Below, one piece after another: positions 1 through 44,114 of a stretch of 44,114 nucleotides of DNA (positions are counted from its first letter, which is position 1; the number at the start of each line of letters is the position of its first letter). A model generated the notes under the pieces. It was not told the DNA's origin. It saw only the letters and a list, made by a program, of their open reading frames with translations, and ran no database searches. The stretch lies in NCBI GenBank assembly GCA_903922075.1, contig CAIXSK010000254.1, positions 1-44,114 on the forward strand, in the 5' to 3' direction. Source of the DNA: an uncultured beta proteobacterium. GTDB lineage: Bacteria > Pseudomonadota > Gammaproteobacteria > Burkholderiales > Rhodocyclaceae. The translations under genes and the position numbers were made by a program.

Positions 1-4
1 CCTG

Positions 5-712
5 TTGCTCTCACGCGCTCTTGCCGCTGCCGGTTATTCGACGATGCGCTTCGACTACCGCGGCATGGGGGACAGCGAGGGTGATTTGCGCCACTTCGAG
101 GCGGTCAATGACGACATTGCCGCGGCAATCGCAGCCTTCCAGGTTCATTGCCCCGAAGTCACGAGGATTGTCCTTTGGGGTTTGTGCGATGCTGCGTCCT
201 CCGCACTGCTGTACTGGGATGTGGCGAGGGATGCGAGGGTCAACGGACTGGTTTTGCTGAATCCCTGGGTGCGTTCGGAAACTACCCTGGCGCGGGCCCA
301 TATCAAGCATTACTACGGTCAGCGTCTGTTGCAGGCTGAGTTCTGGCGCAAGCTGCTGACCGGGAAACTCGGGCTGGGGCGCGCGATCGGCGGGTTTCTC
401 GGCAGTCTGAATAGTGCCCGCCAAGATAATCGCAGCGCGGCGCAGACAGAGAACCTGTCGTTCCAGCAGAAAATGCTACGCGGCCTGGGGGCATTTCCCG
501 GCCCGGTGTTGTTGCTGTTGAGCGGGAACGACTACACCGCCAAGGAATTTCTTGAAACCGTAAAGGCCGATGCGGCGTGGGCTGCAGCCCTGGGGCAGCC
601 GTCAGTGACCCGAATCGACATTGCCGATGCCGACCACACGTTCTCGTCGGCCGAATGGCGGGGGCAGGTTGAAACTATCACCCGGCAGTGGCTGGAAATG
701 AAAGTCGATTGA
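5..712 (+). CDS. Exosortase A system-associated alpha/beta hydrolase (5' truncated by window edge)
   Basis: ORF with alpha/beta hydrolase pattern (FDYRGMGDSEG, GLCDAASSALLY) directly upstream of an EPS glycosyltransferase; resembles exosortase A-associated hydrolase 1 family. Confidence 0.75.
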   Translation: MLSRALAAAGYSTMRFDYRGMGDSEGDLRHFEAVNDDIAAAIAAFQVHCPEVTRIVLWGLCDAASSALLYWDVARDARVNGLVLLNPWVRSETTLARAHIKHYYGQRLLQAEFWRKLLTGKLGLGRAIGGFLGSLNSARQDNRSAAQTENLSFQQKMLRGLGAFPGPVLLLLSGNDYTAKEFLETVKADAAWAAALGQPSVTRIDIADADHTFSSAEWRGQVETITRQWLEMKVD

Positions 713-1953
713 TGAAACGCGTATTGATGGTTGCCTTCCATTTTCCGCCGCTGGCCGGTAGCAGCGGTATCCAGCGCACCTTGCGCTTTGTCCAGCAGCT
801 ACCTAGATTCGGCTGGGAGCCGGCAGTGATATCAGCCGATCCTCGTGCCTATGAGCGCACCAGCGGCGACCTGATGGCCGAAGTGCCTGCCGTAAGGGTC
901 AAGCGATCCTTCGCCCTCGACACGGCCCGTCATCTTTCCGTGGGCGGCCGCTACATCGGGGCGATGGCACGCCCGGACCGTTGGGTGAGCTGGAAGCTGG
1001 CTGCCGTCCGGGATGGCATGAAAATGATCCGGGAGCTGAAACCGGCTGCCATCTGGAGCACCTATCCGATTGCCACGGCCCATCTGATCGGGGCCGAACT
1101 GCATCGCAAGACCGGCTTGCCGTGGATTGCCGATTTCAGGGACCCGATGGCCCAGGACGGCTATCCGGCCGACCCGGCGATCTGGAATGCCTTCAAGGAA
1201 ATTGAAGAAAATGCGGCGCAAAATGCCGCCTTCTGCGTATTCACGACGCCCGGTGCGGCCCGGCTTTACCGGGAACGCTATCCGCAGGCCGCCGAGCGGA
1301 TCGTGGTGCTCGAAAACGGTTATGACGAAGAAACCTTCAGCTCGCAGCAACAGCTCGGCAATGCGGACGAACCGCTGAATGCCGGCGTCGTGACGCTGTT
1401 GCACAGCGGCATCGTCTATCCTGAGGAGCGTGACCCGACACAGCTATTTGCCGCGCTCCAACAACTGAAGAAGAGTGGGAGGCTGCGCGGGAATCAGCTC
1501 CGTATCCGCTTCCGGGCTGCCGTTCACGACGAACTGCTGAGCGCCTTGGCGGCGCAATACGATGTCGCCGACTACATCGAACTTTGTCCCCAGATACCGT
1601 ACCGCGAGGCGCTATCTGAGATGCTCCGGGCAGATGTCCTGCTCGTCATGCAGGCCGCCAACTGCAATGCCCAGATACCGGCCAAGATTTACGAATACCT
1701 GCGCGCCGGGCGTCCGATTGCAGCATTGACCGATCCGCAGGGCGATACCGCCGGCGCGTTGCGACAGGCGGGCATCAACTGGATATCTCAACTCGACGAC
1801 AGCGACGCCATTGCTGCTCGCCTGGTCGAAGTCCACGATGCCGTACGCGCCAATGCAGCACCGCTGCCGTCCCCGGCCGCCGTCGCCGGGGCCTCCCGGC
1901 TCAGCCGCAGCGAAGAACTAGCCGGCTACCTGGCCCGTTGCACGGCCTCCTGA
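712..1953 (+). CDS. Glycosyltransferase, group 1 type, EPS cluster
   Basis: MKRVLMVAFHFPPLAGSSGIQRTLRF N-terminus; PAKIYEYLRAGRPIAAL C-terminal GT motif; ATG overlaps the preceding stop (TGATG). Confidence 0.8.
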   Translation: MKRVLMVAFHFPPLAGSSGIQRTLRFVQQLPRFGWEPAVISADPRAYERTSGDLMAEVPAVRVKRSFALDTARHLSVGGRYIGAMARPDRWVSWKLAAVRDGMKMIRELKPAAIWSTYPIATAHLIGAELHRKTGLPWIADFRDPMAQDGYPADPAIWNAFKEIEENAAQNAAFCVFTTPGAARLYRERYPQAAERIVVLENGYDEETFSSQQQLGNADEPLNAGVVTLLHSGIVYPEERDPTQLFAALQQLKKSGRLRGNQLRIRFRAAVHDELLSALAAQYDVADYIELCPQIPYREALSEMLRADVLLVMQAANCNAQIPAKIYEYLRAGRPIAALTDPQGDTAGALRQAGINWISQLDDSDAIAARLVEVHDAVRANAAPLPSPAAVAGASRLSRSEELAGYLARCTAS

Positions 1954-1986
1954 ACCCAGTCCGGATCAACGCCTTTACCTGTCGCC

Positions 1987-2688
1987 ATGTTCAAATCGCT
2001 CAAAAACGCGGTCGGGAGCCTCGGCTTCACCAACGGGATGCTCTACCTGCTTGGCCGCGCCATGCAAACTGTCAGTGGCGGGCGTTGCTTCCTGATTCGC
2101 TACTATCTCGTGGCCCAGCCGGTTCCGTCGCCGTTTTCACCGGTCTGCAAAGCATCGCCCAATGACCAGGTCCGGGAAGCTGGCCCGGATTCTCCAGTGC
2201 TCAAGGATTTTCCAAGGCCGGCGGAGGTGATTCGCGGCCGCTTCGAGAATGGTCACGTCTGTCTAGTCGCCACCAGCAAGGAGAGTTTTTCCGGATTTCT
2301 TTGGTTTGCGCGAGGCAGCTATGACGAGGACGAGGTTCATTGCCGTTTCGTCCTCGCCGATCCGGACAGCACGGTCTGGGATTTCGATGTGCACGTCGAG
2401 CCACGCTTCCGTCTTGGGCGGACTTTCGCCAGGCTTTGGGATGCGGCCAACGAGCGTTACGCCGCGGCCGGCATCCGATGGAGCATTTCCAGAATATCGT
2501 CCTTCAACCAACAATCCTTGCAGTCGCACGGGCGTCTGGGCATTCGCCACCTGCAGACGCTGACCTTCTTTTGTCTGGGGCCGCTACAGATCAGCCTGCT
2601 GTCCTGTCGTCCCTATCTGAACATCTGCTGGCGCGGAAGAGGTTGCCCTACGGTTGTTCTTGCGCCACCCCCCGAAGAGGCGCGCTAA
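1987..2688 (+). CDS. Hypothetical protein, possibly GNAT-like acetyltransferase
   Basis: Intact 233-aa ORF following the GT; C-terminal half (FENGHVCLV...GFLWFARGSYDEDEV...WDAANERYAAAGIRWSISRISSFNQQSLQSHGRLG) has a GNAT-like arrangement. Confidence 0.5.
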   Translation: MFKSLKNAVGSLGFTNGMLYLLGRAMQTVSGGRCFLIRYYLVAQPVPSPFSPVCKASPNDQVREAGPDSPVLKDFPRPAEVIRGRFENGHVCLVATSKESFSGFLWFARGSYDEDEVHCRFVLADPDSTVWDFDVHVEPRFRLGRTFARLWDAANERYAAAGIRWSISRISSFNQQSLQSHGRLGIRHLQTLTFFCLGPLQISLLSCRPYLNICWRGRGCPTVVLAPPPEEAR

Positions 2689-2718
2689 ACGTCAGCAAGG
2701 CGTTTAACAAAAAACTAC

Positions 2719-2753
2719 AATTTTGGCGAAAATTTACGGCTGACCGTAGCATT
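2719..2753 (-). repeat. AATGCTACGGTC dispersed repeat, copy 1
   Basis: Reverse complement AATGCTACGGTC agccgt aaattttcgcc aaaatt; exact 12-mer core, between convergent genes. Confidence 0.9.
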
Positions 2754-2769
2754 CCCGCCAGAGGGCCGG

Positions 2770-3258
2770 CTACTGGGACCGATTGCGGATATGCAGGGTT
2801 GCCGGGTAATCAACAGGCAGGCCAGTACCATCGGTATCGACCGGCGCCATCGTCAGACCTACGACGGAGGTCGATGCAAAACGCCGTGTAACCCGAAAAG
2901 ATACGGTCGCCAGCACATCGGGTTGCGGCTTTGCTGCAGGACCGTGAGGTGTCACATCTACGCGAATTCGCCCCTCGACTTTGTCAACTGAAGGATTGAA
3001 CAGGCTTCCGCTAGCCAAAAAACCTCCCGGTTTGACTGACTGAACCTCAATCACCGCTGGGTCGTATCCAATCACGAATGGCACTTCGGAAATACCCTGG
3101 CTTGCCGGATCGATGTATAGATGAACTTGAAAGGTCTCGCCGACGCCAAGGAGCGTCGGCGAGACAAATTTGAATCTGACGGTTTCAGCAGCGAAGGCCG
3201 AGAGAGACAAAACACAACAGACGCACAAGGAAAATACAACTCTAATTCTCGCATTCAT
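2770..3258 (-). CDS. Secreted cohesin-domain protein
   Basis: Signal peptide (VVFSLCVCCVLSLSAFA-AE) followed by a cohesin-like fold pattern (VGETFQVHLYIDPASQGISEVPFVIGYDPAVIEVQSVKPGGFL). Confidence 0.7.
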   Translation of the reverse strand: MNARIRVVFSLCVCCVLSLSAFAAETVRFKFVSPTLLGVGETFQVHLYIDPASQGISEVPFVIGYDPAVIEVQSVKPGGFLASGSLFNPSVDKVEGRIRVDVTPHGPAAKPQPDVLATVSFRVTRRFASTSVVGLTMAPVDTDGTGLPVDYPATLHIRNRSQ

Positions 3259-3314
3259 GTCGTTGTTTCCTTTGAAATGGTAGCAGTGTCTTATCGGCGC
3301 TTACGATACTCGAC

Positions 3315-5567
3315 TTATGGCAAGGTATAGGTGATTTCGAGCTTGGGTCGCAGCGTTACATTGGTTGCGTACTCGCTGGAATAAAACTGCTTCAGGTTGC
3401 CGTTTCCTGATACGCCAACGATTCGCCACCCATAGTTATTTTGACCCTGTTGCCACTCGGATACGCGAGCGCTTACGTCGAAGATCATCCAGCCAGGCGA
3501 AAATGGTGCACTGAATTGCGCATCATAGGCCGCGGTGTAGTCGGCGTCGACGCCCGCAGCACCTGGACTGGTCCAGCTTTCACCGATCTTGGGACGAAGC
3601 CAGGTGGCTTCCAGTTCTTTCCAGTCGCGGAGCATGGGATGCAGGCGATAGATAAAATCGTAGTTCGATTTGTAGATGCTCAACTTTGCACTTTCGATAA
3701 CCGCGTCGTCGGGTAATGGCCCACCTTCGCGTGCAAAAATCGCAAACTTGATCAACGGTGTGTACTTGGTCTGAAAGACCAGCAGGTTTTGCGTAGCGCC
3801 GGTGTTGCCTGACGTGCTGTAACTGGAGAGATATACGTCCGATGACCCGGAGTAGGTGTCCAGACCGCGCTGCAGGGTAGTTGTGACAGGCCCGCCAGCG
3901 CCTCCCGATGTGACAACTACATCAACAACAGCCGATTCGGTTTCCGCGCCGCTGTTGTCGGTCGCAATAGCCTTGATCGAGGCCGATCCCAAGGCGGTTG
4001 GCGTCCAGTTGACCGTGTAAGGGGGCGAAGTTACCGAGCCGATCAGGGTGCCATTGACCTTGAAGTCGACGCGGCTTACTGTCCCGTCGCTATCCGCCGC
4101 TGTGGCAAGGAGCGTCGCAGGTTGGCCGCGGATAACTTCGCTACCGGAAACCGGGTCGTCTATGGAAACTGTCGGTGCTACGTTGTTGGTGTTGGGCGCC
4201 ATCCAGCCTGTTGGCTTGTAAATCCAGATTTGGCCTTCAGTTTCGTGTTGAAGTCCAAGAAAGACATCAAACCCGGGAATGTATTTCCATTTTCCAAGAA
4301 TTCCGGTACCAACCCGGCCTGGAGGGACCTCACCGCCATTGAGCGGAAGTTGCTCCATGGTCCACCCCGTGGGGGCAATGGTGCTCGGCGGGACAAGCGA
4401 CCATAAGGCACCATCTCCGCACCACAGTACAAAGTGTTGGCGATTTTGGTCATAGTCGATCGCGCACAAACGCATGCTTTTGCCCGTTGCACCAAGCCAG
4501 GACGAAAATGTTGCCACAGAATCGCTAACGACGACCGCTTGATCCTTATTCGTCGGGCCGGCGGTAGCCAAATTCCAATAAACAAAGGGCTTGGTATTGT
4601 TGCCGGTCCGGACGAATACCTTTCGAACCGGATCAACTGCGCAGGTTGTCAGATCCGAAGTGCCATTCCAGTAAATACCAATCCGGCCGATATCGTCGGT
4701 TTGTGCATTGGACAATTCTCCCAGCACATGCCGGTACAGACTCGGGCTCGTAGCGTCAGGAGATGCGCCGGCACCGAGGTAAACCACCTCAGTTCCGTTC
4801 TCCTCCACATAGCCCGTGCACCCGTTCACATGGCGCTGCGGCATGACCTTGCCGGCAAGATTCTTCGTATGATCGCGGTTTAGCCACATGTTTCCGCCGA
4901 TCACATCGGGGAAGGGAGCTACCCGCTGAACATGGGAGCCAGTGGTGCCGCCGACCTGATTGCCGTTTGCCTTTGCAGGATCGAACATGTATGGCCCGGT
5001 GCGGCGTGTTTTTGACGAATCGTTTTCGTCTAGCCGGCTGTAGGGGCCACCGGTGTTGTAGCTGGCACCACCATAGTTCATGTAGCGGTCGAGCAACGGA
5101 AGAAAAACCGCATTGTCGTAGGTGTGGGCCGCGGGTGGGGCTGCATCTGCGCCGTCTTTTGCCCAAAAATACACGGTCGAACCCCAGCGCGTGATTTCGC
5201 TGGGTAGAGAGGCGCGTTCCCACTGAAGATTCCGTGAACGCCAGCGATAGACATCATTGCCACTGTAGTTCGCATGTCCGCCACCGTAGATGATCAGATC
5301 GCCCCGATTGCTATCCCAGGCATATCCGGCCCATGCGCTGATCACCCGGTCCGGTGGAGGATTGGACTGATAGTTGAGCGGCCTCTGGTCTGCCGGCGTC
5401 CAGACGTCAGAAATGAAATTGGTGTTTACCTTGACCCACGTACCTTCCGGCATCGTGGATACGATGTTCAGCAAGGTGCCTGTCGCATATGGCTCTTTTG
5501 CCGCCGTTGGCAAGGAGAAAGCGCAGGAAATCGATAGCGCTAATACCGTTGGGAAGTTGGCTCGCAT
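3315..5567 (-). CDS. Exported kelch-like protein with Ig-like domain and C-terminal DNRLRE domain
   Basis: Signal peptide MRANFPTVLALSISCAFSLPTAAK; YGGGHANYSGNDVYRW kelch-like motif; PTVSIDDPVSGSEVIRGQPATLLATAADSDGTVSRVDFKVNG Ig-like; C-terminal DNRLRE-like region. Start set to the internal ATG with signal peptide. Confidence 0.7.
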   Translation of the reverse strand: MRANFPTVLALSISCAFSLPTAAKEPYATGTLLNIVSTMPEGTWVKVNTNFISDVWTPADQRPLNYQSNPPPDRVISAWAGYAWDSNRGDLIIYGGGHANYSGNDVYRWRSRNLQWERASLPSEITRWGSTVYFWAKDGADAAPPAAHTYDNAVFLPLLDRYMNYGGASYNTGGPYSRLDENDSSKTRRTGPYMFDPAKANGNQVGGTTGSHVQRVAPFPDVIGGNMWLNRDHTKNLAGKVMPQRHVNGCTGYVEENGTEVVYLGAGASPDATSPSLYRHVLGELSNAQTDDIGRIGIYWNGTSDLTTCAVDPVRKVFVRTGNNTKPFVYWNLATAGPTNKDQAVVVSDSVATFSSWLGATGKSMRLCAIDYDQNRQHFVLWCGDGALWSLVPPSTIAPTGWTMEQLPLNGGEVPPGRVGTGILGKWKYIPGFDVFLGLQHETEGQIWIYKPTGWMAPNTNNVAPTVSIDDPVSGSEVIRGQPATLLATAADSDGTVSRVDFKVNGTLIGSVTSPPYTVNWTPTALGSASIKAIATDNSGAETESAVVDVVVTSGGAGGPVTTTLQRGLDTYSGSSDVYLSSYSTSGNTGATQNLLVFQTKYTPLIKFAIFAREGGPLPDDAVIESAKLSIYKSNYDFIYRLHPMLRDWKELEATWLRPKIGESWTSPGAAGVDADYTAAYDAQFSAPFSPGWMIFDVSARVSEWQQGQNNYGWRIVGVSGNGNLKQFYSSEYATNVTLRPKLEITYTLP

Positions 5568-5823
5568 GAAATACCCCCGTTTTTCTTTTTGAAATACAAA
5601 CAATCCATTGGGAAACCTATTCCATTATCGTATTACTGAATGCTGATCCGGTGGAAAATTTTCACGATTGGGCGCAGAAAATGCGGGGCCGAAATTCGGA
5701 CAGAGAGGTGAGTTCAATGTACGACATGCAGATATGCTCGATTAATTGCCGGAATGACAGGTGTGACTTTGCCACTTGCAACCATGGTGCTAGCATGATT
5801 GACCTCACTTACGGTTCCCCGCG

Positions 5824-8115
5824 ATGCAGATTCGATTGGACGATTGCCTGAAACAAACCCAGGTAGTGCTGCTTATGACCATGGTGCTGGGCGGATGTTC
5901 CCATCCGGCATTTCGGGACGGGCTGGGTTTCATGGCCGCCGGCAAGAAGGAAGAGGGCGTGGCGTCACTGGAGAAGGCGGTCCGTGAGCGGCCGCGCGAC
6001 GCCGAGATCAAGGCTTCGCTGATTCGCCACAAAGGCGAGACTGTCGATTCGTATCTGGACGAAGGCGACCGTCAACGGGCTGCCGGTCAGCCTGAGGCAT
6101 CGGACACGGCCTTTCGCCGGGCACTGGCCATCGACGGACGAAATACCCGCGCCCTGCAGGGATTGGAGCAACTGGCGGCAGACCGCCGGAATGCCGCGCA
6201 ACTGGTACAGGCCGAACAACTGCTGAAGAAGGGTGATCTGCTGGGGGCTGAACGTATTGTGCGCACTGTGCGGGTTCCGGATCCGCTCAATCCGGTGGCG
6301 ATCGCCTTGCAGCTACGGATCGACCAGCTGCGCGAGAAGGAAATGAATCCGTCGGCCAACCCGGCGGTCAAGGCGGCGCTGACCAAGCCGGTCGTGCTTG
6401 AGTTCCGCGATGCAACGTTGAAATCGGTGTTCGAAGTGCTGTCGCGCTCGTCGGGCTTGAACTTTGTGTTCGACAAGGACGTTAAGGGCGACACCAAGGT
6501 CACCTTCTTCGTCCGCAACAGCCCGCTGGAAGACATTCTGCGTTTGATCCTGACGACCAACCAGCTGGAAAAACGCCAGCTTAACGACAACAGCTTCCTG
6601 ATCTATCCGAATACCGCAGCCAAGGCCAAGGAATACCAGGAATTGGTGGTGCGCAGCTTCTACCTGGCTAACGCCGACGTCAAGCAGGCCCAGAACCTGG
6701 TCAAAACGGTGGCCAAGAGCAAGGATGTTTTCGCCGATGAAAAGCTCAATCTGCTGATCGTCAAGGACACGCCGGAGGCCATGCGACTGGTCGAGCGGCT
6801 GATCGACTCGATCGACCTGGCCGAGCCGGAGGTGATGCTGGAAGTCGAGGTGCTGGAGGTGACGCGCAGCCGGTTGAACGAGTTTGGCCTGGACTGGCCG
6901 GACAGCGTCAGCTATGGCTTGCTGCAGGCGCCGCAGGCAACGACGGTGCTGGTCAATGGCGTTCCTCAAAGCATCAGTACTTCGGCCGGTGGCACGCTGG
7001 CCGCCGGTTACATCGACCTGCGTAACCGGGGGGCGCTAACCAGTTTTGTCGCCAACCCCGGCCTGACCCTCAATCTCAGGGGGCAGAACGGCGACACCAA
7101 TGTGCTGGCCAACCCACGCATCCGTGTCAAGAACCGTGAAAAGGCGAAGATCCACATCGGCGAAAAACTGCCGGTATTCACCACCACCTCGACGGCCAAT
7201 GTCGGCGTTTCTGCCTCGGTCAGCTATCTCGATGTCGGCCTCAAGCTCGATGTCGAGTCCAATATTACGCTCGACGACGAGGTATCGATGAAGGTCGGGC
7301 TGGAGGTCAGCAGCATCGTCAAGGAAATCACCGGGCCTTCCAATTCGCTGGCCTACCAGGTTGGCACGCGCAGCGCGAGCACCGTGTTGCGCCTGAAAAA
7401 CGGCGAAACCCAGGTGCTCGCCGGCCTGATCAACGACGAAGAACGCAAGTCCACCAGCCATATTCCCGGGCTTGGCGAAATTCCTGTCCTTGGCCGCGCT
7501 TTTGGCAGTCAGCGCGATACTTCGATCAAGACCGAGATCATCCTGCTGATCACGCCGCGCGTGCTGCGCAACATTCATCGGCCGGATTTCGGTCAGCCGG
7601 CCTTGTCCTCCGGAACCGAGTCGGCCGTGGGCGCAGCGCCGCTGACGGTCAGGACGCAGGGGCCGAAATCGCTGGCCATCGCACCGCGCGGCGGCATCGC
7701 CCCGATGGCGGCCGGGCCAGCGCCGGTGGCAGCAACATCATACAAAGTGCCGGAGGCGCCCGAGCGTGGCGCCGCGCTGGCGGCGCCGGCCGCCGACAAT
7801 GCCCTGCAAATCGGCGGGCCGGCCGAGGCGGCCGGCGGCAGCGAGATTGAGCTTTTCATTACCGCGTCAGGGCCGGCGGCGCTCAAGGTCGACCTGGCCT
7901 ACGACCCGGCGTTATTGGAGGCCAAGGCGCCTGCCGCCGCTTCGCCGGGTCTGGTCGGTCTGCGCGTCGAGCAGGGGCGGGGCAGTCTGCGCCTGCGCGT
8001 GCTGCCAGGGGCGCAGGGCAATACGAAAATCGAGGTGGCCGGCGCCGTACTCGAAAGTGGCGATGCTCTGCCGGGTGGCATGCCGGCCCATTCCCTCAAG
8101 CTCAATTCGCCATGA
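5824..8115 (+). CDS. gspD: Secretin (GspD/PilQ-like lipoprotein) with C-terminal cohesin-like domain
   Basis: Lipobox LGGC; N-terminal repeat region; secretin motifs (VLANPRIRVKNREKAKIHIGEKLPV; GLINDEERKSTSHIPGLGEIPVLGRAFGS; TEIILLITPRVLR); C-terminal GGSEIELFITASGPAALKVDLAYDPALLEA cohesin-like. Confidence 0.85.
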   Translation: MQIRLDDCLKQTQVVLLMTMVLGGCSHPAFRDGLGFMAAGKKEEGVASLEKAVRERPRDAEIKASLIRHKGETVDSYLDEGDRQRAAGQPEASDTAFRRALAIDGRNTRALQGLEQLAADRRNAAQLVQAEQLLKKGDLLGAERIVRTVRVPDPLNPVAIALQLRIDQLREKEMNPSANPAVKAALTKPVVLEFRDATLKSVFEVLSRSSGLNFVFDKDVKGDTKVTFFVRNSPLEDILRLILTTNQLEKRQLNDNSFLIYPNTAAKAKEYQELVVRSFYLANADVKQAQNLVKTVAKSKDVFADEKLNLLIVKDTPEAMRLVERLIDSIDLAEPEVMLEVEVLEVTRSRLNEFGLDWPDSVSYGLLQAPQATTVLVNGVPQSISTSAGGTLAAGYIDLRNRGALTSFVANPGLTLNLRGQNGDTNVLANPRIRVKNREKAKIHIGEKLPVFTTTSTANVGVSASVSYLDVGLKLDVESNITLDDEVSMKVGLEVSSIVKEITGPSNSLAYQVGTRSASTVLRLKNGETQVLAGLINDEERKSTSHIPGLGEIPVLGRAFGSQRDTSIKTEIILLITPRVLRNIHRPDFGQPALSSGTESAVGAAPLTVRTQGPKSLAIAPRGGIAPMAAGPAPVAATSYKVPEAPERGAALAAPAADNALQIGGPAEAAGGSEIELFITASGPAALKVDLAYDPALLEAKAPAAASPGLVGLRVEQGRGSLRLRVLPGAQGNTKIEVAGAVLESGDALPGGMPAHSLKLNSP

Positions 8116-8591
8116 TCGGCTTTCCCGAGCGGGGTTTTACCCTGATCGAACTGATCATCACCGTGGCTATCATCGGTATCCTGGCCATGACGGCGATGCC
8201 GATCATCGAAGTGACGGCCAAGCGGCAAAAGGAAACCGAATTTCGGGCTGCGCTGCGGGAGATTCGCAGCGCTATCGATGCCTACCGGCGTGCGGTCGAT
8301 GAGGGAAAACTGGAGCGAAAGGTCGGTGAGAGCGGTTATCCGCGCCGACTGGAAGATCTTGCGCAGGGGGTCGAGAATATCCAGGATCCGGACAAGGGAA
8401 GGCTATATTTCCTGCGCCGCCTGCCGCGCGATCCATTCAACGCCAACCCGGCCCTCGCTGCGGCGCAGACCTGGGGCAAGCGCAGCTACGCCAGCCCCCC
8501 CGAAGCGCCGGTCGAAGGCGCTGATGTCTTCGACATCCATTCGCTGTCCTCGGGTGTCGGCCTGAACGGCATCGCCTACCGGGAATGGTGA
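8112..8591 (+). CDS. Type II secretion pseudopilin
   Basis: Prepilin motif ERGFTLIELIITVAIIGILAM; overlaps the secretin stop. Confidence 0.85.
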   Translation: MIGFPERGFTLIELIITVAIIGILAMTAMPIIEVTAKRQKETEFRAALREIRSAIDAYRRAVDEGKLERKVGESGYPRRLEDLAQGVENIQDPDKGRLYFLRRLPRDPFNANPALAAAQTWGKRSYASPPEAPVEGADVFDIHSLSSGVGLNGIAYREW

Positions 8592-8593
8592 GC

Positions 8594-8974
8594 ATGGCTG
8601 TCCGCAATCGGGGGTTCACGCTGATCGAGTTGCTGGTCGTCATGGCGGTGATCGCGACTTTGCTGACCATTGCCGTGCCCCGTTATTTCCAGCATCTTGA
8701 TCGGGCGCGTGAGGCCTCGTTGCGCGAATCGCTGGCCGTGATGCGCGATGCCCTCGACAAGTACCGTGGCGACACCGGCCGTTATCCGGAAACGCTGGAT
8801 GAACTGGTTGCCAAACGCTACCTGCGTCGGGTGCCGCTTGACCCGATCACCGAAAGCACCGAGACCTGGGTCGTTGTTTCGCCGCCCGACGAACCGGGGC
8901 AGCGCAAGCTATGGGATATTCGCAGCGGGGCCGAAGGGCAGGGGTTGGACGGCAGCGAATACTCGACATGGTGA
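8594..8974 (+). CDS. Type II secretion pseudopilin
   Basis: NRGFTLIELLVVMAVIATLLTIAVPRY; start taken at ATG 8594. Confidence 0.82.
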   Translation: MAVRNRGFTLIELLVVMAVIATLLTIAVPRYFQHLDRAREASLRESLAVMRDALDKYRGDTGRYPETLDELVAKRYLRRVPLDPITESTETWVVVSPPDEPGQRKLWDIRSGAEGQGLDGSEYSTW

Positions 8975-9501
8975 AATGCTACGGTCGCCCCCTTTTTTCG
9001 GGCAAAAATGAAATAAGTTGGCAGGCCGGTTTTACCTATCTCGGCCTGCTCTTTGCTGTTGCACTTGCCGGCATTGCGCTGGCCGGTACCGGTGTGCTCT
9101 GGCAACTGGAAAGCCGGCGCGAGAAGGAAAAGGAATTGCTCTTCATCGGCGAGCAATACCGTCGGGCCATAGGCAGCTACTACGACAAGTCACCCGGTAA
9201 CGAAAAGCAATATCCGGAAAAACTCGACGAGCTGATCGAAGACAAGCGCTTTCCCACGCCCCTGCGCCACTTGCGTCGCCTCTACCGTGATCCGATGAGT
9301 ACGGATGGCGAATGGGAACTGATCCGTCTGCAAGGGCGGATTATCGGCGTGGCCAGCCGGTCGCAGCAAAACCCCGTCAAGCTTGCCGGCTTTGGCGTGG
9401 ATCAACAGGATTTCGAGGGAGCTACAAGGTATGCCGACTGGCGTTTCATCAGCAACGGCAGCAGTGTGCCAGCGGTGACTGATACCCGAGGTAGGCCTTA
9501 A
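8968..9501 (+). CDS. Pseudopilin-like protein lacking Glu+5
   Basis: MVKCYGRPLFSGKNEISWQAGFTYLGLLFAVALAGIALAG; overlaps preceding stop; N-terminal leader lies on repeat copy 2. Confidence 0.75.
   Translation: MVKCYGRPLFSGKNEISWQAGFTYLGLLFAVALAGIALAGTGVLWQLESRREKEKELLFIGEQYRRAIGSYYDKSPGNEKQYPEKLDELIEDKRFPTPLRHLRRLYRDPMSTDGEWELIRLQGRIIGVASRSQQNPVKLAGFGVDQQDFEGATRYADWRFISNGSSVPAVTDTRGRP
8975..9009 (+). repeat. AATGCTACGGTC dispersed repeat, copy 2
   Basis: AATGCTACGGTC gccccc ttttttcgggc aaaaat; exact 12-mer core. Confidence 0.85.
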
Positions 9502-9580
9502 GTCCGAGAAAAACCAGGCTTTGAGGCGACCAAATCCTGAGTCAAATTCTCATCGGGATAATGTTTGCCGATGAAGCGTC

Positions 9581-10201
9581 TCAGCGTCCGCCCAGGCGCC
9601 GGTAATGCGCGACCACCAGCGGTACGTAGCGCTGTGTTTCGGCGTAGGGAGGCAAACGGCGGCCATGACGGATGACCGCGTTTTCGCCAGCGTTGTAGGC
9701 AGCCAGGGCGAGTTCAAGATTGTTGTCAAACATGGCCAGCAGATCGCGCAGGTAATTGGCCCCGGCGCGGATGTTCTCGCTCGGGTCGAGCGGGTTGGCG
9801 TTGCCGTAGCGGCGTGCCGTTCCCGGCATCAGTTGCATCAGGCCGGCGGCTCCCTTGGGGGAGACGGCCGCCTGGTTGTAGCCCGACTCGACGGTGATCA
9901 CTGCATGCAGCAGGGCAGCGTCGATGCCGGTATCCAGGCTGGCGCGCTGCACCGAGTCGTGGAAGGGACGCTGGTTGTAGGGCAGGGCCAGCACGCCGCG
10001 TGGCGTCCGCAAGGCTGCCCGTGCCGGTTCGAAACGATCGGCCAGGACGAGCCGATAGCGCCGGTCATCGGGAATATTGCTCAGGTGCTCGACGCCATCA
10101 TCGTCGACGAAGCCGAAAATGCCGCCTGCCGCAAGCGCGACACCCGGTATTTGCGCCAGGGCAGCAATCAGGATGAAGGTGTGGCAACAACTCGGGCGCA
10201 T
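9581..10201 (-). CDS. Lytic transglycosylase (SLT domain)
   Basis: ALLHAVITVESGYNQAAVSPKGAAGLMQLMPGTARRYG...NIRAGANYLRDLLAMFDNNLELALAAYNAGE; signal peptide from MRPSCCHTF. Confidence 0.88.
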   Translation of the reverse strand: MRPSCCHTFILIAALAQIPGVALAAGGIFGFVDDDGVEHLSNIPDDRRYRLVLADRFEPARAALRTPRGVLALPYNQRPFHDSVQRASLDTGIDAALLHAVITVESGYNQAAVSPKGAAGLMQLMPGTARRYGNANPLDPSENIRAGANYLRDLLAMFDNNLELALAAYNAGENAVIRHGRRLPPYAETQRYVPLVVAHYRRLGGR

Positions 10202-10387
10202 CGGGAAACTCTGGTGGTCTGTTTGATCAAGGACGAAATCCCGGGAAAGCACCGGGCTGGTGTCCGTGGTGACGCAGCGCAATTTAAACCGCCGTTGTTA
10301 AGGCTCGGTTAATTCGGGATTGGCTCTGGGCAAGTATAGCCGAGTCGCGCCGCTGCGCTCGTGGTCCTGTAACGCAGCTAGCATAGT

Positions 10388-10879
10388 ATGATTTGTCTTC
10401 CCCCAAATACCTCTGGCCATCTCGTGCTGCTTACCCCGACTTCCCGCTTGCTCCGTCGTTTGGATGTTTCCCGACTTGCCCAGCGCGGCTTCACGCTGCT
10501 CGAACTGCTGGTCGTCATGGTCATCATCGGTCTGCTTGCCGGCTATGTCGGACCGAAATATTTTTCCCAGATCGGCAAGTCGGAAGTCAAGGCGACACGG
10601 GCGCAGATTGATGCGCTGGAGAAGGCGCTTGACCATTATCGCCTCGATGTCGGCCGCTACCCGAGCACCGAGCAGGGGCTGGCGGCGCTGGTCAAGCGGC
10701 CGGCCGGCGAGAATCGCTGGCATGGCCCCTACCTGAAAAAGGATGTGCCGGCCGATCCCTGGGGTGCCCAGTACCAATACGCGCAGCCCGGTGAGCACGG
10801 CGAATTCGATCTCTTCTCCTTCGGCAGGGATGGCAGGGCCGGCGGCGAGGACGAGTCGGCCGATATCACCAACTGGTGA
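10388..10879 (+). CDS. gspG: Major pseudopilin GspG
   Basis: QRGFTLLELLVVMVIIGLLAGYVGPKYF; DVGRYPSTEQGLAALVKRP...WHGPYLKKDVPADPWGAQYQY typical GspG. Confidence 0.9.
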   Translation: MICLPPNTSGHLVLLTPTSRLLRRLDVSRLAQRGFTLLELLVVMVIIGLLAGYVGPKYFSQIGKSEVKATRAQIDALEKALDHYRLDVGRYPSTEQGLAALVKRPAGENRWHGPYLKKDVPADPWGAQYQYAQPGEHGEFDLFSFGRDGRAGGEDESADITNW

Positions 10880-10893
10880 GCGGCGGAGCGGCG

Positions 10894-12078
10894 ATGGACT
10901 ACGACGTGACGGCTGTTTTTCCCGGGCGGGGCGTTGCCCACCTGCGGGTCACGGCCGATTCGCCGGAGGCGCTTGCCGCCACCCCCGCGCTGCAGGGCGG
11001 GGTGATCGTGTCGGCCGAGCCGCTCGCCGCGCGGCGCGGAGCAAGCCGGGCCGGAAAATTCCCGTTACCGTTGTTCACCCGCCAGTTGCTGTCCCTGCTG
11101 CAGGCTGGCCTGACCATTGTCGAAGGGCTGGAAACGCTGGCCGCGCAGGATAAGGACTCGGCCACTTCCGATCTGCTGAATGGCCTGCTTGCCCGCTTGC
11201 GCGAGGGCCAGTCGCTATCGGCCGCCCTGCAGTATTACCCGGCGGCCTTTCCCGATCTCTACGTCGCCACGGTCAAGGCCAGCGAAAGGACCGGTGACCT
11301 GCCGGAGGCGTTGCAGCGCTACATTGTCATTCACGAAAAATTGGCGGACCTGCGCAAGAAAATCCTCAGTGCTGCGATCTATCCGGCGCTGCTGATGTCG
11401 GTGGGCGCGTTGGTTACACTCTTTCTGCTTGGCTATGTAGTGCCGCGTTTCAGCCTCGTCTTCGCCGACAGTGGCCGCGACCCGGAAGGGTTGTCCAGCC
11501 TGCTTTTTATCTGGGGCGATTTCATCAATCATCATGCCGGTGAACTGGCGATCGGCTGCGTAGCGGGCCTGGCCGGGCTGGTTTTCCTGTTTTCCCTGCC
11601 TGCCGTGCGGGCCGTTCTGGCCCGCGCCATCTGGCGGGTACCGGCGCTTGGCGAACGCATTCGCCTCGTGTTTCTCGCCCGTTTCTACCGGACGAGCGGC
11701 ATGCTGCTGCGGGCCGGCATCCCGCTTCGAACAACGCTCGGCATGGTCGCCGACATCCTGCCTTCGGCCATGCGTCCCGGTTTGTCGCGGGCGATCGCCG
11801 ACATCGAGCAGGGCCAGCCGTTTTCCAGGGCCGCGGCCGCCGGCGGTCTGACGACGCCGGTCGCCCTGCGGATGATTGCCGTCGGCGAACGCAGCGGCCA
11901 GCTCGGCGACATGATGGAAGCAGTGGCCACTTTCTACGATGAGGAAATCAACCGTCTTGTCGATACCTTCACCCGGCTGTTCGAGCCCTTGCTGATGACG
12001 GTCATTGGTTTTGTCATCGGCGGTATCGTCATGCTCCTGTATATGCCGATCTTCGAGCTGGCCGGGAATTTTCAGTAG
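10894..12078 (+). CDS. gspF: Type II secretion inner-membrane protein GspF
   Basis: FTRQLLSLLQAGLTIVEGLETLA; C-terminal FEPLLMTVIGFVIGGIVMLLYMPIFELAG. Confidence 0.9.
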   Translation: MDYDVTAVFPGRGVAHLRVTADSPEALAATPALQGGVIVSAEPLAARRGASRAGKFPLPLFTRQLLSLLQAGLTIVEGLETLAAQDKDSATSDLLNGLLARLREGQSLSAALQYYPAAFPDLYVATVKASERTGDLPEALQRYIVIHEKLADLRKKILSAAIYPALLMSVGALVTLFLLGYVVPRFSLVFADSGRDPEGLSSLLFIWGDFINHHAGELAIGCVAGLAGLVFLFSLPAVRAVLARAIWRVPALGERIRLVFLARFYRTSGMLLRAGIPLRTTLGMVADILPSAMRPGLSRAIADIEQGQPFSRAAAAGGLTTPVALRMIAVGERSGQLGDMMEAVATFYDEEINRLVDTFTRLFEPLLMTVIGFVIGGIVMLLYMPIFELAGNFQ

Positions 12079-12081
12079 AAA

Positions 12082-13797
12082 ATGGGCATGAAATCACCGA
12101 CGGCGGAAGACATGGCGATCGATAACCCGGGAAGGCAAAACCTGCTCGCCGAAGCGCATCGTCTGGCGGCGGCTGGCGGCGGCGTGCCGGCTGTAATGGC
12201 TGGCCTGCAGGCGGCGTTCGCCCTGGACGAGGAAGCCGCTGGCGAACTGGCGGCGGCCGCCTTCGGTCTCTCGGCGATCAGCCTGAGCGAGATGTCCGGC
12301 CATTCGCTGGCGCTGACGCTGGCTTCCTTCGCCGAATTCGTCCGCCGCCAGACGCTGATCCTGGAAGTCGGCGACGCCTACCTGATCGCCACCCCCAATC
12401 CCTTCGACGCCGTGCTGCGCGACTGGCTCGAAGGCCTGGTGCCGCTTGGCAAGCCCGTGATCTGGCGCCTCGCGGCGCCATCGGTGCTGGCTGCCTTCCT
12501 GGCCCGCGAGGAATCCCAGGTCCGGGCACTGGATGGCAGCCTGGGCAGCGAGGGCGGCCAGATTGCCATCGACGCGGAGGCCGAGGTTCTATCGCTGCAA
12601 CGCATTTCCGAGGACGGCCGAGCCATCGTCCGGCTTGTTCGGTCTACGCTGCACGATGGCCTGAAAGCCGGGGCCAGCGATATCCACATCGAGGCCAATA
12701 ACCGTGGCCTGGCCATCAAATACCGCATCGACGGCGTGCTCAATTATGCAGGCTCGATCGATGGCAGCGAGACCGCCGAGCAGATGATTTCCCGCATCAA
12801 GGTGCTGTCCGAACTCGATATCGCCGAGCGCCGGGTGCCTCAGGACGGCCGCTTCAAGGTTAGCTGGCAGGAGCGCGAGATCGACATCCGCGTTTCGATC
12901 ATGCCCAGCATCTGGGGCGAGGATGCCGTGCTGCGCATCCTCGACAAGCAGGCGCTGACCGACCACTTGCAGGGCCTGCGCCTTGATGCCATGGGCTTCG
13001 ACGCCGACATCATGGGGCGTCTGCGTCGCCTGGCCAGCGAGCCCTACGGGATGGTGCTGGTCACCGGCCCGACCGGCAGCGGCAAGACGACGACACTTTA
13101 TGCCGCACTCTCGGAAATCAACCGCGGCGAGGACAAGATCATCACCATTGAGGATCCGGTCGAGTACCAGTTGAGCGGCGTGCTGCAAATTCCGGTCAAC
13201 GAGAAAAAAGGCCTGAGCTTTGCCCGTGGCCTGCGCTCCATCCTGCGCCACGATCCGGACAAGATCATGGTTGGCGAGATCCGCGATGCGGAAACGGCGC
13301 AGATCGCCGTGCAGGCGGCGCTGACTGGGCACCTGGTGTTCACCACCGTGCATGCCAACAACGTCTTCGACGTGATCGGCCGTTTCCTGCACATGGAGGT
13401 CGATCCCTATAACCTGGTATCGGCCTTGAACGGCGTTGTCGCTCAGCGCCTGATCCGCACCCTGTGCCTGTCCTGCGGCCAGCCGGCGGCGCCCTCGCCC
13501 GAAGCGCTGGCCCATGCCGAGATCGACCGCCTGGTCGGCGCCGGCTGGAAGTTCCGGCAGGCCGTCGGCTGCGGTGCCTGTCGCGGCACCGGCTACAAGG
13601 GGCGACGGGCGATTGCCGAAATGCTTGTCCTCAACGATGAAATCCGCGAGCTGATCATCGGCCGCGCTCCGATCCGCCAGCTCAAGGAGGCGGCCCGCCG
13701 CAGCGGCACCCGCTCCCTGCGCGAGAACGCCATCGACCTCGTGCGCGATGGCATTACCAGCCTGGAAGAAGCCAACCGTGTCACTTTCGTTGCTTGA
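12082..13797 (+). CDS. gspE: Type II secretion ATPase GspE
   Basis: Walker A GPTGSGKTTTLYAAL, VGEIRDAETAQIAVQAALTGHLVFTTVHANN, CxxC zinc motif (CLSCG...CGACRGTGYKGR). Confidence 0.92.
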   Translation: MGMKSPTAEDMAIDNPGRQNLLAEAHRLAAAGGGVPAVMAGLQAAFALDEEAAGELAAAAFGLSAISLSEMSGHSLALTLASFAEFVRRQTLILEVGDAYLIATPNPFDAVLRDWLEGLVPLGKPVIWRLAAPSVLAAFLAREESQVRALDGSLGSEGGQIAIDAEAEVLSLQRISEDGRAIVRLVRSTLHDGLKAGASDIHIEANNRGLAIKYRIDGVLNYAGSIDGSETAEQMISRIKVLSELDIAERRVPQDGRFKVSWQEREIDIRVSIMPSIWGEDAVLRILDKQALTDHLQGLRLDAMGFDADIMGRLRRLASEPYGMVLVTGPTGSGKTTTLYAALSEINRGEDKIITIEDPVEYQLSGVLQIPVNEKKGLSFARGLRSILRHDPDKIMVGEIRDAETAQIAVQAALTGHLVFTTVHANNVFDVIGRFLHMEVDPYNLVSALNGVVAQRLIRTLCLSCGQPAAPSPEALAHAEIDRLVGAGWKFRQAVGCGACRGTGYKGRRAIAEMLVLNDEIRELIIGRAPIRQLKEAARRSGTRSLRENAIDLVRDGITSLEEANRVTFVA

Positions 13798-14530
13798 GCG
13801 CCTGACGCTGTTCATCCACCCGCAACGCGTCACCCTCGAGCGGCAGGGCTGGCGCGGCAAGTCTTCACGCCAGATGCTGGCGGTCGGGGTGTCGGTGGCC
13901 GGCGAGGCCGACTGGCAACCGGCCCTGGCGGCTGCGGAAATCCTGCTCAAGACGGTAGGCCGGCGGGGCGCCAGCCTGCGCATCGTGGTTGCCGATCCCT
14001 TCGTGCGCTACGCCCTGTTGCCGTGGAGCGAGCGCATCGTCAACCGCCAGGCCCGGCTGGCCATGGCCCGCGCCCTGCTCAGGAATACCCTGGGCGACAA
14101 GGCCGATGCGCTCGACATCGCACTCGACCGGCCGGCCTTTGGCCAGAATGGTATCGCGGCCGGGATCGATGGCCGCCTGCTGGCTGCCTTGCGGGGGGGC
14201 GCCAAGACCGCCGGTCTGCGTCTGATCAGCCTGCAGCCGCGCCTGATTGTCGAACTGGCGGTGCATCGCCGGCAACTGGAAGATGGCTGGTTCGCCTGCC
14301 TCGATGCCGGCTGGACCTGTCTGCTTGGCATGCATGCCGGCCAGGTCACCAGCCTGCATAACCATCGCACGGCGCCCGGTGAGCTGGCCGGTTTGATGAT
14401 CGCCGGGAATGCTACGGTCGGCAGCAAAAAAGTGCATATTTCCGCCATTGGCGGGGCGGCACCCAGTATCGGCGAAGGCTGGGAAACCCGGGTTTTGGCC
14501 GCCGCCGTCGAGGGGGGCGCGCATGCGTGA
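13778..14530 (+). CDS. PilM/GspL-like protein
   Basis: Position in operon directly after gspE with overlap; GTG start (VSLSLLERLTLFIHPQ); followed by PilN/O/P-like genes. Confidence 0.65.
   Translation: MSLSLLERLTLFIHPQRVTLERQGWRGKSSRQMLAVGVSVAGEADWQPALAAAEILLKTVGRRGASLRIVVADPFVRYALLPWSERIVNRQARLAMARALLRNTLGDKADALDIALDRPAFGQNGIAAGIDGRLLAALRGGAKTAGLRLISLQPRLIVELAVHRRQLEDGWFACLDAGWTCLLGMHAGQVTSLHNHRTAPGELAGLMIAGNATVGSKKVHISAIGGAAPSIGEGWETRVLAAAVEGGAHA
14408..14442 (+). repeat. AATGCTACGGTC dispersed repeat, copy 3
   Basis: AATGCTACGGTC ggcagc aaaaaagtgca tatttc; exact 12-mer core inside the PilM/GspL-like CDS. Confidence 0.8.
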
Positions 14531-15050
14531 AATCGAGCTCGATTTCCAGCCGCGCCGACCGCGTGCGCTGACCGTCGTCCTGCTCGCCGCCGGTCTGCTG
14601 CTGGCTGGCGATGCCTGGCTGGATGCCCGCGCTCTCGGCGCACAACTGGCCGAGCTTGAGTCCGGGCTGGCGCAGGCCAAGCACCGGGCCGAACGCCTTG
14701 AAGCCGAGCACCGTAACAGCCAGCCGGAACACGTCTTCTCGGCCGACGAGAGCAAGGCGCTGCGCCTCGCCATCGACGCCATCCGGGTCGATTGGGAGGG
14801 CCTCTATCGGGCCATCGACCAGGCGGTCGGCGAAGATGTTGCCTTGCTCGCCATTCGCCCCAGCACCAGCGCTCAGGTCGTGCAGATTTCCGGCGAGGCG
14901 CGCAACATGAAGGCGGCGCTGGCCTTTGTCGACGCCCTGCGTGTCGCCCCGCTGGCCAAGGTCGCCCTGCTGTCGCATCAGATCAAACAGAACGATCCGC
15001 AACAACCCGTCATTTTCGAGATATCCGCGACATGGCTGATCGGTTCCTGA
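14523..15050 (+). CDS. PilN-like protein
   Basis: Short cytoplasmic N-terminus, one TM (ALTVVLLAAGLLLAGDAWL), coiled-coil-like segment; operon position. Confidence 0.65.
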   Translation: MREIELDFQPRRPRALTVVLLAAGLLLAGDAWLDARALGAQLAELESGLAQAKHRAERLEAEHRNSQPEHVFSADESKALRLAIDAIRVDWEGLYRAIDQAVGEDVALLAIRPSTSAQVVQISGEARNMKAALAFVDALRVAPLAKVALLSHQIKQNDPQQPVIFEISATWLIGS

Positions 15051-15601
15051 AACTCGCCCCGGCCCGCCTGGCATTTGCGCTGGCCAACTTGCCGGTGCTG
15101 CCGCTGATCGCCTTTCTGCTCGTTGTCGCCGTTGCGCTGGCGCATCTTTTCCTGCTGCCTGCCCGCGAGGCCGCCATCGAGGAGGGCGAACGCCGCCTGG
15201 CTCGCTTCGAACGCAACGCGCGGCATGCCCTGATCGAGCAACAGGCGGCCCGGGTGTCGCCAGCCGATACCCGGCAGCGCCTGCTTGAGCGCTTCCCCGG
15301 TGAAGATGATTTGAATGCCGAACTCGGTCGCCTGATCGCCCTGGCCACCGAGCAGGGATTGCAGGTGCCGAGCGGCGATTACCGCCTGCTGCCCGGCAAG
15401 GACGGACTATTCGACCGTTACGTGTTGAACCTGCCGGTCAAGGGCAGCTACCAGACGGTGCGGCGTTACCTGTCGGCGGTGCGCGCCGAGTTTCCCGAGC
15501 TTGCCGTCGACGACGTCAGTTTGCGCCGGGAGAGCATTGACAGCCCGGAGGTCGAAGCGCAACTGCGCTTCATCCTGTTCGGCCGGAGAAATGCGTCGTG
15601 A
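15032..15601 (+). CDS. PilO/GspM-like protein
   Basis: MADRFLKLAPARLAFALANLPVLPLIAFLLVVAVALAHLFLLPAREAAIEEGE; GSYQTVRRYLSAVRAEFPELAVDDVSLRRE typical of PilO-like proteins. Confidence 0.65.
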   Translation: MADRFLKLAPARLAFALANLPVLPLIAFLLVVAVALAHLFLLPAREAAIEEGERRLARFERNARHALIEQQAARVSPADTRQRLLERFPGEDDLNAELGRLIALATEQGLQVPSGDYRLLPGKDGLFDRYVLNLPVKGSYQTVRRYLSAVRAEFPELAVDDVSLRRESIDSPEVEAQLRFILFGRRNAS

Positions 15602-16125
15602 AACCCAAGCAACGCTGGGCGATCCTCGGCAGCCTCCTGTTCGCCACGCTGTTGGCCGGCTATCTGATCGACGATGAACCGCTGCCGGACAAAAAACCGC
15701 GCCAGCGGGGCGCCGTGACCGGGTCAGCCGGCATCCCGGACAATGCCGTGCAGCGTGATGCGGTGGCCGCGAAAAATCTGGCTGCAATGCCACTGTCGTT
15801 GCCCCTGTCACCGGCGGCCGATAGCGGCGCTGAGGCGGGGCAGGGCATCGACCCCTTCCGGGCCAAGAGCTGGTACGTTGCGCCGCCGCCACCGCCTCCC
15901 GCCAAGCCGACGGCACCACCGCTGCCTTTCCAGTATCTCGGCAAACTCAATGAAGATGGCGAGATTCGCGTCTTCCTCAATCATCAGGGCAAGCACCTGA
16001 TCGCCCGGACCGGCGACATCATCAACGACACCTACCGGGTCGATGAAATTGCTGCCGGGCGGATGAGCTTCCTCTACTTGCCGCTGAAGGAAATCCAGGT
16101 GCTGGCGATCGGCGCCGAAAAATAG
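15598..16125 (+). CDS. PilP/GspC-like protein
   Basis: N-terminal TM, proline-rich linker, FQYLGKLNEDGEIRVFLNHQGKHLIARTGDIINDTYRVDEI core. Confidence 0.65.
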   Translation: MKPKQRWAILGSLLFATLLAGYLIDDEPLPDKKPRQRGAVTGSAGIPDNAVQRDAVAAKNLAAMPLSLPLSPAADSGAEAGQGIDPFRAKSWYVAPPPPPPAKPTAPPLPFQYLGKLNEDGEIRVFLNHQGKHLIARTGDIINDTYRVDEIAAGRMSFLYLPLKEIQVLAIGAEK

Positions 16126-16163
16126 GCGCTCCGCGGCTTGCTGGAAGGCGGCGTCCGCTGACG

Positions 16164-16195
16164 CTGACACATGCGTGACATGCGCTGGACATAAT
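16164..16195 (+). promoter_or_regulatory. Candidate Pho box and -10 element upstream of alkaline phosphatase
   Basis: CTGACAC-ATGC-GTGACAT direct repeat with 11-bp period (16164-16181), then CATAAT (16190-16195) 8 bp downstream; next CDS is an alkaline phosphatase. Confidence 0.5.
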
Positions 16196-16284
16196 TGCTC
16201 CCTAGACTGGCCGGCAAGGGCATCTGCTTACCCATTGCCCGGTCCGATGCATATCTCAATTTCCGCCTACGGAGCCCATCAATC

Positions 16285-17832
16285 ATGTCCAAGCAGATTC
16301 AACGCAAGGCGATCGCCAGCGCCCTTGCGGCTCTCTTTGCCCTCGGCAGCACGCTGCCGGCTAACGCTGCCGAGCCGGTCGTGCAAGGCCCGGAGTCCGT
16401 TCAGGAGTGGTACAACAACGGCCAGCGCTTCATTCACGAAAGCCGGCACCTGCATGCCGAGCATCGTCGGGCCAAGAACGTCATCCTGTTCGTCGGTGAC
16501 GGCATGGGCGTTTCCACGGTGACTGCCGCCCGGATCCTCGAAGGCCAGCTGAATGCCAAGCCCGGCGAGGAAAACCGCCTGTCCTTCGACAAGTTCCCGT
16601 ACGTTGCGCTGTCCAAGACCTATTCCTGGGATCAGCAGACCTCCGATTCGGCGCCGACGATGACCGCCATGATCACCGGTTACAAGGCTCGCGAAGGCCA
16701 GCTTTCGGTCAATCACCTGACGCCGCGCGGTGAGTGCTCGGCCGCCGTGATCGCCGCCAATTCGCTGCCGACCCTGCTGGAACAGGCTGCCGCCGCCGGC
16801 AAGGCGACCGGTGTCGTGTCCTCGGCCCGCATCACCCACGCTACTCCGGCCGCGACCTACGCCCACACCTCCGTTCGCGACTGGGAAGCCGACTCCAACA
16901 TCCCGGCTTCCTGTGGTACGACCGGCGTGGTCAAGGACATCGCCCGCCAGTTGATCGAAGTCTCGCCGGTCGTCAAGCACAGCCTGAAAGTTGCACTGGG
17001 CGGCGGCCGTACCTACTTCATGCCGAAAACGTCTTTTGACCCGGAATACACCTCGACCAAGGGCCGCCGCAACGACGGCCGCGACCTGACCGCCGAATGG
17101 GTCAGCACGCGTGGCGCCAAGGCGGCCTATGCCTGGAACAAGGCCCAGTTCGACGCCGCCGATCCGGCCAATACCGATTACCTGCTCGGCCTGTTCGAGC
17201 CGTCGCACGTCCAGTACGAGGCTGACCGCGCCAACGACCTGGCCGGCGAGCCGTCGTTGACCGAGATGACCGAGAAATCGATCAAGATGCTGCAAAAGAA
17301 CCGCAAGGGTTTCTTCCTGCACGTCGAAGGCGGCCGTATCGACCACGCTCACCACGCCGGCAACGCCAAGCGCGCGCTGCTCGACACCATCGAGATGGCC
17401 AAGGCCGTCAAGAAGGCGGTCGACATGACCGATCCGGAAGACACCTTGATCATCGTCACGGCCGACCACAGCCACGTCTTCACGATCGCCGGCTACCCGC
17501 ATCGCGGTAACGACATCCTCGGTCTGACCAAGGAAGTGCCGGCCATCGATGGCAATCCGACGGCGCCGAGCAAGGCTGGCGACGGCATGCCCTACACCAC
17601 GCTGGGTTACCAGAATGGTCCGGGTGCGGTCAGCGGCGCTCGCGCCGACCTGACCAGCGTCGATACAACCGCACTCGGCTACCAGCAGCAAGCTGTCGTG
17701 CCGATGGGTTCGGAAACCCACGCCGGTGAAGACGTCGCCATCTACGCCAAGGGTCCGAAGGCCCATCTGGTGCATGGATCGATGGAACAGAACTGGATCT
17801 ACCACGTGATGAGGGAAGCCTTCGGCTTCTGA
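16285..17832 (+). CDS. Alkaline phosphatase
   Basis: Signal peptide MSKQIQRKAIASALAALFALGSTLPANA; KNVILFVGDGMGVSTVTAARI, SDSAPTMTAMITGYK, HVEGGRIDHAHHAGN, VTADHSHVF motifs. Confidence 0.92.
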   Translation: MSKQIQRKAIASALAALFALGSTLPANAAEPVVQGPESVQEWYNNGQRFIHESRHLHAEHRRAKNVILFVGDGMGVSTVTAARILEGQLNAKPGEENRLSFDKFPYVALSKTYSWDQQTSDSAPTMTAMITGYKAREGQLSVNHLTPRGECSAAVIAANSLPTLLEQAAAAGKATGVVSSARITHATPAATYAHTSVRDWEADSNIPASCGTTGVVKDIARQLIEVSPVVKHSLKVALGGGRTYFMPKTSFDPEYTSTKGRRNDGRDLTAEWVSTRGAKAAYAWNKAQFDAADPANTDYLLGLFEPSHVQYEADRANDLAGEPSLTEMTEKSIKMLQKNRKGFFLHVEGGRIDHAHHAGNAKRALLDTIEMAKAVKKAVDMTDPEDTLIIVTADHSHVFTIAGYPHRGNDILGLTKEVPAIDGNPTAPSKAGDGMPYTTLGYQNGPGAVSGARADLTSVDTTALGYQQQAVVPMGSETHAGEDVAIYAKGPKAHLVHGSMEQNWIYHVMREAFGF

Positions 17833-17875
17833 GTTGAGTCCCGGGCGGCGGCTGTGACCGTCGCCCCGAAGTCAT

Positions 17876-17895
17876 GAAGCGCCTGCGGGCGCTTC
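17876..17895 (+). terminator. Hairpin downstream of alkaline phosphatase, possible terminator
   Basis: Perfect 8-bp stem GAAGCGCC-TGCG-GGCGCTTC; T-tract after it is weak. Confidence 0.45.
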
Positions 17896-17904
17896 TCGCG
17901 TTTG

Positions 17905-18648
17905 ATGAGGAATGCTACGGTGACAGTCAAAAAATGCCCGATTTCAACCAGCCTGTTGCTGGCCTTTTCGCTTTGCGCAAGCGTCGCTGCCCACGAAGCG
18001 CAGCACGATCATGCCAGGGTACCGATCAGACCGGCCGCGGTGCAAGCCAGCGCCCCGATGCCAATCGCTGCCCGCTTTGATCTAACGGTCAACCAGACAC
18101 AGACCGACTGGTACTTGTGGCGCCAGGACGACGCCATCGAGACCGCCAACGTCGCGGTCGGCCAGAACGATATCTGGCAGCGCCTCCGCGCAGGCGATTA
18201 CCACTACCGCCGTGTCTTCCACAATGACCGGCGCATCGTCGAATACGTCCCCGGCGAAATCCGGACCCGCCATGCCCAGCCGGACTGGGCAAAACTCGCC
18301 TCGGTGATCTCGCCGCAACTGCTCACTGAACTCAAGCGCGGTGCCAGCAAGACCCTGTTCGGCCAGAAGGCCGTACGCTACACCGGCAAGGTCGGTGGCC
18401 AGAGCATCGACCTGTGGTGGCTGGAGCAGGCCCAGTTGCCGGCCCGTCTGCACATGGCCCGGCCCGGCCAGCGGATGACCCTGGCCCTCCGTGAGCTGCA
18501 CGGCCAGGCACCCGTCGCCTGGCCACGCGCCACCGAAGAGCGGATCGCCGATTATGGGCTGATCGACGCCGCCGATTTCGGCGACATGGAGAGCGACCCC
18601 TTCGTTGCCCGACTCCTGCAGCAGGAAGGACACAGCCACACGCATTGA
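17905..18648 (+). CDS. Hypothetical exported protein with His-rich ends
   Basis: ATG/GTG start overlapping repeat copy 4; hydrophobic signal region STSLLLAFSLCASVAAHEAQHDH; C-terminus EGHSHTH. Confidence 0.6.
   Translation: MRNATVTVKKCPISTSLLLAFSLCASVAAHEAQHDHARVPIRPAAVQASAPMPIAARFDLTVNQTQTDWYLWRQDDAIETANVAVGQNDIWQRLRAGDYHYRRVFHNDRRIVEYVPGEIRTRHAQPDWAKLASVISPQLLTELKRGASKTLFGQKAVRYTGKVGGQSIDLWWLEQAQLPARLHMARPGQRMTLALRELHGQAPVAWPRATEERIADYGLIDAADFGDMESDPFVARLLQQEGHSHTH
17911..17945 (+). repeat. AATGCTACGGTC dispersed repeat, copy 4 (11/12 core)
   Basis: AATGCTACGGTg acagtc aaaaaatgccc gatttc. Confidence 0.75.
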
Positions 18649-18701
18649 TTCAGCGACAGGTCAGGGGCCCGCGCGAACGGGAGCACGGCGCAGAAAATTC
18701 C

Positions 18702-18736
18702 TATTTTGGGCAAAATTTGCCAGTGACCGTAGCATT
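18702..18736 (-). repeat. AATGCTACGGTC dispersed repeat, copy 5
   Basis: Reverse complement AATGCTACGGTC actggc aaattttgccc aaaata; exact core, between convergent genes. Confidence 0.9.
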
Positions 18737-18802
18737 GCTGCGAGGGGCTTGATGGAGTGATTTGCTTGGTATCGGCGCATTGCAGCCGAATAAGTATTTA
18801 CT

Positions 18803-19555
18803 TTAAAACCGGTCTTTTGAAAAAAGCACATGAATCCAATTCGCGTGTGGCGTCACGAATCCACCGGTTGCATCGCGTGCTAGGAAGGCGAGCTTGGTCA
18901 GTACTTTCTGAATCAAGGTTCGCGGCGGTGGGGGAAGCAGGATTCGACCACAATGAACACAGGGTTCTTCTTGGTCATAAGTTCCGTAAGGATTCCCAGC
19001 AAGATCCATCAACAGGGCAGATAAGGCATTGGTTTGTTCAATGTTGCTGCCTACGAAGGTGGTTGATTCAACCTTCATGTTTGGGAACAGTTCTCTCAAA
19101 GTATGTTCGTCAAAAATGTTGACGTGCCCCCACGGGGGATTCTTCGCCATGCATGAGTAGCAGGTTGTTCGGCCATATCTAATGTCTTGCTGAAATGGAA
19201 CACCAATTAGTAGCTTGCTGCTGCAAACTCTCTCCAACTCGTTGCAAACGTCGGTCAGAAACTCCTTGGGTACATGCTCAAGTACCTCGGCGCAGAAAAC
19301 AAAATCGATAGAACAATCGGGGAGTTTCAAGTTTGCTGCATTGCCCTCCATGCAAACTACATTCGGGTGCGAAATGGATGGCCTAGTGAGGTCAAGGGCG
19401 AATACCTTGTCAAATCTTTCAGCCATAAGAAGGGAGAAATGCCCATCTCGTGCGCCAATATCTAGCGCAGTCCCGCCTGTGACTGGCATCAATCCCAATA
19501 TGTCAGTGGTTCGCAATTGTTCATTTGATGATGCACGGTATTCAGTAAGGCTCAT
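18803..19555 (-). CDS. Class I SAM-dependent methyltransferase
   Basis: ALDIGARDGHFSLLMAERFDKVFALD; FVFCAEVLEHVP. Confidence 0.8.
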   Translation of the reverse strand: MSLTEYRASSNEQLRTTDILGLMPVTGGTALDIGARDGHFSLLMAERFDKVFALDLTRPSISHPNVVCMEGNAANLKLPDCSIDFVFCAEVLEHVPKEFLTDVCNELERVCSSKLLIGVPFQQDIRYGRTTCYSCMAKNPPWGHVNIFDEHTLRELFPNMKVESTTFVGSNIEQTNALSALLMDLAGNPYGTYDQEEPCVHCGRILLPPPPRTLIQKVLTKLAFLARDATGGFVTPHANWIHVLFSKDRF

Positions 19556-19690
19556 GGAAATCCTTTGCAGTCAATAAACCCAGAAATTCCGATATGAGGT
19601 TTTCCTGATGAAACAATTGCTTCAAGAATTTATATTAAAAACCTCGTTTGCATATTGTGTGTCAGCAAAGCGAACTGTTCGCGCAGGTGT

Positions 19691-21121
19691 TTACCGAAGC
19701 AGTCCAAAGAGTTTTTTAAGAAGTCCATCGATTTCGGTAACGCCAATCTTCCTTACCAGCCAGATATAGAGTCCACCGAACGCTAGTGATGCCGTAAATG
19801 CCGCCAATAGGCTGCCATCGGTAAGTCCGACGGCTAGTAACAGGGGGGGTAACGCCAGAATTGCGGCCAATGCCAATTTGAATATTTGTGGCCAGAGTGC
19901 CAGTCCGGATACTGGTATGTCATATCTCTCCATGATGCGGCTAGCGAGGTATGCGGAGATAGTGAAATCAGCAACCAGCCAGGCGACAGCAGCCCCAAGA
20001 ATGCCGATAGCGTTCGACAGGACGAACAGCAGCGGCAGGTGGACGACGACGGCGATGACATTGCCCCACAAGACATGCCGGTTGGCATTGGCGGCGCGCA
20101 ATGGCGTGCCCATTTCGAAACATTGACGAATCATCACCAGCAGCGCTATCTGGAATACGCCGGTCGCCTCGCGATAGGCCTCGGTAAACAGCGTCACAAT
20201 GAAAAGATCGGCAAAGACGAACAGCACCATGAAAAACGGGAAAGCGAGGAAACAGTAATAGACGTTGGCCAGCCGCCACAGATCCAGTCCTTGCGTCGAG
20301 TCGTTTGCCGCATGCCGTACCATTTCCGGAAACAGCGTGTCCGAGACCGCGGAGCGGATGATGGCGACGATGGGAAGCTGGTAGGTGCCCACCGTGTACA
20401 TGGCGAGTGCGCTGGCGCCCAATACGGTCGAAACGTACAACTGTCCGGCTTTCTCGTTCAGGAAAAAGAGCAGGCCGGCGCCGCTCAGCGGTGCGATGAA
20501 GCGCAATTGCTCCATCAGCAGGGGGCGATTGATGCGTAGCGTCAGCAGGCGCAGGCGCCAGAGCAGGTAAATGCAGACCAATGACTTCAGGATCTCCAGC
20601 ACCACCGTGCAATAGAGAATGCTTTTCAGATCACCGAAATAGTAGGTCGCGCCGACGACGACGATTACCCGGGCGAGAATGCGCAGGGTGCTGTAGATCA
20701 GGACGTGGCGGGCTTGTTGCCGGGCCAGCCAGTAATTCTCCACGACATCGAAATTGATGAAGAAGAAAACATAGAGCATCAGCGGCACGGCAAAGTCGAA
20801 ACTGGCCTTGGCCATGAACCAGTCGCGGCCAACGAAAAAGATCAGCATGCCCAGCGAACTGGTGACCAGCAGCATCCCAATCGTCTGGGAGACCGCGGCT
20901 TCTGCCGATTCGGGCTGGCGCGGGACAACGTACATCAGGTTGTCCCGGATCGCCAGCGCCAGGATGGCAACCAGTACCGTGGCGTAGAGCAGAAACTCCC
21001 GATACTGGCCATAGGTTGACACGTCCAGCATGCGGACGAGGACCAGCGGCGTGACGAGCATGACCGCGTAATTGGTCAGCCGGGCAAAAGTTAATACCAG
21101 GCTGCTATGCAACAAGTTCAT
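19691..21121 (-). CDS. Polysaccharide flippase (Wzx-like)
   Basis: Multi-TM protein, MNLLHSSLVLTFARLTNYAVMLVTPLVLVRMLDVSTYGQYREFLL typical of oligosaccharide flippases. Confidence 0.8.
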   Translation of the reverse strand: MNLLHSSLVLTFARLTNYAVMLVTPLVLVRMLDVSTYGQYREFLLYATVLVAILALAIRDNLMYVVPRQPESAEAAVSQTIGMLLVTSSLGMLIFFVGRDWFMAKASFDFAVPLMLYVFFFINFDVVENYWLARQQARHVLIYSTLRILARVIVVVGATYYFGDLKSILYCTVVLEILKSLVCIYLLWRLRLLTLRINRPLLMEQLRFIAPLSGAGLLFFLNEKAGQLYVSTVLGASALAMYTVGTYQLPIVAIIRSAVSDTLFPEMVRHAANDSTQGLDLWRLANVYYCFLAFPFFMVLFVFADLFIVTLFTEAYREATGVFQIALLVMIRQCFEMGTPLRAANANRHVLWGNVIAVVVHLPLLFVLSNAIGILGAAVAWLVADFTISAYLASRIMERYDIPVSGLALWPQIFKLALAAILALPPLLLAVGLTDGSLLAAFTASLAFGGLYIWLVRKIGVTEIDGLLKKLFGLLR

Positions 21122-21259
21122 TGTCTGTTCTCGCTAGTTTTGCGTCGCATGGCATTTGTTTGGCATCTCGATTTCATCGAAAAATATCTTGTTTATATGA
21201 CAAATGCACTTTGCTGGGTCGATTTAGTTGGGTAGTACGCAACCGAATATGGAACGATG

Positions 21260-23149
21260 CTACGCATCAGCTAGTAGTGGATCGGGAGCAAGGGCAATAC
21301 GGGTTTCTGTCTCAAACGGCAACGTCATCGTCCCGGAAATGACAATGCGTATGCAAGCTTGGCTCTGTCCGTAGCGGTTGGAGAAGAATCCAGGTTCGAG
21401 TGAACTTGTCCATCCGTTATCCGGGCGGATGGTGCAGAGCACTCTCCCTCGGTGTTCAAGGGCAAGGCGGTCGTCGTGCCGGGTGACCGAGATGTCGGGG
21501 TGGAGATTGAATACCAGCTCGATTTTTTCTTCGCCCTGGCCATCCATGGCGTCGTGCAGGACAAGGCCATGGGCGTCGCAGACTACCCGGCGCGTAACGC
21601 TGCCTCGTCCCGGCAGGCGACGGTAGCCGTCATGCCACATGCGGAATGCGCATTTGCCGGCTTCTGAAGGTTCCTGGGCGATGCCGACGGCGTCGTAGCG
21701 CGGGGTTGAGAAAGCCGCTGATTGCTCCAGGCCAGCCTGGTCGTGCCCGGCGATCAGCATGACGTTGTGCGCTTTACCCTGGCGGTACTGGTAGCGTTTG
21801 GCAGTATCCGAGGTGTAGCAACAGGTCCCGGGATCGATCAGAACCGGGATGCCGTCGATCTGCAGGATGAAACTGGTCTTGTCCAGATGGTTGTGGCCGG
21901 CAGCGTTTTCGGCGATCGGCATGGCGGCGAACAGGGCGCCGTAGCGGTGGGTTGAATACAGGCCAAGCCCGGTTTTGGCAAACAGCAATGCCTCGGGCTG
22001 CTCGGCACGGTCGCTGAAGGGATCGCGGTCTCCGAGAGTGAGGCGGCTCCAGTCGCCGATATAAGCGGGGTCTTCCGGCGTCCAGGTGAAATAGCCGCGG
22101 TGAAGCAGGATTCGGCCGTCCGAACTGTCGCCGATGTGCGGGACGCCCGCCCAGGTGCGGACATAGCTGGCGGTGAATTGCGTCGCCTTGAGCAGACGGT
22201 CGGCCATGGTTTCGGGGATCAATGCGCGATCGGCCAGGGTTGGCCGGGGGGCGTTGCCGGCGACCAGCGCCAGGGCGACGAATGCCGATTCGAGGACGAA
22301 CTGGTGGTAGAGAATGGCCGATTCGAAATTACCGCCGTCGGGATGGAACTGGCGGCCCATTTCCCGCTTGATGATCTGGTACGCCTCCTGGCGCCATTTT
22401 TTCGTGGCTTCCGGGTCGAACAGGTGGAGCAAGCCGTAGTGCAAGAGCACCGCGACAAGCTGGTGGTTGTTGACTGTGCGCTTGGGTTGGTAGAGGTCGC
22501 GCTCTTGTAGAAATACGAGATGCGCCCAGAGCAGGCGGCTGGCGCGTTGTCTGGCCGGTGTATCGATGTCGCTGAAATAGATCAGGCCCAAGGCGATATT
22601 CAGGGCGCGGATGGCGATGTCCAACCCGCAGATCCAGTTGACGCCGAACAGATAGGGATTGGATTTTTCCCAGTCGTCGAGCAGTTCCATGAAACGGTCG
22701 GCATACTTGCGGTGGCCGGTCACCCGATGGGCCTGGATCAGCGTGGGGATGAACTGCATCCGGGATAGTTCCCAGGGCACGACGATGTCGACACCGGTGT
22801 TTTCGACGATGGTGTAGCTTGAGAATACGGCGTGCTCGTATTCGTGCTCGGAGAAGTAATCCTTGTTCCACTGAATTTTTTCACCGCCAAGGACCCGGCC
22901 AAAGAGGCAGAATTCGCCGGCAAGAATCCCTTCTGCGTCGGCTTCGGCGGTGCTATTCAGTGCCAGCAGTTGCGAGAAAATACTGAACGGCCCGGCCAAC
23001 GCTGCGATCTGCGTGTTATCCCAGGCGGGAACCGTCATTTGCAGATAGTTTTGCCGGGAGAAGAGCCGGATACGTGCTTCCTCCACCCGCTGCCGGAGCT
23101 TTTCCGAGTAATGGCGCAGGTTTAGCGAAATGTAGCCAAGTATTTTCAT
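21260..23149 (-). CDS. Heparinase II/III family protein
   Basis: NHQLVAVLLHYGLLH, HPDGGNFESAILYHQFVLE, AAGHNHLDKTSFILQIDGIPVLIDPGTCCY motifs. Confidence 0.85.
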   Translation of the reverse strand: MKILGYISLNLRHYSEKLRQRVEEARIRLFSRQNYLQMTVPAWDNTQIAALAGPFSIFSQLLALNSTAEADAEGILAGEFCLFGRVLGGEKIQWNKDYFSEHEYEHAVFSSYTIVENTGVDIVVPWELSRMQFIPTLIQAHRVTGHRKYADRFMELLDDWEKSNPYLFGVNWICGLDIAIRALNIALGLIYFSDIDTPARQRASRLLWAHLVFLQERDLYQPKRTVNNHQLVAVLLHYGLLHLFDPEATKKWRQEAYQIIKREMGRQFHPDGGNFESAILYHQFVLESAFVALALVAGNAPRPTLADRALIPETMADRLLKATQFTASYVRTWAGVPHIGDSSDGRILLHRGYFTWTPEDPAYIGDWSRLTLGDRDPFSDRAEQPEALLFAKTGLGLYSTHRYGALFAAMPIAENAAGHNHLDKTSFILQIDGIPVLIDPGTCCYTSDTAKRYQYRQGKAHNVMLIAGHDQAGLEQSAAFSTPRYDAVGIAQEPSEAGKCAFRMWHDGYRRLPGRGSVTRRVVCDAHGLVLHDAMDGQGEEKIELVFNLHPDISVTRHDDRLALEHRGRVLCTIRPDNGWTSSLEPGFFSNRYGQSQACIRIVISGTMTLPFETETRIALAPDPLLADA

Positions 23150-23370
23150 GAAGGTTTGAACCGTTCTCGCGGTGAGGCTGTCGAGTGTGGATGACGAATG
23201 CGCATGGTGTGGCGGTGGCTTTGGATCGTCAGCAAAGGTAGAAACATAGCATGTCCGGCACTCAGACTATTCTGTCGACATGCAAATTCGGCGTTTGCCA
23301 TGTGGCCGGGGTTTAATATGATGGCATCCTGCTCGGAATGGCAGATGCGGAAATCCGGAACGGAGTTTTG

Positions 23371-25959
23371 ATGTTGGACCCAACCAGAAAGTTTTGCCCA
23401 CACCTCGCTTTTGCAGTGCTGGTGCTTTGTTGCAGTCTGATCGTTCAGGAGGCAACTGGTGCCGAGCTTGGCGGGGGCGCCGTATCGGCTAAAACAGGGG
23501 GCCGTGCCGCCGCAAGCTACGATGCAAATGCCGACTGGCTGAGGCGTTCGCGCGGACAGGGTGTGGTTGTGGCCGTCGGATTTGACCATATCGACGAATG
23601 GGCAAAGTATTCGTTCGACCGTGACAAATGCAATCCGGATTACCAGAAAAGTACCGGGGCATTTTCGAAGGCGGGCTGCCGGAACAATGCCTGGGATTCG
23701 AGGGTTCGCGCATCGGGTGCCGGGTCGGTTCGATTCGATATTCTTTCGCAAACGCATCAGGGGGCAGGCGGGAGCATGGCCATCCCGTTCGGCGATTTTG
23801 CGACCCATCAATTCGGGGCGAACAGCGAGTTCTGGGTTTCGTGGCGGCAGCGGATGGATGCGCGTTATATCGCGGGATACAAGGCGTCAGGAGGCGGCGG
23901 GCGGTATGCAAACGCCAAGCAGGTGATCATCGCCCAAGGGGATATGCCCGCGGGTGACGGCAAGAAGGTAATTTCCGGCAATGCTTGCAGCGAAGCCGAG
24001 GTGGTGGTGGTCAGTTCCAATCCGGGGGGGCGGGCGCCTTATCCCATGGGTTATATCGAATGTGGCCGCTACGTTTCGTTCGAGCAGGTCCTGTCGCGAG
24101 GAAGCTTTGCCGGGGATGCCCGTGGCAGCACGCCGCTGACTCGGCAAAACATGCGCAAGAATGCACAGGGGCAGTTCAGTTGTATTGGGCATCCAGACTC
24201 GCTGGACCAGTCGGGGTGCTTTACCTATCGGCCGGATACATGGATCACTTACATGGTTCATTTGAAACTCGGCCCCGAGGGGCGGGCGGTCAGCTCTGTT
24301 TCCCGGAAAGATCAGCCGGGCTACGTCAATTCCACTTATGAACTCTTTGCGGCCTATGACGGGGAAGACTTTCAGTTGCTTCACCATCAGCAGGATGTGG
24401 TGATCCCGAGGGGCCAGCACTACATCGGCGGAGATCCTCTGCTGGCTTCGTCATACAAATCTGGCTACGGCCCAGCTGACGGCCATCCGCAGGCAAAATT
24501 CGGAAAACTGTGGCTGCTTCCCTACATGACCAACAAGGATCCGACGGAGGTTACCCCGACCGCTTCCACCTGGTTCGACGAGGTGATTGTTTCCCGATGC
24601 CGAATTCCGGCTCCCGGGCAGGCGACATCCCGCGACTGCAATCCAGTGGACGGACAGCCGGTTGCGACCATGAGAAGTAGGGAGGGGGCCGGCCAGCCAG
24701 CAGCGGGGCAGGCCATCGTTCGCAGCGATAGCGCCACGACACCCGGGCCGGCAACGCCGCCGGTGCCGGCAGGGTCTGCGATCCATTCGACAAAGGCGGC
24801 CGGATTGTCTCCGCTGCAACTGGCAACTGTGATCAGTAACCTCCCACCCGGGCAATGGTTCGAAATATCAGGATCGGCAATGGAAGGAGTCAAAACCGAC
24901 GCTTGCAAACTCAAGGAGATTCGTGATGCCTACGAGCGTGTTATCAAGGACATGGCCGGCTGTAATTCGGATCGGATGATGTCGTATAGCGGTGGCGCTT
25001 ACGATTCAAAACGGCATCGTCTGATGGTCTGGGGGGGAGGGCATTCCACTTATGCCGGAAACGAGTTGTACGCGTTCGATCTGTCCGCTGCAAAGTGGAT
25101 CAGAGTGACCGAGCCATCGCCGCCGGTCCTTGAAAACACGCTTGATGCCGAACGGAAGGTCATGCAGCCGCAATCCCCGCATTGGCATGATCCGAGATTT
25201 CCTCCTGCGCCTATCTCTGTGCATTCCTATGATCAACTGGAGTATCTCCCGGATCAGGACATGTTTTTTGCGGCGGGTGGTGCAACTTACAGCGCCAATG
25301 GATATGCCAGTGGCCTGGTCTGGCTCTTTGACCTGAACCGGTCCGATGCTAGCGGCTGGTCACAGGCACCGATGCCGGGGAAGGCTTATGGTTTGTTTGA
25401 ATTCAATATGTCGACCGCGTATGACCCGGTTTCCGGGCGGGTCCTGATGCGTGGTTATTCGGAGGCTGGCAGTTTTGACCCGTCCGAAAAAAACTGGCAT
25501 ATCACGCAGCGCAAGCTCCGCTCCCGCGGATTGGGGACGGTTGGTGAAATCGATCCCAAGAGGCGGGTGTTTATCGTCATTGGCGGGGGGAGTGCGGAGC
25601 TGTACCGCATAAGTCCAAGCGGTGAATTCGGGGAAATGCAGGCACTCGTGACATCAGGCGACAAGGAGATCGAGCAGTGTTATGCGCCAGGCCTGACATT
25701 CGACACAAAGGCCGATCGCTTTGTCGCATGGTGTGGAAAAGGCGAAGTCTATTCCCTGAATCTGGAAAAACGCCTATGGGTAAAACATCGGCCAAAAAGT
25801 GGTGCAGTGCCTCCGGATCCGGCCGATGCACCGGGTGTCAAGGGCACCTACGGTCGCTTTCGATATATGCCGGAATACAACGCCTTTGTTCTGGTGAGCG
25901 GAATGCGCAGCAATGTGTTCGTTTACCGTCTGGCCGACGATAAAGGGCGCATTCCTTAA
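23371..25959 (+). CDS. Large exported protein with N-terminal lectin/lyase-like region and C-terminal kelch-like domain
   Basis: Signal region CPHLAFAVLVLCCSLIVQEATGA; C-terminal WGGGHSTYAGNELYAFDL similar to the 3315-5567 product. Confidence 0.65.
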   Translation: MLDPTRKFCPHLAFAVLVLCCSLIVQEATGAELGGGAVSAKTGGRAAASYDANADWLRRSRGQGVVVAVGFDHIDEWAKYSFDRDKCNPDYQKSTGAFSKAGCRNNAWDSRVRASGAGSVRFDILSQTHQGAGGSMAIPFGDFATHQFGANSEFWVSWRQRMDARYIAGYKASGGGGRYANAKQVIIAQGDMPAGDGKKVISGNACSEAEVVVVSSNPGGRAPYPMGYIECGRYVSFEQVLSRGSFAGDARGSTPLTRQNMRKNAQGQFSCIGHPDSLDQSGCFTYRPDTWITYMVHLKLGPEGRAVSSVSRKDQPGYVNSTYELFAAYDGEDFQLLHHQQDVVIPRGQHYIGGDPLLASSYKSGYGPADGHPQAKFGKLWLLPYMTNKDPTEVTPTASTWFDEVIVSRCRIPAPGQATSRDCNPVDGQPVATMRSREGAGQPAAGQAIVRSDSATTPGPATPPVPAGSAIHSTKAAGLSPLQLATVISNLPPGQWFEISGSAMEGVKTDACKLKEIRDAYERVIKDMAGCNSDRMMSYSGGAYDSKRHRLMVWGGGHSTYAGNELYAFDLSAAKWIRVTEPSPPVLENTLDAERKVMQPQSPHWHDPRFPPAPISVHSYDQLEYLPDQDMFFAAGGATYSANGYASGLVWLFDLNRSDASGWSQAPMPGKAYGLFEFNMSTAYDPVSGRVLMRGYSEAGSFDPSEKNWHITQRKLRSRGLGTVGEIDPKRRVFIVIGGGSAELYRISPSGEFGEMQALVTSGDKEIEQCYAPGLTFDTKADRFVAWCGKGEVYSLNLEKRLWVKHRPKSGAVPPDPADAPGVKGTYGRFRYMPEYNAFVLVSGMRSNVFVYRLADDKGRIP

Positions 25960-25980
25960 AGTCCGCCGGAGTTGCCTGAT

Positions 25981-26703
25981 TTATTCCGCATTGTTTTCCG
26001 GTTGCGGTTGCGACTGGGGGGCTTCTACTGACGGAGCGGGATTGGTGCGCTCGACCCATTTGCCGGCTTTTTGCAGTTTGCTTCGCAGCCCCGGAAAACT
26101 ATAGCCTGCAGCGTAGGCTTCATGAGCGGCAGCCAACGCCTTGTCGTACTCCTTGGCTTCGAAGTAGCCGAGTCCCAGGTTGTAAATGATATTTACCGTT
26201 CGGGTTTCTGCGCTGTTCACTTTGTCGAATTGCTCCATCGCCAAAGCTTTTTCACCTTTCTTGATCAGCCAGAAACCATACAGGATGGCAACCTGCATGT
26301 CGTCGGACTTGAAGCGGACGGCACGATCGAACCAGCAATCCAGCGGATAGCGGGCACCTTTGGGTTGGTCGGTTTTTTCTCGCTGGGCGAGCTTGACCAT
26401 GGCATTCAGTGCCCTGGTGTGGTTGGGAAAATAGCGAAGGGTGAAATCTATGTCGGTTCCAATAATTGAACCGCTTTGCCCCCCCCGAAGATTCTCGACA
26501 TTGGATGAAAAGTGGAACTTATGCACCATTTTCAGCTTTTCAAGCGGCGCGCTGCGGTAATCAAACGGGCCGAAGTCGGTTCCGGACTCTTCGGCGGTCA
26601 AGCCGCCACAAGCACGTTCGCCACGCAAAACCTCGGCTTGGGCCATGGAGATGGATAGCAGGTACGCCATCATGCCCATGGCGATTTTTTTTGAAAATGA
26701 CAT
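25981..26703 (-). CDS. Exported TPR-like protein
   Basis: Signal peptide MGMMAYLLSISMAQA; TPR-like NIIYNLGLGYFEAKEYDKALAAAHEAYAAG. Confidence 0.65.
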   Translation of the reverse strand: MSFSKKIAMGMMAYLLSISMAQAEVLRGERACGGLTAEESGTDFGPFDYRSAPLEKLKMVHKFHFSSNVENLRGGQSGSIIGTDIDFTLRYFPNHTRALNAMVKLAQREKTDQPKGARYPLDCWFDRAVRFKSDDMQVAILYGFWLIKKGEKALAMEQFDKVNSAETRTVNIIYNLGLGYFEAKEYDKALAAAHEAYAAGYSFPGLRSKLQKAGKWVERTNPAPSVEAPQSQPQPENNAE

Positions 26704-26961
26704 TTTCGAAACCTTTCTGATTCTGCGGGTGTCGTTTGTGGTGATTAGGATAGCAGAGAGGGCATGTGACTGCGTCTCTGGTGCCGGAACCGGGATAACT
26801 CATGGCATGTTTATCCAACAATATGGCATGGAGTGAGGTATTGTTGTCGTTGCTCTTTGTCTGGAGCGGTTAAACTGCATCCCGTTCGGTTAATTGATTG
26901 GATGCGGGTTTCTGCCCCAATCGCTCAGCTTTGTATTCATTATTTACCATTCTGACAAGAA

Positions 26962-28779
26962 ATGATCCAAGCCGTGAAATCCATGTTTTCGGGATACATT
27001 GATACCAGCAGGCATCCCGGTTCAGCAAGTATTCATGTTGAGGCGCAACAGCTTTCCTGGGATGGCGGTAGTCTGATTTGGCAGGCGGGAAGCACAGTCG
27101 ATTTCTACCGTTCTGGCGGCATGATTTGTGTCTGTTCAGGGCGCCCATGTTTTCCGGATGGTTTACCCGCGGGAAACCGTGCTGAGCGGTGGCTGGAACT
27201 CTATTCCCTTCATGGCTGCGAGGCGACCAGTCTGGTTTCCGGGAGTTGGAGCCTGGCCATCTTGGTGCCCGAACGCGGGGAGCTCTTGCTCGCGGTGGAT
27301 CGTTTCTCCATCGAGACCCTGTGTCATGCGCAGGAGGGTGATCGAATTTCGTTTGCCGAGCGTGCAGACGAGGTGCCGGTGGTCGATAGGGGGCTGGATA
27401 CGCAAAGTATCTATGACTATCTGCATTTCCACATGATTCCAGCACCTTCCACGGTATTCAGGAATGTGTCCAGACTTCCTGGCGGGCATGCCTTGATTGT
27501 ACGCAATGGATCAAGTCAGGTTCGTCCTTATTGGCGCCATGAGTTTGTGGAGGACCTCCGTGTTGACTTTCAGAGCGCGAAATCGGAGTTTCTGCGCTTG
27601 GTGGAAGATGCGGTACGGCGCCTGGCAGTTGAAGGCAGGGTCGGTTCCTTTCTTTCCGGGGGCACGGATAGTTCCACGGTGGCAGGAATGCTGTGTCGGG
27701 TCTCGGGCCGGGAATGCGATACCTATTCGATTGGCTTCGACTCCGAGGGCTACGACGAGATGGAGTATGCGCGGCTGGCATCTCGGCATTTTGGGACCAA
27801 GCATCATGAATATTATGTGACCCCGGACGATTTGCTTTCCGGCATTCCAGAGGTCGCCCGCTACTACGATCAACCTTTCGGGAATTCGTCGGCGGTCCCC
27901 GCCTATTTCTGCGCGCGCGTTGCCAAGGCAGACGGCATAACCCATTTGCTTGCCGGGGATGGTGGTGACGAATTGTTTGGCGGTAATTCGCGCTACGCAA
28001 CCCAACGTTTGTTCGATGCTTACAACATACTTCCGCAGTCGTTGCGCCGGGGCGTTTTGGAGCCCTTGCTCGCGGATGTCGCATGGACTCGGAAAATTCC
28101 GGGGTTGCGGCAAGCTGGGGGGTATATGCGCCATGCGCGGGTTCCATTGCCGGACCGGATGGAAACCTTCAACCTTATCGAAGCGTTGGGTGTCGAATCG
28201 ATATTGACGCCATCATTCCTCGCAGGCATTGACCGTGGTGCCCCGCTTAAACATCGGCGGGAGGTTTGGCACAAGTGCTCGGCAAAATCGCTGGTCAACC
28301 GAATGTTGGCTTATGACTGGAGATTTACTCTGGCTGACAGCGATTTGCCCAAGGTTCGAGGAACCACGCGCCTGGCTGGAGTCTCGGTAGGCTTTCCTTT
28401 ACTCGACAATGCGCTGACCGATTTTTCGATGACTCTGGAACCGGAATGGAAGCTGAAAGGGATGAAGCTGCGTTGGTTCTTTAAGGAGTCGTTGAGAGGC
28501 TTTCTTCCCGACGAAATTATTTCCAAGAAGAAACACGGTTTTGGATTGCCGTTTGGGCCATGGGCCATTCGTCATGCCGGGCTACGAAAACTGGCTCAAA
28601 ATTCGCTCGAAAATCTGGTCGACCGTAGCATTGTGCAAGGCAACTTCGTTCACGACCTCTTTCATAAGCATCTCCCAGCGCACCCGGGCTATTACGGTGA
28701 GATGGTCTGGATTTTGATGATGTTGGAGATTTGGCTTTCCGGACAATCGACGGAAAGCAAGGTGATGAGGGCGGCTTAA
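26962..28779 (+). CDS. Asparagine synthase-like protein without N-terminal Cys nucleophile
   Basis: FLSGGTDSSTVAGM PPi-loop, LLAGDGGDELFGG; N-terminus MIQAVKSMFSGYID rather than MCGI. Confidence 0.8.
   Translation: MIQAVKSMFSGYIDTSRHPGSASIHVEAQQLSWDGGSLIWQAGSTVDFYRSGGMICVCSGRPCFPDGLPAGNRAERWLELYSLHGCEATSLVSGSWSLAILVPERGELLLAVDRFSIETLCHAQEGDRISFAERADEVPVVDRGLDTQSIYDYLHFHMIPAPSTVFRNVSRLPGGHALIVRNGSSQVRPYWRHEFVEDLRVDFQSAKSEFLRLVEDAVRRLAVEGRVGSFLSGGTDSSTVAGMLCRVSGRECDTYSIGFDSEGYDEMEYARLASRHFGTKHHEYYVTPDDLLSGIPEVARYYDQPFGNSSAVPAYFCARVAKADGITHLLAGDGGDELFGGNSRYATQRLFDAYNILPQSLRRGVLEPLLADVAWTRKIPGLRQAGGYMRHARVPLPDRMETFNLIEALGVESILTPSFLAGIDRGAPLKHRREVWHKCSAKSLVNRMLAYDWRFTLADSDLPKVRGTTRLAGVSVGFPLLDNALTDFSMTLEPEWKLKGMKLRWFFKESLRGFLPDEIISKKKHGFGLPFGPWAIRHAGLRKLAQNSLENLVDRSIVQGNFVHDLFHKHLPAHPGYYGEMVWILMMLEIWLSGQSTESKVMRAA
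28598..28632 (-). repeat. AATGCTACGGTC dispersed repeat, copy 6
   Basis: Reverse complement AATGCTACGGTC gaccag attttcgagcg aatttt; exact core, inside the AsnB-like CDS on the opposite strand. Confidence 0.85.
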
Positions 28780-28781
28780 GG

Positions 28782-29774
28782 TCAGGCGTTCGCGAACGAG
28801 GTGCGCGAATAGTTGTGGGCAAGCCGCAAGGCGAAGCGTGCAACGTTCTTGTCCCACGGAGTAAAGCGGGGAATCTGCAACAGGTCATCGCCAGGGCGCG
28901 CGGCGCCCCAGGCAGTGCTGAATGCAGCAGTATATCCGGCAGTACGCACCATTTCCGGATGTTCAGAATGGTAGTCTTTCCCTGGCTTGCCGTTTGGATA
29001 GGCAAACAACTCGGGGGCAGTTCCGAGAATGCTTTTCAGGTTTTCCCGATCGGCGCCAATTTCGTTCATCGCCTGTGTGGCATTCAGGCTGCTGAGAATC
29101 GGGTGGCCTAGTGTATGGCCGCCGATCGACATTCCGCTGGATTGCAGTTTTCGGACTTGTTCTTTCGTCATCATCAGATCGCCAGGCACTGTGCCACCTG
29201 TGATCTCGCCCAGCATATCGAGGGCTTCCCTACGGGCCAGTGGATGACGGTATTTGATCTCCATAAGTAGCTTGTCGATCAAGCTACGCCGTTCGGCCGG
29301 AGTGGCGCTAGGGAGCGTGCCGAATCCGAAGGCCTCAAGGTCGATGATCGGATTGGGATAGGTGCGAATCAACTCGATTACTTCGTCGTTCCACATCACG
29401 CCACCGTCGAGAAATCCGCTGGCCACAAAGAACGTAGCGGTCAGGCCGTGGCGCTCGAGAATGGGCGATGCAACGGTGCAGTTGTCGGCGTAGCCATCGT
29501 CGAAGGTGATTGCGAGTGCCTTCGAAGGTAACGGTGTCCCGGCACGCAACATGGCTACAGCCTGACCCAGCGCGAGGCAGTTGAAACTGGATGCCAAGGC
29601 ACCCATAAGTCGGTCGAACTGTGCGCTGTCCGGTTCCTCGGGGAAGAGCGGATCCTCCGACGGCCTGACACGGTGAAACATAATGATGTTCAACGGTTTC
29701 GCACCTGAGGGGGAGTAGATTCCCGCTGCCAAGGAAACAATTGAACGTAAAGCAAAATCGGGAAATAGGTTCAT
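28782..29774 (-). CDS. Polysaccharide deacetylase family protein
   Basis: PLNIIMFHRVRP, ALAITFDDGYADN, ATFFVASGFLDGG, IGGHTLGHPILSSL. Confidence 0.85.
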   Translation of the reverse strand: MNLFPDFALRSIVSLAAGIYSPSGAKPLNIIMFHRVRPSEDPLFPEEPDSAQFDRLMGALASSFNCLALGQAVAMLRAGTPLPSKALAITFDDGYADNCTVASPILERHGLTATFFVASGFLDGGVMWNDEVIELIRTYPNPIIDLEAFGFGTLPSATPAERRSLIDKLLMEIKYRHPLARREALDMLGEITGGTVPGDLMMTKEQVRKLQSSGMSIGGHTLGHPILSSLNATQAMNEIGADRENLKSILGTAPELFAYPNGKPGKDYHSEHPEMVRTAGYTAAFSTAWGAARPGDDLLQIPRFTPWDKNVARFALRLAHNYSRTSFANA

Positions 29775-31072
29775 CGCTTCTGTGCTGTAGTGGTTTTCAA
29801 GCGTGTGGTAGTTGTCGTCTTCACAGAGGGAGCGCTTAACCCCGGTTTGATATCTCGCCAGATCAATGCAGCAATGGCTGCCAAGTAATATGGCATATCG
29901 TAGTTGGCCAGATTAAGGAAGGCGCCGCCAGCCGCGAAACACATCAGGCTTACCTGGATCGCCCTACTCAGGCGACCAGCCCATTCCAGTTCCACCTTTC
30001 CCTTGCTCGCTTTCGCAATCTTGGTGCACAAGCGCCAGGTTGCGATGCCAATGGCTAAAAACAGGAATAGTCCAACAAAGCCGTGTTCTCCCAACACCTG
30101 GAAGTAAATGCTGTGGGCCGAGTAGGCGCGTGTCCAGGGTTCGACAGCGTAGGTTGCCCATATTTCGGGCGTCGCAATATCAAAACCTGCACCATTGATC
30201 GGACGGTGTAGAGCCAGATTCCAGATCATGCGCCAAGTCTTGAGGCGACTTTGTGCAGAGTCATCTTCATGGCTTTGAATGGTTGCCATCCGGCTACTCC
30301 AGTTCTCAGGCATGAAGGCAACCAGAAGACCCAGGAGCGAGATGGTCAATACTGACATGAGGACGGGGCGCGAACTTTTGAGTCCCAGAAACAGCGCCAT
30401 AACAATAACAGCGAGAAAGGCTCCTCTTGAATGACTTCCTAGGATCGAAAAGCCGATGAAAATCATCGCGGCGGTCATCAAATGGCGTGCGATTGCATTT
30501 TTGAGTTCGCCACGCAGGAAGAACATCAGTGGCAGAACTAGTGTGAGGGCGAGCGCAAGTTCGTTATTCCCTTCGATAAAACTGCCTGGTGGCCCCCAAA
30601 CCCGGCTCGAACCACCGGTTGCAACAGTCCATATTCCTCCTTTGATGCCGTAGATGCCTACCGAGAGCGCGATGACCCAGACCAGCCAGGTGATTTGCTG
30701 TCGTCCGGAAAGCATGATCATGGTTACCCAGAGCATCAAATGGATTTTGAATACCTTTTGCCAAGTATCAAAGGATGATCCGCTTGTATTGATGGAAAGT
30801 GCAGTTGTAATGCTTATCCAGACTACAAAGAGAATCATGAATACCGCGGGGGCCGAAACTGGAAATGGCTTCTTGTCCTTGTAAAACAGGAAGCTGATTA
30901 GCGTCGTACCGGCAACTATCTGGGCAAATGGTGTTGAGTACGCAAAACCAAAGGTCATTCGGTGGGGGTTCATCATGCTGACCCATGCCCAAACAAGCGG
31001 ACCCAGCCATGGGCGGTAAAAAATGGCCGGAATCAGAATGGCAAAGATCAATGCGAGGGCAATATCTCTCAA
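29771..31072 (-). CDS. O-glycosylation ligase/O-antigen polymerase, exosortase A system-associated
   Basis: MRDIALALIFAILIPAIFYRPWLGPLVWAWVSMMNPHRMTFGFAY; FIEGNNELALALTLVLPLM; multi-TM. Confidence 0.85.
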   Translation of the reverse strand: MRDIALALIFAILIPAIFYRPWLGPLVWAWVSMMNPHRMTFGFAYSTPFAQIVAGTTLISFLFYKDKKPFPVSAPAVFMILFVVWISITTALSINTSGSSFDTWQKVFKIHLMLWVTMIMLSGRQQITWLVWVIALSVGIYGIKGGIWTVATGGSSRVWGPPGSFIEGNNELALALTLVLPLMFFLRGELKNAIARHLMTAAMIFIGFSILGSHSRGAFLAVIVMALFLGLKSSRPVLMSVLTISLLGLLVAFMPENWSSRMATIQSHEDDSAQSRLKTWRMIWNLALHRPINGAGFDIATPEIWATYAVEPWTRAYSAHSIYFQVLGEHGFVGLFLFLAIGIATWRLCTKIAKASKGKVELEWAGRLSRAIQVSLMCFAAGGAFLNLANYDMPYYLAAIAALIWRDIKPGLSAPSVKTTTTTRLKTTTAQKR

Positions 31073-31123
31073 CTGGGGATGCTTTCTACAAATGCGCTTG
31101 CGAAGTTGGAATCTGCCCGTAAC

Positions 31124-31837
31124 TTAGGGAGTTGGCTTGGTTATGGTCACCATGATCCAGCCACGGAGAAAACGTAAACCGTGAAACCGGCTGATCAGTT
31201 TTTCATAGCAAGTGCCAAGAAAAAACAGGGCACCATTAAACATGAGGTAATTGGGGTACTGGCTCAAGTATTCGAAAGATGAAACGGTTAACCCAGAGCC
31301 GGCAGCAAGTTTTTCGACATCGGTGCGAGTGTTTGTTTTGAACGCGGTGGGAAAGGTGTCTTCTTCTGCCCGTCCTTCAACGTGCTTGACAATTGTGGCG
31401 TGAAAACGATTGGGAACTAACCTGGCTACGAGTGTTCCGTAATCCCACATATTTGCTGTGAGAAAGATCAGTTTTCCACCGGGACGCAATACTCGGGCGA
31501 ACTCCCGATAGACTGCCTGTGGATCAGCAAGATGTTCGAAAACACTTCGCGACATGATGAGGTCGACGCTGGATTCCTCCAAAGGGAGGTTAGCCAGATC
31601 TGTGTTATGGGTTTCTATTCCCTGCGGCACGTCCGTGAAGTCCACTAATTCCACGCCAATGAGATGCTTTGCTCGCCCCAGGTACTTTCGCAATACCGGA
31701 ACAGTACGCCCACAACCGGCATCGAGGAGTACAGTATCAGCGTTTACCATTTCACTGACCCTGGTCTCGAAAACACGGTATGGGTGGGGGACATGGGCGT
31801 AGTACTTGTGCAGGAGTCGCTCAGCCATTGCGGTCAT
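31124..31837 (-). CDS. Class I SAM-dependent methyltransferase
   Basis: VLLDAGCGRTVPVLRKYL; LIMSRSVFEHLADPQAVYREFARVLRPGGKLIFLT. Confidence 0.85.
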   Translation of the reverse strand: MTAMAERLLHKYYAHVPHPYRVFETRVSEMVNADTVLLDAGCGRTVPVLRKYLGRAKHLIGVELVDFTDVPQGIETHNTDLANLPLEESSVDLIMSRSVFEHLADPQAVYREFARVLRPGGKLIFLTANMWDYGTLVARLVPNRFHATIVKHVEGRAEEDTFPTAFKTNTRTDVEKLAAGSGLTVSSFEYLSQYPNYLMFNGALFFLGTCYEKLISRFHGLRFLRGWIMVTITKPTP

Positions 31838-31876
31838 GTGAGGTTCCTTTTTCCTTGATAAGACGAAAATGTCAGT

Positions 31877-33247
31877 TCAGCTGGATTTGATGGCCGTGGT
31901 GCCGGATACATGACTGACCACGTAACGGAATTTCCCAGATTTTTCAGGAGGTATCTGGTCGACACGAGTGATCGTGACATTTACCTCGTGACCCAGGCGG
32001 GATTTGTAATCCCGCACTATTCGTGCTTCGCCAGCTTCATCAAACATGCCCGAGGTAACCAGGATTACCTCGGTGTGATCGAGACTGTGTTGTACGATCT
32101 TGAAGCGCTCAACCCCCGGAACGTCCCGAACCGTATAGATCAGCGCCAGGCCGTGCATGATGGTGCCGTCTGCAGCGACGACGAAATCTGTGCTTCTGCC
32201 CTGGATTTCTTTTAGCAGCGGGAGCGTCCGCCCACAGGCGCAGGGTTCTGTGGATAGTGCGGCGATATCTCCGGTGCGATAACGCAAGAAAGGGAAGTGG
32301 CTGGTTGCGGTGTGGGTTACAACAATTTCACCAGATTGCCCCGTAGGCAGCACTTTTCCGTCACTGCCTACGATTTCTACGATGATATCTTCAGACTGTA
32401 GGTGCATTCCGCCTTCCGGGCATTCGTGCGCAAGAAATCCGGCATCTCTCGCGCCGTAGCCGTTGGCTACCGGGCAGCCAAATACTTCGCTGATGATTTT
32501 TCGCTGTTCATCATACAGTCGCTCGCTGGTAACGAACGCTACCCGAATACCCAACCGGTCCATCGATATCCCATGGGTGCGTGCATGAGCCGCAATCAGA
32601 GATAGCGAGGACGGGTACCCGAACAGCATGGTAGGGCGGTATTTTTGGATTACGTCTACAAAATGGTCCAGATTTTTCTCGGACATTTCGAATGCCGGAA
32701 GCAGTTTTGTACGCAGAAATCGGTCACGAAGTAGTCGCAAACGGTCTTGGGCTCCCAGTTCGATGGGACTGCCCCAAACGACGATTTCCGGATCGCCTAT
32801 GTCGACACCCCACCAACGCGTAACCCGCCACTTGCTCCCGACGTCATGGCTTTTGCGATCTTTCCCGATATAAAAAATCAGTGGCTCGCCTGATGAGCCG
32901 CCGGTGTTATAGCGTGTGAGATCGTCCGCACCATCGGCTTTTAGGCTGTCGCCAGCGTTACGCATGGTTGCCTTATCGGAAATTGGCAAGCGACTGAGGT
33001 CTGCAGTTGAAGATACAGCCGTTGGGTCGAAGCCTATCCTCTCAAAGAGTTCCCGATAATATGGAACCGATTGGCCGATACTTGTCAGGAAATCCCGCAG
33101 ACGTGCCACTCGCCATTTCTCTAGTTGCTCGGGTGGCCAGCGTTCCTGTTTCTCCAGTCGTTTCCGAATTGACACCGAGTCATGACGTTTTATTTTTTCG
33201 TGCAACGGAAACAAGAGATGCGACACGGCTAAGGTAAATAGGCTCAT
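31877..33247 (-). CDS. Phenylacetate-CoA ligase/CapK-like adenylate-forming enzyme
   Basis: SIGQSVPYYRELFERIGFDP; TGGSSGEPLIFYIGKDR; ANGYGARDAGFLAHECPEGGMHL; GEIVVTHTATSHFPFLRYRTGDIA. Confidence 0.82.
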   Translation of the reverse strand: MSLFTLAVSHLLFPLHEKIKRHDSVSIRKRLEKQERWPPEQLEKWRVARLRDFLTSIGQSVPYYRELFERIGFDPTAVSSTADLSRLPISDKATMRNAGDSLKADGADDLTRYNTGGSSGEPLIFYIGKDRKSHDVGSKWRVTRWWGVDIGDPEIVVWGSPIELGAQDRLRLLRDRFLRTKLLPAFEMSEKNLDHFVDVIQKYRPTMLFGYPSSLSLIAAHARTHGISMDRLGIRVAFVTSERLYDEQRKIISEVFGCPVANGYGARDAGFLAHECPEGGMHLQSEDIIVEIVGSDGKVLPTGQSGEIVVTHTATSHFPFLRYRTGDIAALSTEPCACGRTLPLLKEIQGRSTDFVVAADGTIMHGLALIYTVRDVPGVERFKIVQHSLDHTEVILVTSGMFDEAGEARIVRDYKSRLGHEVNVTITRVDQIPPEKSGKFRYVVSHVSGTTAIKSS

Positions 33248-35550
33248 GGTCGGTTGTGTCCAAACATTTCGTTGTTCAATGCGTTCCTCTGTTCGCCGTG
33301 TTCAGTGACACCGGCCAAGGATCTGAACTCGCCCAGCAATACCGAGATGCGTGATGCCCAACTATTGGCCTGAGCGTAAGCGCGAATGGCTTTGCGATCC
33401 CATTGCCTTTCGAGCGCGCTGTCAATTGCGCTTGCGAGTGCCGGACCATCGTCGAAGGGAACGATTGTGCCCAGGGATTCTGCAGACACTACTTCACTGT
33501 TTCCACCTACATTGGTAGTTACCACCGGCAGACCGCAAGCCATTGCTTCCAGAAATACGTTGGCCCAGCCTTCATTTCGGGTTGCCAGAACGAAAACGTC
33601 TGCAGCAGATAGCGGAATATTCAACTCATCAGGTGGCAGACTGCCCAGGAAATGAATGCGGGATTGCAGGCCTAGCTTTTTCACCTGAGCGTGTAGTTGC
33701 ACACTGAAATCACCTTCCGGGCCACTGCTACCGACAATCAGATAATGTAGGTCGGGATATTTCTGGAGCAGCACCGGTATTTGCTCTATGACACGATGAA
33801 AGCCCTTGCGCTCAACAAGGCCGCCAACTGAAACGATAACTTTGCTGTTAGACGGCAAATTCAACTTGGCCCTGGCTTCATGCCGGTCCAAGGGGTAAAA
33901 GCGGTCGCTGTCTACGCCGTTTCCAATGACAGTTGCCTTTTCCTGGGATAAGCCGTGTTGCTTTGCCAGATCGAGTAATGAAGCAGCAACGGAAAAAACG
34001 CGGTTGGCATGGGTCAATGTGCATGAAACCAATGGGGCAAGCGCTGGGTCGCGAAGATGCCGACTTTCCGTTCCGCGCAGGGTCACGGTTACCGGAACGT
34101 CAAGCCATCGACCAAGGCGAACTGCCGCGTAACCATCGGGGTAGGCGAAGTGGGCATCAATGATCTCCAGCCGACCTTGCTTCTTTAGAGATCGTAATCG
34201 AGGATAGCTGCATATTGCGAGCAATATGCCGTCGAAATTTTTTAGTACCCCGGGCAAAGACAGGAATCTGGGACGAAAGACATCGATACCAGACTGAACT
34301 TCATGGATTGGTGTTGACGGGCGGAAATGAGGTTTCCAAAGACGGATCAGTCGCTGAAGCGGGAACCAAGGGGAGGGGGAGACAACGGTAAGGGGGAGTT
34401 CCTTGGCTACACGAAACATCCTTTCCCGAATAAATATCCCGGCCTGTGGTAGTTGTGGGGAAGGGAAAAGTGTCGAGAATACGACTATGGACGGTAATTC
34501 CGGGGGCTGCTGCCTGCCGCTTGTAGATACTTGCTGTTCAGAGCAGAGTTTTTTACGTATGACGAGCAAGAGAACTGCGATGAACAGCAATGAAATTGCC
34601 AAAAAGGCGGCGGCACGCAGTTTTAATTTCAGCCCTGAGAGATTTGCAAAGGCTGTTCTGCTTTCTGGAGTCTCGACGACGAATATTGGTGGCTGAACGC
34701 CAGCAAGAATGCTGGCAAGCGATCGCAAATGGCGCGATAGTGGGCTGAGCATTCTTACCAAGAAATGTTCATCGACTGTTGCTACATTATTTCCCCACGG
34801 CTGGTACCACTCGTTCACTCCTCGCCGATAGTACTCGACTGCCTTTTCGTGAATCTTGTACCCAGGGCGGATGTTCGGATTGAGTACAGCAATGGTCGGC
34901 GCAGGGCGTTCTTGGCGCATGGCAGCCCGGAATTCCAGAGCGGAGAGCGGGGTGTTCGTAGTCGAATCCAGAAAAACGTAATTGTTGAAGGTATCGATTG
35001 CTCGCCAGCGTTTGGACGTGTCATCCCAGACTTCGTTGAAGATATGCCCGTGCCCGCCATAGCCGTCAAACGAGAATGCCCAAGTTCGGTTGGGAATACC
35101 TGCTGCGTTTGCTAGCGCGGTGAAGGTCATTGCGAAGTCGCCGCAGTAACCGGCCCCTTCGCTTGTTATTTTTTGATAGGTCGTTCTCAAATCGCCGAAT
35201 ATTGGGCCTTTTTCACTTCCCAGCCTGGACTGCAAATGTTGGGCGATTGCTGTCGCACGAGACCAGTTGTCAGGTTGACTGGGTAGATTAAGTCCACGCA
35301 GCACAGCTACCAATTCATCAGGAAGCGGATGGGTTTCCAGAAGAAAGTCTTTAGGAAAACGATCCGGAGTCCAGTTAAATTGATCTGCTGGCAATTCACC
35401 GGCCAGTAGTAAGGCGTTACGGAGACGCACAGCCTCGCTACTGGGTAGGGCATGCGCCACTACCCAGGCAACGACAGCCACAAGAAGCAACAAATCCAGC
35501 GCAAGGAGGCGCCGGACTCTTTGTCGCATCTTGAAGGTTGTCACCAGCAA
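33244..35550 (-). CDS. Fusion: membrane-anchored transglutaminase-like domain + glycosyltransferase group 1
   Basis: N-terminal TM, GAGYCGDFAMTF / GHIFNEVW / RAIDTFNNYVF Cys-His-Asp motifs, second TM FLAISLLFIAVLLLVIRKK, then GT4 domain (FAYPDGYAAVRLGRWLDVPVTVTLRGTE; NEGWANVFLEAMACGLPVV). Confidence 0.85.
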   Translation of the reverse strand: MLVTTFKMRQRVRRLLALDLLLLVAVVAWVVAHALPSSEAVRLRNALLLAGELPADQFNWTPDRFPKDFLLETHPLPDELVAVLRGLNLPSQPDNWSRATAIAQHLQSRLGSEKGPIFGDLRTTYQKITSEGAGYCGDFAMTFTALANAAGIPNRTWAFSFDGYGGHGHIFNEVWDDTSKRWRAIDTFNNYVFLDSTTNTPLSALEFRAAMRQERPAPTIAVLNPNIRPGYKIHEKAVEYYRRGVNEWYQPWGNNVATVDEHFLVRMLSPLSRHLRSLASILAGVQPPIFVVETPESRTAFANLSGLKLKLRAAAFLAISLLFIAVLLLVIRKKLCSEQQVSTSGRQQPPELPSIVVFSTLFPSPQLPQAGIFIRERMFRVAKELPLTVVSPSPWFPLQRLIRLWKPHFRPSTPIHEVQSGIDVFRPRFLSLPGVLKNFDGILLAICSYPRLRSLKKQGRLEIIDAHFAYPDGYAAVRLGRWLDVPVTVTLRGTESRHLRDPALAPLVSCTLTHANRVFSVAASLLDLAKQHGLSQEKATVIGNGVDSDRFYPLDRHEARAKLNLPSNSKVIVSVGGLVERKGFHRVIEQIPVLLQKYPDLHYLIVGSSGPEGDFSVQLHAQVKKLGLQSRIHFLGSLPPDELNIPLSAADVFVLATRNEGWANVFLEAMACGLPVVTTNVGGNSEVVSAESLGTIVPFDDGPALASAIDSALERQWDRKAIRAYAQANSWASRISVLLGEFRSLAGVTEHGEQRNALNNEMFGHNRP

Positions 35551-36857
35551 AGACCTTCTACGCGACCACGCAAGGAGTCCTTGTTTGGCAAGCCGACCAG
35601 ATCGAGCAGGTAATGTCTGTCAGATGAGTGCTCTGCCAGCGCGGCATAAATTTCAGAAGATGCGAGCCCGACGACCAGAACATCGCATTCAGCCAGAACT
35701 TCCGCCAGGTCTTCTCGCATCAGGTCGCCCAAGTGCGGGACATGTTGTTCGATGAAGCGCCGATTGGCCCCCAACAGGCGAGAGAGATGTACTTCCGGAT
35801 CGTATACGCGGAGTTGTATGCCTTTGCCAACAAGTTGTTCTGCCAGAGTGACCAGTGGGGATTCACGCAGGTCGTCGGTGCCGGTTTTGAACGAAAGACC
35901 AATGAATCCCACTTTGCGGGATCCCGTGGCCAGCACCTTTTGTATGGCATGCTCAACGTGGATTTTGTTGGATGCCAGGATGCCAGCGTGCATGGGGAGT
36001 TCAATATCCCTCTGTTTTCCGAGATAGACGGTCGCCCGCAGATCTTTGGGCAGGCAAGAGCCGCCGAAAGCGTATCCGGGCTTCAGATAGGCTTTGGAAA
36101 TATTGAGCTGGGTATCGCGACAAACCAGATCCATGACTTCAAACGGATCTACATCAAGCGCTTCGCAAAGTCGGGCTGTCTCGTTGGCGAAGGTTATTTT
36201 CAGCGCATGGAAGTTGTTACAGCAGTACTTGACCATTTCCGCCGCCCGAACGCTGGTTCGGTAGAACTCGCAAGGCAGGTGCCCGAACAACTGGCGAAGT
36301 TGGTCAGCGGGGTAGTCGCTATTGCATCCGACGATTGTAAAAGGTGGCTTGTCGTAGTCGCGGATTGAACTTCCTTCGCGCAGGAATTCTGGCTGGAAGC
36401 AGCAGAAAAAGTCGATGCCTTCTTTTTTACCGGAGGCCGCTTCGATGATTGGACGGATAACCTCTTCCACAGTGCCTGGTACCAAGGTCGAGCGGAATAC
36501 GAAGACATGGGGGGCTGTCTTGACGCGCATGGCTTCGCCAACTTGTTGCGCTAAGCGCAGCATTGCACTTTGGTCCTGGCTGCCGTTGGCAGCAGACGGG
36601 GTGCCGACACAGATCAGGGAGATATCTGATTCAGCAACAGCCTTGGCCGCGTCCAGTGAGACTGAAACCAGACCTGATGCTACAACGCGCTGCATAAGAT
36701 CAACCATGCCTTCTTCAACGACTGGCGTATGACCGGCACTAATCAGGTCGAGTTTCGTTTGGTCGACGTCGACGCCAATAACCTGATGACCATCGCGAGC
36801 CAAGCAAGCCAGTGATACAGCGCCGACGTACCCCAAACCAAAAATGCTAATTTTCAT
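35541..36857 (-). CDS. UDP-glucose/GDP-mannose dehydrogenase family (GDP-mannose 6-dehydrogenase-like)
   Basis: MKISIFGLGYVGAVSLACLARDGHQVIGVDVDQTKLDLISAGHTPVVEEGM; GYAFGGSCLPKDLRA; resembles AlgD. Confidence 0.87.
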   Translation of the reverse strand: MKISIFGLGYVGAVSLACLARDGHQVIGVDVDQTKLDLISAGHTPVVEEGMVDLMQRVVASGLVSVSLDAAKAVAESDISLICVGTPSAANGSQDQSAMLRLAQQVGEAMRVKTAPHVFVFRSTLVPGTVEEVIRPIIEAASGKKEGIDFFCCFQPEFLREGSSIRDYDKPPFTIVGCNSDYPADQLRQLFGHLPCEFYRTSVRAAEMVKYCCNNFHALKITFANETARLCEALDVDPFEVMDLVCRDTQLNISKAYLKPGYAFGGSCLPKDLRATVYLGKQRDIELPMHAGILASNKIHVEHAIQKVLATGSRKVGFIGLSFKTGTDDLRESPLVTLAEQLVGKGIQLRVYDPEVHLSRLLGANRRFIEQHVPHLGDLMREDLAEVLAECDVLVVGLASSEIYAALAEHSSDRHYLLDLVGLPNKDSLRGRVEGLCW

Positions 36858-36899
36858 TGAATTACCCCATTGACATGAATTCACATTGTAATCGACCAG

Positions 36900-38087
36900 C
36901 TAGCCTGCCAGCACATGTTCGACAATCGTTTCCAGGCGCCGCATGGATGCTTGCCAGTCATGATGGGTCAACATCCGTTCTCGGCCGGATACGGAAAGTC
37001 GAGAGCGTTCGTCAGGCGTACTCATGATTCGAAGGCAGGCGTCGGCATATGTATTCGGACTGTCGCCGACCAGGAAATGGGCTTCGTTTTCGGCATCTAC
37101 GCCGCCAGCCCCAGCGGGACTGGTGACTACCGGAACACCCATCGCCATTGCTTCCAGAATTTTGTTCTGGGTGCCGCGGGCGATGTTTAGCGGGGCGACC
37201 ATCGCGGCTGAGCGCAGAATGAAAGGGCGGACATCGGGCACAGAACCGGTTACCGTGACCCCCGGCAGCTCCTCCAGTTTTTTTACTGCGGGACTTGGGT
37301 CGGCGCCGACAATCAATAGTTTTGCCTGGGGGCGGCGAGCCTGAATCAGGGGTAGCGTATTTCGGCAGAAATCGAACATGCATTCCTGATTGGGGTAGTA
37401 ATCCATTCGGCCGATGAAAGAGAGGGTATCGGGATCGTAGCCTTCCCCATCGGGTTTGAAGTATTCGGCATCGACGCCATTCGGGAACCAGTCTGTCTTT
37501 AGCGCAGTTCGGTAGCTATTGAGTGTTTCCCATTCGGCGCGCGTGGTAGCTGTGCACATGTCGAATTTCTTGGCGAGCCGCTTTTCCGCGGCTTCCATTT
37601 TTTTGCCTTCAAGGCGGTAACCCAGAGAAAGTGGGAAAGGCTTGTAGTTGGCATACTCGAGCCATTTCTGGGAATCCATGTCACCGAAATCCAGTATCTT
37701 CGGAATTCCCCGAACATTTTCCACGTATTGAGCGACGGAGGAGCAATGAACGAAGATGAGATCGAACTGCTCCGTTGATAGCAGATTGTCGATTCGCTGC
37801 TGGAGATCGGGGGAGTAGAAAAATCCCATCGATGAGGGGGTCACGACGGGTAGGCGTGCCACCATGCGAATGACCTGGATCGAATTGCTGACCGATGCTA
37901 TTTCGAAGTGCTCGCAATGGTTGCGGATCCCTTCGCCTTCTTTGGCCTCCGCCGGTGATCGCGACAGGGAGCAGACCGTAACTTTATGCCCTTGTGTCGA
38001 AAAATGGCGAATCATGTTGAATGGGCGGATTTTCCCGCCGCGCTTTGGCGGGAAGGGAAATCGGTGGCAGATATATAGGATTTTCAT
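36900..38087 (-). CDS. XrtA/PEP-CTERM system glycosyltransferase
   Basis: MKILYICHRFPFPPKRGGKIRPFNMIRHFSTQGHKVTVCSLSRS; resembles TIGR03087-type glycosyltransferases. Confidence 0.85.
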   Translation of the reverse strand: MKILYICHRFPFPPKRGGKIRPFNMIRHFSTQGHKVTVCSLSRSPAEAKEGEGIRNHCEHFEIASVSNSIQVIRMVARLPVVTPSSMGFFYSPDLQQRIDNLLSTEQFDLIFVHCSSVAQYVENVRGIPKILDFGDMDSQKWLEYANYKPFPLSLGYRLEGKKMEAAEKRLAKKFDMCTATTRAEWETLNSYRTALKTDWFPNGVDAEYFKPDGEGYDPDTLSFIGRMDYYPNQECMFDFCRNTLPLIQARRPQAKLLIVGADPSPAVKKLEELPGVTVTGSVPDVRPFILRSAAMVAPLNIARGTQNKILEAMAMGVPVVTSPAGAGGVDAENEAHFLVGDSPNTYADACLRIMSTPDERSRLSVSGRERMLTHHDWQASMRRLETIVEHVLAG

Positions 38088-40009
38088 GCAAGCAGCCCAT
38101 GCAATTCGGCGGTAACGTCTTCATGGCTACGCCGGTCGAGATAGATACGCGCCCAGATTTCGAAATTGAGTAGTGCCACGATGGCTTCGGTATAGTCTTG
38201 GCGGTTGGCACGGTGATCGGAAATCAGCTGTGAAACAACGGCAACATCAAACAGGTTGCGGTGACGGATAACTTCCGGAGAGAGAATCCGATCGAGGAGG
38301 TGACCAAGTTCTCCCTTAAGCCAGGCGCCCATGGGCGTGCCAAAGCCACGTTTCTTGCGGTGCAGGATATCGGGCGGCAACTTGGGGCCCAGTGCCGATT
38401 TCATGGCAGCCTTTAGTACGCCGCCTTTGATTTTGACCGCCTCCGGCATGGTCGCCGCCATTTCCACCAGTTCGTGGTCAAGCAAGGGAACGCGGCATTC
38501 CAGCGATACCGTCATGCTCATCTTGTCGGTGAGCATCAGCAGGTCGTCAGGCAACTGGGAGGCCATGTCGACCGCTAGCATATGATTGCAGGGATCGTTC
38601 TGATGACTGTTGGCAAAGGCCTCAATCAGCGGATCCCAAGCTAATCCGTTGACGCCAAGCATCAGGCGACTGGAGAGCGAGCGATCCATGATCTGAAGAT
38701 AGGCACGATAGCGTTCTTCAAAGGACTGTTCTGCGGTTGCCAGGAAGCCTTTGGCCAGGCGCGCCACGTTGAGCCACTTTGAGTGGCGGTCGGCAGGCAG
38801 CATTCTACCTATGGCTTTGGCAGTTCCCTGGATCAGGCTGGGTAAGCGAGAAAAACGCTCGGCGTAATGATTGCCTAGATAGCGCCGATAGCCGCCAAAC
38901 AGCTCATCTCCTCCAACACCTGAAAGGATGACGGTGACGTCCTCGCGGGCAAATTCGCTGACCAGGTAGGTGGTGATGAATGCGGTATCGGCAATCGGCT
39001 CGTCCATGTGCCAGAGCAGCCGTGGCAAGAGCGCCACGACGTCCGGTTTGACCATGATTTCGCGGTGATCCGTGCCGAATAGCTCGGCAACTCGTCGTGC
39101 ATATGGCAATTCGTTGTAAAAATTGTCCGCCGCCGATCCTCCAAAACCTATCGCATAGGTTTTGACGGGCTGCGAGGTCGCGCCCGCCATGCAGGCAACA
39201 ACTGCCGAAGAGTCTACGCCACCGGATAGAAAGGCGCCAATCGGTACATCGGATACCATTTGCATGCGTACAGCACGGTCGATCCCGCTGGCAATTCGTT
39301 CAATCCACTCGTCTTCGCTGACGCTGCTATCGACTGTTTCCGGCAGGGACCAGTAGCATCGAGTGGATACTTTTCCTGATTCGATGCTCATCAGGCTGGC
39401 GACCGGAAGTTTCGATATTCCTTTGAACATCGATCGCGGCGCCGAGACGTAACCAAGGTTGAGATAGCTGGCCAAGGCGGCTCGATCCACCTCTGGCGTC
39501 ACCCCGGGAAGTGCGAGCAAGGCTTTGGCTTCGGTAGCAAAAGCCAGTCGCTGGCCGTCTTGTCGCCAATAGAGCGGTTTGACGCCAATGCGGTCGCGAC
39601 CGAGCAGGAGGCGCCGTCGATTGACATCCCACAACGCGAAGTTATACATGCCGTTCAGGCGGGAGACGAAATCGTCGCCCCAGGCCTCGTAGGCATGCAG
39701 GATGACTTCACAATCAGAACCAGTACGGAAGCGATGGCCAGCCTTGGTGAGATCTTCTCGAAGTTCGCGGAAGTTGTAGATTTCACCATTGCACACCAGC
39801 CAGAGGCTGTTGTCCTCGTTGGTGAGCGGCTGATGGCCGCCGGCCAGGTCGATGATTGACAGGCGACGCATTCCAATGACGCAGTTGCCGTCATGGTGCC
39901 ACCCATGGTCGTCGGGGCCACGGTGGCGAGTGACGTCCCCCATGCTTTGCATGAGCGACGGATCGGCTGGGCTGCCGTCAAGATGGATGATGCCGTAAAT
40001 GCCGCACAT
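38084..40009 (-). CDS. asnB: Asparagine synthase (glutamine-hydrolysing), XrtA system-associated
   Basis: MCGIYGIIHLDGS, RHRGPDDHGW, FLSGGVDSSAVVACM, SGVGGDELFGGYRRY. Confidence 0.88.
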   Translation of the reverse strand: MCGIYGIIHLDGSPADPSLMQSMGDVTRHRGPDDHGWHHDGNCVIGMRRLSIIDLAGGHQPLTNEDNSLWLVCNGEIYNFRELREDLTKAGHRFRTGSDCEVILHAYEAWGDDFVSRLNGMYNFALWDVNRRRLLLGRDRIGVKPLYWRQDGQRLAFATEAKALLALPGVTPEVDRAALASYLNLGYVSAPRSMFKGISKLPVASLMSIESGKVSTRCYWSLPETVDSSVSEDEWIERIASGIDRAVRMQMVSDVPIGAFLSGGVDSSAVVACMAGATSQPVKTYAIGFGGSAADNFYNELPYARRVAELFGTDHREIMVKPDVVALLPRLLWHMDEPIADTAFITTYLVSEFAREDVTVILSGVGGDELFGGYRRYLGNHYAERFSRLPSLIQGTAKAIGRMLPADRHSKWLNVARLAKGFLATAEQSFEERYRAYLQIMDRSLSSRLMLGVNGLAWDPLIEAFANSHQNDPCNHMLAVDMASQLPDDLLMLTDKMSMTVSLECRVPLLDHELVEMAATMPEAVKIKGGVLKAAMKSALGPKLPPDILHRKKRGFGTPMGAWLKGELGHLLDRILSPEVIRHRNLFDVAVVSQLISDHRANRQDYTEAIVALLNFEIWARIYLDRRSHEDVTAELHGLLA

Positions 40010-40027
40010 GTGGTGCCTCGTTCCCGG

Positions 40028-41254
40028 TTAGCTGGCGGTGTTGACTGCAACGCCATGTGCTGGAAGCACACCGCCATAGACAGAGACATAGTTGGCGGCG
40101 CTACTTGCCCAAGTCCTTTCCTTTTCGACAAAGGCCCTGCCGGCTAGCCTGATCCGCTCCCACTGCTCACGATTTGCCAGCATGTGGCTGATTGCCTCCG
40201 ATAGTGCTGCCGCGTCGCCTGCTTTGAATAGCCTTCCCGTTTCTCCATCGCGGATCAATTCACGATGGCCACCAACGTCGGAGGCGACAAGTAGTTTGCC
40301 TTGTGCCATCGCTTCCAGAGGCTTGAGCGGGGTAACCAGTTCGGTCAGGCGCATGGATTTTCGCGGGTAGCAGAGGAGATCAATCTGTCCGTAGTAACGC
40401 TGTACTTCTGCATGGGGGACGCGCCCGGTGAACACGATGCGGTCGCTGATTCCAAGATGCTCGGCTTGTGCCTTCAGCGCAGCGTCCTGAGGCCCGCCAC
40501 CGACCAGAAGTACTTTCAGGTCCGGGTGGCTGGGTAGCAGTCGAGCCGTTGCTTCCAGAAGCAGGTCGAGTCCCTCGTAGCCGTAGAATGAACCCGCAAA
40601 TCCTAGAACGGTGCAGCCATCGAGCCCCAGCTTCTGGCGAAGTTCGGGATCGGCAGGGGGGGCGTAGGCAAAGGAGTCGACGTCAACGGCATTGGGTATT
40701 ACGGTTATCTTGGCGGCGTCGATATTTCCGCGTGAAAGGATATCCGCACGCAGACCCTCGCAAATTGTGGTAATGGCCGAAGCACGGCGCAAAGCCCAGG
40801 TTTCCAGGGCGCGTGAAAGCCGGTAACGCAGACTGCCTTCAACGGTCGTGCCATGGTCTACGGCGGCGTCTTCCCAGGAGGCGCGCATTTCGTATACGAC
40901 GGGCAGGCCAAGTTTGCGTCCTGCCCTGATGGCTGGAATTGCGTTGAGAACGGGGGAGTGGGGATGGAGGATATCCGGTTGAAACTTCCTGGCCAGTTCC
41001 TCTATCCGTGCCTGGGTCGCTGCCATTTGGCGAAAATAGCCTGGAATTCCCGACATGCCAGCTGTTTGACGGGTCCGATAGAAGGTCCAGCCGTCCACGA
41101 TCTCTTCGTCAGCCTGGATTTGTCCCTGCTTGGGGGTGGTCAGTTGTAGCGTCTCCCAGCCGAGTCGCCGTTGTTCCGTAAGTAAGGCCAGCGAGCGAAA
41201 TGCGTAGCCGCTATGAAGAGGGATGGAGTGGTCGAGAATATGCAGAATGCGCAT
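40028..41254 (-). CDS. Exosortase A-associated glycosyltransferase
   Basis: MRILHILDHSIPLHSGYAFRSLALLTEQRRLGWETLQLTTPK; resembles TIGR04063-type GT; start at internal ATG 41254. Confidence 0.85.
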   Translation of the reverse strand: MRILHILDHSIPLHSGYAFRSLALLTEQRRLGWETLQLTTPKQGQIQADEEIVDGWTFYRTRQTAGMSGIPGYFRQMAATQARIEELARKFQPDILHPHSPVLNAIPAIRAGRKLGLPVVYEMRASWEDAAVDHGTTVEGSLRYRLSRALETWALRRASAITTICEGLRADILSRGNIDAAKITVIPNAVDVDSFAYAPPADPELRQKLGLDGCTVLGFAGSFYGYEGLDLLLEATARLLPSHPDLKVLLVGGGPQDAALKAQAEHLGISDRIVFTGRVPHAEVQRYYGQIDLLCYPRKSMRLTELVTPLKPLEAMAQGKLLVASDVGGHRELIRDGETGRLFKAGDAAALSEAISHMLANREQWERIRLAGRAFVEKERTWASSAANYVSVYGGVLPAHGVAVNTAS

Positions 41255-41357
41255 CGTCAGATATTTGTGCGGCAAGATAACCCGCAAGCCTTGCCAGGCA
41301 AGGTATGCGCGGTTGGTTTGAGGGTGTCGATAAGGTTTCTGATTTTGTTGGCAATGG

Positions 41358-43286
41358 CTAGGCTGGGTGATGGCCGAAATTGCCTGTGCTGTCGTCATCA
41401 ATCACATTCCGAAGGAAGGCATCGAACATCAAAATTGTCCAGATGGAAGCACTATAGTCCCGGGCACCGGAGTTGTGAGCCTCAACGATGTGCTGCAGGT
41501 ATTTCTGATTGAAATAACCGGTATCGTTGAGGCGATTTCCGAGTAGCGATTCCTTTACCCGTTGCTTGAGAGGGCCGCGGAACCAGCGCGCGAGAGGCAC
41601 TGAGAAACCCATTTTTGGACGATATAGCACGTCGTCAGGGAGATGGGGTTCCATCGCTTTCTTGAGCAGATATTTGCCTTCCTGGCCGCGAATTTTCTTG
41701 GATGATTGCAGCGTCGCCAGCCATTCAATCAGTTTGTGGTCCATCAGTGGCTCACGCACTTCAAGGGAGTGTGCCATGCTGGCTCGGTCAACCTTGGTAT
41801 TGATGTCGCCGACAAGATAGGTTTTCAGGTCCAGGTACTGGATCAATGCCAGGGAGTCATCGGTGTTGGCTTTGGCTGCATGTCGATTGAAAACCTCGAT
41901 CGCATCGTAACCACCCAGGTCGGATTTGAACTGCCGACTGAAGAGTTGGGCACGCATCGGCGATCGTAGAATTGAAACCGAGTTGAAATAGGCCTCGACC
42001 GCGGTACGAGCCATGCCTTCAAAGGTGGTTTTGGCCCGAAATACGCGAGGTGCCCAGTCGGCCTTGGGGTAGAGCTTGCCAAGGGTGCCGAAGAGCGGCC
42101 GGCGCAGTGCCAGCGGCAGGGCAGAGCGCATTTTTTCTTCCATCAGGTGCAGACGATAGCGGCGATAACCGCCGAAACTTTCGTCGCCACCATCGCCGGA
42201 AAGGGCCACCGTGACGTGCTTGCGGGCCAGCTGGCAGACGCGGTAGGTGGGAATGGCCGAACTGTCGGCATAGGGTTCGTCGTAGAGCTTTGCCAGGGTG
42301 TCGATCAGGTCGAAATCGTCGCTTTCAACCATGTCGAGATAGTGATTGGTCTGGTAGCGGTCGGCGACCATCTTTGCGAATTCGGATTCGTTGAAGGCGG
42401 GGTCGGAAAAGCCGATGGAGCAGGTGTTGACCGGGGCATTCGACTGCCCGGCCATCATGGCGACCACGGCACTCGAGTCCACGCCGCCAGAGAGGAAGGC
42501 GCCGAGCGGCACTTCGGAGATCATCCGGAGGCGGATGGATTCTTCGAGGCGATGCGTCAGTTCGGCGCAGGCGTCGGCGTCGTTGATCGGATTGTCGAGG
42601 GTAAAGCGGACGTCCCAGTATTCGCGGGGCTCGCCGACGGACTGTCCGCGGCGCAGCAGGAGAGTGCAGGCGGGCGGCAGCTTCCTGGCCTGCTTGAAGA
42701 TGGCGCGTGGTTCGGCGACGTAGCCGAGGGCGAAGTATTCTTCGACGGCACAGGGATCGATGTCGCGCTTGAGGCTGCCGTGGGCCAGCAGCGACTTGAG
42801 TTCCGAGCCGAAAAGGAAGGTGCCGTCGTCGAGCAACGCGTAGTACAGGGGTTTGACGCCGAGGCGGTCGCGGGCGAGAAACAGGGTTTCCCGGTTGCGG
42901 TCCCAGAGGGCAAAGGCGAACATGCCGCGAAAGCGGTCGACGCAGCTTTCGCCCCAGGCCTCCCAGGCGTGGACGATGACTTCAGTGTCGCTGCGGGTGT
43001 GGAAGATATGGCCGAGGGCCTGCAGTTCAGGAATGAGTTCCTGGTAATTGTAGATTTCGCCGTTGAAGACGACGCAGACGCTCTGGTCTTCGTTGTAGAG
43101 TGGCTGCTGGCCGGTGGACAAGTCGATGATGGAGAGCCGACGATGGCCGAGCCCGACGCCGGGTTCGAGATGCAGGCCGCCTTCATCGGGACCGCGATGG
43201 AATTGCGATTCGTTCATGCGATGGAGCACCGCACGATCAATGTCGCGTTTGCCTCGAGTGTCAAAGATGCCGGTTATTCCGCACAT
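41358..43286 (-). CDS. XrtA/PEP-CTERM system amidotransferase (asparagine synthase family)
   Basis: MCGITGIFDTRGKRDIDRAVLHRMNESQFHRGPDEGGLHLEPGVGLGHRRLSIIDLSTGQQPL; FLSGGVDSSAVVAMM; SGDGGDESFGGYRRY. Confidence 0.9.
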   Translation of the reverse strand: MCGITGIFDTRGKRDIDRAVLHRMNESQFHRGPDEGGLHLEPGVGLGHRRLSIIDLSTGQQPLYNEDQSVCVVFNGEIYNYQELIPELQALGHIFHTRSDTEVIVHAWEAWGESCVDRFRGMFAFALWDRNRETLFLARDRLGVKPLYYALLDDGTFLFGSELKSLLAHGSLKRDIDPCAVEEYFALGYVAEPRAIFKQARKLPPACTLLLRRGQSVGEPREYWDVRFTLDNPINDADACAELTHRLEESIRLRMISEVPLGAFLSGGVDSSAVVAMMAGQSNAPVNTCSIGFSDPAFNESEFAKMVADRYQTNHYLDMVESDDFDLIDTLAKLYDEPYADSSAIPTYRVCQLARKHVTVALSGDGGDESFGGYRRYRLHLMEEKMRSALPLALRRPLFGTLGKLYPKADWAPRVFRAKTTFEGMARTAVEAYFNSVSILRSPMRAQLFSRQFKSDLGGYDAIEVFNRHAAKANTDDSLALIQYLDLKTYLVGDINTKVDRASMAHSLEVREPLMDHKLIEWLATLQSSKKIRGQEGKYLLKKAMEPHLPDDVLYRPKMGFSVPLARWFRGPLKQRVKESLLGNRLNDTGYFNQKYLQHIVEAHNSGARDYSASIWTILMFDAFLRNVIDDDSTGNFGHHPA

Positions 43287-43295
43287 GGGGTTCTC

Positions 43296-44114
43296 TTAAT
43301 TTGAATTTTGGGGAAAATTTATGCTTGACCGTAGCATTCTGCCCAGCAGTTGGTCATAGAGCTGTTGGTAGCTTTGGACCATGGCGGTCATGCTATAGCG
43401 TTGCTCGATCTGGCGTCTGCCCTGTTGGCCGAGGGATTTGGCGAGTTCCGGTTGTTGCGCCAGGTCTACGATGGCTAGCGCCAAGGCCGACGGGTCGGCC
43501 GCCGGAACCAGCCGGCCGCTGATCCCTTCGCTGACCAGTTCCACATTGCCGCCGACCGCGGTGGCAATGACCGGCAAGCCGCTGGCCATGGCTTCGAGGA
43601 TGGTATTGGAGATGCCTTCGCCGAGCGAGGGCAGCACGAAACAATCGAGTCCGCGCATGATCTCCGGTATGTCCTTGCGTTCACCAGGGAGCCAGGCGAG
43701 ATCGGCAACGCCGGCGGCCTCGAGAATGGCTAACGAATCCTGGCGCAGCGGGCCTTCGCCGATCATGACCAGGCGTAGCCGCTGGCGCAGTTGCGGCGCG
43801 ATGGCCAGGGCTTCGACAAAGGCGCGGGCGAGGTTGGTCTGATCCTTGACGGTTTGCATGCGGCCGGCCGTGCCGACCAGCCAGAGTCCCGCCTCGTTGA
43901 AGGGACTGCCGGGGATCGGCTGGCGCACCGGGGATGGATGAAAGCGTGTCGAGTCCACGCCATTGTAAATTTGAGTCACGCGCTTCGCTGCAATGCCAAC
44001 GGGATGGGTGAGATAGTGTGCGAGATCCCGGGAAAGCGCTATGTAATGTTTCACGAATGGGCTGTAGAGCCGCCGTATCCATTGGTATTTCTTGTTGCTG
44101 CCGTCGAAATCGCC
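43296..44114 (-). CDS. XrtA-associated glycosyltransferase, partial (start beyond window)
   Basis: IYNGVDSTRFHP, GLDCFVLPSLGEGISNTILEAMASGLPVIATAVGGNVELV; C-terminal MLRSSINFPQNSN encoded by repeat copy 7. Confidence 0.82.
   Translation of the reverse strand, partial: GDFDGSNKKYQWIRRLYSPFVKHYIALSRDLAHYLTHPVGIAAKRVTQIYNGVDSTRFHPSPVRQPIPGSPFNEAGLWLVGTAGRMQTVKDQTNLARAFVEALAIAPQLRQRLRLVMIGEGPLRQDSLAILEAAGVADLAWLPGERKDIPEIMRGLDCFVLPSLGEGISNTILEAMASGLPVIATAVGGNVELVSEGISGRLVPAADPSALALAIVDLAQQPELAKSLGQQGRRQIEQRYSMTAMVQSYQQLYDQLLGRMLRSSINFPQNSN
43304..43338 (-). repeat. AATGCTACGGTC dispersed repeat, copy 7
   Basis: Reverse complement AATGCTACGGTC aagcat aaattttcccc aaaatt; exact core, forms the 3' end of the glycosyltransferase CDS. 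Confidence 0.9.

Follow-up and report, generated by a model that had tools for sequence, protein, structure and literature searches.

The window, the whole stretch of 44,114 nucleotides that was analysed, comes from a genome of the Rhodocyclaceae close to Azonexus, judged by its nearest named relatives. On the plus strand it encodes a secretin followed by the genes of a secretion machine, and on the minus strand a small exported protein and, lying between this and the secretin, a kelch-like protein with a CBM96 domain (Table 1). The operon contains GspE, GspF, GspG, pseudopilins, PilN/O-like proteins and a GspC/PilP-like protein, which places it among the T2SS-like machines. Directly downstream of the machine genes is an alkaline phosphatase gene (PF00245; 16195-17832, plus strand) whose product is a possible substrate, and positions 19691-44114 read by eye as an exopolysaccharide-type cluster, with a flippase, glycosyltransferases, asparagine synthases and polysaccharide deacetylase-like genes.

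Table 1. Positions of the features discussed in the text, with the evidence for each
Feature	Position	Strand	Evidence
Stand-alone exported cohesin, 162 aa, Sec signal peptide	2770-3258	-	PF00963, 45.4 bits; AlphaFold/Foldseek
Full-length cohesin domain of the small protein	2815-3144	-	PF00963
Exported kelch-like protein, Big_7 and CBM96/DNRLRE	about 3315-5603	-	Pfam; no cohesin, no dockerin
Secretin of T2SS/type IV filament-like machine, 763 aa	5824-8115	+	Pfam/NCBIfam profiles; gene order kept among relatives
Lipobox LGGC, secretin residues 22-25 (Cys25, then Ser)	5887-5898	+	Sequence reading
STN domain, secretin residues 212-262	6457-6609	+	PF07660, 42.3 bits
Secretin_N domain, secretin residues 276-334	6649-6825	+	PF03958, 40.8 bits
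Secretin (pore) domain, secretin residues 421-582	7084-7569	+	PF00263, 135.9 bits
Ala/Pro/Gly-rich linker joining pore domain to tail module	7570-7803	+	Sequence; module start per AlphaFold model
Short cohesin-fold module, without strand 5	about 7804-8112	+	Profiles, AlphaFold, Foldseek
Three pseudopilin-like genes after the secretin (8112-8591, 8585-8974, 8911-9501)	8112-9501	+	Profiles, gene order
GspG, GspF and GspE homologues of the same machine	10388-13797	+	Profiles, gene order
Genes in the positions of PilM/GspL (no Pfam match), PilN (weak) and PilO/T2SSM_b	13748-15601	+	Pfam, gene order
PilP/GspC-like bitopic inner-membrane protein	15598-16125	+	Homologue carries a cohesin module in three other genomes

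From N to C terminus the secretin reads as a lipobox, a TPR-like N-terminus, STN, Secretin_N and Secretin domains, an Ala/Pro linker and a short cohesin-fold tail. Pfam matches to the pore domain PF00263 and to the N-terminal periplasmic domains PF03958 and PF07660 put it in the secretin superfamily, and it stays below the NCBIfam equivalog cut-offs for T2SS GspD (TIGR02517, 186.5 against 351), PilQ (TIGR02515, 180 against 284) and MshL (TIGR02519, 127 against 250). The LGGC lipobox predicts a lipidated, self-piloting liposecretin of the HxcQ kind, and a lipobox-like motif is present in the sequence of many of its relatives as well.

Cohesin is the fold that holds cellulosomes together. A preliminary description of this DNA had proposed a cohesin-like domain both at the secretin C-terminus and on the small secreted protein, on the strength of YDPAxxE peptides, and these lie exactly where it had placed them. 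For the small protein the match is direct, with PF00963 (Cohesin) scoring 45.4 bits where the cut-off is 24.1 (E = 1.2e-11) over residues 39-148; its AlphaFold model has a mean pLDDT of 94 and the nine-stranded jelly roll, and Foldseek aligns it to solved cohesins with TM scores of 0.80-0.83. The secretin tail by itself has no Pfam cohesin match, falling short of the curated PF00963 cut-off, which 14 of 22 aligned relatives do match. An HMM trained on the tails of other genera, with the window and the congeneric locus L061 left out, finds the window tail at E = 6e-17, and its background at E ≤ 1e-3 among all remaining ORFs of the fetched loci consists of other secretins, the small cohesin and one PEP-CTERM cohesin, and nothing else. 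The tail profile aligns to a profile of full secretin-tail cohesins with 99.1% probability (hhalign), and a PDB sequence search with the profile of the tail family reaches solved cellulosomal cohesins at E = 1.6e-10. The AlphaFold model of the tail has a mean pLDDT of 86 with a core above 90, and all of its eight best Foldseek matches are cohesins, led by 2vo8 (E = 2.9e-6, TM 0.68/0.63). By profile-profile and structure comparison the modelled tail thus belongs to the cohesin superfamily fold, and the YDPAxxE resemblance is a matter of real homology and not a chance motif. Structure prediction had been set beforehand as the check on which the cohesin claim would stand or fall, and it returned a cohesin fold for both proteins.

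The tail is a shortened version of that fold. Relative to the full form, hhalign leaves about 18 alignment columns empty in the window secretin, and the strand at residues 62-68 of the small-protein model, which is strand 5 in a numbering assigned here from strand order, is missing from the tail model. Dockerins bind the face of the cohesin made by strands 8-3-6-5 (PMC8063739). Judged by the models, that face is complete in the small protein with regard to strand 5, and strand 5 is lost from it in the short secretin form.

Secretins of this type carry the module widely but not constantly. PF00963 is matched in 22 of 151 genomes of the family, nearly always in long frames of 764-1281 aa, which are secretins where the frames were read, and a profile of the full form matches 49 of 300 genomes of the order, mostly in frames of 750-955 aa. 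Across the order the module ends secretins of one and the same type, inside a conserved machine operon; the pore subunit has come, either ancestrally or repeatedly, to carry the cohesin-fold module behind a linker rich in Ala and Pro. We collected 80 related betaproteobacterial secretin loci in addition to the window, and the secretin frame could be read in 78, with a full cohesin tail in 16, a short one in 36 (window included), none in 23, and an undecided state in 3, two of them cut by a contig end (L056, L114) and one ambiguous (L110); two tails that score higher with the short profile (L108, L112) are counted as short and not as full. Among cultivated relatives, Aromatoleum and Zoogloea have the short form and Herbaspirillum the full one. 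The congeneric secretins L057-L060, which are 81-84% identical to that of the window, have no module. In a quick tree built from the shared part, with the two loci cut by a contig end treated as lacking the module, its presence and absence change about nine times, with at least five of the changes forced by starred branches. The module is dispensable, being absent from close congeners and repeatedly changed on the tree, and this many changes is what one expects of an optional specificity or accessory part.

A second place for the module in the same machine is the PilP/GspC-like subunit, to whose homologue a cohesin is fused in three genomes, G363, G268 and G487 (C-terminal in each: L169 3219-4328, plus strand; L170 3993-5138, minus strand; L171 4027-5061, minus strand). 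The secretins of G363 and G268 (669 and 702 aa) end in a Pro-rich tail without a module, the fusion gene and the secretin gene of G363 being on different contigs, and no secretin was found in G487 at E ≤ 1e-40. A PilP-like frame was recognised in 72 loci and carries a cohesin in none. This subunit has an N-terminal transmembrane segment, which should leave its C-terminus in the periplasm. The complementary pattern in G363 and G268, a small sample of two genomes on which the relocation from secretin to PilP rests, argues for a module that acts within the machine and on its periplasmic side. The secretin tail would be in the same compartment. In GspD the stretch that follows the pore domain is the S-domain, to which the periplasmic pilotin binds (PMC3542185). 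As the place of this S-domain (PMC3542185, PMC4604470), the C-terminal region of a secretin is expected to be periplasmic rather than surface-exposed, the window tail included.

The candidate role raised in the preliminary description was a cellulosome-like tether that holds dockerin-bearing or other exported proteins at the outer membrane. In its favour are the real cohesin fold on both the secretin and the small protein, genuine dockerin-cohesin gene pairs in the same order, with PEP-CTERM cohesins, and three genomes in which a secretin-type cohesin and a dockerin are both present. However, a dockerin search of the window's own genome, 96% complete, found no PF00404 match even at E ≤ 10, a search in which strongly diverged dockerins could be missed. 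Among 300 genomes of the order, 38 have machine-type cohesins, as assigned by frame length and match strength, and 13 have dockerins; the two occur together in three, against 1.6 expected (p = 0.22), and in the family set in 1 against 1.0 expected. The nine order genomes with only adhesin- or PEP-CTERM-type cohesins overlap with dockerins in 4 cases against 0.39 expected (p = 0.0002), so that dockerins accompany surface cohesins and not secretin tails. With strand 5 of the dockerin face missing from the short form, and the tail expected in the periplasm, we consider the outer-membrane tether very improbable, and classical dockerin binding, having been tested, is not supported as the way in which the secretin tail works. 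A periplasmic role within the machine is more likely. Several loci elsewhere are of interest with regard to dockerins themselves. L153 (G005:C1) has, on the minus strand at 6903-9291 and 11101-13574, a tandemly duplicated pair of an exported amidase with a C-terminal dockerin and then a PEP-CTERM-tailed cohesin, which is plausibly a real, exosortase-anchored cohesin-dockerin pair in a betaproteobacterium. In L173 (G278:C1, 1652-5358, plus strand), from another family, a reprolysin-like metalloprotease with a C-terminal dockerin is directly followed by a PEP-CTERM cohesin. G079 combines a full secretin-tail cohesin (its secretin is in L156) with five dockerin-like matches in long frames (e.g., G079:C145:1824-1958 and G079:C98), and is, within the family set, the most promising genome in which to look for a secretin-dockerin link.

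The small protein raises the separate possibility of an acquired exported pair, free cohesin and kelch/Big_7/CBM96 protein, that has nothing to do with the secretin and binds polysaccharide, or its two members each other, at the surface. The two genes adjoin on one strand, the kelch gene about 56 bp upstream of the cohesin, and are possibly co-transcribed. GC3 is 0.52 in the cohesin and 0.62 in the kelch gene against 0.77 in the secretin; the cohesin turns up in a single one of 77 congeneric genomes, and of 60 other genomes G189 alone has a full-length relative of the kelch protein. From these figures the free cohesin was probably acquired recently, and likely together with the kelch gene, and G005 and G278 have an analogous order, an exported dockerin protein and then a cohesin. 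But the kelch protein is without a dockerin, no cohesin occurs within the 14 kb read around its G189 homologue, so that the pairing is not conserved, and of the modules sampled the full secretin tails come closest to the free cohesin, at 27-31% identity. By this homology the free cohesin is a module of the same type in full length, exported separately, and we regard a role wholly apart from the secretin as possible though on the unlikely side. It could work in soluble form where the tail module does, as a partner or a competitor, or it could belong with the kelch protein. Three other ideas about it were tried and dropped: a PEP-CTERM tail or lipobox (the sequence has neither, and no anchor), a regular place beside the secretin (the flanks of the 80 related loci hold no stand-alone cohesin), and a conserved pairing with the kelch protein (not seen in the loci of relatives). 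The kelch protein itself (about 3318-5603, minus strand) shares a distantly related region, 32% identity over ~145 residues, with a second exported kelch-like protein of the window (23338-25959, plus strand).

For the tail we come down, as an evenly balanced judgement, on an optional periplasmic protein-protein docking module of the T2SS-like machine. Judging from the topology and the relocation to the PilP/GspC-like subunit, it would hang in the periplasm beside the secretin ring, where GspD has its S-domain and GspC its C-terminal domain, and there it may present exported substrates, or hold the PilP/GspC-like subunit or the pseudopilus at the vestibule; the docking would be optional and would not go by way of classical dockerins. 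A purely passive addition, one that stabilises the secretin multimer or fills the S-domain place without any specific partner, would explain most of the same facts. The module sits where GspD has its S-domain (PMC3542185), it is repeatedly lost, and the secretin is a predicted lipoprotein like self-piloted HxcQ (PMC4604470), and may therefore need no pilotin-binding S-domain. A passive part predicts neither the move to an inner-membrane subunit of the PilP/GspC kind nor the keeping of a folded interaction module through divergence across the order, and we take such a role to be unlikely. A wider version of the docking reading, in which the cohesin-fold module is an exchangeable periplasmic adaptor that the secretin or the GspC/PilP-like subunit can carry, or that is exported free, and that recruits substrates or machine parts independently of dockerins, is offered tentatively, as a doubtful but possible extension.

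The way in which folded substrates are recognised by T2SS-like machines has long been an open question. A discrete fold of the interaction type, shifting between the pore and the GspC/PilP-like subunit and missing from close relatives, provides a natural set for testing whether specificity is set by the tail. For annotation, betaproteobacterial "cohesin" entries come in two kinds, a machine type without dockerins and a surface type (PEP-CTERM or adhesin) that co-occurs with them. NCBI already names some such secretins "cohesin domain-containing protein" (e.g., Janthinobacterium NZ_CP139977.1 and Eleftheria NZ_CP106952.1), so the secretin-cohesin architecture is known at the annotation level. 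A literature search, with most subscription papers outside it, found no published description of secretin-cohesin proteins, and the architecture, present in databases, has apparently gone unstudied. New here are the short form, the move of the module from one subunit to another and the free copy.

The Janthinobacterium and Eleftheria proteins are of the same secretin family, matching 90-92% of a cohesin-bearing query with the cohesin part taken by name, and, judged by that name, theirs is probably the full, Pfam-detectable form, whereas that of the window is shortened and below Pfam detection. The T2SS GspD (PulD/PulS) has in common with the window secretin the pore domain, the periplasmic N-domains and an extra C-terminal domain, but in the window this domain is a cohesin fold on a long linker and not a short pilotin-binding segment, the secretin itself has a lipobox, and the score lies below the TIGR02517 cut-off. 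In HxcQ of Pseudomonas aeruginosa the secretin is itself a lipoprotein, as is predicted for the window secretin; the available text of PMC4604470 reports no cohesin tail on it, and the likeness drawn here is that of the lipobox. Cellulosomal cohesin-dockerin pairs share the cohesin fold with the window modules, but in the window genome no dockerin was found, and strand 5 of the dockerin face is gone from the secretin form. The non-cellulosomal cohesins 2vo8 and 2jh2, from glycoside hydrolases of Clostridium perfringens, and 2xdh, from Archaeoglobus fulgidus, belong to other proteins, none of them a secretin, unlike the window tail, and they are the best or near-best structural matches of both window modules.
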